In this document: positions 1-56,164 of the stretch, in pieces | Layout: each line of letters begins with the position of its first letter | Numbering within the stretch: position 1 is the first letter of the stretch | Origin: a virus | DNA length: 56,164 nucleotides | Strand: one strand, 5' to 3' | Virus record (IMG/VR): IMGVR_UViG_3300030105_002581 | Location: 1-56,164 of that record | Notes under the pieces: generated by a model | The model's input: only the letters and a program-made list of their open reading frames with translations | What the model was told of the DNA's origin: nothing | Database searches by the model: none | Translations under genes and position numbers: made by a program

Positions 1-1
1 C

Positions 2-43
2 AGGGAATATACGCCTGCCATGCCCAACACAAATGTCATGTGA
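2..43 (+). CDS. 3' end of an unknown protein (partial)
   Basis: Only the last 13 codons are present, ending ...PAMPNTNVM and a TGA stop. The stop overlaps the GTG start of the next gene by four bases (GTGA), as expected for translationally coupled phage genes. The remaining sequence is too short to identify a family. It is called a gene only because the frame is open to the window edge and fits the overlap pattern used throughout this arm. Confidence 0.45.
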   Translation, partial: REYTPAMPNTNVM

Positions 44-783
44 ATAATTTTGGATTAACCACGGACGGCTCAAGGTCTGCCGACCCGCTGCTGATTAAGT
101 TTTTAGAGAAGACTAAGACTTATAAGTTCGAGAGGGTTAATTCTAATGAAGTTCTCAAAACTAATCTCATTACTAACGTCCAGAAGGTTTTAAGTACAGA
201 GAAAGATATCGACGGAGAACGCATAGATGTTTTTCAGTATGTTTCTAGACGACTTAAAAGCAAATCCCACTTGATATTTAGGTCTAATGGGTTAGAATAT
301 TGGTATGGAAAAGAAAGGCCTGACGTAGATATTGATTCGGTGTGGGAAGATATAGAAACACATACAAATTTCTTGCAGTCAGATCACATTCACTTTCCAC
401 TCTCCACCGCTGAAAAAAGAATGTTCTTACCTATGAGTTGCTGTACACATGGACATTCTCACGACCATACAGATCTTCCTACTCATAATGCCTGCTTGGA
501 CTGTACTTGTGGGTGTAACACATCTGAATGTAGTAATGATTTCATATCTGAAAGACTTTCGCCTATCTCCATTGCCCACAACGTAGGAACAGATGAAGAA
601 TACAACGAGACTATACATAAAAGAAAATACCAAGTTCCATACTGGGATCTCACTTCAGTTCTATCTCTAGATGTAGACGATATAAGAAACACCAATAAGG
701 AAGTGGATGTAAGAACATCGCTACCGTCAAGACCCGCTGCTGACTTGTTAAGTCGAGACAAGGTTGTCGCAGGAGTAATATAA
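40..783 (+). CDS. Unknown protein with a Cys/His-rich cluster
   Basis: I do not recognise this 247-residue protein. It starts at a GTG that overlaps the upstream stop and has no clear ribosome binding site, so translational coupling is likely. The N-terminal half is ordinary mixed charge. Residues 134-164 pack seven Cys and five His (C134, C135, H137, H139, H141, H143, H149, C152, C155, C157, C159, C164), which suggests metal binding. The gene abuts the phosphoribosyltransferase-HAD gene (stop TAA, then ATG) and heads the cassette of modifying enzymes. It could be an accessory virion protein or a metal-binding partner of those enzymes; the sequence does not decide. Confidence 0.75.
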   Translation: MNNFGLTTDGSRSADPLLIKFLEKTKTYKFERVNSNEVLKTNLITNVQKVLSTEKDIDGERIDVFQYVSRRLKSKSHLIFRSNGLEYWYGKERPDVDIDSVWEDIETHTNFLQSDHIHFPLSTAEKRMFLPMSCCTHGHSHDHTDLPTHNACLDCTCGCNTSECSNDFISERLSPISIAHNVGTDEEYNETIHKRKYQVPYWDLTSVLSLDVDDIRNTNKEVDVRTSLPSRPAADLLSRDKVVAGVI

Positions 784-1794
784 ATGGATGAATGTCAATG
801 TGAAAACCCCGGATTCTGTGAATTTTTTAAGCAGGAAATGACTTATGATCCACCAAATTGGCAATGGTGTAGGGATGCGAGTTCTCAGGATAGAGAGAAG
901 TACAAAGTGGATTGCGATAGAAAACACGCTAGAAGCGAGAAGTTTCTTGGCACTGAATATGTAAAAACCTCACAACTTGTCGAAGATTGCAGAGATTCTC
1001 TCTTGCCGAAAGTGGGGCACTTAAATCTAAAGGGTGTCTTTGGAATACCAAGATCAGGTATGTTTCCAGCCAGCATGATTGCACTATGGTTAAATCTACC
1101 TCTCTATTCAATGAACAAGTCTTCCCATGAGCTTGAGGTAATGTCGGCCCACTCAGATTTTGGCGGAGCAAGAATGAAAGAGCATGACGATTCTGGAGGT
1201 AAGATTTTAGTTATTGATGATACAATATTTGCCGGAACAGCCATAAGAGATATAAAGAAAAAAATAAAAGAAGACGCCCTTTATGCTACTGTATATGCAC
1301 ATCCAGACTCAACCCAAAAGCTAGATTTCTATGGTAAGGTACTACCTCCTCCACACTTTCTCGAATGGAACCTATTTAATTGCGTATACATAGAGAGTGC
1401 CCTCTTAGATTTTGATGGAATACTCTGTCCAAATGTTCCATATAGTAAGTGTATAAATGAAGAAGAATATATAGAATATATAAAGAATGTCGAGCCTTTT
1501 TATCACAGGATACCCAAAACTCGTTGTCGGGGAATAGTGACAGCAAGACTTGAAAAATACCGAGACATAACAGAGGAATGGCTAGACAGGCATGGAATAA
1601 GATATGGTTCTTTAGAAATGTATCCAACAGAAAAAGAGGAAATTCGAGACAAAAACCATATACAGGAAGCAGCCAATTTTAAGGCCGAGCGTTTTAAAAG
1701 ATCTGATGCCCACTTCTTCATAGAGAGTGAGCTGCCCGAAGCTGTTATAATTAGAAGACAAAGTGGAAAGTTTGTAGTTTGCCCGGAGGAATAA
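784..1794 (+). CDS. Phosphoribosyltransferase-HAD fusion with N-terminal Cys module
   Basis: Three parts are visible in 336 residues. Residues 4-29 carry a Cys module (C4-x-C6-x5-C12 ... C29). Next is a type I phosphoribosyltransferase core whose PRPP loop reads VIDDTIFAGTA (about 143-153), with a GIPRSG segment near residue 97 as expected for the pyrophosphate loop. From about residue 205 there is a HAD-type domain: DFDG (D209, D211 as nucleophile and acid/base), T253 in VTARLEKY, and a late acidic FIES motif. PRTases move a ribose-5-phosphate between PRPP and a base, and HAD domains are usually phosphatases, so the fusion could act in nucleotide salvage or nucleotide-sugar supply. The substrate is unknown. 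It is followed closely by a sulfotransferase-like gene. Confidence 0.85.
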   Translation: MDECQCENPGFCEFFKQEMTYDPPNWQWCRDASSQDREKYKVDCDRKHARSEKFLGTEYVKTSQLVEDCRDSLLPKVGHLNLKGVFGIPRSGMFPASMIALWLNLPLYSMNKSSHELEVMSAHSDFGGARMKEHDDSGGKILVIDDTIFAGTAIRDIKKKIKEDALYATVYAHPDSTQKLDFYGKVLPPPHFLEWNLFNCVYIESALLDFDGILCPNVPYSKCINEEEYIEYIKNVEPFYHRIPKTRCRGIVTARLEKYRDITEEWLDRHGIRYGSLEMYPTEKEEIRDKNHIQEAANFKAERFKRSDAHFFIESELPEAVIIRRQSGKFVVCPEE

Positions 1795-1797
1795 GGA

Positions 1798-2322
1798 ATG
1801 ATATATTTACCACAAAGAGCTGTTTTTATTCACATACCTAGAGCCGCAGGAAATTCTGTCACAGGCGCAATAGCTGGAGTCTGTGCAGGGAAGGGAATCG
1901 ACATAATACTCGGAACTGGTGGAGATATAAAAAACTGGCAAGGCATGAAGCGTCACGCAAGAGCAGTCTCGCTGAAAGAAATCATAGATGAGTGGGATGA
2001 TATATACAAGTTTGCTATTCATCGCCCCATGAAAGATAGGGTAAAAAGTGTCGCTAGGCTAATACAAAGAGATTTGGATAATGGGGTGCATGAAGATGCT
2101 ACCTGTCCAGAGGCTTGGAAAAAGGTTCTCAAAAACGAAGACGAAAACTACTGGCAAGTTTTTATGAGTCACACGATTGACTGGTATACTAGGGGAACTG
2201 ACGGAGAGAGTCTAGGGGTAGAGACTTATGACTTTTCTGAAATAAATAACCAATGGCATGATATATGTAATAAGTGCGATATACCTCAATGCTCTCTCCC
2301 AAAATTAAATTCGAGTAAATAA
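1798..2322 (+). CDS. Sulfotransferase-like protein
   Basis: The 174-residue product opens with FIHIPRAAGNSV (residues 10-21), matching the PAPS 5'-phosphosulfate loop of sulfotransferases (usual form HIPKTGGTS). It also has KRHARA (51-56) and FAIHRPMKDRVKS (72-84), which fits the 3'-phosphate-binding segment with a conserved Arg and Ser. Such enzymes transfer sulfate from PAPS to sugars or other hydroxyl or amine acceptors. It is shorter than most cellular carbohydrate sulfotransferases (about 250-350 residues) and may be a minimal version. It lies three bases after the PRTase-HAD gene and one base before the pyruvyl transferase-like gene, so co-expression is likely. The acceptor cannot be told from sequence. 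Confidence 0.75.
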   Translation: MIYLPQRAVFIHIPRAAGNSVTGAIAGVCAGKGIDIILGTGGDIKNWQGMKRHARAVSLKEIIDEWDDIYKFAIHRPMKDRVKSVARLIQRDLDNGVHEDATCPEAWKKVLKNEDENYWQVFMSHTIDWYTRGTDGESLGVETYDFSEINNQWHDICNKCDIPQCSLPKLNSSK

Positions 2323-2323
2323 A

Positions 2324-3085
2324 ATGAGACTGATTGATCTATCTCTATTTGAGCCAATTTTTGAACCGCTTTCCGGGCTGACTGTAGGTATAGTAGACGG
2401 TATAGGGAATATAGGCGACCAGTTATTATATTTGGCTGCGAGACAATTATGTAAAGAGTTCAATGTAAAACACTTTACGGTTAACGCCTTGGCGGAAGAT
2501 CCAATACCGAAGTGTGACAAGCTATTACTCTTTGGGGGTGGAAACATTGGTTTTCCACCGGCTGTAGCAATAAGAAGAAAAGCATTTGAGTCAGGTATCC
2601 CATGCTGGCTTTTACCTCAAAGCGTTGTAAGGTATGAAGACCTTCATTGCGAGAAGATGTTTTTTAGGGAGTCTGTTAGTCGGGATATTATTGGTCGAGG
2701 AGAAATAGCTCCAGATCTAGCTTTAGGGTTTGACTTTCCTGAGTCGGACATTAATAAAAGAGGGTCTGAAATTTTCCTTAGAAGAAACGGAGGGTCTATA
2801 TATCATCATATAAGAGTAGAGATGAAAGTAGATCCAGCCATGTTTTGCCATACCCCAGAAGATTACTGGAACCTGACAGATGAGTTTAAGGAAATTAAAA
2901 CCGATAGACTGCATTTAGCTATATGTTCCCTAGCTATGAAAACTAAAACAACATTACTGCCCATAAACTACCATAAGAATATAGCTATGTTCAAGGAGTG
3001 GCTAGAGCCACTTGGATGCCTTTGGGAAGACTTTGTATTCTCCGATTCTATTTCGGAAAATCTAGGTAAGAGGTTTATTAAATGA
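2324..3085 (+). CDS. Polysaccharide pyruvyl transferase-like protein
   Basis: This 253-residue product has the family landmarks: GNIGDQLL (28-35), LLLFGGGNIG (67-76), ESVSRDI in the middle, and a C-terminal DRLHLAICSLAMKTKTTLL segment followed by YHKN. Members of this family (CsaB/WcaK type) transfer pyruvate from PEP to sugars, making ketals on exopolysaccharide or cell-wall glycans; the fold is GT-B-like. It is shorter than typical bacterial homologues (about 300-400 residues). Its end overlaps the radical SAM start by four bases (ATGA), implying coupled translation. A related sugar-transfer role remains possible. Confidence 0.8.
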   Translation: MRLIDLSLFEPIFEPLSGLTVGIVDGIGNIGDQLLYLAARQLCKEFNVKHFTVNALAEDPIPKCDKLLLFGGGNIGFPPAVAIRRKAFESGIPCWLLPQSVVRYEDLHCEKMFFRESVSRDIIGRGEIAPDLALGFDFPESDINKRGSEIFLRRNGGSIYHHIRVEMKVDPAMFCHTPEDYWNLTDEFKEIKTDRLHLAICSLAMKTKTTLLPINYHKNIAMFKEWLEPLGCLWEDFVFSDSISENLGKRFIK

Positions 3086-4092
3086 AGTTCTGTGAAAATC
3101 CGTTTAATACTCTGCATGTCCATCCGGCAAGCTATATAACTTGCTGCCCTAGCTGGTTTACAGACTCTTCAGAAGTAACAATAGAGGGGAAGTACGAAAA
3201 TTTGTGGAAAGTATGGAATCATGAAAGATTCCAAAAATTAAGAAGTGCGTGGCTCAATCAAGACGATTCCTTCTGTAAGAACTGCGTTCTACCTCTACTG
3301 GAGAATAGCGCCATGCCTATTGCTGGGAGGGTAGACCCTCCAATACAGAGCTATATGACTCCGGTAATGAGTAGGGGCCCATCTGTAATTGTTTTTGCAA
3401 ATGATATGACTTGTAATTTACATTGTTGGTCTTGTAGGTCTAGGCCCATAATTGAGAAACGTCAAGATGAAATCTTTAGACAAACAAAGAATGTACTAGA
3501 TACCTTTTATGATAGCATAAAGTTTATTTCTGCCATAGGGTCTGGAGACCCTTTAGCAAGTCCCGCTTGGCTTAAGATATTACAAACCTTTGATATCAAA
3601 AAATATGGCAACCTAGACATTGAACTATTTACAAATGGGTTATTAATTCCCAAGTACTGGGATTCCCTCTCTCACATTCACGGGAATATAACCAGAATCA
3701 AGATGAGTGTTGATGCTGCCAGCAAGGGGATATATGAGAAGACTAGGCTTGGAGGTAAGTTTGAGGAGATGGATAAAGCCATGAAGTTTATATCTAAGCT
3801 AGGTAAGGACTTTATATTGAATATGGTAGTTGAATCAGATAATTTTACAGATATTCCTTTGTTCATAGAAAGGGCCTTAGAAAATAATGGAACAAGGGTT
3901 AATCTTACGATGCTAAGGAACTGGCCAGATATAAGAGGAGGTACGGCTACTTTTGAGGAGAAGAGTCTTGCGAACCCAAACCATCCAAAGTATGGGGAGT
4001 TTTTAAGACTGCTACAAACTAGTGAGGATCTATTATCTCATCCTATAGTAGATGCTTCAAGAATCAGACCCGAAGGTCATGCGATTCTATAA
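3082..4092 (+). CDS. Radical SAM protein with N-terminal auxiliary Cys cluster
   Basis: The radical SAM signature CNLHCWSC (C111-x3-C115-x2-C118) follows a beta-strand-like VIVFANDMT. A later IGSGDPLASP fits the GGEP-type SAM-contacting motif. Before the core, C4, C21, C22 and C65-x2-C68 look like ligands of a SPASM/twitch-type auxiliary iron-sulfur cluster, which is unusual because that module is normally C-terminal. Radical SAM enzymes make a 5'-deoxyadenosyl radical; SPASM members often modify peptides. The substrate is unknown and there is no obvious small precursor-peptide gene beside it. Its position between modifying enzymes and small virion genes makes a virion protein a conceivable target (inference). 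Confidence 0.88.
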   Translation: MKFCENPFNTLHVHPASYITCCPSWFTDSSEVTIEGKYENLWKVWNHERFQKLRSAWLNQDDSFCKNCVLPLLENSAMPIAGRVDPPIQSYMTPVMSRGPSVIVFANDMTCNLHCWSCRSRPIIEKRQDEIFRQTKNVLDTFYDSIKFISAIGSGDPLASPAWLKILQTFDIKKYGNLDIELFTNGLLIPKYWDSLSHIHGNITRIKMSVDAASKGIYEKTRLGGKFEEMDKAMKFISKLGKDFILNMVVESDNFTDIPLFIERALENNGTRVNLTMLRNWPDIRGGTATFEEKSLANPNHPKYGEFLRLLQTSEDLLSHPIVDASRIRPEGHAIL

Positions 4093-4100
4093 TGGTGTAT
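4093..4100 (+). promoter_or_regulatory. Intergenic TGGTGTAT motif, copy 1
   Basis: TGGTGTAT starts directly after the TAA of the radical SAM gene (context AATGGTGTATTATC), 81 bases before the next start codon. The same octamer recurs in two further intergenic gaps of this arm. It could be a phage promoter or an RNA processing element. Its function is inferred only from recurrence. Confidence 0.3.
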
Positions 4101-4173
4101 TATCAAGAGAAGTAGAGATATAGTGCTAGGGGGGTGACCTTGCATATTAAAAGTTTTATAGAAAGTTTAAATC

Positions 4174-4386
4174 ATGCTTGGATATCAACCAATCTCATCT
4201 CTTCCTATCTCCGATATAGATCTTGGGGCAATTGCTACATCAGTAGTTATAATCATAGATGGGAAGATCTTCATGTGGACAGTCCCTATTCAGCCAGATA
4301 CTTGGAACATCCCTATAATGAGTAGGGATTGGACTACAACTGCCAGAAGTGATAAAGAGCCTTCTACATGGACTGTTAATGGCTAA
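4174..4386 (+). CDS. Small virion-type protein (70 aa)
   Basis: This short gene begins MLGYQPISSLPISDID, a Pro-Ile-Ser-rich opening like that of small structural proteins encoded between capsid and connector genes of some long-tailed phages (recollection of the pattern, not a search). No domain, signal peptide or membrane segment is evident. An overlapping frame starting about 40 bases upstream is also open but lacks this motif and was not chosen. Its place just before a run of virion genes supports a structural role. Confidence 0.6.
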   Translation: MLGYQPISSLPISDIDLGAIATSVVIIIDGKIFMWTVPIQPDTWNIPIMSRDWTTTARSDKEPSTWTVNG

Positions 4387-4387
4387 T

Positions 4388-4395
4388 TGGTGTAT
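4388..4395 (+). promoter_or_regulatory. Intergenic TGGTGTAT motif, copy 2
   Basis: This is the second copy of the octamer, one base after the stop of the 70-residue gene (context AATTGGTGTATTCC) and 40 bases before the next ATG. The match to copies 1 and 3 covers the octamer and the preceding A/T-rich bases. Confidence 0.3.
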
Positions 4396-4427
4396 TCCCT
4401 AATGGAACTACTTTAAAAGGGTAATTT

Positions 4428-4754
4428 ATGAGTCTAATATCAAATGAACGACTATGCAAACAACCCTCTGAGAAGAGAAAGTTTGGAATAGAATTTAATA
4501 ATGTGCTAGGGGTGGGAGAAGTTGTCTCTCAAATAACCTCTATCGTTACTCAAAAAATAGACGGAAGCCTTACTGACCTAACCGTTTCCACCACAGGAAT
4601 AGAGACTACCGCTGCGATTGGAAAAGATAGTCTTGTAACCCTTTGGATTGAGGGCGGCACAACAGGCAATACTTATAGAATAGAAACTATAATCGCATCA
4701 TCTTCAGGAGCGATCCTTGAAGGGGATGGAATACTTTACGTATCGGATAGGTAA
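4428..4754 (+). CDS. Small virion-associated protein
   Basis: This 108-residue product has alternating beta-strand-like segments and ends GDGILYVSDR after an RIETIIASSSGAILEGD stretch. That resembles small decoration or fibre-base proteins encoded next to head-tail connectors (family resemblance by eye). An AAGGG-type ribosome binding site precedes the ATG. The next gene starts three bases after its stop. I cannot assign a named family. Confidence 0.65.
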   Translation: MSLISNERLCKQPSEKRKFGIEFNNVLGVGEVVSQITSIVTQKIDGSLTDLTVSTTGIETTAAIGKDSLVTLWIEGGTTGNTYRIETIIASSSGAILEGDGILYVSDR

Positions 4755-4756
4755 AT

Positions 4757-5293
4757 ATGAGCTGGCAAAATACAAGTCTCCTAATGATAAGAACCATGCT
4801 TAATGATGCAGGTTGCAACGGGGCAAACAAATACAACACTCAACGACTAGAGGAGCTGCTAATAACCTCGGCTTACTTCTTACCGTTAGAAATTAACTTT
4901 GATTCTACATATGTGATAGATGTAGCTGCTTATACTATAACTCCAGATCCTATAGATCAGGATGATGGAACAGAATTTATTTCATTTATGGTTCTTAAAG
5001 CAGCATGTCTAACTGATGAGTCTGCATTTAGATCCGCTGCATTACTACAGGGTGTAACAGCCCGTCTTGGGCCAGCCTCTATTCAGACATCTTCTTATGG
5101 CAGTCAACTATCTACCCTTTTAACAAAGGGCCCCTGTAAATCCTTTGAAGATTTGAAAAACGAATACAACTTTAGTTATGATGGAAGAAAAATCATCAGA
5201 GCTGTAATGACCCCGTTCGCATCCAATTCGTATAATCCCCTTAGTAATCTTGGGAGATTGAATCAAGCAGGCGGCTTACCCCCACAAGGCTGA
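4757..5293 (+). CDS. Putative head-tail connector protein
   Basis: The 178-residue product has the composition of gp6-like connector or adaptor proteins: an N-terminal helical part with LNDAG and YNTQRLEELLITSAYFL, then a strand-rich YVIDVAAYTITPDP segment, then a helical region with LKAACLTDESAFRSAAL. Such proteins form a ring below the portal. Position supports this, since it comes before the neck and tail genes. The match is by arrangement and motif feel rather than a clear signature, so 'virion structural protein' is the safer label. Confidence 0.55.
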   Translation: MSWQNTSLLMIRTMLNDAGCNGANKYNTQRLEELLITSAYFLPLEINFDSTYVIDVAAYTITPDPIDQDDGTEFISFMVLKAACLTDESAFRSAALLQGVTARLGPASIQTSSYGSQLSTLLTKGPCKSFEDLKNEYNFSYDGRKIIRAVMTPFASNSYNPLSNLGRLNQAGGLPPQG

Positions 5294-5327
5294 TATTAAT
5301 TAGCTATAAATTTAGAAAGGCAATAAG

Positions 5328-5540
5328 ATGGCACAAGCAAACGATGTAATCTGGCAACCAAAGGGAGACGCTACGGCTCATAAGGAAGGAACCATTTTAG
5401 TCCAGAGCGCAAAAGCGGTTGGCACTGGTTGGTATGGAGCAAATAATATTAATAATAGTTTTGTTTCTGATCTCCCTGCTACAGGACTGATTTATTCTAA
5501 ATATAATACAGCCTTTACTGGCTGTGCTCCCTGTTCCTAG
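5328..5540 (+). CDS. Small hypothetical protein (70 aa)
   Basis: The product is short and soluble and ends FTGCAPCS with two Cys near the C-terminus. A good ribosome binding site (AGAAAGGCAATAAG before ATG) and tight spacing to its neighbours support a real gene. The upstream gap contains GCTATAAAT, similar to T4-type late promoters. The function is unknown; a minor virion role is likely from context. Confidence 0.6.
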   Translation: MAQANDVIWQPKGDATAHKEGTILVQSAKAVGTGWYGANNINNSFVSDLPATGLIYSKYNTAFTGCAPCS

Positions 5541-5555
5541 ACTAGGTAGGTCAAT

Positions 5556-6086
5556 ATGGCTACTAATAATTTTGCTGGCATAATCTCCAGCGACCTAAAG
5601 GACTTATTCAACGATGCTATTGGTTCAATGTTTGAAGCAGGGGCCCTAACGGTTCCTTGTACTCTCTACTATGGTATAACTAAGTGGGAGAATTGTTCAA
5701 ACTGTCTCTATGATCCTATAGGTAGAAAATCTTCAAATAGATATCAAGACGGAGGGTCTGTTCCTTTTCCTTTTGGTGGTATCTGTTCTTTATGTGATGG
5801 GGAAGGCAAGCGTCCCGTTATAAGTACTGAGACAACCAACCTTATGGTTATTTTTGATTATAAGCAGTTCCTCCCCATGTCTGCTCCTGTAAATAATCCT
5901 GATGGTCTAATACAGACTATGGGCAAGAAGGAAGTTACTCCTCAGCTTAAGAGAGCTAAAGAGATACGAGTGGCCACAGATCTTGGTGGTTATGGTAATC
6001 ATAGATTCGAAAGATTTGAAGAGCCTCAGCCTATGGGGTTCGGCGGCAACGAGTTCGTTATCTGCACTTGGAAGAGGATAGGTTAG
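5556..6086 (+). CDS. Virion/neck protein with a zinc-knuckle-like motif
   Basis: Within 176 residues there is a CxxC pair (NCSNC) and, after a Gly/Pro/Phe spacer, CSLCDGEGKR. Together they form a CxxC...CxxCxGxG arrangement like a half DnaJ zinc finger, so zinc binding is likely. The C-terminal part is strand-rich. Its position between the connector and tail-completion candidates suggests a head-closure or neck role. The stop overlaps the following GTG start by one base (TAGTG). Confidence 0.6.
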   Translation: MATNNFAGIISSDLKDLFNDAIGSMFEAGALTVPCTLYYGITKWENCSNCLYDPIGRKSSNRYQDGGSVPFPFGGICSLCDGEGKRPVISTETTNLMVIFDYKQFLPMSAPVNNPDGLIQTMGKKEVTPQLKRAKEIRVATDLGGYGNHRFERFEEPQPMGFGGNEFVICTWKRIG

Positions 6087-6739
6087 TGGTAAACATATCC
6101 GCAAGGCTCCACTTAAGTAATGACTTTGAGAATAAGTTCAAAGAAAATGCAACCAAAGAGGTTCGCAAGGTTCTATTAAGATCTTATCCCAGAATCCAGA
6201 AGGGTGTCTTAAGATCCTTAAGGGTTATTGTTAGGGAGAGGATCATGGATTCTCCAGAGTACAACAGTATGATAGGTGGAACTCTCAGGGGAGAGCTAGG
6301 TCTTCCAGACGGAATGAGCCGTATCACTAGGATTATAGAAGCGTGGGTATTGAATATTAGAGTAAAGATAATTCAGGGTTCAAGTAAGTCCTTGGGTTCT
6401 CTCTCTATCTCTATGATTGAGTCTACCTATTCAGATGTATTAGGCCTACCAGAGGCTGTCCTTAGATACACGAATCGCAAGGGAAAGTCAGTAAATTTAG
6501 ATTGGTTGAAATGGCTCCTGACTGAAGGTGGCAGTACTATCGTTTCAGAGTATGAGTTTACCCCCAGTAGTAGAGGAAGAACCGGACTTGGGGTCATGAT
6601 CAAAAGTAGAGGTGGATGGAAAGTTCCTGCTCAGTTTGCGGGAGTCTCCACAGACAACTTCGTTACCCGTTCTTTTGAGGGGATAACTAAGGATATAGAA
6701 ATAATTTTACGCCGGGAAATAACAAAGGGTATTAAATAA
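6086..6739 (+). CDS. Putative tail-completion/neck protein
   Basis: I place the start at the GTG that overlaps the previous stop (TAGTG), because an AGAGG ribosome binding site sits at good distance; the TTG 18 bases upstream overlaps more and lacks this. The product (217 residues) has a basic helical N-terminal half with many Arg and Lys and a C-terminal SRGRTGLGVMIKSRGGW segment followed by TDNFVTRSFEG. It lies between connector-type and tail genes, where tail terminator or completion proteins are usual. No decisive motif is visible. Confidence 0.55.
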   Translation: MVNISARLHLSNDFENKFKENATKEVRKVLLRSYPRIQKGVLRSLRVIVRERIMDSPEYNSMIGGTLRGELGLPDGMSRITRIIEAWVLNIRVKIIQGSSKSLGSLSISMIESTYSDVLGLPEAVLRYTNRKGKSVNLDWLKWLLTEGGSTIVSEYEFTPSSRGRTGLGVMIKSRGGWKVPAQFAGVSTDNFVTRSFEGITKDIEIILRREITKGIK

Positions 6740-7704
6740 TGGCCTGCAAACCATATACGTCGTTCAACAAGGTAGACCACATAGGGGAAACCCTATTAAG
6801 CTCCGAGATAGAGAACAACCTTAAATGGTATCTTGACTTTGGAATGCTTGGTATTGGGGGCTGGAGTGATGTCAACATACCTGAAGCTGGCCCTTTTGGT
6901 GGTAATTACGACAGACTAAGACCCGTGAACGATCCAGCATATGCTGATGGTCAAGTGTGGGAGTCTGCTAGAAAGGATTGGGTCTGGGAAACGGGCTCTC
7001 CTTATTCTGGATATGATCCAATACAGATCTCAGGAGTCTATATTAATAGCACTCTACGAACAACAGGGGAAGTAGGCTATGAGCATCACTATGATTATCC
7101 TTTAGGTAGGGTTGTTTTTGATGCAGCTATTGCAACTTCCGAGACAGTACAACTAGAGTACAGTCACAGAAACGTTCAAATCTATATAGCAGACCAAGCC
7201 CCGTGGTGGGATGAGCTTCAATATGACTCCTTACGGGTAGATGACTCTGATTACTTATCTACTGGATCTGGAGCATGGGGTGTCCTTTCTAATCATAGAG
7301 TCCAGATGCCTGCTGTTATACTAGAAACAGTACCTAGAAGAAGATTCGCTCCATACCAGATGGGTGATCTTTCTCAGATAGTCCAACAAGATGTTGTCTT
7401 CCATGTGGTATCAGAGAACCGATGGTGGAGAAATCAGCTAATAGATATCCTTTCCTTACAAAAAGACAGTCAAATACAACTGTTTAATAGCGATACTCTT
7501 ATTGGTAGTGGAGTTTACCCCCTTGATTATAGGGGAATGAAGACCTCGACCAATACTTTAAACTATGATGATATCGTTTCTACTACCCAATACAAGTATG
7601 CATTGGCAAGAATGGTAGAAATAAACATCACAGAGATGGAAACTCACAACTCTAGGCTCTATGAGGGCACAGTAAGAGCTACCTTAGAACTAGTTTTAGA
7701 ATAA
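6739..7704 (+). CDS. Virion structural protein upstream of the tail tube
   Basis: This 321-residue soluble protein has abundant aromatic residues and beta-type segments (for example GEVGYEHHYDYPLGRVVFD and VQLEYSHRNVQIYI) and no enzymatic motif. Its start overlaps the preceding stop by one base (TAATG). Directly upstream of the major tail protein, it probably belongs to the neck or tail-proximal connector, but the family is not recognised. Confidence 0.6.
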   Translation: MACKPYTSFNKVDHIGETLLSSEIENNLKWYLDFGMLGIGGWSDVNIPEAGPFGGNYDRLRPVNDPAYADGQVWESARKDWVWETGSPYSGYDPIQISGVYINSTLRTTGEVGYEHHYDYPLGRVVFDAAIATSETVQLEYSHRNVQIYIADQAPWWDELQYDSLRVDDSDYLSTGSGAWGVLSNHRVQMPAVILETVPRRRFAPYQMGDLSQIVQQDVVFHVVSENRWWRNQLIDILSLQKDSQIQLFNSDTLIGSGVYPLDYRGMKTSTNTLNYDDIVSTTQYKYALARMVEINITEMETHNSRLYEGTVRATLELVLE

Positions 7705-7716
7705 TTTTATATCAAA

Positions 7717-7724
7717 TGGTGTAT
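7717..7724 (+). promoter_or_regulatory. Intergenic TGGTGTAT motif, copy 3, with small hairpin
   Basis: This third copy of the octamer (AAATGGTGTATATC) lies 51 bases before the tail tube ATG. The T/G-rich end of the motif also forms an inverted repeat, TGTATA (7720-7725) with TATACA about 8 bases on. Because the tail tube is normally among the most abundant proteins, a promoter or mRNA-processing role would make sense, but this is inference. Confidence 0.3.
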
Positions 7725-7767
7725 ATCTTGATGTATACAACCTCAAAGAATTTTTAGGAGAAGTTAA

Positions 7768-8913
7768 ATGGCTAATAATAGAATCTATTATGCTATCCAA
7801 CAGGTAGCATTTAGAAAAGACAGCGCTGGTACGGGAGGAACTAACTATGTTGCTCACGGTGTCCAGAGTGTAGGTATCACAACAACGTTCAATCTAGAGC
7901 AGGCTTTTGAGCTTGGTCAGTTGGCTATCTACGAGAACATCGAAGGAACTCCAGACGTAGAAGTTACGTTGTCTAAAGTTCTGGACGGTGCCAATCCCTT
8001 ATACTGTATGGCTACTGCGGATCAAGTCGCTGGCCCTCAACTTGCTAAAAGAACAGTACCTAGCACATTTATGCAATTAGGTATCTGGGACGAAGCTAAT
8101 GAATCTGCTGGTCAAGGTGCCTCGGCTGCTAAAGCTTGGGTCGAAATGTCCGGTCTTTTTATCTCCTCTGTTGGTTATAACTTCCCAATTGATGACAACT
8201 TCTCAGAAGACATTACCCTAGTCGGTAACGTGAAAATCTGGGGAACAGGTCAGGCTAAGAATACTATTAGTTGTGATCCTGTCTATTACCCATCGGCTGT
8301 AGCTGGCGGTTTCGCTGGAAACAACGATCTCCCTCAAGGTAGTGGTGGTGTTAACCGAAGAGAAAACTTGAACTTTGCTTCGAGCGCCGCTCAGACAAAG
8401 GATCCTGATTATTCTATCATGCCTCTTGAAATTGATGGTATTGGCGATAGCGGTATTATTGGCACAGCCCACGTTCAGTCCATCTCTGTTTCTGCTGATG
8501 TTAGTCGAGAAGACTTGTTTGAGCTTGGTAAGAAAGTACCTTACGCTAAGACCGTTACTTTCCCAATCGAAGTTACTTGTGACATCGAGACTACGAGTAG
8601 TTCTGGTGACTTAATCAGTGCTGTTGACGCTTGTGCTTCTAGCGCTTACTGTGCTACGGCAAGTAACCTAACTGATCGTAAGATTAGAATCGCAACTTGT
8701 GAAGGTACTAGAATCTATCTAGGAACCAAGAACAAGCTTTCTTCCGTGACATACGGAGGAGGAGACGCTGGAGGAGGCAACTCTACTGTGACTTATAGTT
8801 ATAGTACGTTTAATGACTTCACTGTCATGCATCCTGCGGATGTGACTGCTTCTGGTGGTTCTGCTTCTGGGTTGAATTGGTGGGGAGCTAGAGGAACTTA
8901 CCTTGGTCAATAA
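7768..8913 (+). CDS. Major tail tube protein
   Basis: This 381-residue product starts MANNRIYYAIQQVAF and proceeds through a duplicated pattern in which an N-terminal half (VQSVGITTTFNLEQAFELGQ ... DVEVTLSKVLDG) and a second half (VQSISVSADVSREDLFELGK ... FPIEVTCDIE) repeat the same layout. That suggests two fused tail-tube folds. The FELG motif in both halves is the clearest sign. It has a strong ribosome binding site (AGGAGAAGTTAA), a dedicated upstream gap, and a stem-loop after its stop. The product would polymerise into the tail tube. Assignment is by architecture, expression signals and position before the tape measure. Confidence 0.75.
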   Translation: MANNRIYYAIQQVAFRKDSAGTGGTNYVAHGVQSVGITTTFNLEQAFELGQLAIYENIEGTPDVEVTLSKVLDGANPLYCMATADQVAGPQLAKRTVPSTFMQLGIWDEANESAGQGASAAKAWVEMSGLFISSVGYNFPIDDNFSEDITLVGNVKIWGTGQAKNTISCDPVYYPSAVAGGFAGNNDLPQGSGGVNRRENLNFASSAAQTKDPDYSIMPLEIDGIGDSGIIGTAHVQSISVSADVSREDLFELGKKVPYAKTVTFPIEVTCDIETTSSSGDLISAVDACASSAYCATASNLTDRKIRIATCEGTRIYLGTKNKLSSVTYGGGDAGGGNSTVTYSYSTFNDFTVMHPADVTASGGSASGLNWWGARGTYLGQ

Positions 8914-8960
8914 TTGACGAACTTTTAAGAGGGTATGATTCGCTCTGCCCATCTTATTTT

Positions 8961-8991
8961 AGTCAGCAATGCAATAAACGGCTTGCTGATT
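8961..8991 (+). terminator. Stem-loop after the tail tube gene
   Basis: AGTCAGCAA and TTGCTGATT form a 9-bp stem with one G-U pair around a 13-base loop, 48 bases after the tail tube stop. The bases after it (ACTTAAATGC) are not a clean T tract, so this may be a partial terminator or a 3'-stabilising element that lowers transcription of downstream genes relative to the tail tube. Confidence 0.45.
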
Positions 8992-9019
8992 ACTTAAATG
9001 CATAATAGGAATTTATGTT

Positions 9020-9280
9020 TTGGATTTTTATATTAGGATTTTGTTTGTTACTACCTTAACGGTCTTAAGCCTTACGTGGCTGACCTTCTTTTTTATGAAG
9101 ATGCTTTCTTCGTATACGGATATTGGACAAGTAACAAAGACTAAGAAGAAGAAGAAGAGTAGTATTCAAAATTCCGAAGACGACATTCCTGAATTTGCTA
9201 TTGACCAGAAGCCTCCTAAGATAGAGACTTCATTTGGAGATAATAGGATTGGGGAAGTTTATGGTGGGTCTTCCGAGTAA
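9020..9280 (+). CDS. Small single-pass membrane protein
   Basis: This 86-residue protein has one strongly hydrophobic segment (about residues 8-27, TLTVLSLTWLTFFFM), then a Lys-rich patch (KTKKKKKSS) and an acidic/polar tail, so an N-in or N-out single-pass topology is likely. The frame opens with TTG, with AGGA at suitable distance. An ATG five bases upstream lies in another frame and would give only 14 residues (MFWIFILGFCLLLP), which is also hydrophobic. A frameshift or sequencing error joining the two is possible. Its 3' end overlaps the actin-like gene. The function is unknown. Confidence 0.55.
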   Translation: MDFYIRILFVTTLTVLSLTWLTFFFMKMLSSYTDIGQVTKTKKKKKSSIQNSEDDIPEFAIDQKPPKIETSFGDNRIGEVYGGSSE

Positions 9281-10541
9281 TTTCGAGGGTATGTCTGGAT
9301 ACAGACAACGTTTCATAGCTACTCAAGGGCCCTCAAAAAAAACGGATCCTTCTTCTCCTCCTTTTAATATAGTGACAGAAGTAAAAAAAGAACCAGTTAT
9401 TCAAGAGAACATTGAATTAGTATCGTCTGTTTATGATGGGCAGGAGATAGAATCTTATAGACCAAACTTAAAAGAGGTATTTGAAATGGATAAAGCTCCC
9501 GAAGACAACACTACCAGTACTAAGAGATGTGTAGGCCTAGATATTGGGACTGGGTTCATCTCATGTGCTGAAGAGGAAGATAGTAAGATTAAGTTCAGAA
9601 AAGTTCGAGATGCTTTCTTCAAGCTAAATCCTTCTAAGTTTCTAGAGGGTTCTGCTAATAACTTCGGTGAAGGTATGCTCAAAAACGCAGGGGCTCACTA
9701 CGTTAAGGTAGATGACCAGCTATATGTGCTAGGAGATGATGCCTTCAAGTTCGCCAATCTATTCCATCAAGAGTGTCTAAGACCTATGCACAGAGGTGTA
9801 TTGAACTCCAAGCAGCCCGTGTCTAATTTAATGGTCTCAGAACTAGTTAAAGCCGTAGCTGGAAAACCTCAGGCAGATGATGATGTACTATACTACTGTG
9901 TCCCGGCAGAGCCTATTGATGCAGAGTTTGATGTAGAGTATCACAAGCAGATTCTTAATGGTACATTCAAAGAGCTAGGATACAAGAACATTAATGTCAT
10001 GACTGAAGGCCTTGCTGTCGTTTACTCGGAACTATCCGAGACTCAATACACAGGTATCGGCATGAGCTTCGGGGCCGGAATGGTCAATATCGTTTATGCT
10101 TTCATGGGTATTCCTGTCTTTGCCTTTAGTCTTTCAAGAGGGGGAGACTGGATAGACAGTCATGCAGCCCAGCACTCTGAGGAGACAAGTAACGTAATAA
10201 CCGCTATCAAGGAGAAGGCAGACTTTAGCCTTGCTGATGATACTGCGGGTATCCAGAAAGCTATCTGTATTTATTATGATTCCTTATTAGTATATGTAGT
10301 AGAGCAGTTCAAAGAGCTTTATGCAAAGACCCCTAAGAAACAATTGCCGAACGTGACAATGGAAATGCCCCTAGTGATTGCTGGCGGTACATCCTTAATG
10401 TTAGGGTTCGTTGAGAGACTTAGAGAGCTTGTTGCTGAAGATTTTCCTGTACCAATTTCGGAAGTTAAGCATGCAGAAAACCCCTTGTTTGCTGTTTCAA
10501 ACGGACTACGTAGAGCTGCGACTCTTTCTTCTGCTGAATAG
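9261..10541 (+). CDS. Actin/Hsp70-superfamily ATPase
   Basis: The ATPase core shows phosphate-1 LDIGTGFISCA (about 93-103), a phosphate-2-like GMSFGAGMVNIVY (about 266-278) followed by SRGGDWID, and an adenosine motif LVIAGGTSLMLGF (about 371-383). These fit the ParM/MreB/DnaK superfamily; the phosphate-2 motif has S-F-G-A-G where D-x-G-G-G is usual. Such proteins bind ATP and either form filaments or act as chaperones. The first 75 residues before the core are low-complexity and linker-like. An alternative ATG at 9486 has a better ribosome binding site (AGAGG, 8-base spacing) and would remove them. It lies in the tail operon between tube and tape measure genes, an unusual place for this family. 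Confidence 0.8.
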   Translation: MVGLPSNFEGMSGYRQRFIATQGPSKKTDPSSPPFNIVTEVKKEPVIQENIELVSSVYDGQEIESYRPNLKEVFEMDKAPEDNTTSTKRCVGLDIGTGFISCAEEEDSKIKFRKVRDAFFKLNPSKFLEGSANNFGEGMLKNAGAHYVKVDDQLYVLGDDAFKFANLFHQECLRPMHRGVLNSKQPVSNLMVSELVKAVAGKPQADDDVLYYCVPAEPIDAEFDVEYHKQILNGTFKELGYKNINVMTEGLAVVYSELSETQYTGIGMSFGAGMVNIVYAFMGIPVFAFSLSRGGDWIDSHAAQHSEETSNVITAIKEKADFSLADDTAGIQKAICIYYDSLLVYVVEQFKELYAKTPKKQLPNVTMEMPLVIAGGTSLMLGFVERLRELVAEDFPVPISEVKHAENPLFAVSNGLRRAATLSSAE

Positions 10542-10550
10542 GAAATAAGG

Positions 10551-11597
10551 ATGGATCTTCAGGAACTGGAATCTGTAGTGGCTAGGATACTAGCAGGGGT
10601 TTCTTTCTTTAAGTCTGAAGGTTCTCTATATAGAGTATTGGACTCGACCCCAGAACAGAGTGTCCTTGCTGATTATATAGTAGCAGAAGCATGTGAGGAT
10701 TTGGCATACACAAGTAATTTTATGGAAAGAATTGATGCAGAGCTCATTCATCAGAGAATGGGGACATGGACGAATCAGGATGACTTGAATATAAAGGCAT
10801 CAGAGGCTCATGTTGATGATTTAAAGATAGCCCTCTACAAGACACTAATGAGTAAGAAGAAACAGAAACAGATAAGGAAACAATTAGAAGGAGTAAGAAA
10901 GTCCCTTAGTCTAGCTTACTTTAAAAAGGATGGCATTTACGCTGGGACTCTAGAGACACATAAGAAGAACTTAAAGGATAAGTTTTTAACAGCTATAAAT
11001 ATTTCAGACTTAGCAGGAAATCATCCCTATACAGTGGAGAACTTTTGGACAGAGGATTCTTATTTGGCAAACGCAGCTACAGAAGCTGTTGCCGTAGGAT
11101 ACATCGGTCAGGATGTTATAAGGGAGGCTTCTAGGAAAAACCCTTGGAGATCTTACTGGAACGCAGCTAAGGCAGATGTTTTTTCAAAACCCTTGGCTGA
11201 AGTAGGATCTGTTCAGAGATTGATTGTAACCTTTTCTCAGATGTATGATAATGCAAGACAGCATCCTGAGTGCCCAGCGGATGATGTCTTTGATGATGAC
11301 GATGTTTTCGATGGCTGGATGTTACACGACAACAAGTTGAGAGTGAAAGAACAGAGACAGAAACAAATAGATAGCACGGTAGGCAGTAAGGGAGATGAGG
11401 TCTTCATTATGGCCAGTGATCAAGAAGAGGCTAATGAAATTTTTGATGTTAATCATGATCGTCAAAGGTTCCAAATGGGCAGAAAATTGAAACAGATTAG
11501 AGAATCAGACAGGAATTTAGATGATATTGAACTGGTTGATAATCAAGAGAAATTACAAGTAATGTCTAATCAACAAGCTAAAGACAGAAGGAAATAG
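10551..11597 (+). CDS. Unknown protein upstream of the tape measure
   Basis: This 348-residue helical protein has a basic stretch near residue 103 (SKKKQKQIRKQLEGVRKS), an acidic block (DDVFDDDDVFDGW, about 244-256) and a charged C-terminus rich in Gln, Asp and Lys. There is no enzymatic motif or membrane segment. It begins nine bases after the ATPase gene and ends two bases before the next gene, so it belongs to the same transcript. Genes in this slot are often tail-assembly factors, but nothing here proves it. Confidence 0.6.
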   Translation: MDLQELESVVARILAGVSFFKSEGSLYRVLDSTPEQSVLADYIVAEACEDLAYTSNFMERIDAELIHQRMGTWTNQDDLNIKASEAHVDDLKIALYKTLMSKKKQKQIRKQLEGVRKSLSLAYFKKDGIYAGTLETHKKNLKDKFLTAINISDLAGNHPYTVENFWTEDSYLANAATEAVAVGYIGQDVIREASRKNPWRSYWNAAKADVFSKPLAEVGSVQRLIVTFSQMYDNARQHPECPADDVFDDDDVFDGWMLHDNKLRVKEQRQKQIDSTVGSKGDEVFIMASDQEEANEIFDVNHDRQRFQMGRKLKQIRESDRNLDDIELVDNQEKLQVMSNQQAKDRRK

Positions 11598-11599
11598 AT

Positions 11600-11971
11600 A
11601 TGAAGGAGTTTAAGTCAAGTGGAGGATTGCCTCATAAGGACTCTGAACGTTACAGGGATGTCTCAAAAAAGAGGCTTCTTAATAACATAAAGAAGAAATT
11701 TAATACAACTATTATTGGATCCCTAGCAGCCTTCGAAGAGTTATTCGGAGACTTGTGGGGTCATGGGACTGAGTATGAAGACCTAGATGAAGACCAAAAA
11801 TATTGGAGAGATATCTGGTTGGATGCAAGAACCCAAATACTAGATGCTGGAAACTCCAACGCAAGAGCCGCACAGAGCGAAATCTCTGAGTACTCTCTGA
11901 GTTGGAATAAATACGTTACTAATTTTGTTGTTGTCAACAAGGATAATCAGGAGAACAGAGATGGCCGATAA
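11600..11971 (+). CDS. Small conserved-looking tail-module protein
   Basis: This 123-residue product has a basic N-terminal part (KKRLLNNIKKKFN) and a middle segment AAFEELFGDLWGHG followed by a helical IWLDARTQILDAGNSNARAA. I remember a similar pattern from other phage genomes next to tail-assembly genes, but no function is known to me. Its end overlaps the following gene by eleven bases. No slippery heptamer was seen in the overlap. Confidence 0.55.
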   Translation: MKEFKSSGGLPHKDSERYRDVSKKRLLNNIKKKFNTTIIGSLAAFEELFGDLWGHGTEYEDLDEDQKYWRDIWLDARTQILDAGNSNARAAQSEISEYSLSWNKYVTNFVVVNKDNQENRDGR

Positions 11972-12962
11972 GGAAAAACAAGTGAACGATGGTACTAAAA
12001 GAGTTTTTGAAGTTGATGGGGTCACCTATGCTGTGAAGAGACCTAGCGTTGCAGACATCCGACTTGCGGATGAACGTAGATCTTCTTCGTTTAATAGAGC
12101 TCTTCAGCGAGGAGACTTGCTTCGTGAACAGCTTGATACAGAGCTTAGAAAGCGAGAGCTTTGGAACGATGCTCGTGAGGATGAGTATCAGGGTCTACGT
12201 AACAAGGTTATCGACGACAAGTACAAACTGGAAAAAGGTGGTATCAAACTAACCGAAGCCAAGGATGTCGCTCTAGAAATGTCCGACGCTAGAGCTAATA
12301 TGGTCGAAATGCTAGGTAGCAGGTCTGAATTAGACTCTAATACCTGTGAGGGTAAAGCCGACTCAGCTCGTTTTAACTCGCTCTTTTCTTCCTGCTTGGT
12401 GTATAATGAGTCAGGAGAAGTATACTTTTCGGGTGGGCTAGACGAATACCTAGAGAAACAAGAAGATGCAGTTGCCTCAAAAGGGGCCACTGAGTTTTAT
12501 TACCTTATTTCTGGAAGTGAGAATTTAGATGAACAACTCCCAGAGACGAAGTTCCTTAAGAAGTTTAAGTTTGTAGACGACAGTAGTCGCCTTATTGACA
12601 AAGACGGTCGCTTGATTACCAGAGAAGGTAAGCATATTGACGAATTTGGGAACTATATCGAATGGAAAGAAGACGGATCTTCGATTACTGTTGACATGAA
12701 GCAGAGAGAGCTTTCTGAAGACGGTAGCTTTAGTGTTGAATTTAGTCCCTTTTTGGATGATGCAGGAGAGCCTATTGAAGAAGAAGTTGAAGAAGCCCCT
12801 GTTAAAAAGAAACCCACCAAGAAAAGAAAGACCAAGGCTAAGAAAGAAGCAGTAGAAGTAGTAGCAGAAGACGCAGTAGAAGAAGAGGCAGTGGATGCCG
12901 AACCTGAAGCTGACGTTGAAGCTGATGCCGAAACTGAGTCTGGAGAGTCAGAGTCAGAATAA
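11961..12962 (+). CDS. Putative tail assembly chaperone
   Basis: The start is the ATG preceded by AGGAGAACAG rather than the TTG 36 bases earlier. The 333-residue product opens with KRVFEVDGVTYAVKRPSVAD, then long charged helices (RALQRGDLLREQLDTELRKR), a middle domain with TRE/GKHIDEFGNYIEW strands, and a C-terminal tail with a basic patch (KKKPTKKRKTKAKK) followed by a very acidic low-complexity end. It sits directly before the tape measure, where chaperones that coat the tape normally lie; these often come as frameshift pairs, but no such pair is visible here. A terminator-like hairpin follows. Confidence 0.55.
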   Translation: MADKEKQVNDGTKRVFEVDGVTYAVKRPSVADIRLADERRSSSFNRALQRGDLLREQLDTELRKRELWNDAREDEYQGLRNKVIDDKYKLEKGGIKLTEAKDVALEMSDARANMVEMLGSRSELDSNTCEGKADSARFNSLFSSCLVYNESGEVYFSGGLDEYLEKQEDAVASKGATEFYYLISGSENLDEQLPETKFLKKFKFVDDSSRLIDKDGRLITREGKHIDEFGNYIEWKEDGSSITVDMKQRELSEDGSFSVEFSPFLDDAGEPIEEEVEEAPVKKKPTKKRKTKAKKEAVEVVAEDAVEEEAVDAEPEADVEADAETESGESESE

Positions 12963-12972
12963 TAAACCGGGA

Positions 12973-13017
12973 GAAGCGATTATATTGTCTGTAGCAGTAT
13001 AGTCGCTTTATCTTTTT
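12973..13017 (+). terminator. Intrinsic terminator between chaperone and tape measure genes
   Basis: An 11-bp stem (12974-12984 with 12998-13008, core AGCGATTATA/TATAGTCGCT, one G-U pair) encloses a 13-base loop and is followed by TTATCTTTTT. This is a classical terminator shape. It probably reduces transcription into the tape measure gene, whose product is needed in few copies. Confidence 0.7.
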
Positions 13018-13033
13018 ATAGAGAATAAAAAAT

Positions 13034-16000
13034 ATGGCGTTCAACATAAATGCTCAAGTTATCCTTTCTGGGCCTAAAAACCTTTCTGCTATTACTAGCA
13101 CGATCAAGAAACAACTTAGTAATGTAAATGTTAACGTTAATATAAACATCCCGAAGAATGTACTGAAACAGATACAGACCCTTAACACCAGTCTAGCTAC
13201 TACAACTTCCCAGACCAAGAAGCTCAACTCTGCCGCTCAGAGCACAGGAGCTAGTGTCAATAGTATGGGTAAAAGTGCCGCCTCGGCAGGCAATAGCATG
13301 CAACGGCTGGGAGTGGAGACTGCTAAGACCTTTAAGAGGTTTGCTGCTGCCGGTATTGTAACTGCTACGTTCTTCAAGCTAACTAGAGCTATCTCCTCTG
13401 CTGTCCCTAAGGCCTTAGAGCTTCAGACTCAGATGACGAGATTGCAGCAGGTTACTGGGAAAAGTAGAGCAGAGCTTGACGGCCTTGCTAAGAGTGTGGA
13501 TAAGTTATCTGTCAGTCTTGGTATCGATGCTAATGAGCTTACTAATATTGCAAGAATCTTTGCACAGACTGGGCAGAACCTACGTCAGGTAGAGGCTTCT
13601 ATGAGGGCTGTAGCTAAGGCTTCCTTGGCTCCTACTTTTGGTACTATGGAGCAGACCGCAGAAGGTCTTATTGCTTCCCTCAATCAGTTCAATCTTACAG
13701 CCTCTCAGTCAGAGGAAGTACTTGGCTCTTTGAATAATGTCTCTAAAAAGTTCGCTGTAGAGTCAGGTGACCTTGTTACTGCGATACGTAAGACTGGTGC
13801 TGTCTTTGCTCTTGGGGCTGGAGAGATACAAAAACCTATAGATGCATTGCATCAATTTAATGCTATCTTTACTTCTGTTCGTGCAACTACTCGTGAGTCT
13901 GCCGATACTATTGCTGCTGGTTTAAAGACTATCTTTAGTAGAATTCAGCGTCGTAGTAGTATTGAGGCACTTGATCAATTAGGCATAAAGCTTGTGGACG
14001 TAAAGGGCAAGTTTATAGGTTTATATCCAGCACTTCAAGAGATAGGAAAGCGACTTGAGGGCGTTTTTGCGTCAGGTGACTCCCTTGCCCTCTCAGCGAT
14101 CACTGAAGAGCTTGGTGGTATTCGGCAGGTAGGTAAGCTTATCCCCGCTATCAAGGAGTACAAGAAGGCTCAGCAGGCTTTAGAGGCATCTAAGGCAGGA
14201 GCCCTTCAAGGTCTTGACCCGGACGTATCACTAGGTCTCCTAACGATGGCTAAGTCTTTAGATCAAGTCAAGGCTAGTTTCCAGAGCCTTGTAAATACTA
14301 TCTCGGAATCTAAGACTTTTCAAGTCATGATAAAGGGAGTCACCTTCTTAGCCAATACCTTGCTTAAGATGGCTGATAATCTCACGGCAATACTTCCAGT
14401 CCTTGCTGCCTTTGCTGCAATTAAGTTGGCTGGTGCTGCTACTCAGTTCGGAAAGGGCTTTCTTGGTTCTTTTGGAGCAGGAGGAGGAGTAAAGTCTGCA
14501 GGGTCTACTCTGGGGAGTAAGGCTACTGGGGGAGGAGCTAAGGCTCAGCTCTCTTCAAGTAAGGCTCTTGCTGTCGCTACTAAAGGTCTTGATGTAACGA
14601 ACAAGCTATTATTAGCAGCTACCAAGGAACAAACAGGGGCAACGGGAGTCCTAACAGCGAAAATGAATGAGGTACAAGTCGGAGTAAAGCTCTTATCTAC
14701 TGCGATTAACAAGCTGGCAGTTCAGGTTGCAAGGGCTCCTATCGGATTCCCTAGAGGAGGAGGAGGAGGACGAGGGGGACGACCTAGAGGGTTTGCTCAT
14801 GGAGGGATAGTCCCCGGAACTGGCAACGGAGATACTGTTGAGGCTATGTTGACTCCGGGAGAGTTCGTTCTTACAACAGATGCTGTTGACGCTATCGGTG
14901 CTGGAAATCTAGAGAATATGCAAAGACAAGGTTTCGCGAAGGGTGGCTCAGTCGTAGGAAATATAGGTTCTGACTTTGGTCTTTCTGTCTTTAAGAAAAC
15001 AGATGTGACGAGTGGAAAGACACTAGCAAAAGAAGGAGTTCTTGTTTCTGCACTCTCCAAGGATAAAAAGATCAAGGGTATCTTAACCAGTGCTTTGCAG
15101 AAACAAATCGCAAACACAGGTAAGGACACAGAAGTATCCGTGTCTTCTCTTTCTGATAATGAGGCTATACCCGCTAGTCTAGCAGAGGATGTGGCTAAAA
15201 TAGGAGGATTACCAAATAAGACTGCGGCAAGAGCCCTTAAGGGAAGTGACTTAAAGTCTGGTGGTCGGTACGCAGCTAAGTTTAAAAATAAGTCACTAAT
15301 TAAGAAGGCAGCTGGGTTCCCTGCCGCTGCTAGAATAACCGCCACCAAGATGTCTTTTGGCTCTCTTAGTGAGGAATCTGGTGAGGTATTTGACGATAAA
15401 ATAACTGGAGGTATCCCCAAACTATTTGGAGAGGCATTAGATGGGTTTACGGGAGAGCTTAAATTAGGAGAGGACAAGGTAAAATTAGAGGACTTGCTAT
15501 CTAACAGTGGAATAGGCTCCCTTAAGGGCCAGCTATTCGAAGCTTTTGTAAGAAACGTTGGAGGTCAGGTAGTCAAGGATGAGGACAAGAAGAAGGATGA
15601 TATTTTTGACTTCAGAGCGGGAGACTCTGCAGGAAGTCTAGATACGTACAAACAATTGTTTGGTAGTGGATTCAAGCTTCCAAATGAAGTTAAGGTAAGT
15701 AGTAGTGCTGATTCTGTTACTTCAGCTGTAGGAAAGGCAGTGAAAGAATTCGGGGCCAGTAATATCCAGTTGAATCCTAAAAAGTTTGCTGCAGGAGGGA
15801 AGGTAGACTCAGTACCATCCCTGCTTACTCCGGGAGAATTTGTTTTCAACCCAGAGGCCGTTAAGAGCATAGGCCTTAACAATCTAGAAGAGATGAATAA
15901 GCAGAAGCCTGAGAAGTTCGCTAGAGGAGGAAGAGTTAAAGGAGCCGCCATCCAGAAGTTTGGAGCTGGAGGTAAGGTGGCAGGTGCAGGTTTTGCATTG

Positions 16001-19000
16001 CAGTCATTGGGTCTCATTCCAGAAGAAATTGAGGGTGTTGTAGGCAGTCTTACGACTCTTTCTTTTGCTCTAGATACGATGGGTCTTGACGTAGGAAAGA
16101 TAGTCTCGGCATCCAAGTCTCTTGACGTTAAATCTTTCAAAAATTTGTCGAAGAGCGTAAAAGATTTAATCAAGAGTGCCAAGTCTCAAATCCCTGTTAT
16201 GGGGAAGATGGGTCAGTTACGAGTTGATGCTGCTAATACCCTTAAGCAGTCTCAGGTAGCTCAGGCTACGTATACTAAATCAGTGCAGCATCAGGCTAAA
16301 CAAGCAGCCAAAGTAGCTCGCATCCAAGCTCAGGTAGCTCAGGATACTACAAATGTAGCCACTACAAAAGCAAAACTTTCCAGCTCCAAGATCACTGCGA
16401 AATTTGGAGGAAAGCAAGGTGCTTCTGCTGTGTCTGGAGCCAAGAGGAACGCGAAGTTAGCCGCAGACAGTCTAAAACATTCCCAGAATCAGCTTAAGGG
16501 GGCTACTCGGGCTCTTGAAGGAATGACCACACAAGTAGCAAAGAATTCTACTAAGCTTACTGCGGCATCAAAGACAGCCACTAGGTTTGGTACAGCTCTA
16601 AAGGGTGGTGCTAAGTTAGCAAAAAGCATGAAGGGTGGATTAGCAGCCATTGTTGCATCTCTTGCTGCAGATCCTATCGGGGGTTTTGTTAAGAATCTTC
16701 TAGACTCCACATCCGGTTTCGAAAAGAAAGATCTAGGAGAAGGGATAACGGGATTCACCGACGCTAGTGGGGGGGCAGCTAGTTTGGGCGATGTTGAATT
16801 CAACGCGGCAATAGGCGGGATGACATCTGGAGCTATCCAAGGAGCTGCAGCATTGTATTTCTTAGGGCCTGTTGGAATAGCGGCAGGTGCTGTGGCAGGC
16901 GCTCTTATTGGAATGGTCTCAGCTTCTCAGGATGCTATGTTTGCTCAAAGAGAATTTTCCAGTACTTTAAGGGCTCAAGATGGAATAGCTGCATTAGATA
17001 AAGGACTTCTTGACTTGGCTGATACTACGAGCCTAACAGCAGATCAGATGGCTCGGTTAGCAGAACAGTCCCAGAATCAAGACAAGGGAGTGCAAGGAGC
17101 AATCACTTCCTCTATCGAGAAGTCTACTGCTGTTAATAAGTTAGGACTCGGAACTCAATTTGGATTGGATGAATTCGGAACGGAGGGGGCTAAATCCGAT
17201 GCTATAAGTACACGGGTAGGGGAGGGCTTTGATGAGGGCTTCTTCAATGGGCTAGGTAAAGGTCTTTCCTCTATTGCAGGGAGAGGAGTCTCGCTTCTGG
17301 ACAATGATGAAAACTTCAACCAAGCCAGAGCTAAGCTTGAGAATGATGCTATAGTTCAGCAATCTAAAAACATAAATGAAGGGGTAGAGAAACAAAGGAA
17401 CGTTCTAGGTAGGGATCTTGGGGCTAATAGCGCAGTCGCAGCTTCCGACAAGGTGGTAGCTAGTGCCGTGGCATCACAAAATAATGCTTCGTTAGAGAGT
17501 CTTGGTAAGGAGAAAAGCTTCGAGGTAGATTCTGATGGGGTGACCCAGTATATAGGTGCTCTTGGTAGTCTTACGAAACAAATGGGGGCAGCAGAAGCGT
17601 CTGCCCTAAAGAACGCTGCTGCATTGGCTAGGGGAGCATCGCTTCGATTAAAACTTGCTGACGCGGCTACTAACGGAGGAATTAGGGCCAAAAAGGTACA
17701 AAGGTCTTTCGAAATAATGGCAGATAGTGTCGGTGGTGCTGGCAATTTAGCGAATAAGTCTGCAGAAGAGCTAACTGCGCTTCAAAAGGAGCTCGGATTA
17801 ACAACGGCACAAGAATTTGAATACTCAGAAGCTGTTATAACACACCTTCAGAATGCGAAAATAGCACAAGACAGTGAAATTAGGGCTGCTCAAGCAATGC
17901 AAATAGTGGCAAACAACGCAGCCTTAGCTCAGAACAGGTTAGATGCCTTAGCAGCAGCTATGGTTGAGCTTGGAGCGGGAGCGGGATTTGCTACGGCGCA
18001 ACTAGCGGCACAACGGCAGGGCATAAGCGCTGACGTTTCAGAGGGTCTCTCTGGCAAATCAACCGTAAGGGCAGTGAAGGAAATTAACCCATTCACCAAC
18101 GTACAGGGTGCCACTTCTGAATCTCTAGAGCAGGGCTTTAATAGGGTCAAGGACGTTGAAGGTGGAACGGCACTTTCCTCAGGTTTAGAAACAACAGTGG
18201 ATCTTCAGAAACAACTTCCGGGAATCTTTAGGGATATTATAGGGTCATCACAAACGGACGGTGGTTTCGAAAATGTTGAATCCTTAATTGACAAGGTTAA
18301 AGAATCCTTTCCTGACTTTGATAAGCTCCCTAAGGAGATTCAAGACTCCCTAACTACATCTATCAAAGACTCTGCTAGTTCGTCCGGTGGAGATCTTAAG
18401 TCTACTTCCGGCCTCGAAAAAGCCCTCAAGGGTGGAGAAGTGGATAAGGCTCTTGGAGAGGCAGCTCAGAAGAGTGCTGACGGCTTGTCCAAGATGATAG
18501 ATTCTCTTGACGCTGTAAATGACGCCAACTACAAGGCCGCAGATATTAGAAGGCAAATTTCCGAAAGAGAACAGCAAGGGGCTCTAAAGAGTATCGAGAT
18601 ATCCAAGAGGGCTAGTGATGCATTAGATTCTGTTGCTCAGAAACCTCAGTTTGCTACAAATAACTTGACGAAGGCTAGGAAGAGCTTTGATGAAAAGGCA
18701 ACTGCTATAAGGGGTGGTAATACAGATAGTCTCTCTGACCTTAAAGATAGTACCGCATATCAGAGGAGATTTGCTAATAATCAAGCCAACGGTCGTATAG
18801 GTATAGGTTTCGGAGATCTCTATGGTAGTGGTGCAGAGAGAGGGGCTGAGGATACTGCTGTGACTTTACTCAGAGATGCTACTGGTGCTCCGATTTCCAG
18901 TATCGGGGCCAGTACCCCGGGAATCACGAATGAGGGAGATCCAGAACAAAGAAGAGCACAGGCCAAAGCTGCCTCTGAAAACATAACCAAACTCACTTCT

Positions 19001-20425
19001 GTATTCGATGCCATTAAAGCAGATCCTGCTGCTAGTGGGGTCACTCCCGCAGATCAGAAGGCTCTACTCTCAGAGATCCAAAATCAAACGAGCATCCTCG
19101 AAGACACTAACGATGCGGATCTTGTGGGATACAATATGGCATCAGGGTTAGGTAGCCTTACTGGTAGTCTGCAAGAGTCTATCACTGCCGAGAATGCGAT
19201 GCTTGATGTATTGAAGCTGATGAGAGACGACACTACTCTTATCGCGGCAGCTCAAGAAGACCTCAAGTCCCTACAGAGACTACAGCTTTCAGGAGAGCAG
19301 TTAGCCAAGTCAGATCTTCAAGAGCTTGGGAAGATACAGAGAGAGACAGATCCCGGCAAGAAGGCTGCTATGATTCAAGATAGGCAGGACAGAAAGGGTA
19401 ATACTGCTTTACGTAAAATGCAATCAGGAGAAGAGCTAGACCTTACTGATATGGGGAATCTTCTTAATAACTTAGATGAGCTTGGAAGTACAGATTTCGC
19501 TCTTCAGAACCCTGAGAAATTTCAAGAGTTTGTAAACAAGGCTAAAAAGGAAGGTGCTCAGGCAGCCGAAGCTGGAAGAGGTCAGCTAGGAGAGCCGACA
19601 AGGAAGATACAGACTGACCTTGCAGGTAAGGACTTGACAAAAACTCCTGAGGCAGAGGCTCTTAGGACAATAGAGGCAGAGCAGCAGGCAGCTAATGACG
19701 CACTAACTAATGATGCTGTTACTAGGGTTGAAACGGCAGCCGTTGCCATGCTCGCTGCTGCAGAGCAAGCCTACGAGGAAGTAGAGGCTAGTGTCGCTAG
19801 AGCTAACGTTTTGAGAGGTACTGACGCTAATGTTCCGGCTACAGAGGCCGATATAGAAAACACAAAACCAGAGAATCGGAGATTCGCTCCGGGAGGAGCA
19901 GAAGAGGAGGCCTTGAATTCTGTTCCTGTGGCTTCAAATGCAGTGCCGGGTGCTGGCATGGGTGGTTTCGCAAGTGTCGAAGATGTGGTTTCTCTAAGCT
20001 CAAAACCGAAACCTGCTAGCGGGCCTTCTAGTGGAGTTCCAAGGACAGGCAATCCTCAAATTGATTCGATTCTTGATAGCATGGATACTGGTGGGGCCTC
20101 CTCTCTATCGCCGGAGAGGATCCAGAGTATGATTACCAATCTCCCCGATAGGGTTGCTACTGGAAATGTAAGACCGGGTAATAGCCCTTCTCAAGATACG
20201 TCTCAGTCGAACGAAAGCGTAAGCCCCGGAAGTAATGTCAGGGGAGTGCCGGAGGACATTGATATTACGGCAACAATAGGGGACTTCCAAATCAATCTTA
20301 TGGGAACAGAGAACGCCATTGGGCAACTGCAAAACGCAGTTGTTAATGTCGCCCTCGAACAGATTCAACAACAACTTCCAGCTTTAATTGAAGAACAGCA
20401 AGCTAAGATAAAAGGACAGGTATAA
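13034..20425 (+). CDS. Tail tape measure protein
   Basis: At 2463 residues this is the longest gene; by the usual rule of about 0.15 nm per residue it predicts a tail near 370 nm. Residues about 130-390 resemble the phage minor tail / TP901 tape measure core (MTRLQQVTGKSRAEL ... FAQTGQNLRQVEASMRA). Hydrophobic segments lie near 452-472 and 1271-1296. Two copies of a Gly-rich GG-x-V...LTPGEFV motif (about 586-637 and 917-970) flank a segment with GQLFE (E836), DIFDF (D859) and EVKVS (E885-x-K887), a PD-(D/E)XK nuclease-like layout. The rest is Ala/Ser/Lys-rich helix with coiled-coil character. It sets tail length and probably enters the cell during DNA injection. Confidence 0.95.
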   Translation: MAFNINAQVILSGPKNLSAITSTIKKQLSNVNVNVNINIPKNVLKQIQTLNTSLATTTSQTKKLNSAAQSTGASVNSMGKSAASAGNSMQRLGVETAKTFKRFAAAGIVTATFFKLTRAISSAVPKALELQTQMTRLQQVTGKSRAELDGLAKSVDKLSVSLGIDANELTNIARIFAQTGQNLRQVEASMRAVAKASLAPTFGTMEQTAEGLIASLNQFNLTASQSEEVLGSLNNVSKKFAVESGDLVTAIRKTGAVFALGAGEIQKPIDALHQFNAIFTSVRATTRESADTIAAGLKTIFSRIQRRSSIEALDQLGIKLVDVKGKFIGLYPALQEIGKRLEGVFASGDSLALSAITEELGGIRQVGKLIPAIKEYKKAQQALEASKAGALQGLDPDVSLGLLTMAKSLDQVKASFQSLVNTISESKTFQVMIKGVTFLANTLLKMADNLTAILPVLAAFAAIKLAGAATQFGKGFLGSFGAGGGVKSAGSTLGSKATGGGAKAQLSSSKALAVATKGLDVTNKLLLAATKEQTGATGVLTAKMNEVQVGVKLLSTAINKLAVQVARAPIGFPRGGGGGRGGRPRGFAHGGIVPGTGNGDTVEAMLTPGEFVLTTDAVDAIGAGNLENMQRQGFAKGGSVVGNIGSDFGLSVFKKTDVTSGKTLAKEGVLVSALSKDKKIKGILTSALQKQIANTGKDTEVSVSSLSDNEAIPASLAEDVAKIGGLPNKTAARALKGSDLKSGGRYAAKFKNKSLIKKAAGFPAAARITATKMSFGSLSEESGEVFDDKITGGIPKLFGEALDGFTGELKLGEDKVKLEDLLSNSGIGSLKGQLFEAFVRNVGGQVVKDEDKKKDDIFDFRAGDSAGSLDTYKQLFGSGFKLPNEVKVSSSADSVTSAVGKAVKEFGASNIQLNPKKFAAGGKVDSVPSLLTPGEFVFNPEAVKSIGLNNLEEMNKQKPEKFARGGRVKGAAIQKFGAGGKVAGAGFALQSLGLIPEEIEGVVGSLTTLSFALDTMGLDVGKIVSASKSLDVKSFKNLSKSVKDLIKSAKSQIPVMGKMGQLRVDAANTLKQSQVAQATYTKSVQHQAKQAAKVARIQAQVAQDTTNVATTKAKLSSSKITAKFGGKQGASAVSGAKRNAKLAADSLKHSQNQLKGATRALEGMTTQVAKNSTKLTAASKTATRFGTALKGGAKLAKSMKGGLAAIVASLAADPIGGFVKNLLDSTSGFEKKDLGEGITGFTDASGGAASLGDVEFNAAIGGMTSGAIQGAAALYFLGPVGIAAGAVAGALIGMVSASQDAMFAQREFSSTLRAQDGIAALDKGLLDLADTTSLTADQMARLAEQSQNQDKGVQGAITSSIEKSTAVNKLGLGTQFGLDEFGTEGAKSDAISTRVGEGFDEGFFNGLGKGLSSIAGRGVSLLDNDENFNQARAKLENDAIVQQSKNINEGVEKQRNVLGRDLGANSAVAASDKVVASAVASQNNASLESLGKEKSFEVDSDGVTQYIGALGSLTKQMGAAEASALKNAAALARGASLRLKLADAATNGGIRAKKVQRSFEIMADSVGGAGNLANKSAEELTALQKELGLTTAQEFEYSEAVITHLQNAKIAQDSEIRAAQAMQIVANNAALAQNRLDALAAAMVELGAGAGFATAQLAAQRQGISADVSEGLSGKSTVRAVKEINPFTNVQGATSESLEQGFNRVKDVEGGTALSSGLETTVDLQKQLPGIFRDIIGSSQTDGGFENVESLIDKVKESFPDFDKLPKEIQDSLTTSIKDSASSSGGDLKSTSGLEKALKGGEVDKALGEAAQKSADGLSKMIDSLDAVNDANYKAADIRRQISEREQQGALKSIEISKRASDALDSVAQKPQFATNNLTKARKSFDEKATAIRGGNTDSLSDLKDSTAYQRRFANNQANGRIGIGFGDLYGSGAERGAEDTAVTLLRDATGAPISSIGASTPGITNEGDPEQRRAQAKAASENITKLTSVFDAIKADPAASGVTPADQKALLSEIQNQTSILEDTNDADLVGYNMASGLGSLTGSLQESITAENAMLDVLKLMRDDTTLIAAAQEDLKSLQRLQLSGEQLAKSDLQELGKIQRETDPGKKAAMIQDRQDRKGNTALRKMQSGEELDLTDMGNLLNNLDELGSTDFALQNPEKFQEFVNKAKKEGAQAAEAGRGQLGEPTRKIQTDLAGKDLTKTPEAEALRTIEAEQQAANDALTNDAVTRVETAAVAMLAAAEQAYEEVEASVARANVLRGTDANVPATEADIENTKPENRRFAPGGAEEEALNSVPVASNAVPGAGMGGFASVEDVVSLSSKPKPASGPSSGVPRTGNPQIDSILDSMDTGGASSLSPERIQSMITNLPDRVATGNVRPGNSPSQDTSQSNESVSPGSNVRGVPEDIDITATIGDFQINLMGTENAIGQLQNAVVNVALEQIQQQLPALIEEQQAKIKGQV
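14791..15960 (+). repeat. Paired GG-x-V/LTPGEFV repeats inside the tape measure
   Basis: Two related coding repeats, at about 14791-14940 and 15784-15960, encode FA-x-GG-(I/K)-V, then (M/S)LTPGEFV(L/F), a DAVDAIG or EAVKSIG stretch, NLE-x-M and a final GG-x-V. The repeat type is common in tape measures. Here they frame a 275-residue insert with nuclease-like residues, which suggests the insert was acquired between duplicated linkers. Confidence 0.7.
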
Positions 20426-20428
20426 AGG

Positions 20429-22042
20429 ATGACAACTTCAGGAGTAACAGCCTCTTATGGGAGCTATAGGTTTAAGCCAGTACCTCTGGCTACTATGTCT
20501 GTAGAGCATTTCAAAACAGCTTCAAGAACCATTGGAGGGTACTATTCTCTAACCCTTAATGGAACACTATATCCTAGAAGTACTGGAGGAGGACAAGGAG
20601 CTAAGAATCTATTTGAAGAGAAGAACCGCCTCATGCAAGTTCTTAATGTAGATTATGATGAGTTTCTTATAGACTTTGAATCAGCCTCCCCAGACTGTGC
20701 TGGCACATCTGTCTACGGTAGACCTCGCGTTAGATCCATAAGCTTCGCTGAGAGTCCTGACAATTGGACTGACAGGATGCCCTATACTATTGAGCTGGAG
20801 TTCACTGCTTCCTCAATCACTGGAGTAGCAGACTATATAACTACAGACCTAAACCTAGAAAGTCTGACTACGGACTACTCGGTAACTTATACTGGCCCGA
20901 CAACCGCTGGTTATTGGGGGACTACCTCTGGAGTTCAGCAGTACTTCGGCCCGAAGATCCAAGTTCAAAGAAACATTAGTGCTAAAGGCTTAAACTTAGG
21001 TCTTGCAACTTACAACACTACTGGGATGCCGGACTATTCGGGGGCTGTCCTTGAGAAAACGGCCTATGATAATGCCTTGGAGTATGTAGGTACTATCGCT
21101 GTAGAGGCTCCTGATCTAGGTCTATTTACTAATAGTAATGTATTGGATGTCTCTGGAACAATAGGGTCAGGGTTTGCCTCTGCCTCTCTTATCACTAGAG
21201 ATATATCTTCAAGCCAAGAAGAGGGAACTGTCTCTGTCAATGATACTTTCATGTTCTTTCCTATCGGTGGAAGCTTAGCTGGTGCTGCCAATACCTTAGC
21301 TCCCGCCTATAAGGTAGCAGATACCTTCAGCTTCGACATCTCAGACTCCGAAGGGGAGGGTACTACAACCATCGCCCTTAATGGGAGTATTCAGGGATTC
21401 ACCTCTTACAGTCTAGCAGAAGGATTTATGAGTGCCCCGGCTGGGAGTACAGCCATTGATGAAGCTAAAGATTATTTAACTCTTGGTCTTATGGGTGACG
21501 AGCAATTCTTTAAAAGAGCCAACTACCTATATACTGAAACTTCCGTTAATGGATTTAATGGAACTCAACTATTAGCATTAAATCCCAGTCCAATCTCCAA
21601 GTCTTTTGGATATAATATATCAGATGGTGCTATAAGTTACGCAGTATCATACAACAACAAGTCAGGGCCGTGTCTCACGGGTGTTATTTCTGAGTCTATT
21701 AACATGACAAGGAACCGGGCAATTCCGGTTATAGCAACCCAAACAGTTCTAGGAAGAGCTAATGGGCCTATTTTTCAGAGTTTAGGAACAGTAACTGCGA
21801 AGAGTCAGGACATGAGTATTGAAGCCGTTGTAGCCCCACCATCAGGTGGAGTACTAGGTGGTGCAAATACTTGCTTCTCAAACTTCGAAGGGGCTCCTAA
21901 TTATGAATCTGTTGTCTTAGCAGCAGAAGCACATATATCAGGAGCATCTAATTCCATCTTTAGGACATCAGACAATGAAACGTTTGATCCTAAAATTGGA
22001 AGATACACTAGGTCAATAAGCTGGACTTATACACCTTGCTAA
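20429..22042 (+). CDS. Tail-tip/baseplate structural protein
   Basis: This 537-residue, strand-rich, Gly/Ser/Thr-rich product has no catalytic motif. The N-terminal part contains YSLTLNGTLYPRSTGG and RVRSISFAESPDNWTDRMPYT-like strands, as in distal tail proteins that receive the tape measure end. Later parts resemble repeated beta-sandwich strands (FGYNISDGAISYAVSYNNKSG). It starts three bases after the tape measure stop and precedes the hub/fibre gene, the normal place of a distal tail or hub-associated protein. Exact family not recognised. Confidence 0.65.
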   Translation: MTTSGVTASYGSYRFKPVPLATMSVEHFKTASRTIGGYYSLTLNGTLYPRSTGGGQGAKNLFEEKNRLMQVLNVDYDEFLIDFESASPDCAGTSVYGRPRVRSISFAESPDNWTDRMPYTIELEFTASSITGVADYITTDLNLESLTTDYSVTYTGPTTAGYWGTTSGVQQYFGPKIQVQRNISAKGLNLGLATYNTTGMPDYSGAVLEKTAYDNALEYVGTIAVEAPDLGLFTNSNVLDVSGTIGSGFASASLITRDISSSQEEGTVSVNDTFMFFPIGGSLAGAANTLAPAYKVADTFSFDISDSEGEGTTTIALNGSIQGFTSYSLAEGFMSAPAGSTAIDEAKDYLTLGLMGDEQFFKRANYLYTETSVNGFNGTQLLALNPSPISKSFGYNISDGAISYAVSYNNKSGPCLTGVISESINMTRNRAIPVIATQTVLGRANGPIFQSLGTVTAKSQDMSIEAVVAPPSGGVLGGANTCFSNFEGAPNYESVVLAAEAHISGASNSIFRTSDNETFDPKIGRYTRSISWTYTPC

Positions 22043-22060
22043 TAATAAAGGAATTGTAGG

Positions 22061-25000
22061 ATGAGTATTGCAGGAGGAGGCCAAGTCTGTGGGCCGCAAA
22101 ACGTAACAGGGCCGGTTGAGCATACACTTTTTCTAGGGTGTAGTGTCATAGATTTCAGCTGTACTATGGGCTGGAATGAACAAGCATCTTCAATTGATGT
22201 TAATTTAGTTGAAGACCCTTGTGACGCTCCCTCTTCTCATCCCAAGAACTACTATCCCCTTCCCGGTCAAGCAAGAACGACTACAGGCCCTGATCCCGGA
22301 TTTATATACCCAACCATTGGAGCCCCTGTCTATTTTAGAGTAGGTAGCTTTGAGTTCGCTGGAGTTGTTCAGTCTTGGAGTAGGAAGAATGATAGTGGTG
22401 GGAATCCTACCTTTCAGATCTCTATTACAGATCCTAGATTCCTATTAGAAAACCTTCAGATTATTGTAAGTGACTATGCAGATAGCGTGTCTAATGTATA
22501 CAACCTTATTAATGCTTATGGATATTTAGAAAGCTTAGGTTACTATTGCCCCAATTCCTTTATTGGAAACGCCGCCTTTGGTTCTCCGGCAGAAGCTTTT
22601 GGTGGTGCTGAGAACAATGATGAAGGTACTCCGTGGAGTAAGGTAAGGGATGCAACTCAAGCTCTCTTGACTGGTAATATTCATCCTAGTTTTAGTCCTT
22701 ATGGTTTTGCTGTATATAGAGGTAATAACCCAAATAACTTTGGTGCACTGGGCGGTATGGGAGCATTGCTTGCTGATAGCTTTAATGCACAGACCCAAGC
22801 TGACTTTAATTCTGGAGGTTATCTAGCTAACTACTATGTAGACCTCTCGGAAATCCCCTTCTCTCCTCTTTACTATAGGATTGCAGGCCCTAGTACTACC
22901 CTTATGGCTATGGTTAGTCAGATCTGTGATGATGCTGGTTGCGACTTCTTCGTAGAGCTTATAGTTACTGGCTCTGGTGATAAGGTTATTAAGGTAAGAA
23001 CCGCCAAGAGAAAACTTCAGCCTGTACTTGGGCAAATAGAGCAGTACGTAGACGCTCAATCTGAGGTGACCACAAAGAACATAGGTAGAGAGCTTAGGAA
23101 CGAGCCTACTTCTGTCTTTGGATATGGTGGATATATAGAGTCTATCTATTCTCAAGAAGATGAGATTAGAATTCAGCAGTACTGGGGAAAAGACTCTTTC
23201 AATAATACAATGCATGCTGTTGAAGTAAAAAATCAGCACAACATGGATCCGGCTATTCCTGAATGGTGGGTCGATCTTGACATTACTCCTTTAACTGTTA
23301 ATCTAACTACGCCTATTGTTGCCTCTACAGTACAGATAAGTGAAACTGAGATGAGGATGGCTATTGCCTCCTACGACTCATGGAGAGAATATGCCCTCTT
23401 TACAGGGACATCTTTTGGGCTCCACATGAGAACTCTAGGCCCTAATGGTCAGAAGAGTATCCTTAAGAAGCAGAAGTCTAACGATAATGTAATTGAAGAT
23501 GCCGCCTTTAATCAAAGGATAACGGTAAACTCCGATCTCGGTATTGGGAATCCTGCTCGTAAAGATGCAGAGGACATGGCGAAGATACACAAGTATATCG
23601 CTGAGTATGCGGATCTCTATTATGGAAAACAGTTCATGATAGCCCTCCCTCTTATCTGTTATGCTTTTGATGATGACTCTAATAGATTCCAGTTCTCAGA
23701 TAACCCAAACCCAGCAGGTGGCTGGCCCTCTGTAAACACTACAGACATACTCGGATTATCCTATCCTAACGGCACAGGACTGCACTTCTTTTTCACAGAG
23801 AAAGACAAAGTCAATCCCATTCTTAAGTACATCCCCGGAGCTGGCAGTGGTGCTTTGACTCAGGGTAGTAACTTTATATATCAGGGCAATGCCTTATATG
23901 TCAAGGGAACAACTCAAGAAGAGATAGTGTGGTCAGCAGGAGCACCTTTCGCGTTACTGGAAATAGAAAACCCCGTTACGTTTAGTGGACTAGAGAATGA
24001 TGCCCCTCCAGAGTTTGGTGCCTTCTTTAAGATCTGTCTAGATGAAGTAGTAGAGAAAAAGAACACTATAAACAAGGATATTCTAGGAGGGAAGTCAGCC
24101 TTTGCCTTACCTCTAGAGAAGAAGCGTATTAAACCAGCCGCAGCAGCCGTTCCTATGGTAAGTAATACCAACAGATACGGCCCTTGGTTCAAGCAAGGCC
24201 CACCGGGCCCTGTTAATCTAGTCACTGACGATCAGCTTGTTCCTTGGGAATACGGTGGCTATACATTAATGAACTTGGCAGCCGCAGAGAAGGTTGATGA
24301 AGCTGTTACTTTCATGCAGGTTGGAGAAAGAGGCTCCTTTACGATCCCGGGATATCCAGTTAAGAGTCTCGGTCAAGAGATTAGGGCTACTCAGACTGTA
24401 ATGACTAACTACAGTCTTCAAACTTCCTCCTTTACTATTAATGGATCACCTGTTTCGTACCAGTATGTATCCACTCAGCCTATGGATGGAACTTTCGGGC
24501 CTAACATTACACAGATTTCTACCGCTGTTGGTAGTGCTGGCCTCACCACCACTTACACCTTAGCCACATTCACTCCTTCCTTTGGTCGAATGTCTAAGAT
24601 AAATGCTAATAGAATTAAAAAGGTTGCTCAACAGAGACAGGAGTCTTTAAAAGAACAACGAAGACAGAGGAAACTTGCTGTCGCAGGGGCTGCCGCAGGT
24701 GCAAGAGTTGTAGCTAAGAGAGCAGCCGAAGCTCCGGCTCGTGCTTTTATTGCGGGTGCTAAGAATCTTCTCATGGCTGGTATTGGGCCGATTGTTGATG
24801 GACTAGGAGCCTTGGCTAGTGCTTATAAGGCAACCGTTGCTGGTGCTGGAGATACTGCCGGAGCAGCTACTGCGAATAAGACTAACCTTGACTGGAGAGC
24901 TCAGGCCGTAATGAGTGCCGAGGGAATGTACCGACCTGTATCTAAGTTCGGTGGAATGAACACTTCTTCTTCAAGATCTAGCGGATTCCTTCCTCAGTAT

Positions 25001-27964
25001 ACTATGAGGAATCAAGATGGGTCATACGAGGGGACGATAGTTTGTGGTGCTGCGGGGAGTCTCGCTTCAAGCCCTAAGCAGATTACTCCTCCGTTACTAG
25101 CTGGAGTTAGCGGTGGCGCTGGTAATAATGGGTATAATCCTTTAGCTGTACATCAGACCTATCTAGATCCGTTTGCTACTCCGACTACGGCTAAACATCT
25201 AGGCTCTGGCGCAGTAGTAACGGGCATCCATCACGACGTAGACTCCGTAGCTTGGGGCGGTGCAAACCCAAACAATCAGACAATGAGCCTCATGGAGAAT
25301 GCTAACGAAGGAAAACCTTTCCCTGCCGACTTTAGAATGATGGCACTAAAGGGCCCTCTCCTTATTAATGGATGGGGATATGACCTTGAAGGTAAGCCAA
25401 TCCCTAACTCCGCAGATACAAAAGCCCTAATGGGTGTTGGGAAATTCACAGATCAAAACCTTACAAATAGCTTCCCTTCTGGTTGGTTAAGAGAACCCGA
25501 GACTTGGCCAGTAGCTCCGTTGGATCTTAGGTTCGACAGAATTAGAGGGGTATGGACTACACCTCCAGCTCACAGAAAGCTTTATGGAAAAGTAACAATT
25601 GCTGCGGGAGTATCTGCTGGAGTAGACATAGCAGGAACAGAGCAAGGAACTGCCAGTGTCTGGAACTCTGATTTCCCAGATGACCCTACGGGCGCTCCTT
25701 TATATGAATCTACACAACCTTTAATTAATTTTACCAACGTACTGAATGTCTCAGGTCTTAATTCTGGAACTAAGGCATGGTTCCACTGGGATCCTAACGC
25801 TTGTGTGTACTACCCTATGGTGGATGGCCTAGGCACAGGAGGAGGTGGTGGAACTACGACGCTATTCTATGATGCTGGTTACTGTGGTCATTCAGGACAC
25901 GCAGATGTACTGGCCTCTGGGGCTGGTAGCGGTTCATCTGCTGCAATATCCTCCCTTACCTTTGGTTCTGGATTGAAGATAGTACAGACTAGCATTACAG
26001 GGTCTGGAGCAAATAGCGGTTCTTATAACTACCTTATGGCAGACCATTACATATCAGATCTTGGTGATTGCGATCACTCAGGGAGTGTTGATAATGAGTT
26101 CTTTACTAAGCTGGTATTCGGATCGGGCCTAAGGATAGACGGAAGTGGTAGCTGTGTCTATAGTATTCATAGTGCTCAAAAACTTACGGACTTAGCTTAC
26201 TGTGGATATGCAACAGCTAGTGGTGCTTCTTCAGGTCTTGTAAGTGGTGCCTACTACAGTAACCTTAACATTGGGTCTGGACTGAAGATAGTAGCCAATG
26301 CTCAGTACACTTCACCGACTGGTAGTGGGGAAGTCCCTCAGCTAATCGCGGGCAGTGATTGTTCTCTTACTATAGAGGCAGACCACACCATCGCAGATAC
26401 AGACTACAACGGCTATTCAGGTAGTATTGTCGGCGGGTCATTCTTTAATCATCTAGTATTTGGTTCCGGCTTGAACGTTTCAGGCATTCGGGCCAGTGGA
26501 GAGAGCGGTCTTACTTGTCAGTATGAAATCTATACAGATAGAAGCATTACTGACTTAGACTACTGCGGTCACTCTGGAGATAGTTCCTCTGGACTTAATA
26601 GCGGAACCTTCTTTAGCAACCTAACCTTTGGTACAGGACTTAAGGTTACAGATCTGACTAATGGGTCTTATCAAATCAATGCAGACCATACCATCTCAGA
26701 CTCAAGCTATGCTGGCTATGGAGCTACCGTACAGAGCGGCTTCTTTAACAACCTCGTGTTTGGTTCTGGATTGCAAGTGTCCGGTATTCAGGCGAGCGGA
26801 GAGGATGGTGTCTGTAAGTATCAAATCACGGCAGATCATAGTATCTCAGATGGCTATTACTGTGACTACTCTGGGGACGGTAGTGCTGGAGCTTCCGGTC
26901 TTGTAAGTGGACTGTTCTTTAATAAGCTTATCTTCGGAACAGGCCTTAAGGTTCAGAACACAGGTCTTGACTCCTTTAGAATTGATGTAGACAATAAAAT
27001 AATCGACGAAAGCTATGGGCAAGATTACGGGGATGCGCATGCCGAGCATGGCTGTTTCTATAGTGGTCTAAATAATTCTAGTGGCGAAGGAAACTATCTC
27101 AAAAGGCTTATCGTAGGAACTGGACTAAGGATGACGGACAGTGGAGATTGTTCTTATGCTATACATACCAACATGCTGATCAAGGAATCTCATGATGATG
27201 GATGTAATCCAACAGGGACTCAAATTTGGAAGCCGTTTACGGCACTTAACTTTGGTTCTGGAATTAACGTGTCTGGCGGGCCAGACTTCGATAGCTGTGC
27301 CTATACGATAACCGCATGGATTCCTACAATCGCAGCTACAGGTCAGGAGCCGACTCCGGTAGCTCCTATGCCGTTTAAGATACTGAACATCTCCTCTGGC
27401 CTTTATCTTCATGCCTCTCAAGACTCTGGATGTGCGGCCACTATTGTTAACGACCAGAAGGTCTATGATTGGGGTTGTCAGGGTGAGCCGGGAGCAAGCT
27501 ACGGTGGCGAAAGTATATGCGATAAGGATGGCACAACTCCCGGTGGGCTTGTTTGGGGCTCAAAGGGTCTTGTCGGCACCGTATATGGGTATGGACTAGA
27601 TGTTGCAATGGCAACGGGAGAGGCATTGGGAGGTGTCGCTGTTGTAAATACTCGACTGAAGGTGGCGGCGGTTGATGCTAGTGGTGGTTATGTAACAAAA
27701 ATAGAGAGAATAGATCTTGGGTGTGGTCTTTCAGGTAGTCATGTAGGAGGGAAAATTTGCCAAGCCGACCAAAGCCGGGAGATCTGTGGTGTTAAGATTG
27801 AGTTGAACCCTAAAGCTGTAGGGAATGGGCCTATTACTGGAATAGACGTAGTTAATGGGATCTGTTGTACAGGGGCTCATATCACCGCCTCGTTTATAAC
27901 ATTAAAATTCTCTTCTTGTGGTCTTTTCATAGAAGCTACTGGTGGTACTGGATGTTGTAACTAG
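22061..27964 (+). CDS. Baseplate hub/tail fibre protein with C-terminal repeats
   Basis: The 1967-residue product appears to have three regions. The first (to about residue 840) looks like a hub protein: FLGCSVIDFSCTMGW, GAPVYFRVGSFEFAGVVQSW, then YADSVSNVYNLINAYGYLE and a long mixed fold. Residues about 845-935 are basic and Ala-rich (QRRQRKLAVAGAAAGARVVAKR), helical and possibly membrane-active. From about residue 1268 onward come ten or so repeats around FGSGLKV, each with an YCGxSG and a DHxISD segment, ending in a Cys-rich C-terminus (TGGTGCCN). Hub plus fibre in one chain suggests a receptor-contacting tip protein. Repeats may exchange to change host range (inference). Confidence 0.8.
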   Translation: MSIAGGGQVCGPQNVTGPVEHTLFLGCSVIDFSCTMGWNEQASSIDVNLVEDPCDAPSSHPKNYYPLPGQARTTTGPDPGFIYPTIGAPVYFRVGSFEFAGVVQSWSRKNDSGGNPTFQISITDPRFLLENLQIIVSDYADSVSNVYNLINAYGYLESLGYYCPNSFIGNAAFGSPAEAFGGAENNDEGTPWSKVRDATQALLTGNIHPSFSPYGFAVYRGNNPNNFGALGGMGALLADSFNAQTQADFNSGGYLANYYVDLSEIPFSPLYYRIAGPSTTLMAMVSQICDDAGCDFFVELIVTGSGDKVIKVRTAKRKLQPVLGQIEQYVDAQSEVTTKNIGRELRNEPTSVFGYGGYIESIYSQEDEIRIQQYWGKDSFNNTMHAVEVKNQHNMDPAIPEWWVDLDITPLTVNLTTPIVASTVQISETEMRMAIASYDSWREYALFTGTSFGLHMRTLGPNGQKSILKKQKSNDNVIEDAAFNQRITVNSDLGIGNPARKDAEDMAKIHKYIAEYADLYYGKQFMIALPLICYAFDDDSNRFQFSDNPNPAGGWPSVNTTDILGLSYPNGTGLHFFFTEKDKVNPILKYIPGAGSGALTQGSNFIYQGNALYVKGTTQEEIVWSAGAPFALLEIENPVTFSGLENDAPPEFGAFFKICLDEVVEKKNTINKDILGGKSAFALPLEKKRIKPAAAAVPMVSNTNRYGPWFKQGPPGPVNLVTDDQLVPWEYGGYTLMNLAAAEKVDEAVTFMQVGERGSFTIPGYPVKSLGQEIRATQTVMTNYSLQTSSFTINGSPVSYQYVSTQPMDGTFGPNITQISTAVGSAGLTTTYTLATFTPSFGRMSKINANRIKKVAQQRQESLKEQRRQRKLAVAGAAAGARVVAKRAAEAPARAFIAGAKNLLMAGIGPIVDGLGALASAYKATVAGAGDTAGAATANKTNLDWRAQAVMSAEGMYRPVSKFGGMNTSSSRSSGFLPQYTMRNQDGSYEGTIVCGAAGSLASSPKQITPPLLAGVSGGAGNNGYNPLAVHQTYLDPFATPTTAKHLGSGAVVTGIHHDVDSVAWGGANPNNQTMSLMENANEGKPFPADFRMMALKGPLLINGWGYDLEGKPIPNSADTKALMGVGKFTDQNLTNSFPSGWLREPETWPVAPLDLRFDRIRGVWTTPPAHRKLYGKVTIAAGVSAGVDIAGTEQGTASVWNSDFPDDPTGAPLYESTQPLINFTNVLNVSGLNSGTKAWFHWDPNACVYYPMVDGLGTGGGGGTTTLFYDAGYCGHSGHADVLASGAGSGSSAAISSLTFGSGLKIVQTSITGSGANSGSYNYLMADHYISDLGDCDHSGSVDNEFFTKLVFGSGLRIDGSGSCVYSIHSAQKLTDLAYCGYATASGASSGLVSGAYYSNLNIGSGLKIVANAQYTSPTGSGEVPQLIAGSDCSLTIEADHTIADTDYNGYSGSIVGGSFFNHLVFGSGLNVSGIRASGESGLTCQYEIYTDRSITDLDYCGHSGDSSSGLNSGTFFSNLTFGTGLKVTDLTNGSYQINADHTISDSSYAGYGATVQSGFFNNLVFGSGLQVSGIQASGEDGVCKYQITADHSISDGYYCDYSGDGSAGASGLVSGLFFNKLIFGTGLKVQNTGLDSFRIDVDNKIIDESYGQDYGDAHAEHGCFYSGLNNSSGEGNYLKRLIVGTGLRMTDSGDCSYAIHTNMLIKESHDDGCNPTGTQIWKPFTALNFGSGINVSGGPDFDSCAYTITAWIPTIAATGQEPTPVAPMPFKILNISSGLYLHASQDSGCAATIVNDQKVYDWGCQGEPGASYGGESICDKDGTTPGGLVWGSKGLVGTVYGYGLDVAMATGEALGGVAVVNTRLKVAAVDASGGYVTKIERIDLGCGLSGSHVGGKICQADQSREICGVKIELNPKAVGNGPITGIDVVNGICCTGAHITASFITLKFSSCGLFIEATGGTGCCN
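25862..27470 (+). repeat. Tandem coding repeats (FGSGL-type) in the fibre C-terminus
   Basis: About ten diverged units of roughly 45-65 residues share the order Y-C-G-x-S-G, S/G-x-F-F-x-x-L, (V/T/I)FG(S/T)GL-x-V, C-x-Y-x-I, and D-H-x-I-(S/A/T)-D. Clear FG(S/T)GL cores are seen in seven or eight; the last units drift (VGTGL, ISSGL). At the DNA level the cores (TTTGGTTCTGGATTG and variants) are alike but not identical, so the array is old or under selection for variation. Confidence 0.8.
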
Positions 27965-28003
27965 TATTAAAAAATTGATAGGAAGAAACTAGAGGCCTGA
28001 GGC

Positions 28004-28010
28004 TATAATA
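28004..28010 (+). promoter_or_regulatory. TATAATA promoter-like element before the Cys-rich gene
   Basis: GCTATAATAG lies in an 85-base gap, about 40 bases before the Cys-rich gene ATG, with no -35 hexamer at normal spacing (TTGATA is 23 bases away). Near-identical elements occur on the other strand before the sigma factor gene and before a small zinc-binding gene. This may be a -10-only promoter read by a phage or host sigma factor. Confidence 0.4.
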
Positions 28011-28049
28011 GAGTACTCAACTAGGAACATCAGATAAGGACTTTAATAG

Positions 28050-28931
28050 ATGGCATGTGAACATATATACAAACAGGGTGATAAATTAAAAATAGGGCCA
28101 GAGTCAGACAACGAGTGCTGTGTTTGCTGTGGTGCTCAGACATGCTCTAATGATTATGCAAATACTGTTGGACAGGGCTGCCCTTCTCATTGCTGCCCTT
28201 GCCCTCCAACAGGGAATGTTATAGCAAGTTTTGCCTCTTCGCAGTGTGCTCCCCTTGACGGACTAGAGCTCACATTTACTCGTGCCCTCGGGATTGCTAT
28301 CTGCAGTGGGAATAACCCTCAACATGGCACTGCGTCTTGTTACAAATCGGCTTATGATGACCCTACTTGTGGTATGGAATCACCTAATGGTGTAAAACTT
28401 CCCTACTGTGGTGAGTATCCAGACATTTACCAAGAAACCCTACACAAGTTTGAGTATGAGAAGTGGGGATTCTCAGGACTTATATGTGACGGAGACTTAG
28501 CATCTCACTGCACTGGTCAGAATGTAGAAATGTCCTTGTGTTGTTGCGATGCAATGGATTCCTCTCTACTTGCAGCAGGAGCCGTTGGGGATTGTCATAG
28601 CTGTCGGTATCAGTTTCAAATAGTGTTCAAGATAGGCACTCCCGGTGACAACGGTAGCTATTGCTCATGTCCTACAGGAGAGGGTCACGATGGTCAAAAT
28701 ACCTTTGCTTTACCCTTCTGTGAGCCGGACAGTCCGGTCTCATGGCCTTGCGGATCTCCAGAAAGCATTTTTACTATGAGTGCCTCCGATTGCGACATTC
28801 CCGGGTCAGGAACAGCTTGGACTCTAACATACGGACTAACAGACGTTTACTGGAATTGTGATTGTTGCGCAGGAGGGGCCGAGGAGGGAGACGACACTGT
28901 AGACGTGACAGTTACTTTCACTAAGGCCTAG
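28050..28931 (+). CDS. Protein with 30 cysteines (about 10 %)
   Basis: The 293-residue product contains 30 Cys, many in clusters: CCVCC, CPSHCCPC, CCC, CHSC, CSC and CDCC. There is no signal peptide. The spacing does not match a known ferredoxin, metallothionein or zinc-finger family that I recognise. Beta-strand-like segments between clusters (LTFTRALGIAI, YQFQIVFKIG, WTLTYGLTDVYW) suggest a structural protein rather than a simple metal sponge. A strong ribosome binding site (AAGGAC) and possible own promoter precede it. It follows the fibre gene, which also ends Cys-rich, so it may be a disulfide- or metal-stabilised tail-tip component. Confidence 0.75.
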   Translation: MACEHIYKQGDKLKIGPESDNECCVCCGAQTCSNDYANTVGQGCPSHCCPCPPTGNVIASFASSQCAPLDGLELTFTRALGIAICSGNNPQHGTASCYKSAYDDPTCGMESPNGVKLPYCGEYPDIYQETLHKFEYEKWGFSGLICDGDLASHCTGQNVEMSLCCCDAMDSSLLAAGAVGDCHSCRYQFQIVFKIGTPGDNGSYCSCPTGEGHDGQNTFALPFCEPDSPVSWPCGSPESIFTMSASDCDIPGSGTAWTLTYGLTDVYWNCDCCAGGAEEGDDTVDVTVTFTKA

Positions 28932-28957
28932 AAGATAGAGAAACAAAGGAAAATATT

Positions 28958-29419
28958 ATGAAGTCTAAAGAAGAGTTAGAGGGAATGTTTGAAAATGGTT
29001 TTGAATGTAATTGTTCAGAGGCCGGGTACTGTCCGGTGTATAATAAGACGATGGGGAAACATATCCACAACAAGTGTAAAACCTGTCCTTCTCATAGAGA
29101 TGTCTTTTTGAGACAACGACTTACTGAATTTAGTGAAGATTCAAAGAGAGCGTACAGAGAGGGAAAGCAGAAGCACGAGATAGATGCGGCTATAGTAAGC
29201 ATGCGGAGAGAAGGAGTCACCTTAGACTCCGATCTAAAATCCAAGGGCTTGGGAGATACAGTAGAGAAGATCTTGGGCAAGATTGGGATTACAGAGGAGG
29301 CACTTAAGAAAGCCTTTAACGTCAAAGACTGTGGGTGTAGCGGTCGTAAAAAGTGGCTCAATAAGATTTTTAAATACAAAGGGACTAACATCGATGATCT
29401 TCAACAAGAAGAAGAATAA
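28958..29419 (+). CDS. Small protein with CxC module and GLGD...CGC domain
   Basis: Two modules are visible in 153 residues. The N-terminal Cys module (C17-x-C19-x5-C25, M32, C40, C43) matches the one at the start of the PRTase-HAD protein, including the G-(F/Y) before the third Cys and a Met seven residues after it. The C-terminal module is GLGDTVEKILGKIGITEE...CGCSGRKKWLNKIF, which is repeated in the next gene. A pair of close CGC cysteines followed by RK and LNK suggests metal binding or a short conserved docking peptide. Function unknown; its location after tail genes hints at a late virion or assembly role. Confidence 0.7.
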   Translation: MKSKEELEGMFENGFECNCSEAGYCPVYNKTMGKHIHNKCKTCPSHRDVFLRQRLTEFSEDSKRAYREGKQKHEIDAAIVSMRREGVTLDSDLKSKGLGDTVEKILGKIGITEEALKKAFNVKDCGCSGRKKWLNKIFKYKGTNIDDLQQEEE

Positions 29420-29888
29420 GTGTGTCTGTAAAGACAAGGGCATAACTCACGAGATTAATTGGCTTTGTGAGAATGTTGCTGTCTTTGCCATAGCCTGTGA
29501 AGAGGGCGATCAAGAAAAGATGGATGCAATCAGATCAGAGATAAAAGAGATTATGGATCCCATGCCAGAAGAGTTTCAATATAGGGAGCCCAATCTGAAA
29601 ATTGACGATCTTGACGATATAGCTGTGACCGACCATATTATAATAGCACTTAACAAGAGAGGTTATTATGCCAATGGAGGCAAGGACAACATAGATACCA
29701 GATCTGAAGGTCTAGGCGATTCGATTTCTAAGGTACTATCCTCCTTTGGTATCACAGAGGAGAGGTTCAGTAAACTCCTGAATAGAACAGGCGGTTGTGG
29801 GTGTGATGGACGAAAGGCTTTCTTGAATAAGCTAGTCCCCTACAAGAAAAAGCTAGATCCTTCCGATGGAGAGCCGCCCAAGGAGTAG
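29394..29888 (+). CDS. Paralogue of the preceding protein (GLGD...CGC domain)
   Basis: The start chosen is the ATG 26 bases before the upstream stop (MIFNKKKNKCVC), giving 164 residues. The frame stays open further upstream, but that would only overlap the neighbour. The C-terminal domain GLGDSISKVLSSFGITEE...CGCDGRKAFLNKL matches the previous protein almost position by position, so the pair arose by duplication. The N-terminal half differs: it has CVC and a later WLC but no full CxCx5C module, and an acidic middle (IDDLDDIAVTD). It is the last gene of the + arm. Function unknown. Confidence 0.7.
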   Translation: MIFNKKKNKCVCKDKGITHEINWLCENVAVFAIACEEGDQEKMDAIRSEIKEIMDPMPEEFQYREPNLKIDDLDDIAVTDHIIIALNKRGYYANGGKDNIDTRSEGLGDSISKVLSSFGITEERFSKLLNRTGGCGCDGRKAFLNKLVPYKKKLDPSDGEPPKE

Positions 29889-29934
29889 TCTTTTAAAAAA
29901 CAAGGCATGAAACCTTATCTACTTTTAAAAGATT
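29887..29934 (+). terminator. Candidate terminator for the + arm
   Basis: A 10-bp perfect inverted repeat TCTTTTAAAA / TTTTAAAAGA (29889-29898 and 29923-29932), extendable by two pairs, starts at the stop of the last + gene. Inside it AAGG and CCTT can form a second short stem. No long T tract follows, so termination strength is uncertain, but its place at the end of the convergent arms supports the role. Confidence 0.5.
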
Positions 29935-30008
29935 TATACAGGAGTGCTCCTTGCTCCTTATATGCCCCCTGAGGACTGCTCTTAATCTTAGTTATAATGG
30001 ATTATTCC

Positions 30009-30049
30009 ATAAAAAAAGCCAAACCCTCTAGCAACGAATCACTAAAGGG
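30009..30049 (-). terminator. Intrinsic terminator for the - arm
   Basis: Read on the - strand, CCCTTTAG and CTAGAGGG form an 8-bp stem with one G-U pair around a 10-base loop, followed by TTTGGCTTTTTTT. It lies just beyond the last gene of the leftward operon. Nearer the stop codon a second inverted repeat (CTAAGTAG/CTACTTAG, 30063-30094) overlaps the end of the gene. Confidence 0.7.
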
Positions 30050-30086
30050 CCTGACTACGATACTAAGTAGAGAGATTTATGAAGAT

Positions 30087-30473
30087 CTACTTAGCCGCGT
30101 TAGGTTTGTAGATGAACCAGCCCTTGTCAGGAAGATAGCCTCTATTATTATCAGCATAGGCCTTCTCATTAATCCTTTGTTCCTGCTGCTTCTCAGACAA
30201 TTGATCCCAACGAATTTTCGGATAGATAAGGCCACCCTTTTTAGTTCGCCCAAAGATAACCTTAGCTCGGCAATCCTTACAGACAACCTCAAGCCAGTCA
30301 TTCTCTGAGCTATCGTGTCGGCAAACAAACTTTACATTAGGTGAAGAGCATTTCCCACAATTAGAATGGGAGAATACCTCTTGAACCCTAGAGATCTGTT
30401 TGAATAGATCGTCTTCTGACTCTGCATCCACTTCAAACCATAGATCATTTGTTGCTTTAATTCTACATCTCAT
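30087..30473 (-). CDS. Zinc-binding phage protein, possibly DNA-associated
   Basis: The 128-residue product has two CxxC pairs (SNCGKCSSP and VVCKDCRAK) separated by about 24 residues, a classical zinc ribbon, followed by VIFGRTKKGGLIYPKIRW and a helical, Lys/Gln-rich C-terminus. I recall similar proteins beside single-strand annealing genes in other phages, which agrees with the Rad52-like gene directly upstream (one-base overlap). A role with single-stranded DNA or recombination is plausible but not shown. It is the last gene of the - arm. Confidence 0.65.
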   Translation of the reverse strand: MRCRIKATNDLWFEVDAESEDDLFKQISRVQEVFSHSNCGKCSSPNVKFVCRHDSSENDWLEVVCKDCRAKVIFGRTKKGGLIYPKIRWDQLSEKQQEQRINEKAYADNNRGYLPDKGWFIYKPNAAK

Positions 30474-31201
30474 TATTTCTTATCTCCTTTGCCATCAAAG
30501 TTTTCTCTCCAGTTTGCATCGTACCCAATAATGGTCTCTTCGATAGAAGAACGCTTCCGTTGCATTGCTGCGAGGGATTTGAGCATGACACGACCTTGAA
30601 GGTTACTAACTTCTCTAACAGATTTCACTTCATCACATACTTTTTTGACATACACAGTCAAGTTAATATCAACTCTTTTACACATCTGGTTGATCGCCAA
30701 GATCTGCTGATCCGTAATATCTTCTTCAGCAGCAAGAACGTCATCCTCAGGAGTGTCCTGCATCTCTTCAGCCGTTACAGCTCGTAGCTTCAGGGCTCGG
30801 CGTAGAGCTTTACCTTCTGCTCTAGTGTCTGCAGTAGCTATAAGGTGCTGGTTAAATGGATGTGGAACATTGTTGAATTTGACATCAACACAACCCGATA
30901 TTGTTATAATAGTATTGGTCTCGTACTTTTGTATTTGCAAAGTGTGCTTAATTGTACAAATTCCTTGATTGGTATCGTACTGAAAGATATCACTAACTGA
31001 AGATACGATCTCTCCATAGACTCTTTCGGTTACTCTACGAAGACCGTCTACTGTAGGGTTACCATCTCGGAGCTCACTATCAACCATCTGGTCTAAGACA
31101 TACTCGCTCCACTCTGGGCTATCTGTCGTAATAGCAGCTTCCACTTCCTCAGTAATTTCTTCTTCAACCTCAACGATTTCGTCAATTGCTAAGTCACTCA
31201 T
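30473..31201 (-). CDS. Rad52-like single-strand annealing protein
   Basis: This 242-residue product has an acidic N-terminus, then a strand-rich core (GICTIKHTLQIQKYETNTIITISGCVDV) and the motif ATADTRAEGKALRRALKLR, typical of phage Rad52/Sak-type annealing proteins. The C-terminal part contains a second helical domain ending KRSSIEETIIGYDANWREN. Such proteins coat single-stranded DNA and anneal complementary strands during recombination-dependent replication. It is translationally coupled to its upstream neighbour by ATGA overlap. ERF- or RecT-type annealing proteins are the alternatives; the DTRA motif favours Rad52-like. Confidence 0.7.
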   Translation of the reverse strand: MSDLAIDEIVEVEEEITEEVEAAITTDSPEWSEYVLDQMVDSELRDGNPTVDGLRRVTERVYGEIVSSVSDIFQYDTNQGICTIKHTLQIQKYETNTIITISGCVDVKFNNVPHPFNQHLIATADTRAEGKALRRALKLRAVTAEEMQDTPEDDVLAAEEDITDQQILAINQMCKRVDINLTVYVKKVCDEVKSVREVSNLQGRVMLKSLAAMQRKRSSIEETIIGYDANWRENFDGKGDKK

Positions 31202-32004
31202 ATTACTATATACCTCTTATCCTCTGTAGGGAACGATTGTTTAATTTCATCTAACCTTTCAAGAAGGTTTGCTAAGACTTCTCTCATGTAAAGCTGCGAG
31301 ATCCTTTTCCGCTGCTTAATTCTTATCATCACGAGTCCTTCTCTTAAGACAAGTCCATCCTTTTGGCGGTCGGCATTTTGTTTCTTCTCAAGAGCTTCCT
31401 CACCCCACACTGGGTAATGATGAGAGGGGCCATCTATCTCTATGACAGTAAGAAGATCTTCTATGAATAGATCTGTCTCAAGTTTCAAGTTCTGCAACCA
31501 TGACCTCTTATGTAATTGTACCCTATAGTTCAGCTTAACAAGCTCATTAAATATGAAAAGTTCCATGCGAGAACCGTTCCTAGACGTTTCCCTTATTGCG
31601 TCTCCTCCCATTCTACGGAATATATCTTGCTCTTCAGGGGTCTTTTTATCCCAAGAGGCCTTGCCTATCTTAGATCTTTCATCTCTAGATTCTTCATCAA
31701 GAGATTCCCAGACCTTTCCTTGGCTCTCGCTAATCTTAAGCTTAGTCCCTTCGTTGTGCCCTATGCCTTCTGTAGGATGGGCTGACCTTCCAGACTCAAG
31801 AGCTAGTTTAGCAGCGGCACTCTTACCTCTAGGATCAATACCAAGTCTTATAGTGTCTCTTCTAATCTTATTAGCGTAAGTCCCCACCATAGTAGCGATA
31901 ACACCAAAGCTAAACCCCTTATTAATATAAGCGGCCTCTAGGAAGTTAGTTTTTTCTAGTTCTGTCAGGTCAAAGTATTTGCTTGCGTTCTTTTCAATGT
32001 TCAT
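31198..32004 (-). CDS. Homing-type endonuclease (HTH, NUMOD3-like motif, Vsr-like nuclease)
   Basis: Residues about 20-65 look like a helix-turn-helix (IATMVGTYANKIRRDTIRLG). GHNEGTKLKISESQGKVW (about 82-99) resembles the NUMOD3 motif of mobile endonucleases. Residues 146-240 form a restriction-endonuclease-like domain: E148, D178 in TDLFI, and E189-I-D191-G-P-S-H-H. The EIDGPSH ending is like Vsr and EDxHD homing nucleases. It would cut DNA at a defined site, perhaps to spread itself or to help exclude relatives. It sits inside the operon with overlapping neighbours, so it may be domesticated for recombination with the adjoining Rad52-like protein. Confidence 0.7.
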   Translation of the reverse strand: MNIEKNASKYFDLTELEKTNFLEAAYINKGFSFGVIATMVGTYANKIRRDTIRLGIDPRGKSAAAKLALESGRSAHPTEGIGHNEGTKLKISESQGKVWESLDEESRDERSKIGKASWDKKTPEEQDIFRRMGGDAIRETSRNGSRMELFIFNELVKLNYRVQLHKRSWLQNLKLETDLFIEDLLTVIEIDGPSHHYPVWGEEALEKKQNADRQKDGLVLREGLVMIRIKQRKRISQLYMREVLANLLERLDEIKQSFPTEDKRYIVI

Positions 32005-32431
32005 TAGTTAATCCTCTGATCCCATCTAAGTCCCAGTTTTCCATTACTGCAACCGGCTTCTTAAATAGAGATTCTAAAATCTTATAAATCTTTAAGTTTC
32101 CAGCAATCAGATCGATACTATCATTGTTATATACATTTTCTAATGCCGGGTAGTTAATGTTCGGTAGGCTCATCCACTCAAGAGTCTGGACGTAGAAGAA
32201 CTTCTTCTTTGGATAGATTAGACTACATAGAATCTCAGCAGAAACGATGTTCTCTGCAACTAGAGATCCATCGAAGTTGTAGACTCTTGCTATTTGCATG
32301 ACAGACAGCCAAGTAGGGAAGGGTCTAGGAGCTACATTGTTACTAAACAATATAACCTCACTACGATTCGTAGCTTCCTCAATTCCAGAGATTAATGGCT
32401 CGTTAAAGTCTGCTGTTAAAATTCCTATCAT
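31994..32431 (-). CDS. Small protein in the glycosyltransferase cluster
   Basis: This 145-residue product has an alternating alpha/beta pattern (MIGILTADF, SEVILFSNN, KKFFYVQTLEW, LIAGNLKIYKILESLF, PVAVMENWD) that resembles half of a GT-B Rossmann fold. Catalytic Glu/His residues cannot be assigned. It overlaps both neighbours and starts at an ATGA junction. It may be a cut-down glycosyltransferase or a partner subunit of the next gene; confidence in any function is low. Confidence 0.6.
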   Translation of the reverse strand: MIGILTADFNEPLISGIEEATNRSEVILFSNNVAPRPFPTWLSVMQIARVYNFDGSLVAENIVSAEILCSLIYPKKKFFYVQTLEWMSLPNINYPALENVYNNDSIDLIAGNLKIYKILESLFKKPVAVMENWDLDGIRGLTNEH

Positions 32432-33258
32432 GATAGCAACGCCCCTTTTATTTTCTGTAGTTCTTCAACGTATTGGTTAGCCCCAAAGAAGGATAGTATC
32501 TCAGACGCTAGATCAAAGTATGTCTTATTATAAACCATCATCTTAAGGATGCCTGTATCTTTATTTTCGGCTAGAGCCTTATCTATTTCTTTTTTAAGAG
32601 ATGCAATATCAGTAAAGGTTCCTATGTTAGGTATAGTCTCTTCTGATAGTACTAAAGGAGTACCCCCTAGAGAACAGGTATCTTTCCATGTCTCCTGCCC
32701 CAAGTCTAGAACAACACTACTAGAACATATAACATCCGCTTTCATATTGTTATCTATAGTCCCCAAATAGTTAGGCACCTGAATCTTATTAGGCCCGAAC
32801 ACCTTGGTCTTATATGAATTACAAACGAAATCAAGAATAGCCCCTACTCTAGAGTCTATCTCAAGCCGATCCGAGAATATAACTACCTCACTAGTAAGCT
32901 TCTCTCTTTTAGTACCTCTATTTAGTTGAGCGACGTTCGCCCATACTGAAGGTCTAACTGTAGGAAAGTCCTTTATCCCGTCAAAGGTAAGGACAAGATT
33001 GGGCCCGAACTGCTGAAGGTCGGAGTCTGCCATGAGGACTACTGCTACATTAGGGTAGTGAGTCCTTGCTATATGGAGTTCTCTTGGAGATATGTTCCCT
33101 TCGCAGAACAGCATATCTAACTTTGTCTCATCGAACATATCCATTATTGGTTTTGTTGCTGAGTCCCATATTAATGTTTCTATATCAGAACAGCACTCAA
33201 GACTAGAGCACAATCCGTTAAACACAGGACTATCACTTTTGTTAAAAACCGCTTTCAT
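32428..33258 (-). CDS. Glycosyltransferase-like protein (CgeB-type GT-B)
   Basis: The 276-residue product resembles CgeB/DUF3880-type glycosyltransferases: alternating strands in the first half (DMLFCEGNISPRELHIARTHYPN, VAVVLMADSD), then a second Rossmann-like half with CSSSVVLDLGQETWKDTCSLGG and VYNKTYFDLASEI, where this family has its conserved N-T-Y-x-x-R/L motif. It would move a sugar from a nucleotide donor to an unknown acceptor. It belongs to the chain of overlapping sugar genes. Confidence 0.6.
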   Translation of the reverse strand: MKAVFNKSDSPVFNGLCSSLECCSDIETLIWDSATKPIMDMFDETKLDMLFCEGNISPRELHIARTHYPNVAVVLMADSDLQQFGPNLVLTFDGIKDFPTVRPSVWANVAQLNRGTKREKLTSEVVIFSDRLEIDSRVGAILDFVCNSYKTKVFGPNKIQVPNYLGTIDNNMKADVICSSSVVLDLGQETWKDTCSLGGTPLVLSEETIPNIGTFTDIASLKKEIDKALAENKDTGILKMMVYNKTYFDLASEILSFFGANQYVEELQKIKGALLS

Positions 33259-33968
33259 AGTATCTTCCTTGCCTTTTCTAAGTCCCTTGAAGTATCAATG
33301 TCTGTAACTAATGCGTCTGGATTCTCAATACACTTAATCCTACAACCTCTGTTTATTAACTTATTGATGGCCTCGAACCCAAAAAGCTTCTTGTTTTTCT
33401 TATCCCAAACAATCTTTTTAAATCTATCTAGATCATTCCCCTTTAAGTATAGCAGCTGATTCCATTTAAGGGGAAGGTCATACATCATGTTCTCAAGGTT
33501 CCCTCTATTGTTTACTATACAACCAACCTCATCGTCGTCCATGTAGGAACCCTCAGAAACAGATATGCACGAAACGTTGTAGTCGAGTGACAGGAGGGCT
33601 TCTTTATTGAATATCAAGTCCCCATAAAGAATCAATACACTACTACTTACACAGGCTCTTAGCCCCATTCCTATGCTTCTAGAAACGTTGGTATTCTGAT
33701 AGTTCTCGTTCTCTACCTTTATTACTTCGCTTGGTAGAGCATCCATGAGTTTGTTAGCTTCAAATCCACAGACTGAGATAATTTTAAACTTATTGAATGC
33801 TTCTTTTATTGCCTTATACTGATGCTCAAAGATAGTTTTGTTCTTTATCTTTATAAGAGGCTTCGGCCCATAGGACTTCATCCTCTTCCCGAGACCTGCA
33901 CAGGGAATCACAATAGTAATCTCCTGCTCGTCAAGATCTTTTTTCTCGAATATAGTATGTTTAGTCAT
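33255..33968 (-). CDS. Sugar-phosphate or phosphocholine nucleotidyltransferase
   Basis: The motif IPCAGLGKRMKSYGPKPLIKI (residues 21-41) is the NTP-binding signature of nucleotidyltransferases (LicC, GlmU-N and RmlA type: AGxGxR...xPKxL). ILYGDLIFN in the middle supplies the metal-binding Asp, and a late TDIDTSRDLEKA matches the C-terminal DI(D/N)T segment seen in LicC and related enzymes. The reaction would be NTP plus a phosphorylated sugar or alcohol giving an activated donor and pyrophosphate. It supplies donors for the neighbouring glycosyltransferases (inference). MobA- or IspD-like activity is an alternative. Confidence 0.8.
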   Translation of the reverse strand: MTKHTIFEKKDLDEQEITIVIPCAGLGKRMKSYGPKPLIKIKNKTIFEHQYKAIKEAFNKFKIISVCGFEANKLMDALPSEVIKVENENYQNTNVSRSIGMGLRACVSSSVLILYGDLIFNKEALLSLDYNVSCISVSEGSYMDDDEVGCIVNNRGNLENMMYDLPLKWNQLLYLKGNDLDRFKKIVWDKKNKKLFGFEAINKLINRGCRIKCIENPDALVTDIDTSRDLEKARKIL

Positions 33969-34339
33969 TTAAATATATTGTTTTCTATCTTTATAGATCG
34001 CAATCCATTAGCGAATATAAATTCATTTAGCTGATCGAGGCTTTCTATCTTCATGTCAGAAGGAACAACTCTCTTATTAATAAAGTAAGCGCCACAGTCA
34101 GCATATATTAAAGCTATCTTAGAGCTCCCTTGATTGAACAGACCTACTATTCTGGAGACAGCTTCTTCACTAGCAAACCCAAGGCCTCTAGGAAGGACTC
34201 CGAACACATCGTATTCAGGACGTGTATAAATATCAGAAACGAATTTAGGATCGCCTAGTATGTTTATCCAAGTAGCAAGTCTCTCGTGGGTTTGTGTCGG
34301 CCTATAGCCATCGGTTATTATGACGACGGTTTCAAGCAC
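33965..34339 (-). CDS. Unknown small protein of the sugar cluster
   Basis: I chose the GTG start (MLETVVIITDGYRPTQTHERL) because GGAG lies eight bases upstream; a TTG two codons earlier is too close to that site. The 124-residue product has an alpha/beta pattern (TVVIITDG, YDVFGVLPRG, SKIALIYADCGAYF) but no family motif that I recognise. It overlaps both neighbours. It may belong to the glycan pathway. Confidence 0.55.
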   Translation of the reverse strand: MLETVVIITDGYRPTQTHERLATWINILGDPKFVSDIYTRPEYDVFGVLPRGLGFASEEAVSRIVGLFNQGSSKIALIYADCGAYFINKRVVPSDMKIESLDQLNEFIFANGLRSIKIENNIFK

Positions 34340-35163
34340 GGACAAATCTCCTCTATATCAAGAATAAAATCGGCACCGTTCTGCTCAAACTCTTTAACTT
34401 TATCTTCTAAATGAATACCAAAGCAATTACCTGCATGTTTTTTATGTAGAATATGACTGACTATCATTCCGTTAAAGCCTTCCTTTGGCTTCGCGATAGC
34501 AAAGGGTATCATCTTATTCAAAGTTGTGTCTTGAAGTTCTAAGCTAAAGCTCTCAGGGACAACAAAGCCGGAATCAAAAACGATATAAAGACTAAATCGC
34601 TTACTCTTAGTTCTGTCTAGAACGAAGTCGATACGCTGTCTTACAGTCACTTCTTCTTCTGTTGCTAGGAACTGCTGTACACTCCATTCAAAGATACCGT
34701 CATACCTGCTCATGAAGGACATCATCACATGAGTATCTATATCGTTAGACTTACAAACAGTCAAGATGCTAGGGGGATTGTACTGAGCACTCAAGCTCTC
34801 TAGAGTACTACTAAGTTCGTCTAGAGTATTGTCCTTGTCTGAGAAAACAATCGCATGATATCTAGGCTTGACCTGTTTCTCTACAATACTTTTAATATCA
34901 CTTGAGGAATACTTCTCTGCCCATTCTTCTGTTCTCCGGTACAGGCAGTATCTATTATTGATTACAAAGAATTCATTATCGAACTCATCATAGGCTTCTA
35001 TGACATGACTCCCGTTCTCCTTATATAGATCAATTCTATCGAACTCACAACCTACTTGTGTCTGTCCTTCCTTTACGGAAAAGATACATTCCCTACAGGA
35101 GGTATGCAGTTGCTCTAAGTTTTCAGGTAGAGGTTCTTTCTTTTCTAGGTTATTCTTAATCAT
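34318..35163 (-). CDS. GT-A-like protein with N-terminal Cys motif
   Basis: The 281-residue product opens with SCRECIFSVKEGQTQVGCEFDRIDLY (four Cys counting the later RYC; possible metal site), then an acidic strand region. From about residue 100 it has a family-2 glycosyltransferase-like run: YHAIVFSDKDNTLDELSSTLESL, SILTVCKSND, and FSLYIVFDSGFVVP, where a DxD/DSG-type motif would bind the donor. C-terminal CPC is present. I recall similar Cys-headed proteins in other phage glycosylation clusters. The donor and acceptor are unknown. Confidence 0.55.
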   Translation of the reverse strand: MIKNNLEKKEPLPENLEQLHTSCRECIFSVKEGQTQVGCEFDRIDLYKENGSHVIEAYDEFDNEFFVINNRYCLYRRTEEWAEKYSSSDIKSIVEKQVKPRYHAIVFSDKDNTLDELSSTLESLSAQYNPPSILTVCKSNDIDTHVMMSFMSRYDGIFEWSVQQFLATEEEVTVRQRIDFVLDRTKSKRFSLYIVFDSGFVVPESFSLELQDTTLNKMIPFAIAKPKEGFNGMIVSHILHKKHAGNCFGIHLEDKVKEFEQNGADFILDIEEICPCLKPSS

Positions 35164-35576
35164 GGGCGAAGAGCCTCCAATAAATATTTGTTTCCAGAGA
35201 TAGTAGCAAACAGAATCTGAAACCCTACGGACTCCAGCATTTTTCTAACCTCATGAATAGAGTTCATACGAACCCTTCCGTTCAAGAGATGGATAGAGGC
35301 ATCTGCTGCCGTCATTGACCCTTCACTTACACCTTTAGTGACTTGAATAGCGTCAGTCCCAACGATCTTAATAGATCCTCCATGACGAATCTTAGAGGCT
35401 ACTAACTGTAGAATCTCTGGTCTTTCATCGTACTCAAGAACCTCAATCAACTCTATCTCATTATACACAGCACTTGGAAGAGTGTCAATCTTATTACTGG
35501 GGATGCACTCTAATGTTGACCCTATAGCTACCAAAGAAGGTTTCGATTTATTTTCTACGTATACACAGGCTTTCAT
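35160..35576 (-). CDS. Truncated SAM-methyltransferase-like protein
   Basis: This 138-residue protein resembles the C-terminal half of a class I methyltransferase: a strand/helix EILQLVASKIRHGGSIKIVGTD (the 'LKPGG' region), then a helical segment, and a final VRKMLESVGFQILFATISGNKYLLEALRP (the typical 'll.. aGF ... y.l.a' ending). The usual glycine-rich SAM loop is missing from its N-terminus (VYVENKSKPSLVAIGSTL), so it may have lost catalysis or act structurally. It lies between two sugar-transfer genes and shares an ATGA overlap with the next. Confidence 0.6.
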   Translation of the reverse strand: MKACVYVENKSKPSLVAIGSTLECIPSNKIDTLPSAVYNEIELIEVLEYDERPEILQLVASKIRHGGSIKIVGTDAIQVTKGVSEGSMTAADASIHLLNGRVRMNSIHEVRKMLESVGFQILFATISGNKYLLEALRP

Positions 35577-35585
35577 CCTTAACTC

Positions 35586-36554
35586 CTATAATTTGAAAAC
35601 TACTTTTGAAATGTAAGAGAACACTTGGTTCCACTTATTTGTAAATGAACTCTTGTCTGAATACTTATCTAAAACAACTTGTCTAGCTGCGTTACCAATA
35701 TCCTGACCCTCGATGCCAAGGCTTTCCGCTAGGAGATCATGTAGCTCGTCTATTGTCTTATAGAGAAATCCTGTTTCTCCATGTTTAATTATACCCCTGA
35801 CATCTGGGCTATCTGGAGCGATCACTATACAGCCAGAAGACATTGCCTCAAGAGCCTTGATATCCATACCAGCCCAAGTCGCTATAAATACCTTACTACT
35901 ATTCGTAATCTCATGAGACTTTTTATCCTCATTATCAAAGAGGCCGACAGCCCCACTCTTACTAGCGAATTTCATAACGGTATGGAATAAGTCGGGAGGG
36001 GTATTGTTATCGATAGCTAAAGGGATTGTTTTCTCATCAGGAGAATACATCTCAGAGTCAATATACGGCTCAATAGTCATGCGGATAGATTGTGGGTTTG
36101 CCGCAGACTTAGACTGAACAGCAGAGCCAATAGTTATATTAATATGTCCAGACCGAGACATGATCTCAGGATTGATGTTAGGAGAAATCCCGAATGGGTT
36201 CTTTTGAATCTGCTCTTCTCCAGCATGGTCTGCAAGGATCATAGGAACATGTAGTTGCCGAGATAGTTGAAATCCGAGATCAAACTCTTGAAGCTTGTCG
36301 TTAACTAAAACACAGTCAATATATGTATCTTTAAATTGATTGGTGTCACCGTTGATTAAGAAGGCATTACTAGGGAGTGCAGAGATCCCTTCCTTCCAAG
36401 ACGATAGTCCTTCTTTCTCCATTACGTAAATCTCACAATTCACACCCTCAAACAAACTCAAGAACTTCTCATTTTCTCTACAGAAAGAGAGGCACTTTAA
36501 GGTTTGTCCATCAGTTCTAGTAGCAGACCGAATTAAGTTATTCATTACATGCAT
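35586..36554 (-). CDS. Family 4-like glycosyltransferase
   Basis: The second half carries the GT-B donor-binding pattern: FIATWAGMDIKALEAMSSGCIVIAPDSPDVRGIIKHGETGFLY, with E-A-M-S-S-G matching the EX7E region and the HGETGFLY turn. The first half is more diverged. At 322 residues it is slightly short for GT4. The start used is the ATG with AAAGGA at six bases; another ATG nine bases downstream overlaps the upstream stop. It transfers a hexose from a nucleotide donor. Confidence 0.75.
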   Translation of the reverse strand: MHVMNNLIRSATRTDGQTLKCLSFCRENEKFLSLFEGVNCEIYVMEKEGLSSWKEGISALPSNAFLINGDTNQFKDTYIDCVLVNDKLQEFDLGFQLSRQLHVPMILADHAGEEQIQKNPFGISPNINPEIMSRSGHINITIGSAVQSKSAANPQSIRMTIEPYIDSEMYSPDEKTIPLAIDNNTPPDLFHTVMKFASKSGAVGLFDNEDKKSHEITNSSKVFIATWAGMDIKALEAMSSGCIVIAPDSPDVRGIIKHGETGFLYKTIDELHDLLAESLGIEGQDIGNAARQVVLDKYSDKSSFTNKWNQVFSYISKVVFKL

Positions 36555-37576
36555 AGTATTTCCTTTAGGGTGGCTGCTTGATTCTCTAAAGAGAAGACCG
36601 AGCTCTTTTCATTTTTCTTTGTACTAGTAAATGCTTCTCGCATACATTCTCTGAGAGATGAGATATGAGGGACTAGACCCTTTTCTCTAGCAGTAAACAT
36701 ATCTGCCAAAGGCCTGTCGGGACAGAGCAAGACATCCTCATGAGACTTCACGAGCCATCCATTGTCCTCGGTTATGTGCTCTGACATTCCTGATTTGTCA
36801 AGAACAATAGCTGGGTTCCCCATCGCCATCCCTGCAGCAATGTCAAGGCTAAAGTCTATTGTAGAAGCTACGTCAACAACACAGTGAGTTACTTGGTGAA
36901 GCTCCTCTGCGAAACAATCAGGAGCAATCTCAATAGAGGGAGAGTAGTCTATGTGAGGAAACTTACCTACCCTCTTTCTAGAGTCCTGTATCATCTGTTC
37001 TGCTTTTCCTTTGTCCGTAGTATGGATAACCAAGTAAACGTTCTCGTTCGTATGGAATTCAGATAGATAAGCATCAAGTACTGCCTTAGCACCGCCCTTT
37101 TCCTCTAGGCTTCCTCCAGAGAAGTAGAACTTGTAGTTAACGTCTGGGATGTTCTCTTTTCTTGCCATGTCTCCGGGAATAGCCCCTCCAATAACACTAG
37201 CTCTTTCCTGTAGTTCTTCAGGAAGGGCATTCTTTTCCGCACTAGTGCAGACAAAAATATCATCCATTAGGTTAAGGTAGTTAGACCATCCTTTGTTATC
37301 AATCGTCTCTACGGGAGTAAAGCAAACGTTTCTTTTAGCTAGTCCCGTGTAACTTAGATAACTAGGAAGAGTATGCTGGATTACAACATCAAACTCTGGG
37401 TGCCTTACTGATTCAAGTCTATCTATGATGGGATCTTGAAACCCTCCTCCACTAAAGAAGATAGGTCTTGTGGCTAGGTCGATCTCTTCAATCATATCTA
37501 GAGACTTAAGTAGACACCTGCTGTTAACGCCCCATGCATCTGCTTGTCTGTACGGCCCTATAAACAATACTTTCAT
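36545..37576 (-). CDS. Family 4-like glycosyltransferase
   Basis: The 343-residue product begins MKVLFIGPYRQADAWGVNSR, the usual GT-B N-terminal strand and glycine turn. Its C-terminal half reads CVVDVASTIDFSLDIAAGMAMGNPAIVLDKSGMSEHITEDNGWLV, the nucleotide-sugar binding region with the E/D-x7-E pattern changed (D in place of the first Glu). It overlaps or abuts its two neighbours. Likely cytosolic. Acceptor unknown. Confidence 0.75.
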   Translation of the reverse strand: MKVLFIGPYRQADAWGVNSRCLLKSLDMIEEIDLATRPIFFSGGGFQDPIIDRLESVRHPEFDVVIQHTLPSYLSYTGLAKRNVCFTPVETIDNKGWSNYLNLMDDIFVCTSAEKNALPEELQERASVIGGAIPGDMARKENIPDVNYKFYFSGGSLEEKGGAKAVLDAYLSEFHTNENVYLVIHTTDKGKAEQMIQDSRKRVGKFPHIDYSPSIEIAPDCFAEELHQVTHCVVDVASTIDFSLDIAAGMAMGNPAIVLDKSGMSEHITEDNGWLVKSHEDVLLCPDRPLADMFTAREKGLVPHISSLRECMREAFTSTKKNEKSSVFSLENQAATLKEILCM

Positions 37577-39225
37577 TATCGCCCTTCCTTTCCTTGGTAA
37601 GCTGTCTTCAAAAAGGGCTCATCGGCCAACGTCGCCATTCCGCACCTGATCTGCTCAGAGACAAGTTTATTCTTCGCTTTGTTTTGTAAAATAGCCCAGA
37701 ACGTATCTCTATCGAAAGGCTCTAAGGATCCACCATCAACGACGGCTCCTAGGTTTAATGACTTGATAAAGTTCTCTGCTTGGTAGGAGTAGGCTTTCTC
37801 TGGAGTGTTTGCTACGTTTACCATAGACCACCTTACGAAAGCTTCATTGCTCGGGAGGTTTGGTTTCTCAGTAGGTATCCTGAACAGCCTAGGAGGAGCA
37901 TCCCATTTGCCTTGAACCCCTACCGGCGTATAGGTGTCTATGTACTCTGCCCAAATGTTGGCAGTGTCATTCCAGTTATACCTAGCTATAGCTCCGTTCC
38001 TAGAGAGCATAGAGACTTTCCCTCTCTCTTCAGGAGATAGAGAAGAATGCTCTAGTAGTATCTCGGCTAAGTGCTCATTGTCTGGATATGCTCTTTCAGC
38101 ATCTGTCTCCAGTTCCCGATACATGTTCTTTACTTTTATAGGATAACCATTAGTAAACCGAACAACATCCTCCATAGCACTATAGTCTGTTGCAGCTACA
38201 GGAACCCCACAGGAGGCAGCTTCTACTTGAGGCATACCAAACCCTTCACAGATAGCGTATTGGACATACATGTCCATGAGATTGTAAACCTTAACCAAGT
38301 CAGGAATCTCAAGACCAGCAGCTACGCTGGGCAGTACACAGGAAACATTTCTACATCTAGGACAACTGGTTAACGCGTCTTGAAAAGAAGAGGCGAAGTA
38401 ATGCTGGCAATGTCTACAGACATAAGTAACCAGAACCTTAGACGCTAGTGCATTATCAAGAACACCTTCTGCTATGTTCCATCCTTGTTTCTCTGGATAG
38501 CTAGTGTGCAGATAAAGATAAGACTTGTCTGCAATCTCAGCCGGTGCATTGTCCAAGAAGATTCTGAATGACTTCATCAGCTCTATGAAAAGTTTTCTCT
38601 TCTGATTTCTCATAACTGTGCCGACCACATAGCTGTCAGCAGGGATACCAAACTCTTCTTTGTGCTCTCCCTTTGAAATGACTGGGGCATATACCTCTGG
38701 ATCTAATGCAGGAGAGGCGCATCCAATTACATTTAATGTTCCTCTAGACTGAGCCTCTAGGGTTCTTGTTCCAAACTCTGAGTACGTAAACAAGGCATCG
38801 CAATCAGCGAAGGTCTCAAGCCACTCTCTTTTCTGAGGGGCCGAGTCTACAGTGGGCATCCAAACCCAGTGAAAGAAATCCCTCATGGAAGAATCAGCAA
38901 TCCAGTTATCCATCCACGGATCACGATAAGTGATAACGATGTCGGGCTTAAAGCTAAGGACTACCTTGTCGAATCTCCAGTACCCGAAGTGATTAGCTGG
39001 GTGAGCGTCATAGGCTGGTCTATCATTATCGGAGACGGGAGTGTTCGCAAAAAATGTCCAGCCTACATCTTGACCATGCTCAGGTACTCCATATGAGGCA
39101 AACTCTGCCAACTCATATTTCCCTGTTGAGTGAAGCCTTTCTAAGACCTGCTTGGCGTATGTCCCAAATCCAGATGCCAGCTTGTTAGATTCCGTTACAA
39201 ACAATACTCTTTTTTTTCTAGACAC
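37576..39225 (-). CDS. Family 4 glycosyltransferase with inserted zinc ribbon
   Basis: This 549-residue GT-B enzyme has the N-terminal fold (VLFVTESNKLASGFGTYAKQVL) and a donor site with E327-GFGMPQV-E335 (EX7E) and ASCGVPVAATDYSAMEDVV. Between the Rossmann halves, C270-x2-C273 and C288-x2-C291 form a zinc ribbon, an uncommon insertion in this family. The gene's start overlaps the sigma factor stop by eight bases. The ribbon may bind the acceptor or a partner protein, or nucleic acid if DNA or a nucleotide is the acceptor (inference). Confidence 0.85.
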   Translation of the reverse strand: MSRKKRVLFVTESNKLASGFGTYAKQVLERLHSTGKYELAEFASYGVPEHGQDVGWTFFANTPVSDNDRPAYDAHPANHFGYWRFDKVVLSFKPDIVITYRDPWMDNWIADSSMRDFFHWVWMPTVDSAPQKREWLETFADCDALFTYSEFGTRTLEAQSRGTLNVIGCASPALDPEVYAPVISKGEHKEEFGIPADSYVVGTVMRNQKRKLFIELMKSFRIFLDNAPAEIADKSYLYLHTSYPEKQGWNIAEGVLDNALASKVLVTYVCRHCQHYFASSFQDALTSCPRCRNVSCVLPSVAAGLEIPDLVKVYNLMDMYVQYAICEGFGMPQVEAASCGVPVAATDYSAMEDVVRFTNGYPIKVKNMYRELETDAERAYPDNEHLAEILLEHSSLSPEERGKVSMLSRNGAIARYNWNDTANIWAEYIDTYTPVGVQGKWDAPPRLFRIPTEKPNLPSNEAFVRWSMVNVANTPEKAYSYQAENFIKSLNLGAVVDGGSLEPFDRDTFWAILQNKAKNKLVSEQIRCGMATLADEPFLKTAYQGKEGR

Positions 39226-39676
39226 TTTTTTTAGTCGCTTCCTTTATTCTTTTTATAGCATTGTAAAAAACACGTTTTACATATGGGACTTTGTTTCCTG
39301 TTATGTTAGCCATCTCGGATAACTTGTATCCCATCCTTCGTAAGTCAAACAACTCCTTCTCTTCTTCCTTCAAGGCGATAGGAATATTATCCCAAAAGTC
39401 TTCTTTCATATAGTATAAAGAAGTGTAGCTATTCGGGATAGAGCAGAATAAACCCTTTTTCTGCTTCTTTATCTCCTTGATGATTTCCCAGCGGATAGGG
39501 TTCCAAGCGAACGGTGAAAGTTTGCAACCTCGTGACTCATCATATTTTCTAAGAGCCTTCCATAGCCCAATACGTCCAGCCTGAGTATAGTCATCTCGTT
39601 CAGACGCTGTCTTCGGACTAAAGGAGTTGACTACAGAGATTACAAGTCCCATGTTTTCTTCTATTAAATCATCCAT
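39218..39676 (-). CDS. Small sigma-70 family RNA polymerase sigma factor
   Basis: Residues 5-72 match sigma region 2: ENMGLVISVVNSF, RDDYTQAGRIGLWKALRKYDESRG and FAWNPIRWEIIKEIKKQKK (core binding and -10 recognition). Residues about 104-147 form a region 4-like helix-turn-helix (YKLSEMANITGNKVPYVKRVF). At 152 residues it is shorter than ECF sigma factors and lacks regions 1 and 3. It probably directs host RNA polymerase to phage promoters, perhaps those of the late + arm. The ATG follows TATAATAGTATATAAC with no ribosome binding site, so the mRNA may be leaderless. Confidence 0.85.
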   Translation of the reverse strand: MDDLIEENMGLVISVVNSFSPKTASERDDYTQAGRIGLWKALRKYDESRGCKLSPFAWNPIRWEIIKEIKKQKKGLFCSIPNSYTSLYYMKEDFWDNIPIALKEEEKELFDLRRMGYKLSEMANITGNKVPYVKRVFYNAIKRIKEATKKSV

Positions 39677-39685
39677 GTTATATAC

Positions 39686-39693
39686 TATTATAG
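39686..39693 (-). promoter_or_regulatory. TATAATA promoter-like element before the sigma gene
   Basis: On the - strand GCTATAATAG lies about ten bases before the sigma factor ATG. If this is a -10 box, transcription would start at or very near the ATG. There is no recognisable -35 hexamer at 16-18 bases. It matches the elements at 28004 (+) and 53949 (-). Confidence 0.45.
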
Positions 39694-39706
39694 CGTCCCT
39701 TTCAAA

Positions 39707-41344
39707 CTAACTTGTTAATTGTTCCACTTTTTTTATCAAAAAACTTCCTCTATTTTTATCCTTAGACCCTCGCATGAGAACAGTGTTGCCCTCATGAAGG
39801 AGCTTTTTGTACTTATCCCATTCTTCAGAGAAGGCTGTTATGTTATCTAGGGAGCAGCTCGCATCACTAACTGTGACGAAACCCATCTTTTGCCCCTTAG
39901 ATTTACCTTTCTTAATAGTCCACTCTCGAACGGAATCTACTTGTACAGCTAAGGCTATCCCATGCTCGGCATTAAAACCGTCAAGGAACTCCTTGCAAGA
40001 ACAATTTGATTTGCTGGTATCATAATCCTCAACCTTGTTACAGGTCAGGGCTATCCCCAAAAGCTCTTCCTCTTTCTTAGCAATCCAAGAAGGAGAATCA
40101 TAAAGATCATATCCCGGATTGTCATAGGAAGCTATTAGGTCTTCTATCATAGGGATTCTATCCTTTCTGAATATAGGACGGTTCTTATCTTTCACCCTAG
40201 AAGCCTCAACCATTGCGGTAATAGTATCCTTAGTACTAACCTCTGGGTGCTCTAGCTTGTAGTTGTTTAACCATGACTGCTCTCTACCAGTGAACTCTTT
40301 CATGATGTTAAAATAATGGAGCATCTTAGAACGCCCAATATTAAAACAATCAAATGCCCCTGCTAAAATCAGTGAGGAGAACGCCTTCTTATTTACATAT
40401 GGTGCAATCCGTATCAGGAAACAGTCCCATCCACATTCAGAGATATCTATTTCATTAGACTCGATATGCTTCATGAGTTTCTTAAAGACTGAAGCCCCAA
40501 CATTCTTAATGTTCGTGATTCCATAGGTAGGGTTCTCACCAATCAGTTGGAAGTGTTCATTCATGTGCTGGATACTAGGAGACATAACATGGATGTCCAT
40601 TGTCTTAGCATTGTTTACTAGCTCATGAACTTCCCAGAAGGTATCTGGCTTTCCGATGGAGTGCTTGAGGTACGCTGTGAAAAACTCTCTAGGGAAGTGA
40701 GCCTTTGCATATGCTGTTAGGTAGGAGTTGTAGGCGTAACTTATGGAGTGAGATTTATTGAAGGAGTATCTCTGAGACTTTTCAATCCAACTAAAGATTT
40801 CTTCAGCTTGTACTTTATTAACAATGCCCTTCTCTACAGCCTTCTCAAGGAAGGAAGTTTTAACCTTAGCCATTACATCCGCTTGCTTCTTACCAATAGC
40901 CTTTCTTAACGTGTCTGCCTCTTGGAGATCGAAACCCCCAATGTCAGTAGCAATCTTCATAGCCTGCTCTTGATAAACAAGGATGCCCTGAGTGCTCTGG
41001 AGGATTGGTTCAAGGGCATCATGGAGGTACACAACAGAATCTATTCCGTGCTTTCTATCTACATAGTGCATAGTCAGGCTCTTGCCATTCACCATCGAGT
41101 CCAGACAACCGGGACGCATAATTGCGATAAGGTCAGACAGCTCACTTATGTTTCTTGGCTTTGCCTGCTTCGATAAGGATCGTCCAAGCTGTGATTCCAG
41201 CTGGAAGATACCCTTCGTGTTTCCTTCACAGACCAAGTCCCATGTATGGGGGCACTCCAAGTCTAGCTTGGTAATGTCAGGATTAAAGATTACTTTTCCT
41301 GCATCGTCTGTTTCAAATTTACATCCGCAACTGAAGGTCTTCAT
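39707..41344 (-). CDS. dnaE: DNA polymerase III alpha subunit, C-terminal half
   Basis: This 545-residue protein holds the part of a bacterial type C polymerase after the palm: GIFQLES (45-51), DLIAIMRPGCLDSM, DRKHG, the fingers with GILVYQEQAMKIATDIGGF and RKAIGKK, the SFNKSHSISYAYNSYLTAYAK motif, a helix-hairpin-helix region (YGITNIKNVGASVFKKL), and an OB fold near the C-terminus (GIALAVQVDSVREW ... GFVTVSDASCSLD). No PHP or catalytic Asp triad is present; those are in the gene 0.7 kb upstream. No intein is visible. It overlaps the exonuclease gene by four bases (ATGA). Confidence 0.92.
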   Translation of the reverse strand: MKTFSCGCKFETDDAGKVIFNPDITKLDLECPHTWDLVCEGNTKGIFQLESQLGRSLSKQAKPRNISELSDLIAIMRPGCLDSMVNGKSLTMHYVDRKHGIDSVVYLHDALEPILQSTQGILVYQEQAMKIATDIGGFDLQEADTLRKAIGKKQADVMAKVKTSFLEKAVEKGIVNKVQAEEIFSWIEKSQRYSFNKSHSISYAYNSYLTAYAKAHFPREFFTAYLKHSIGKPDTFWEVHELVNNAKTMDIHVMSPSIQHMNEHFQLIGENPTYGITNIKNVGASVFKKLMKHIESNEIDISECGWDCFLIRIAPYVNKKAFSSLILAGAFDCFNIGRSKMLHYFNIMKEFTGREQSWLNNYKLEHPEVSTKDTITAMVEASRVKDKNRPIFRKDRIPMIEDLIASYDNPGYDLYDSPSWIAKKEEELLGIALTCNKVEDYDTSKSNCSCKEFLDGFNAEHGIALAVQVDSVREWTIKKGKSKGQKMGFVTVSDASCSLDNITAFSEEWDKYKKLLHEGNTVLMRGSKDKNRGSFLIKKVEQLTS

Positions 41345-42015
41345 TTAGAGAACGCCCCTTTGAACTTATCAACCGACGCTTGCTTACGATGGAACTTCAT
41401 GAACTTAACCATGAGCTTCGCTTCGTCAATAGTATCAGACAGTGCCTCGTGAGCCTGACCGTCAGATTCTAAGCCGAGGAAGTCTCGGAAGGTATCCAGT
41501 TTCATATTAGCTGGTTCTTCTAGGTTCTCAAACCACATGAATAGAATGTCCATCATGTCGATCTTAGTTACTTTTGACAAGGGAAACTTAGTCTTGTGCT
41601 TTTCTGCTAGGCGATAGAGAATAGGTAAGTCAAACCCAACGATGTTATATCCAGCGGGGATTGGCTCTGTGTACCATTGTCCGGGTTTCTTATCTACTTC
41701 ATACTTAGAGCAGTACGACATGAAGTTCTTCCAGACAACCTTCTCGCTTTGTCCTGTCTTCCAGTCTGCTACAATCGCCTCTGTTTCAACTCCTCTTGTT
41801 TTGGCGTGCCAAGCAATTGTTGATTGACGTTCCTTCGTGAAGTATTCCTCGGAGTCAAGACCGTCTGGCTTGATAGTAGCTCTAAACGCCTGCTCTGTTT
41901 TGATCTCAAGAGTTCTTGGGTCTACAGGAACGGCAGCAATCTCTACTGGATTACAGGTGTCAGGGTTTGGGCTATCTGTTTCTAAGTCGAAGACTATAAT
42001 CCATCTATTATTCAT
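41341..42015 (-). CDS. DnaQ-like 3'-5' proofreading exonuclease
   Basis: The 224-residue product is a DEDDh exonuclease: VFDLETD (D10, E12), YNIVGFDLPIL (D129) and AHEALSDTIDEAKL (H189, D194). All metal-binding residues are in place. It resembles the epsilon subunit of DNA polymerase III and removes mismatched 3' ends. Its location exactly between the two polymerase halves suggests the three are made together and form one complex. TAGGAT precedes the ATG. Confidence 0.9.
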   Translation of the reverse strand: MNNRWIIVFDLETDSPNPDTCNPVEIAAVPVDPRTLEIKTEQAFRATIKPDGLDSEEYFTKERQSTIAWHAKTRGVETEAIVADWKTGQSEKVVWKNFMSYCSKYEVDKKPGQWYTEPIPAGYNIVGFDLPILYRLAEKHKTKFPLSKVTKIDMMDILFMWFENLEEPANMKLDTFRDFLGLESDGQAHEALSDTIDEAKLMVKFMKFHRKQASVDKFKGAFSK

Positions 42016-42055
42016 TGTTTTATCCTAATGTAATATGTATTTACTCTGTGCTTAA

Positions 42056-43921
42056 TTATACCCCCGCAAGTATGTTCGGGATCTCCATAATCTTGTCAAG
42101 CATCTTAATTCCTAGTACATCCAGCTTAAGAAGTCCTACGTCCTCACAACTGGGCCCTTCAAATCCGGCAAGTTGGCCCTTTCCTTCTTTGTCTATTACC
42201 ATAGGGCAAATATCATAGATAGGCTGAGGTGAAATCACAACTCCGGCAGCATGCTTTGACTGAATGATCTTAGTGTCCTCTAGTCTTATTGCTTGCTCGA
42301 ATATTCTAGAGAACTTTCCTGTTAGCTTACCGTTGCTATCTATTTGACACCATTCCTTTAGCTTATCAGATCTGTTCTCAAGAGCCCAAGTAATAACAGA
42401 GGCTGTTCCTAACTCATCCTTCATGTCCTGTAGCTCATCTGCAATCTTAGCTTCATCAAGAATATGAGAAGTGATGTCGTTCTGTTCTGCAAAGCCTATG
42501 TTACCACGAGAAGCCATTACCCTTTTAAGTGCAGCCCTACCCTTAAGTGTTTGGAAGGTAAGAATCTGGGCTACATTATCTTTACCATATTTCTTTTGGA
42601 TATGGCCCATAATATCGCTTCGTGCATCTTTGGGCACATCAATATCAATATCAGGCATGGAGACATGGCCACCTGTGTTACGACCAGCGTTATAAAATCT
42701 CTCGAAAATTAGCTTGTAGGGAATAGGATCTATCTGTGTAATGTCAAGTAGATAAGAGACCATGCACCCTGCAGCACTACCTCTTCCCGGCCCTGTCAGA
42801 TAGCCTTGGCTTCTAGTATAGTTTAGGATATCCCTCACGATAAGGAAGTAACTGGACAGGTTCGTCTCAGTAAAGATCTTAATCTCTTTATTAACCCTAT
42901 CTCCATACTCGCTGAATAAGGATCCCTTCGTAATGTGATCCATTTTATCAGCCCAGCCCTGTCTGCAAAGCTCTCTTAGATAGTCGTTCGGAGACATCTT
43001 GTCTGGACAATCAAATACTGGAGGATTAGGAGGGCCGAGGATTTCATAGTTGGTACACATGTCTGCTATCTCAATAGTGTGAGCTAACTCAGAGGGAGTG
43101 TGATGCTCTGCCATCTCCTCGTAACTTGGGATGTGGTAGTTGTCTGACTCGAAGAAGGGCTTAAGGTGCTGTGCTCTTCCTTCATTTATCTCTGTCTGGA
43201 TTTGCCCTATGCTTTTCCTCATGGAGGTACACAGAAGAACTCTCTGGTCGTCGGCATCTTCACGGCGACAATAGTGGGCATCTGGAGTAGCGACGCAAGG
43301 GATGCCTGTCATCTTAGCTACTTCTCTTAGCTTCTCGGCAGCCTCTTTTGCATCTGTATTGATAACAGAGTCTATGAGTTGAATCTCTATATAGAAATTA
43401 CCCCGACCAAAGGCCTCTTCCATTATAGAAGCTTGGCGTACTGCGTTATTTCTCCAGTTGGGATTCCCTATAACAATAGACCCTAGTATAGACCCAAGAT
43501 GTCCACTGAAGGACACTAGGTCTCCATCGAACTCGGAGACAGACTCTAGAAACTGAGCCATCCCTAGTCGAGGCTTGTGGTAGAAGTGTTCTGGTCTGTT
43601 AGATGTAGAGACCAATTCCAGAAGGTTCTTCCATCCCTTTAGGTTCTTTGCCAGTACAACCTGATGTCTCAGCTTAGAGTTTGTGGGCTCTTTAACTATA
43701 GCACTCTCTTTGGATAGGTAAAGTTCGCAACCTAGGATAGGCTTGAACCCAGAGGAATTCATGGTCTTATAAAAGTCCACTCCCCCACTAACTGTTCCAT
43801 GATCTGAGATAGCACATGTAGAAATCTCTAGTTCTTCTAATCGTCCGGCGATATGCTTTGTTTGGGAAAGTCCATCTAAGAGCGAGTACTCGCTATGGAC
43901 ATGCAATGGTACGTATGTCAT
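42056..43921 (-). CDS. dnaE: DNA polymerase III alpha subunit, N-terminal half
   Basis: This 621-residue protein carries the PHP domain (HVHSEYSLLDG at 7-17, SDHG at 39-42, TPDAHY at 213-218) and the palm: GPGRGSAAG (377-385), PDIDID at 423-428 and KLDVLG with the third Asp (D601). It stops 20 residues after that Asp, and the fingers follow in a separate gene. The PHP ligands appear intact, so it might have nuclease activity of its own beside the separate DnaQ-type enzyme. Together the two halves total 1166 residues, close to E. coli DnaE (1160). It overlaps the upstream nuclease gene by ATGA. Confidence 0.93.
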   Translation of the reverse strand: MTYVPLHVHSEYSLLDGLSQTKHIAGRLEELEISTCAISDHGTVSGGVDFYKTMNSSGFKPILGCELYLSKESAIVKEPTNSKLRHQVVLAKNLKGWKNLLELVSTSNRPEHFYHKPRLGMAQFLESVSEFDGDLVSFSGHLGSILGSIVIGNPNWRNNAVRQASIMEEAFGRGNFYIEIQLIDSVINTDAKEAAEKLREVAKMTGIPCVATPDAHYCRREDADDQRVLLCTSMRKSIGQIQTEINEGRAQHLKPFFESDNYHIPSYEEMAEHHTPSELAHTIEIADMCTNYEILGPPNPPVFDCPDKMSPNDYLRELCRQGWADKMDHITKGSLFSEYGDRVNKEIKIFTETNLSSYFLIVRDILNYTRSQGYLTGPGRGSAAGCMVSYLLDITQIDPIPYKLIFERFYNAGRNTGGHVSMPDIDIDVPKDARSDIMGHIQKKYGKDNVAQILTFQTLKGRAALKRVMASRGNIGFAEQNDITSHILDEAKIADELQDMKDELGTASVITWALENRSDKLKEWCQIDSNGKLTGKFSRIFEQAIRLEDTKIIQSKHAAGVVISPQPIYDICPMVIDKEGKGQLAGFEGPSCEDVGLLKLDVLGIKMLDKIMEIPNILAGV

Positions 43922-44463
43922 GCTAATAGTTCCGTTATGTGTTGGTATAATTCTTTCACTTCTAAATTATACATGTCAACATGAGTTTTGAAGCCATTTC
44001 TTTTGTCAATTTTTCCTTTTTCCCAAAGGGTTGCTCTTTCCCAGTACTCTTCGGCTGGCATAAACCCACATAGCCATATTTTCTTTAGACCATAATACTT
44101 CTTCGGGTGTTCCTTTGTAGTCCTCTGGAACTCAATACTAATGAAGGCGTAGATGTCTGGCTGCTGATGGCTACTAGTCTTGGCTACGGAGACATCATAG
44201 TAAGGTCTGGGAGCAACAGTCCTCCTCTTTGTCTTAACCTCTACACGCTGACCTGTAGGCATAAGAAGGTCGTGGTTGTATTTATCAAGACCTCTGTTAT
44301 TGCTGACTATCTCAGCCCCTGTGTGAGAGGCGAGGGCTTCTTCTCCTAAGTAACCAGCAAGATTACCGGCGCCCTTTAGGATAGAATTATTCAGTGAGCC
44401 TAGAGATATAGCCTTCTCCTTCGCTCTTTCCAGCATATAAGAATCAAACATTAGATTTATCAT
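43918..44463 (-). CDS. PD-(D/E)XK nuclease-like protein
   Basis: This 181-residue product has GYLGEEALAS (E41/E42), HDLLMPTGQRVEVKTKR with D65 and E75-x-K77, the classic (D)...E-x-K signature of restriction-endonuclease-fold enzymes. The C-terminal half is basic and aromatic (YYGLKKIWLCGFMPAEEYW). It could trim recombination intermediates or degrade host DNA. Overlaps with the polymerase and Cas4-like genes imply a replication or repair role. Confidence 0.75.
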   Translation of the reverse strand: MINLMFDSYMLERAKEKAISLGSLNNSILKGAGNLAGYLGEEALASHTGAEIVSNNRGLDKYNHDLLMPTGQRVEVKTKRRTVAPRPYYDVSVAKTSSHQQPDIYAFISIEFQRTTKEHPKKYYGLKKIWLCGFMPAEEYWERATLWEKGKIDKRNGFKTHVDMYNLEVKELYQHITELLA

Positions 44464-45497
44464 ACTTCACCGGGAGGCTGATACTTTCCAATGGTGTGCG
44501 TAGGATCTTTCAGATTGTCCGTGACCCACTCAATTCCATTCTTATGTATTTGATCCATGACTTGATCACACTTTGTGAGACACCCACCGTAGGAGTTAGT
44601 TAATGGTTCGATGCTAGTTCCTTCAAAGGTCGTCTTACCAGCAGCACATAGCTTAGAACATTTCCAACTCTTGTTCTGCTGTGGATGTGTGGTGTCCTTG
44701 ATTAAGTCAAACTTAGCTTTAATCATTTTAAGAGTGTCTGGAATATCACTCTCTTCAAAGTGAAGGGTAAAGGCTCCTCCGTCATTCATAAAGTGAATGG
44801 TTACCAAGAAGGTTTTGATATCAGGATAAAGTTTAGTCACAGCAAGATGATACATTCTTAGCTGTATATCTTTCTGTAGAAGCTCTGGGGTTTTTACCTT
44901 ACCAGTAGCCCAGTCTAATCTCTTGCCTGTCTTCCAGTCAATGATCTCATACACACCGTCACCAGCGTCGGAGATCAAGTCAATGGTTCCCTTGAGGGCT
45001 AGGTTCCCCTGAAGGACTGTCCCATCCTCTAGAGTGTAATCATACTTAGCCCAATCCTCCTCGATCTCAAAATCGAAGTGAGGCTCTGCATCTACAACCG
45101 TAAGGTTCTTGGGATCAAACATGCCGTCATCATCATTAAAGATCTTCCAGACCCACGCTCTGCAATGCTTCAAGTCACTAGGAATCCAGTGGTGGTGAGG
45201 TAATCTAGAAGTATAGTACTCAAAGACTGTATCGATTATCCCATCTAGATATTCAGGTTCATAGTTAGCTGTCTCTATTTCCCCTATTTCTCTATCATTA
45301 ATAGTTGCGTGCCCTTCTTGTAGAGCCTTCTTAGCGACCGCTGCTAACTCAAGTATCTTATGTACAATCGTCCCCTTGTCTGCTTTCTTACCAGACAGAC
45401 CTCTCCAGCCCAAGTTATACTCAATATAGTATTGCATGGGGCACATCTTGTGCGAATTGAAGGAGCTACTACGAAAATAAACAATAGGGATAGTCAT
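44460..45497 (-). CDS. Cas4/RecB-like nuclease with Fe-S cysteines
   Basis: In 345 residues the PD-(D/E)XK order is complete: KGTIVHKILE (H46), LKGTIDLI (D173), YEIIDWKTGK (D187-x-K189) and the DIQLRMYHLAV Q-motif (Q212). C19 near the N-terminus plus C280, C284, C306 and C310 near the C-terminus provide more than the four ligands of the iron-sulfur cluster found in Cas4, AddB and Dna2. Such enzymes resect DNA ends 5'-3'. It probably works with the RecA-like and Rad52-like proteins in recombination-dependent replication. It is not linked to any CRISPR array. Confidence 0.85.
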   Translation of the reverse strand: MTIPIVYFRSSSFNSHKMCPMQYYIEYNLGWRGLSGKKADKGTIVHKILELAAVAKKALQEGHATINDREIGEIETANYEPEYLDGIIDTVFEYYTSRLPHHHWIPSDLKHCRAWVWKIFNDDDGMFDPKNLTVVDAEPHFDFEIEEDWAKYDYTLEDGTVLQGNLALKGTIDLISDAGDGVYEIIDWKTGKRLDWATGKVKTPELLQKDIQLRMYHLAVTKLYPDIKTFLVTIHFMNDGGAFTLHFEESDIPDTLKMIKAKFDLIKDTTHPQQNKSWKCSKLCAAGKTTFEGTSIEPLTNSYGGCLTKCDQVMDQIHKNGIEWVTDNLKDPTHTIGKYQPPGEV

Positions 45498-45501
45498 AAT
45501 T

Positions 45502-46326
45502 TTACTCTTCTATTTGAGGTATAACGCCGTCAAGATGTTTGACAGCCGCGTAGATAGCTTGGTTCTGTTGGGATAAGTCCATGCCTTCGTTTTCGATTAC
45601 GGCACTGCACATTTGAATAGCGGCTGTTACTTCAGACTCGCTCGAATGTTCATCCGAACTACCATAAGGACTTCTGGTTAGGCCTATCACAAAACCCTCT
45701 TGGTCTTTGATAGATTGGACTTCGTTCTCAAAGCGAACATCAGAAACTAATGCTAGTTCTGGATTATCTTTTTTAATTCTTCGGAACAAGGAATCAAGCC
45801 AAACGTCCGAGTTCATTTTACGGAACATATCAGTCCCTACATACTGCAACACTTCACGAGCAGTCATGACCCCTTTCTTGTGAACCATCATACCAAGAGA
45901 GGCAACCTGCTCTTGAGTGAACCCTTTCTTCTTTAGACCAGAAGGACTAATAACTCCGGGCATGTTTTCCCACTTGAGCTTTGTCTTACTGTTCTTATCC
46001 TTGTCGCTCCCGAACGCCTGTTCCTTGGATAGCCCCAGAATATCAACTGCCATTTGCTTCAAGGAGTCTGCAATAGCGTAGACTCTTACAAATTTCCCTA
46101 GCTCATTATCGTATAGTTCGTCAACAGAAACTTCAGGGTTCTTAAACAAAAGCCACTCCTTTGACCCTTTCTCCCCTAATACATCACTAACTTCAATTTC
46201 CCCATCCTCATTAATCCTTGCAACATTACAAACTGTTAGCTCTGCAAGCTTCATAGCGATGATAAAATTACAAGAAGTATTCTTACCGCTCTGTTTCTTA
46301 CCGACAAATCCAAGTATCTGGGTCAT
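45502..46326 (-). CDS. Deoxynucleoside monophosphate kinase
   Basis: The 274-residue product opens MTQILGFVGKKQSGKNTSCN, a Walker A variant (GKKQSGKNT) of T4 gp1-type kinases. Further motifs are YAIADSLKQMAVDILGLSKEQ, the REVLQYVGTDMFRKM segment, and LVSDVRFENEVQSIK (the conserved D-V-R-F-x-N-E). It phosphorylates dNMPs to dNDPs, feeding the polymerase. I use the ATG just before TQILGF; starts nine and twelve bases further upstream are possible but lie too close to the GAAGG site. Confidence 0.85.
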   Translation of the reverse strand: MTQILGFVGKKQSGKNTSCNFIIAMKLAELTVCNVARINEDGEIEVSDVLGEKGSKEWLLFKNPEVSVDELYDNELGKFVRVYAIADSLKQMAVDILGLSKEQAFGSDKDKNSKTKLKWENMPGVISPSGLKKKGFTQEQVASLGMMVHKKGVMTAREVLQYVGTDMFRKMNSDVWLDSLFRRIKKDNPELALVSDVRFENEVQSIKDQEGFVIGLTRSPYGSSDEHSSESEVTAAIQMCSAVIENEGMDLSQQNQAIYAAVKHLDGVIPQIEE

Positions 46327-46327
46327 A

Positions 46328-46552
46328 TTAAGCATCACCTTCTGGGAAATACTTCCCTAGAGTTTCTAATCTGTCTTCTGCATCTGCCAGCATGTCCAGA
46401 GCTTCGTCTAGGTTCTTATGAAAGTCCCCAGTAGAGTGATCCCCAATACCTGCCCCGTTCTCTAGTAATAAAGAGAGAGACATTCTTGCCTTTGACTTGT
46501 CTGCTCTTGCTGTCTGCCATAAATACGAAACAGCGTGTTGTGAATAACTCAT
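46328..46552 (-). CDS. Small conserved-looking protein (74 aa)
   Basis: This helical, soluble protein has the middle segment LLENGAGIGDHSTGDFHKNLDEAL. I remember the same phrase from other phage replication operons, though without a function. It lies between primase and dNMP kinase with one-base and zero-base junctions, so it is certainly co-expressed. No motif suggests an activity. Confidence 0.65.
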   Translation of the reverse strand: MSYSQHAVSYLWQTARADKSKARMSLSLLLENGAGIGDHSTGDFHKNLDEALDMLADAEDRLETLGKYFPEGDA

Positions 46553-47713
46553 TTAGAAATCCTTATAAACTTTCTTGGCCTTAGTAATGAACGGCTTTAT
46601 ATCAGCAGTTACAGCGTCTACATTTAAGTCTGCTATATCTGCTGCTTTAAAACTCGGGAAATAAATACGATACAATCGAGAACACTGTTCTTCTATTTTC
46701 TTAGCAGCCACTTTGCCCGCTTCGTCATTATCCATAAGACAGATAAGGGACAGTGCCCCTGACTCGTCTAGGATATGTTTTTGTTCTGTATTAAATGCTG
46801 TTCCAAATATAGCAACTGCATTGTGGATCCCTGCTTCCGCAAGTCTCCATACGTTTCCGGGAGACTCAACAAGGATAGCGACTCCCGTATCTAAAATAGA
46901 ATCCTTAGCCCTCCAGTAATTATACAACCACTTTTCCTTTTGGAAGCCTTTACTATGGAGCCATTTTGGAGAATGCCTACAAACAGATCGAGCACTGTGG
47001 TAGCTCTTACATTCCTTACACTGGTCATGAATACTTCTACCAGTACACCCAACTATATATTCATGGTTATTGTCATAGATGGGAACGACTGCCCGTTCGA
47101 ACATCGGCTTGTAGTGATTATCACAGTAACCAACATCGTATTCCTCTAAGACCTCTTTCGAGAACCCTCTATTTAGATAGTACGCGGCAGGAACCTCCAC
47201 CTTTTCTCTGTACTGATCCTGAGTTATCCCAAGACCTCTTGTCTTTCTCTTGGAGAAGCTGTTAACCATCGAACCGAACTTCATCTTCTCGACATTGATA
47301 GACTCTGCTTCTAGTGATTCAAAGTCCTTGTCAAGAAAGTCCAGAACAAACTCAACGGCCTCGGAGAAGCCAGCTATCTTATCTCCCTCTTGTTCCCATT
47401 TGTATCTGTATCTAGATAGGCAACCTCTGATGAATCCAAAGAAACTGTTCCCAAAGATATCTTCGCACTGGTGCGTCCTGCACTTATAATGAATCTTATA
47501 GTCACCATTATAGTACATATTTAAAGCGGTGTTATTGTCTCCATTATGAATAGGACAGGTGGACTTAATCAGTACGTCATTCCTATAGGCCTTGGTGATA
47601 CCAAAGAACTCATAGATCTGATCGATATGTTCAGCTCCCATTCTAGAGAGTTGGTTCAACTTGCCGTAGTCCTTGTATTTATACGAAGGAGACTTGCTCT
47701 TCTCTGTTTCCAT
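46553..47713 (-). CDS. DnaG-like DNA primase
   Basis: The start chosen has GAGGA eight bases upstream; a start 27 bases earlier would overlap the helicase further. Residues 53-83 form a zinc site (C53, H56, C78, C83), as in DnaG zinc-binding domains. The TOPRIM domain shows ILVESPGNVWR (E283) and CLMDNDEAGK (D328, D330). A second Cys/His cluster, C232-x2-C235 ... H239 ... C245, lies before the TOPRIM core and is not usual. It makes RNA primers for the polymerase, alongside the helicase gene immediately upstream, which it overlaps by 35 bases. Confidence 0.88.
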   Translation of the reverse strand: METEKSKSPSYKYKDYGKLNQLSRMGAEHIDQIYEFFGITKAYRNDVLIKSTCPIHNGDNNTALNMYYNGDYKIHYKCRTHQCEDIFGNSFFGFIRGCLSRYRYKWEQEGDKIAGFSEAVEFVLDFLDKDFESLEAESINVEKMKFGSMVNSFSKRKTRGLGITQDQYREKVEVPAAYYLNRGFSKEVLEEYDVGYCDNHYKPMFERAVVPIYDNNHEYIVGCTGRSIHDQCKECKSYHSARSVCRHSPKWLHSKGFQKEKWLYNYWRAKDSILDTGVAILVESPGNVWRLAEAGIHNAVAIFGTAFNTEQKHILDESGALSLICLMDNDEAGKVAAKKIEEQCSRLYRIYFPSFKAADIADLNVDAVTADIKPFITKAKKVYKDF

Positions 47714-49121
47714 AATCCTCGTCCTCCTCTCCAGTGTCATCCTCTATCTCAAAGGCGGTCAGTCCTTCTCTGATTCTTCCTGACGCTCCTCTCATCTGAA
47801 CATTGATGTAGTCATTAGAATCTAGTCCCTCTCCGTGACGTGAGATAAGAGGAACAAGCTTGAGGTTCCCGTGTTCTGGCCCGTCAGAAGCGATCTCTTC
47901 ATCTGATTTCTTCTTATAGATAGTGAAGTTAGAGCAGAGCCAAATGATTCTGTCAGAACCAGACGCTGCATCCGTAGACTCTTTTGTAATTCCATCTCGA
48001 TTAAGCTGGATGAAGGTTAGGATAGGTACTTCATACTTGAGAGAGAAGTTATGCAGTGCTGTCATCATAAATCCAAGCACTTGGAACTCTTTCATGTCTC
48101 CCTTTATTGCCGCCGAGTCCATGAGTTTTAAATAGTCATAGATGATAACGCAGTCCTTAGCCTTACCTTTATCATTAAGCCCTACAACTTTAGCAATCCA
48201 ACGTCTCATGATAGAGAGTTGATCTTCGAAGGCAAGACCACCGATTGTTTTGAAGTAGTAAGGTGTATCCTTCAAGTCCCTAGCCGCCTGAAAAACCTTC
48301 TTGCGATTAGTGGGATTCTTTGAAAAGGCACCTGTCTCAATATCGTTAATGGGAACATCAGTAAGCATTGCCATGAGACGATGCTGGTGATCTTCTTTCC
48401 TCATCTCTGTATCTAGGTTAAGAACAGGGATTCCTTGCTGTGCTATATGGATACCCATGTTGTCAGCCAGTAAGGTCTTACCTGTCTTAGGCCTAGCTCC
48501 AATAACATTAACCGTCCCCCTCCGCAGTCCTCCTCCGATAGCGAAGTCGTACCTAGAGAATCCTGTAGGAATACCAATCTGGTCTACTGGGTTCTCTGAG
48601 AGTTCGATCAGGCGATCTTCTGCTGTGTCTAGAACCATTGTAGGTGAGTCGTCAACGTCTGAGAGCATGGAGGTGAAGTCGAAGATAGACTCTTCAGCTA
48701 TACCTAGGATCTGAGAGATAGGCTCATCTCCCTTGACCTGAGCATACTTCTCCTTAGTTAGTTCTAGCTGGTCATGCATTAGTCTTGCAATCTCAAGCTT
48801 GCGAATCTTAGCCCCGAACTTCCTTACGTTACTAAGAAGTACTGGGAACTTAATAATAGAGGAGAGGTGTGAAACTTCTTGAGCATTAAAAAAGTCAGAG
48901 TTTCCTAACTCTTTCGCCGCTGACATCATGGAAGGAATGTCTATACTTGTAGTCTCATCCTTCTCTAGGATATGCTTCAAGCACCCATAGAGAACCATGT
49001 TTGATTCATCTGTGAAGCTACTCTCTTGGATAATGTCAGTGACATCGTATAATGCGTCCGAACCGTATTTAAAGATCCCCGCAAGGATAGCTCTTTCTGC
49101 TGGTAAGTCTTGTAAAATCAT
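47679..49121 (-). CDS. DnaB-like replicative helicase
   Basis: The 480-residue product has an N-terminal helical domain (AERAILAGIFKYG, as in DnaB-N), a linker, then the RecA-fold ATPase with Walker A GARPKTGKT (208-216), Walker B CVIIYDYLKLMD, and TFIQLNRDG (sensor). It would unwind the fork as a hexamer. AGG precedes the chosen ATG; the open frame reaches 27 bases further back into the upstream gene. It is coupled to the primase, as in other phage primosomes. Confidence 0.9.
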   Translation of the reverse strand: MILQDLPAERAILAGIFKYGSDALYDVTDIIQESSFTDESNMVLYGCLKHILEKDETTSIDIPSMMSAAKELGNSDFFNAQEVSHLSSIIKFPVLLSNVRKFGAKIRKLEIARLMHDQLELTKEKYAQVKGDEPISQILGIAEESIFDFTSMLSDVDDSPTMVLDTAEDRLIELSENPVDQIGIPTGFSRYDFAIGGGLRRGTVNVIGARPKTGKTLLADNMGIHIAQQGIPVLNLDTEMRKEDHQHRLMAMLTDVPINDIETGAFSKNPTNRKKVFQAARDLKDTPYYFKTIGGLAFEDQLSIMRRWIAKVVGLNDKGKAKDCVIIYDYLKLMDSAAIKGDMKEFQVLGFMMTALHNFSLKYEVPILTFIQLNRDGITKESTDAASGSDRIIWLCSNFTIYKKKSDEEIASDGPEHGNLKLVPLISRHGEGLDSNDYINVQMRGASGRIREGLTAFEIEDDTGEEDEDYGNREEQVSFV

Positions 49122-49126
49122 TTTTT

Positions 49127-49663
49127 TTAACCTGCTGATGTTGAACAACCGTTACATTTCCATCGAGACGAATCATGCACCACCGAAGGTGCAACATCAT
49201 ATACGTCTCCACACACTCTGCATTCTACTTCAATTACGCTTGACTGTCTAGGGTTGGTAGTCCTTGCCGGAATAGCATCTTTCTTATCAGAGCTTGCCGC
49301 ACTCTCAAGTTCTTCTCTTTCCTTAGGAGAAAGGTTGGTCGATCTCATGAAGTCTAGGAACTTGTTCTCTCTAGGAGAGTCTATATCTATGGGAGCAGTT
49401 CGACAGTTAGATCCCTTTGAGTTCCCCTTCTTTCTTCCCGTAGCAGACCTTTTACCTTTTCCACTTCTTTTACGACCGCCCTTTCCTCTTCGTCGCTTCT
49501 TATCAATCTCATGAGTCCTCTCCTCAGCCTCGTTCTCTTCAACTTGCTCAGGTTCTGGCTCCGACACTTTCTCTTCGCCGTCAGTGTCGTCTATTAGAAA
49601 TTCAATAAGCTCTGCTTTTGAAAAGTCTTTTAACAGTGCTTTTAGTTTATCCTGCTTACTCAT
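49127..49663 (-). CDS. Basic linker protein with C-terminal zinc ribbon
   Basis: The 178 residues divide into an acidic helical N-terminus (about 1-50), a very basic middle (KKRRRGKGGRKRSGKGKRS, about 55-75), a second helical stretch (SPRENKFLDFMRSTNLSPKEREEL), and a zinc ribbon ending CRVCGDVYDVAPSVV...WKCNGC. The basic part probably binds nucleic acid. Position directly upstream of the helicase suggests a helicase loader or replisome adaptor, but the fold does not match a known loader. This is inference. Confidence 0.65.
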   Translation of the reverse strand: MSKQDKLKALLKDFSKAELIEFLIDDTDGEEKVSEPEPEQVEENEAEERTHEIDKKRRRGKGGRKRSGKGKRSATGRKKGNSKGSNCRTAPIDIDSPRENKFLDFMRSTNLSPKEREELESAASSDKKDAIPARTTNPRQSSVIEVECRVCGDVYDVAPSVVHDSSRWKCNGCSTSAG

Positions 49664-50147
49664 ATCTTCTTCCTGCTTTCGCTTTCTGGAGGTTTACGAA
49701 AAGGTCGCTTAGATTTTTTGCTGATGTTGAAAGGTAAGTGATTCTGTCGGCTCTCTGTTGAGCGTATCTTTTAATGCTGTTTACTTTGGAACAGTACCCG
49801 TCCCCTTTGACAGCTTGCTCGAACTGACTATCCCATGAGCCTCCGTACTGAGACTCCCTTCCTGAGATAGTGCTCTTAAGAACAGAAGTCGCCCAGTTCA
49901 CTCGGGAATTTTCTCTATTGTAAGATCTCTGTAGGTAGAAAGAAAAACCACCGAGGAGTAGTGCTGCTTCCGCACATTCTTCGATAGTAAGTTTCTCCAT
50001 TGCTCCACGAGACATCTCCATGTAGCCTTTTACCGTTTGATCTCCGAAGTCTCCTGAGTAGGCTGGCAGACCTAGGCTGTTCTCGTACTCGTCAAGAATC
50101 CTATCGATCTCGTCTAGTCGTTCCTTTGCTTGATCTTTAATTGCCAT
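49656..50147 (-). CDS. Unknown replication-module protein
   Basis: The 163-residue, helical product has RSYNRENSRVNWATSVLK and ISGRESQYGGSWDSQFEQAV segments, and no enzymatic signature. It overlaps the nuclease gene by 34 bases and the zinc-ribbon gene by eight. I have a vague memory of such proteins between nuclease and helicase genes in other phages, but not of a function. A structural partner role in the recombination complex is possible. Confidence 0.6.
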   Translation of the reverse strand: MAIKDQAKERLDEIDRILDEYENSLGLPAYSGDFGDQTVKGYMEMSRGAMEKLTIEECAEAALLLGGFSFYLQRSYNRENSRVNWATSVLKSTISGRESQYGGSWDSQFEQAVKGDGYCSKVNSIKRYAQQRADRITYLSTSAKNLSDLFVNLQKAKAGRRYE

Positions 50148-50530
50148 TCTTCGTCGCTCTCGTTATAAGGTAATTCAACATACGTTATATTATTATACTC
50201 GCACCATTCACTTTTTCGTGAATCCCTTTTCCTTTGTTTTGCGAAATCTTGTGCCGACGTGTGGAATAGCGAGTTAAATTTATAATGTTGCTGGCCATGA
50301 ACCTCTATTACTAGCTTAATAGTATTGATGTAGAAATCAAAGAAAAGTTTCTCTCGTCTAGTAATTGGGACAGCTACCTCTTCCAGTATCTGGACGGTTG
50401 GGAAAAGATCTACTAGGATATTACGGGCTCGGAGATGTAGCTTAGAACGAGGACGCATGTCACTAGCGTTTATGACATACCCGTTAAGGTTCCACTTCTG
50501 TATCTCATTGTCTAGGTCTCTTATCTTCAT
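50114..50530 (-). CDS. Vsr-like/restriction-fold endonuclease
   Basis: The start at ATGA overlap with the upstream stop gives 138 residues; a longer reading adds ten doubtful residues. The core is FFDFYINTIKLVIEVHGQQHY with D65, E76 and H78, followed by KRDSRKSEWCEYNNITYVELPY. The E-V-H-G-Q-Q-H-Y string is typical of Vsr-like and phage DUF559-type nucleases. It could nick mismatches or flap DNA during recombination. It is adjacent to the RecA-like gene cluster. Confidence 0.75.
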   Translation of the reverse strand: MKIRDLDNEIQKWNLNGYVINASDMRPRSKLHLRARNILVDLFPTVQILEEVAVPITRREKLFFDFYINTIKLVIEVHGQQHYKFNSLFHTSAQDFAKQRKRDSRKSEWCEYNNITYVELPYNESDEEWQLKIKQRND

Positions 50531-50931
50531 CCAAGAACCTTCGCAACTAGAGCTCCCCATTTGAATAGTGTCTGCTTAGAACTTCTTTCGATCATTAGTG
50601 TTTCGTCAGGCATAACGATAGAGATCCTATTTTGTTTAAACTTATCCAAGAGACAGACAGCTAAGTCTTTCATAAACTCATCTATCTTACTAGATTCAGT
50701 TTCAACGCGAGGGTAATTGATGGCAGCGACCTCCCATCCATCCTCCGTGTAATGAGTTTTAGAGACGAAGGTAGTGTCCGTTACCCTAACAGGAATAGTC
50801 TGAGAATATTTCTCCTGAAATAGACCTATCTCCTTTATCAGATCCTTCTTAGAGAACGACTTAAGAGTCTCCTCATTGATAGAACCTAAGTATACCCTAA
50901 CTTCGTAAGTACTTCTAGACCTTATTTCCAT
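50527..50931 (-). CDS. Unknown protein next to the RecA-like gene
   Basis: The 134-residue product has mixed alpha/beta composition (STYEVRVYLGSINEETLKSF, TTFVSKTHYTEDGWEVAAINYPRVE) and no known motif. It overlaps the RecA-like gene by 17 bases and the Vsr-like gene by four, so it is made with recombination proteins. A mediator or single-strand-DNA-associated role is possible only by context. Confidence 0.6.
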   Translation of the reverse strand: MEIRSRSTYEVRVYLGSINEETLKSFSKKDLIKEIGLFQEKYSQTIPVRVTDTTFVSKTHYTEDGWEVAAINYPRVETESSKIDEFMKDLAVCLLDKFKQNRISIVMPDETLMIERSSKQTLFKWGALVAKVLG

Positions 50932-51955
50932 TATCTATACCCACCATTTCAAAGACTTCTTGCTCAAACTTTTTGTATTCGTCAGGGTTGTCTTCTAGAT
51001 AAGCCGCCAACTTAACCTTACCTTGAACCTTCTCACCATTAGGAAGGTTGACCCAAGATCCAGACTTTGATACTAGCCCGAAGTCAAGGAGGAGATCTGT
51101 CAATTCCATTTCTTTCCAGATTCCTTTTCCATATCTGATGTGGCTTTCCACCTTCTGTCCGGGAGGCCCAATAGCAGACGTAGTGATTTGCCAGTGTACG
51201 GTCTGACCTATCTGTGTATCTCCCTGCATGAGGGGCTGAGAGTGTGAGGCATGCAACTTAACGTCCACTTGATACTTCAACGCACCCCCGGACTTCTCTA
51301 TCTTAGCCTTGCCCCTGCCGAATCGTTGAAGGTTAGCCATAAGGTGAGTAATCCCAACGACAGTGACCCTATTGATAGGGAGAGCGTTAGAGATTCTTCT
51401 ACAAAACTTAGCCAGTATCTTCTGCACACTCATTACCTGATGGTCTGCAAGGTCTCCTGTTAGCTCTGCCTCACTTGAAAGAGCAGAGAAAGAGTCAACG
51501 ACAGCGACAGCTCCCGGTTTTGTATGTACAATATTATCTATAATACTTAAGTATTTCTCAGCAGATAGAATGTTCCCCTCTGTGGAGGAGATGATCTGCA
51601 TTTCCTCTGGGCTTAAGTCTAGCCCTGCGATACCAGTAAGGTCTCTTTTCTTTAGACGACCCTCTATATTCGCATAGTAAACTTTTCTATCGTGATTTTT
51701 TTGAGCATTGGCACAAAAGGTAAGGGCTGTTACTGTCTTCCCTACCTTCTCAGGCCCCGTCATAATAAACAGAGATCCTTCTGGGACTCCTCCTCCAAGT
51801 GCTATATCTAACTTTGGCCCAATAGAGATTATCTCAAGAGGTCTATCTACAATAGAAGAGGGGTCGTGAAGCACGTCCCCATATTCCTTCAGAATGTCCT
51901 TGTCTGCCGAGGATGATCCTTTAGCAGGTTCTTTTTCCTTCTTCGCCTTAGCCAT
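50915..51955 (-). CDS. RecA/UvsX-like recombinase
   Basis: The 346-residue product has Walker A GPEKVGKT (67-74), preceded by IGPKLDIALGGGVPEG as in RecA. Further on are YYANIEGRLKKRDL, Walker B AVAVVDSFSALS, and VVGITHLMAN. The loop with RFGRGKAKIEKSGGALKYQ fits the RecA L2/ATPase sensor region. It forms filaments on single-stranded DNA and catalyses strand exchange, central to recombination-dependent replication. It lies next to the Vsr-like nuclease. SSB-like and UvsY-like partners are not obvious. Confidence 0.87.
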   Translation of the reverse strand: MAKAKKEKEPAKGSSSADKDILKEYGDVLHDPSSIVDRPLEIISIGPKLDIALGGGVPEGSLFIMTGPEKVGKTVTALTFCANAQKNHDRKVYYANIEGRLKKRDLTGIAGLDLSPEEMQIISSTEGNILSAEKYLSIIDNIVHTKPGAVAVVDSFSALSSEAELTGDLADHQVMSVQKILAKFCRRISNALPINRVTVVGITHLMANLQRFGRGKAKIEKSGGALKYQVDVKLHASHSQPLMQGDTQIGQTVHWQITTSAIGPPGQKVESHIRYGKGIWKEMELTDLLLDFGLVSKSGSWVNLPNGEKVQGKVKLAAYLEDNPDEYKKFEQEVFEMVGIDNGNKV

Positions 51956-52382
51956 CTAAATCCCTCAGTTTTGATATGATTGATTTCTGATCATTATTAC
52001 TCTTATGAACAACATTTTCCTTATCGTTGACATTATAATCAACAGCCTCAGTCCTCTGGATTATTGAATCTTTCTTCTCTTGAATTATACCGTGCAAGAA
52101 CTTAGATCTTAAGGAATAAGTTCCCCAACAGCGAGAATCTTTCAGAGCAGCAACTACAGACTCTTCCCCAAACTCCTTAACTAGCTTGTTAGCTAGAGTA
52201 ATCTGGTATCTATAGTACGCCTTCCATTCCTTTATCTCCCAGAACTTAATTGGTAAGTCCTTCTTATCTTTCTGGGCCTTCTTCTCGCAGATCACCTCCG
52301 TGATGTACTGAGGAGCTGAGACCCATCCTTGAGGAGAGTACCTAGAAGGGTACTTGCTTTTCTCTGTTCTATTCTTGCTCAT
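51948..52382 (-). CDS. Unknown protein upstream of the RecA-like gene
   Basis: The 144-residue product is basic and helical, with a PSRYSPQGWVSAPQYITEVICEKKAQK segment, a WKAYYRYQITLANKLVKEFGEE helix, and a Ser/Asn/Asp-rich C-terminal tail (SNNDQKSIISKLRDLDG). It overlaps its neighbours on both sides. The pattern recalls proteins found before recA/uvsX genes in other phages, but the function is not known to me. Confidence 0.6.
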   Translation of the reverse strand: MSKNRTEKSKYPSRYSPQGWVSAPQYITEVICEKKAQKDKKDLPIKFWEIKEWKAYYRYQITLANKLVKEFGEESVVAALKDSRCWGTYSLRSKFLHGIIQEKKDSIIQRTEAVDYNVNDKENVVHKSNNDQKSIISKLRDLDG

Positions 52383-52708
52383 TTTCGAATACTATGGATC
52401 GCTCTGGTTCCACGATTGGATACTTTAACGTTCTTGTTCTTCTCTCTGTTTGTGTCTACCTTAATAGATCCAGCAGGAGTCATAATAGATACTCCGTCAT
52501 CACCATTAACAGTCTTCTTAAGAACCATGTCTGGAGAGTTCTCTTCTTTTTCTTTCTCTTCAAGTTCAGAGACATACTCCTCGACGAGACCAACGCTTCT
52601 ACCTAATACCTTGGCAATAGCTTTTGTCTCCATGTCGTTATGAAACATGCCCTCAATGCAATATTTCTCTGTAGTAGTAATCTTCTTTGCTGTGGATAAT
52701 TTACCCAT
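52379..52708 (-). CDS. Small helix-turn-helix protein
   Basis: The first half has TEKYCIEGMFHNDMETKAIAKVLGRSVGLVEEYV, which reads as a resolvase/sigma-4-like helix-turn-helix (KAIAKVLGRSVGLVEEYV being the recognition part). The second half is a charged, probably disordered tail (109 residues in all). It could be a phage transcription regulator acting on this operon or on the late promoters. Confidence 0.6.
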   Translation of the reverse strand: MGKLSTAKKITTTEKYCIEGMFHNDMETKAIAKVLGRSVGLVEEYVSELEEKEKEENSPDMVLKKTVNGDDGVSIMTPAGSIKVDTNREKNKNVKVSNRGTRAIHSIRK

Positions 52709-52709
52709 T

Positions 52710-53141
52710 TTAAAACTCTCTTTCTGCGTTACTTAGCCAAGCCGCATTTTTTGTCTTTAGGAATTGGATATAATAGTCGAATACTTTCTTTGTAACCTGT
52801 CGGAACACCCATTCTGGGCGACCAGCATGCTTAACGTTTCGTGCGGAAGTACCTTCTGAGTACATTCCGATAGGATTATAAAGTCTTCCGTGCTTCCCTA
52901 TCTTGGCAAAGAACTTAATCTTGTTACCATCAGGAGCAGTCTTAGCGTGAGCCTCGTGTCTGTCTTCAGCCTTCTTGTCTACGAGATCCTCAAGTCGAGG
53001 ATACCCGTCCTCATCTACGAAGTCCTGACTTCCAGAGACGGTGTAGACAGCCGTGTCTGAATCTGAGGGAACTCTCTTTTCCTTCTCTTCTTTTTCAGTT
53101 ATGTTGAAGATGGCGTTATCTATGTTTGTATACTCGCTCAT
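52710..53141 (-). CDS. Unknown protein (143 aa)
   Basis: The N-terminus is acidic. The C-terminal half has KFFAKIGKHGRLYNPIGMYSEG and WVFRQVTKKVFDYYIQFLKTKN, a phrase I recall from phage replication regions without a named function. It begins at an overlap with the zinc-ribbon gene and ends one base before the HTH gene. It is probably soluble. Confidence 0.6.
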   Translation of the reverse strand: MSEYTNIDNAIFNITEKEEKEKRVPSDSDTAVYTVSGSQDFVDEDGYPRLEDLVDKKAEDRHEAHAKTAPDGNKIKFFAKIGKHGRLYNPIGMYSEGTSARNVKHAGRPEWVFRQVTKKVFDYYIQFLKTKNAAWLSNAEREF

Positions 53142-53533
53142 TACTTACCCTTTTTTCTAGTGGATTTTCTTTTCTTCTTGACTGGTTCGTCCTTAGTCCA
53201 CTGAGTCGTTTCCGTAGGTCTCTCCATCCTAGACATTCCGTCTGGAAGGCTTTCAGTAGGCTCATCCTTCTTGGTCTTAAAATCGGCAGCCATATCTTCG
53301 CATTTCCATTTGCCGTATTGTTTTGTTTGTTTGTCTGCGTAGTGCCCAAGAGTTTTAACCTCAGACAGAGATAATGCAATAGCACTATAAACCTCGTCCT
53401 CTGAGAAGTCTCGGAAGACAGATTTCTTCTTCTTACACTCAGGGCATTTCTGCTTTTCTGTGTAATCTTCCATGCTAGATACAAGACTCCACTTATTAGA
53501 GCATGCTTCGCAATAAAAACTATATTCAGGCAT
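53141..53533 (-). CDS. FmdB-like zinc-ribbon protein
   Basis: I choose the ATG with GAGGG seven bases upstream (MPEYSFYCEACSNKW) over the start eight codons earlier. The 130-residue product opens like FmdB/CxxC_CxxC regulators: PEYSFYCEACSNKW...KCPECKKK, with two CxxC pairs about 20 residues apart. The remainder is helical and strongly basic at the C-terminus (KKKRKSTRKKGK), consistent with nucleic-acid binding. It could act in transcription or DNA handling. Confidence 0.7.
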   Translation of the reverse strand: MPEYSFYCEACSNKWSLVSSMEDYTEKQKCPECKKKKSVFRDFSEDEVYSAIALSLSEVKTLGHYADKQTKQYGKWKCEDMAADFKTKKDEPTESLPDGMSRMERPTETTQWTKDEPVKKKRKSTRKKGK

Positions 53534-53744
53534 CTTTGTTCCCTCTTCCTGCTTCAAATTTTGTTATGTATTGATCGCAATCTTTTTTCCGAAGAACTCT
53601 AGGGGAAGTATAGATAATCTTACCTTCACTTAAGAAGACAGCTCCATCTTCTAGTTCCATAACTTGGAAGTGCCAGTCAGAGGTTGCGGATTGAGTAGCA
53701 TCAACACACGCCGCATTGATAAACTGATAAACGAGCTTAGTCAT
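53526..53744 (-). CDS. Small hypothetical protein (72 aa)
   Basis: This is a short soluble protein with beta-type strands (WHFQVMELEDGAVFLSEGKIIYTS). It overlaps the next gene at ATGCCTGA. No motif. The overlap pattern supports it as a real gene in the operon. Confidence 0.55.
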   Translation of the reverse strand: MTKLVYQFINAACVDATQSATSDWHFQVMELEDGAVFLSEGKIIYTSPRVLRKKDCDQYITKFEAGRGNKDA

Positions 53745-53940
53745 TAAAGTATTCCTTGGGGTTTAAGCAATTCCTACAGTACACTCTAAAAGCTTCTGTT
53801 CCGAGAGACTTTTCTGACAACTTTATATGCATCTTACCATCAGGCTTACTGGTGGATTCGACACTCCTCACAGTAACAGTGACCTTTTCACCGTTCTTGA
53901 TTGTCCTGTCGCAAGAATCACAAGTATCTTTTCTTATCAT
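53737..53940 (-). CDS. Small zinc-binding protein (67 aa)
   Basis: CDSCDRTI near the N-terminus and YCRNCLN near the C-terminus give two CxxC pairs about 40 residues apart, likely one zinc site. The middle is strand-rich (KVTVTVRSVEST). The ATG has no ribosome binding site and follows TATAATACTATATC, so the mRNA may be leaderless. Role unknown. Confidence 0.6.
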   Translation of the reverse strand: MIRKDTCDSCDRTIKNGEKVTVTVRSVESTSKPDGKMHIKLSEKSLGTEAFRVYCRNCLNPKEYFND

Positions 53941-53948
53941 GATATAGT

Positions 53949-53955
53949 ATTATAC
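53949..53955 (-). promoter_or_regulatory. TATAATA promoter-like element before the zinc-binding gene
   Basis: On the - strand GTATAATACTATATC ends directly before the ATG; TATAAT is eight bases from the start codon. The spacing and lack of a -35 box match the element before the sigma factor gene. It lies in the 63-base gap after phoH and may start a transcript for the recombination genes. Confidence 0.4.
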
Positions 53956-54003
53956 TCTCAGTTCTTTGTTATTGGAGAGGCAAAAATACTAGACCTTAAG
54001 AAT

Positions 54004-54705
54004 TTATTCCATATTTGAGAAATCTTCTTGTAGGATAGGTTCGTTTAGCTGTCTTAATATCCTAGCTACTATGTCACTTCTAACGATATCTGAGTAGTCA
54101 AGTTCTGAGATGCCTACCCCTTCGACTCCTGACAGTCTATCCATGCAATTGGTGAGTGCTCCTTTTAGGTCTCCTAGATCACTCTGGTCAAGGTCTCCAT
54201 TAATGACAGCTTTAGAGTTTCTTCCTATCCTAGTGACGAACATTTTAATCTGCTCGAAGGTTGCGTTCTGTGCCTCGTCAAGAATCATGAAACAGTCATG
54301 AAAGTTTCTTCCTCTCATGTATTCCAGAGGGCATAGCTCTATAATCTCTTCTTCGCGGAACGCATCAACACTGTTCTTTGTTAGGTAGAGGTTCATTTCC
54401 TCTAAGATAGGAACGAGATAGGGATTTATCTTTTCGATCAAGGTTCCGGGAAGATGTCCTAGTCCTTTACCTGATGTGACAACAGGTCTTGTTATAATAA
54501 TCTTCTTTACTCTCTTCTCAAGAAGGTACTGACAAGCCAGCCCTACTGCGACGCTCGTCTTGCCTGACCCTGCTGGCCCAGAACAGAAGGTTATATCAGA
54601 GCAATCCATTTCTTCTATATAGTCTGCTTGATTAGACGTTTTAGCCTTAAGCCTTTTTCTTCTAGGAGCGTTTACAGGAGCTGGGTTCTTCTTTCTTCTT
54701 GCCAT
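54004..54705 (-). CDS. phoH: PhoH-like ATPase
   Basis: The 233-residue product has Walker A GPAGSGKT (43-50), IIITRPVVTSGKGLGHLPG typical of PhoH, Walker B MILDEAQNAT, and VINGDLDQSDL. The N-terminus is short and basic (RRKKNPAP...RRKRLKAK), like many phage PhoH proteins. PhoH proteins are P-loop NTPases linked to RNA or phosphate stress; their phage role is unsettled. AAAAGGAACCCT before the ATG gives a good ribosome binding site. It stands between the virion-like gene and the small zinc genes. Confidence 0.9.
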   Translation of the reverse strand: MARRKKNPAPVNAPRRKRLKAKTSNQADYIEEMDCSDITFCSGPAGSGKTSVAVGLACQYLLEKRVKKIIITRPVVTSGKGLGHLPGTLIEKINPYLVPILEEMNLYLTKNSVDAFREEEIIELCPLEYMRGRNFHDCFMILDEAQNATFEQIKMFVTRIGRNSKAVINGDLDQSDLGDLKGALTNCMDRLSGVEGVGISELDYSDIVRSDIVARILRQLNEPILQEDFSNME

Positions 54706-54811
54706 AGGGTTCCTTTTATAGGTTTAATCAAATACTAACAAAAATAATAGCTGGGTTGGTATCTCCCACTTTAAGAGCACGTATAGCCAGTATAAAAGCC
54801 GATTAAAAAAC

Positions 54812-55948
54812 TTAATTGCATCGACTGGTTGATAGGACGTAGGACTCGGGAATATACAGTTGAGAACCTGTGGCAGGAGGGAAGCTTCCTGTCTGCTTGC
54901 AGACCGTTGATCCTGAGGGGTCTCCCACAAACTCAAGAACATAACCCCATTTGCAACGATTACCTACGCTATGAGCTCCTCCCCAATTTCTAGACTTGAC
55001 TGTCCAACAATTAGTTAGAACGTTACAGCCAGTCACTGACGTAGAGCAGGAAATACCAGTCGCGTCATTATCCGCTCCAATATAGTTTGGATCTGGGAAT
55101 GTTACACAAGGACAGTCGCAAGTTGAGCCAGCAGAATACCATACTCCTGTAGAGTCACTAGCCCCACTCGGAGTGCTGAAATAATAATTGCACATACCAG
55201 CAACTCCCGTTAGACAAGTCCCTGTAGTGAAGGGGGTGACCCTTCCATACCCGAAGTCTATGGCATAGCTCGCAGACCATATGTCGTTGTATGCGCCGCT
55301 AACGCTCGTATGCCAGAATGCCTGAAATTGATGGGGATGAGTGAGAGAGACTCTCTCTCCTATCGAGTACTTAGGAACACCTCCAGAAACACAGACAGCG
55401 GATTGCTGCTTAAAGATAGTGGGGGCATATGGCCCAGATGCCGCCTTGTCAACTTTATCAGTTCTTACGGTAGGGATAGCCTCGCTCCGTTTTTCTATAT
55501 TATAAATTCCCTTAGGAACTGCTGGAGGCATCCAGTTGTGACCCTCCGCCGCGTTTGTACCGGAAGCCCAAACGCCAGAGGAACTGTTCCAATACCCCCT
55601 CCTTATAGAAGTTCCATACTCATAGGTATGAAAGCTTTCAGTGTAAGGATCTACGGGAGTTCCACTAGTATCAGAGTAATTTATTCGAGGCGTATAATCT
55701 GGATCTGGCCCAAAAGGTTTAGAAGGAGTAACGCCAGTGCTATGAGGGAATTCATCCATCCATTGAGCTGTACCTACCATAATCTGGAATATTGCAATAC
55801 CTACAGTAGGATCCACCTGTCCTGTTCCTGTAGTGGCAGAGTATGGGCCTCCAACTACTCCGTGATCATTAGCTATACCGCTAGGGTAACCATCCCTATA
55901 AATACCAGTCTCTTGATTTTCAGAGGTTAATCCTGTTATAAAATTCAT
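54812..55948 (-). CDS. Virion-like Gly/Ser/Thr-rich protein on the replication strand
   Basis: The 378-residue product is rich in Gly, Ser, Thr, Tyr and Pro, as in fibre or receptor-binding proteins (for example SASYAIDFGYGRVTPFTTG). At least a dozen Cys lie in the C-terminal part (CDCPC, SCSTSVTGCNVLTNC). There is no signal peptide. It has a clear ribosome binding site (AAGG, seven bases from ATG). A + strand frame opposite it (55310-55930) is open but looks like noise. Its location beside phoH, away from the tail genes, is odd for a virion protein. It might be an early-expressed adhesion or decoration protein. Confidence 0.6.
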   Translation of the reverse strand: MNFITGLTSENQETGIYRDGYPSGIANDHGVVGGPYSATTGTGQVDPTVGIAIFQIMVGTAQWMDEFPHSTGVTPSKPFGPDPDYTPRINYSDTSGTPVDPYTESFHTYEYGTSIRRGYWNSSSGVWASGTNAAEGHNWMPPAVPKGIYNIEKRSEAIPTVRTDKVDKAASGPYAPTIFKQQSAVCVSGGVPKYSIGERVSLTHPHQFQAFWHTSVSGAYNDIWSASYAIDFGYGRVTPFTTGTCLTGVAGMCNYYFSTPSGASDSTGVWYSAGSTCDCPCVTFPDPNYIGADNDATGISCSTSVTGCNVLTNCWTVKSRNWGGAHSVGNRCKWGYVLEFVGDPSGSTVCKQTGSFPPATGSQLYIPESYVLSTSRCN

Positions 55949-55961
55949 TGCAATACCTTTT

Positions 55962-56164
55962 TTATAGTTCTGTTATTTTAAGTTCAGTTTGACACATGGG
56001 ACATAGATCTATAACCATACCCTCATGAAGATTATTTCTGTGTTGTCCCAGTAAGATAGCCTGCATAATCATACTCTCTCTTGATTTGGAGTCTTCAGAG
56101 AGTTTATCAAGAGCTGGAACACTAATCGTTGGGACAGGTTTTTCTTTAGATACTTCTTTATGGA
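55962..56164 (-). CDS. Unknown protein, 3' part only
   Basis: The last 66 codons of a leftward gene run off the window edge; they read ...PTISVPALDKLSEDSK, then a helix MIMQAILLGQHRNNLHEG and a final DLCPMCQTELKITEL. The CPMC pair may be half of a zinc site whose other half is elsewhere, or a redox pair. Too little remains to name it. The stop is 13 bases before the next gene's start. Confidence 0.55.
   Translation of the reverse strand, partial: HKEVSKEKPVPTISVPALDKLSEDSKSRESMIMQAILLGQHRNNLHEGMVIDLCPMCQTELKITEL

Follow-up and report, generated by a model that had tools for sequence, protein, structure and literature searches.

DNA polymerases of the DnaE kind that serve in replication are usually regarded as single chains. 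In the split DnaE of cyanobacteria, the break lies inside the fingers domain at an intein site and is repaired by protein splicing. In phages, the gp43A and gp43B proteins of Aeromonas phage 25 purify together and have polymerase activity, the split NrdA of phage Aeh1 is fully active, and both of these splits have been tied to homing endonuclease insertion (PMC2988022). Group 2.2 jumbo phages possess a split minimal Pol III alpha, the two proteins of which are thought to reassemble (Iyer et al., 2021, PMC7824862), and the Jug phages have split DNA polymerase genes with endonuclease inserts (PMC12363816). It has also been asked whether proofreading by PHP and by epsilon is mutually exclusive (PMC3919608). 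Our search of the open-licence literature turned up no account of a full-length DnaE with a conserved break between palm and fingers that has a proofreader inside it.

The DNA analysed here, referred to as the window, comprises 56,164 nt of viral origin (IMG/VR virus record IMGVR_UViG_3300030105_002581, positions 1-56,164). It encodes a DnaE-type DNA polymerase III alpha in two genes, with a complete DEDDh exonuclease gene between them. The coordinates of these three frames in a preliminary description of the sequence proved exact. The features of the locus are as follows:

42056-43921, minus strand: first half of alpha, with PHP and palm/thumb, 621 aa, containing all three catalytic Asp residues (Pfam PHP, DNA_pol3_alpha)
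42644-42652, minus strand: catalytic Asp pair D424 and D426 (PDIDID; E. coli D401 and D403)
42119-42121, minus strand: third catalytic Asp, D601 (E. coli D555), 20 residues ahead of the break
42016-42055, minus strand: 40-base gap from the first half to the exonuclease
41341-42015, minus strand: DEDDh 3'-5' exonuclease, a putative epsilon-like proofreader, 224 aa (Pfam RNase_T; PHROG 'DNA polymerase exonuclease subunit')
41341-41344, minus strand: ATGA overlap of the exonuclease stop and the second-half start
39707-41344, minus strand: second half of alpha, with fingers, HhH and OB fold, 545 aa (Pfam DNA_pol3_finger, HHH_6)
41192-41212, minus strand: GIFQLES motif, start of the fingers
44460-45497, minus strand: PD-(D/E)XK (Cas4/RecB-like) exonuclease of the same operon (Pfam, PHROG)
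45502-46338, minus strand: deoxynucleoside monophosphate kinase (PHROG)
46553-47740, minus strand: DNA primase (PHROG)
47679-49148, minus strand: DnaB-like replicative helicase (PHROG)

A 181-aa gene at 43918-44463 overlaps the first half and has a PD-(D/E)XK-like pattern (D..EVKTK by eye) and no family match. Elsewhere in the window, two homing/HNH endonuclease-like genes are located at 50114-50560 and 31198-32004.

Pfam searches assigned PHP and DNA_pol3_alpha to the first half and DNA_pol3_finger and HHH_6 to the second, the OB match being sub-threshold. The first gene had been described as ending 20 residues past the third catalytic Asp and the second as beginning ahead of the fingers; both statements hold, with D601 standing in a protein of 621 residues and the second half starting 44 residues before GIFQLES. 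Aligned with Taq alpha, the first-half profile stops at residue 637 and the second-half profile begins at 642, and the cut therefore falls in the palm/fingers linker with little or nothing lost there. The combined length of 1166 residues (621 + 545) is exact and DnaE-like in total, but the likeness to an intact DnaE does not extend to the last 100 or so residues of Taq alpha: the second half terminates after the OB fold, with its profile ending at Taq residue 1120 of 1220, and the tau-binding C-terminal domain that occupies this region of DnaE is missing. Among the split loci, the first-half tail after the third Asp has a median of 22 residues. This tail and the head of the second half up to FQLE together have a median of 74 residues versus 49 in the intact linker, and as a rule they are not shorter. 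Single-chain AlphaFold models gave a pLDDT of 91 for the first half, for which the PDB matches to DnaE extend only up to the palm, and of 89 for the second half, which likewise matched DnaE; the two models match DnaE over complementary regions, and their best solved-structure matches are DnaE proteins. An internal beta-clamp-binding motif was not in excess, as a QxxhF-like sequence occurred in 17 of 145 second halves versus 17.2 expected by shuffling. C-family polymerases are taken to be single polypeptides, and two genes were found in 162 loci; judged by its sequence, the window polymerase is a DnaE by homology and a variant by architecture.

Related viral contigs were found by scans with each protein and with alignments of each, and the loci were re-read for open frames and scored by three profiles. 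This yielded 162 distinct split loci, all with the first half followed by the second on the same strand, and when the complete split loci were clustered by their second halves at 62% identity, 38 clusters resulted. The exonuclease lies between the halves in 160 of the 162; since the loci were selected by similarity to the window polymerase, this and the other frequencies are not unbiased, although many loci were retrieved via one half alone and the exonuclease was still present. Bacterial homologues evaluated with the same profiles were intact in 80 of 80 loci. D424 and D426 are kept in 160/160 and 159/160 split loci, respectively, and D601 in 159/160, with one gap. In the 145-160 full-length copies, the Asp triad and the GRGS, RPG, YQEQ, LRKA-GKK and FN-H motifs are invariant or nearly so; within GIFQLES, the Q is invariant and the F and E are present in 144/145. 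Median dN/dS values were 0.031 for the first half, 0.029 for the exonuclease and 0.033 for the second half, and the pairwise distances among the three genes were correlated at r = 0.91-0.93, the best of 500 permutations reaching 0.13. One locus (L106:7314-7983) has an apparently frame-broken exonuclease flanked by intact halves.

These data bear on a first alternative, that a sequencing or assembly error, or decay, has caused a single broken gene to be read as two. Splits resembling a frameshift in one genome do exist, as in phages P1201 and PA5. Both phages were considered as instances of the same split and rejected: the break in Corynebacterium phage P1201 is isolated and its relatives are intact, and in Pseudomonas phage PA5 the two genes sum to the one-gene length of a relative. 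In the present group, however, the same break recurs in 162 distinct loci with an inserted exonuclease, dN/dS near 0.03 and invariant catalytic residues. The relatives thus refute error or decay, the probability of which we consider negligible.

Searches of cultured phages returned no close relative of the window (none above 60% identity; the best first-half match, at 36%, was to a protein of the intact type). The window exonuclease was unmatched among them, and a relative's exonuclease matched only Bacteroides phages, at about 26%. No cultured member of the split group was found among 50,697 records, and the arrangement has therefore probably been overlooked. In the cultured Bacillus phages vB_BpsS-140 and Jayan (L072:4839-8446, L073:4986-8393), alpha is broken elsewhere in the first half.

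A second alternative is that an intron or split intein joins the halves at the RNA or protein level, with the exonuclease residing in the removed piece. Some observations point that way: phage G carries an intein in its alpha gene, which is broken at other places too, the second half of L065 contains an intein, and homing-type nucleases are present in some intervals. Rfam introns were absent from the window and six relatives, and the Pfam intein model, which detects the L065 intein and so served as a positive control, had no match in either half of the window polymerase. The earlier observation that no intein ends are visible at the break is borne out for the window, and in L065, the one relative noted to bear an intein, the element lies within the second half. 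The halves also end and start with their own codons near a domain boundary, and a tail with a median of 22 residues is far too short for the N part of a split intein. An ATGA overlap of this kind is usual for coupled genes. Joining by splicing is accordingly regarded as highly improbable.

The gene in the break was described at the outset as a complete DEDDh exonuclease, and this is confirmed by the presence of D10, E12, D129, H189 and D194 and by the RNase_T match. Across the relatives, D129, H189 and D194 are found in 157/157 copies and D10 and E12 in 155/157 (two gaps). Its closest known relatives in the PDB are PolC-type exonucleases and, more weakly, epsilon. The second half begins no more than 20 nt from the exonuclease stop, or overlaps it, in 147 of the 160 loci, a spacing to be expected where distinct products are translated in a coupled manner. 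The C-terminus of the exonuclease (41341-41400 in the window) carries a motif, [FL]xx[ASVC]F, present in 147 of 157 copies versus 17 expected by shuffling, which is possibly a docking peptide; the canonical clamp motif was not found in the exonuclease tails. Two loci (L061:6451-7855 and L071:6503-7861) have a tandem pair of DEDDh genes between the halves.

The interval between the halves has a median of 866 bases and a maximum of 6.8 kb, and the gap preceding the exonuclease is taken up in relatives by small genes, homing endonuclease genes or genes of metabolism. Homing-endonuclease-type genes were observed inside the break of L045, L048, L049 and L116. Metabolic or repair cargo (L120:1183-7335, L123, L051:5517-7309, L239:4885-8004 and L102:6464-7027) included genes for aldehyde dehydrogenase, class III aminotransferase, saccharopine dehydrogenase, glutamate dehydrogenase, IMPDH and UDG. 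Two families of small proteins, of about 60 and 75 aa, occur between the first half and the exonuclease in 84 and 22 loci, respectively (L107:7064-7294 and like places; L038:7104-7325 and like places). The homing-endonuclease-type genes make a homing-endonuclease origin of the split plausible, if unproven; that such an enzyme started the original break is the more speculative proposal, and the homing genes now in the break may be later arrivals.

Given such cargo, the exonuclease could be a mere neighbour, namely a nucleotide-scavenging or repair nuclease that does not proofread for the split polymerase. The unrelated genes that the interval also takes (UDG, glutamate dehydrogenase, IMPDH, aldehyde dehydrogenase), the lack of an exonuclease in the L065 break and the lack of a canonical clamp motif in the exonuclease tail are all in keeping with this. 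Against it stand the position of the gene between the halves in nearly every locus, its tight junction or overlap with the second half, distances that co-vary with those of the halves, its retention where PHP is degenerate, and the PolC-type and epsilon relationships noted above. We therefore consider it unlikely that the exonuclease is an incidental neighbour.

The PHP ligands had been called intact, a statement that stands in part: eight of the nine positions follow the Taq pattern, but 151 of 160 loci have His where the pattern has Cys, and the ligands have been lost in several lineages, with L045, L047, L049, L050 and L054 lacking about 100 PHP residues. Lineages with a degenerate PHP still retain the DEDDh gene, which indicates that the PHP nuclease is dispensable. 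The suggestion of two nuclease activities is consequently plausible for about 150 of the 160 loci and does not extend to the lineages that lost their PHP ligands and kept DEDDh. Most members may have two active nucleases, of which the DEDDh enzyme is the constant one.

A tree was built from the joined halves together with intact phage and bacterial proteins. In it, the split forms make up one group (SH-aLRT 100), with the exception of L069. The latter was rejected as a member: its break lies within the palm and contains an HNH gene, and the tree places it beside an intact relative, away from the main group, which marks it as a separate event. L065 is the earliest branch of the split group; its polymerase is split and its break holds no exonuclease. 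A split can thus exist without an exonuclease in it, which hints that the break arose before the exonuclease arrived. In L065 (7821-10376) and L066, an intein that includes an HNH-like stretch interrupts the second half ahead of CFNKAH, in the part of DnaE where cyanobacteria have their intein site. Comparison of relatives for fused forms, as proposed with the original observation, identified one lineage, L057:6456-12213 (also L056, L058-L060 and L064), in which palm and fingers are in one 854-aa frame with a short link, the exonuclease is downstream of the fusion and the OB part is a separate 175-aa gene. Its nesting within the split group (SH-aLRT 98, and a common shortened PHP domain) suggests that L057 is possibly a re-fusion with a new break, without forcing that view, as the AU test left its exclusion unrejected (p 0.13). 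At L063:7962-9523, the second half is cut again into fingers and HhH/OB genes, giving a three-piece polymerase.

In the 27 records tested (up to 244 kb, and possibly incomplete genomes), there was one fingers domain per record, and no family A (PolA) or family B (PolB) polymerase and no sliding clamp (beta clamp) homologue scored past the cut-off; most records had one exonuclease of the window-exonuclease family. The halves might have taken on separate jobs, one as a PHP nuclease and the other as a DNA-binding fingers/OB protein, with a host enzyme replicating the phage. Separate synthesis of the proteins and the lack of a clamp homologue in the 27 records would fit this; however, the catalytic residues of the palm are invariant despite loss of PHP ligands in several lineages, those of the fingers are invariant as well, and the distances of the two halves are tightly correlated. 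We judge such a division of labour to be very unlikely.

An active two-piece replicase linked to an epsilon-like exonuclease is instead the best reading, being favoured by the invariant catalytic residues, the strong selection and the fact that the records searched yielded no other recognisable DNA polymerase. We are largely confident that an old split gave rise to a two-piece replicative polymerase that reassembles without splicing and draws its proofreader from the same operon, whereby physical assembly, polymerase activity and the proofreading role are what we infer. According to this model, a full-length DnaE-type alpha gene would have suffered a single break, at the palm-fingers linker, in the phage from which a large group descends. 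Reading of the operon would begin with the helicase, primase, dNMP kinase and PD-(D/E)XK nuclease genes, in this order, and go on to the first half, the exonuclease and, last, the second half. Each half would fold independently, and their non-covalent association would rebuild one palm/fingers active site, to which the first half would contribute the Asp triad, PHP and thumb and the second half the fingers and the DNA-binding HhH/OB region. The DEDDh exonuclease, translated between the halves, would supply proofreading, as epsilon does for bacterial alpha. An extension of this model, that the enzyme is an obligate three-part assembly in which the exonuclease helps to assemble or bridge the halves at the palm/fingers break, is a conceivable but rather doubtful proposition; were it true, only proofreader-bearing polymerase would become active.

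A diverse phage group, with contigs of up to 244 kb, thus keeps its DnaE as two chains with a clean cut at a domain boundary, through divergence to about 35% identity. A natural two-component Pol III alpha would offer a way to study palm-fingers communication, the coexistence of PHP and epsilon-type proofreading (the question put in PMC3919608) and the effects of gene order on replicase assembly. The break is also a site at which homing endonucleases and metabolic genes settle within an essential operon.

In comparison with known systems, the split polymerase resembles bacterial DnaE1 (Taq, 2HPI; M. tuberculosis, 5LEW/7PU7) in its domain order of PHP, palm/thumb, fingers, HhH and OB, and bacterial DnaE1 with epsilon in its catalytic residues and in having the DEDDh enzyme as a separate protein. 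It differs in that the bacterial enzyme is one polypeptide (80/80 loci) with a tau-binding C-terminal domain, and the bacterial epsilon gene is not nested within the alpha gene. In PolC, alpha and a DEDDh exonuclease are likewise tied together, but there the exonuclease is a domain within the PHP domain of a single chain (PMC3919608). In Bacillus phage G (gp329/gp331/gp339), Pol III alpha is likewise fragmented and adjoins a homing endonuclease gene; the pieces are at least three in number, are separated at other positions and include an intein-like insert in the palm part, and no DEDDh gene was found between them. The split DnaE of cyanobacteria is similarly encoded by two genes, whereas the window break is further upstream and has no intein, and the L065 intein is uninterrupted inside the second half, unlike the cyanobacterial split intein. 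In the group 2.2 jumbo phages, the split core is without other Pol III domains, is encoded by distant genes and exists beside a family B polymerase (PMC7824862); the split group has a full-length polymerase with PHP present, adjacent genes and no PolB, and this is the sole polymerase in the records searched. The gp43A/gp43B proteins of phages 25 and 44RR and NrdA of Aeh1 share with the present system an essential phage enzyme made as two polypeptides, although gp43A/gp43B is a family B polymerase with a built-in exonuclease, is confined to a few T4 relatives and has no proofreader gene in the break (PMC2988022). Since functional two-piece phage polymerases are known from these T4-like phages, the split replicase described here would be a further variant on that theme.
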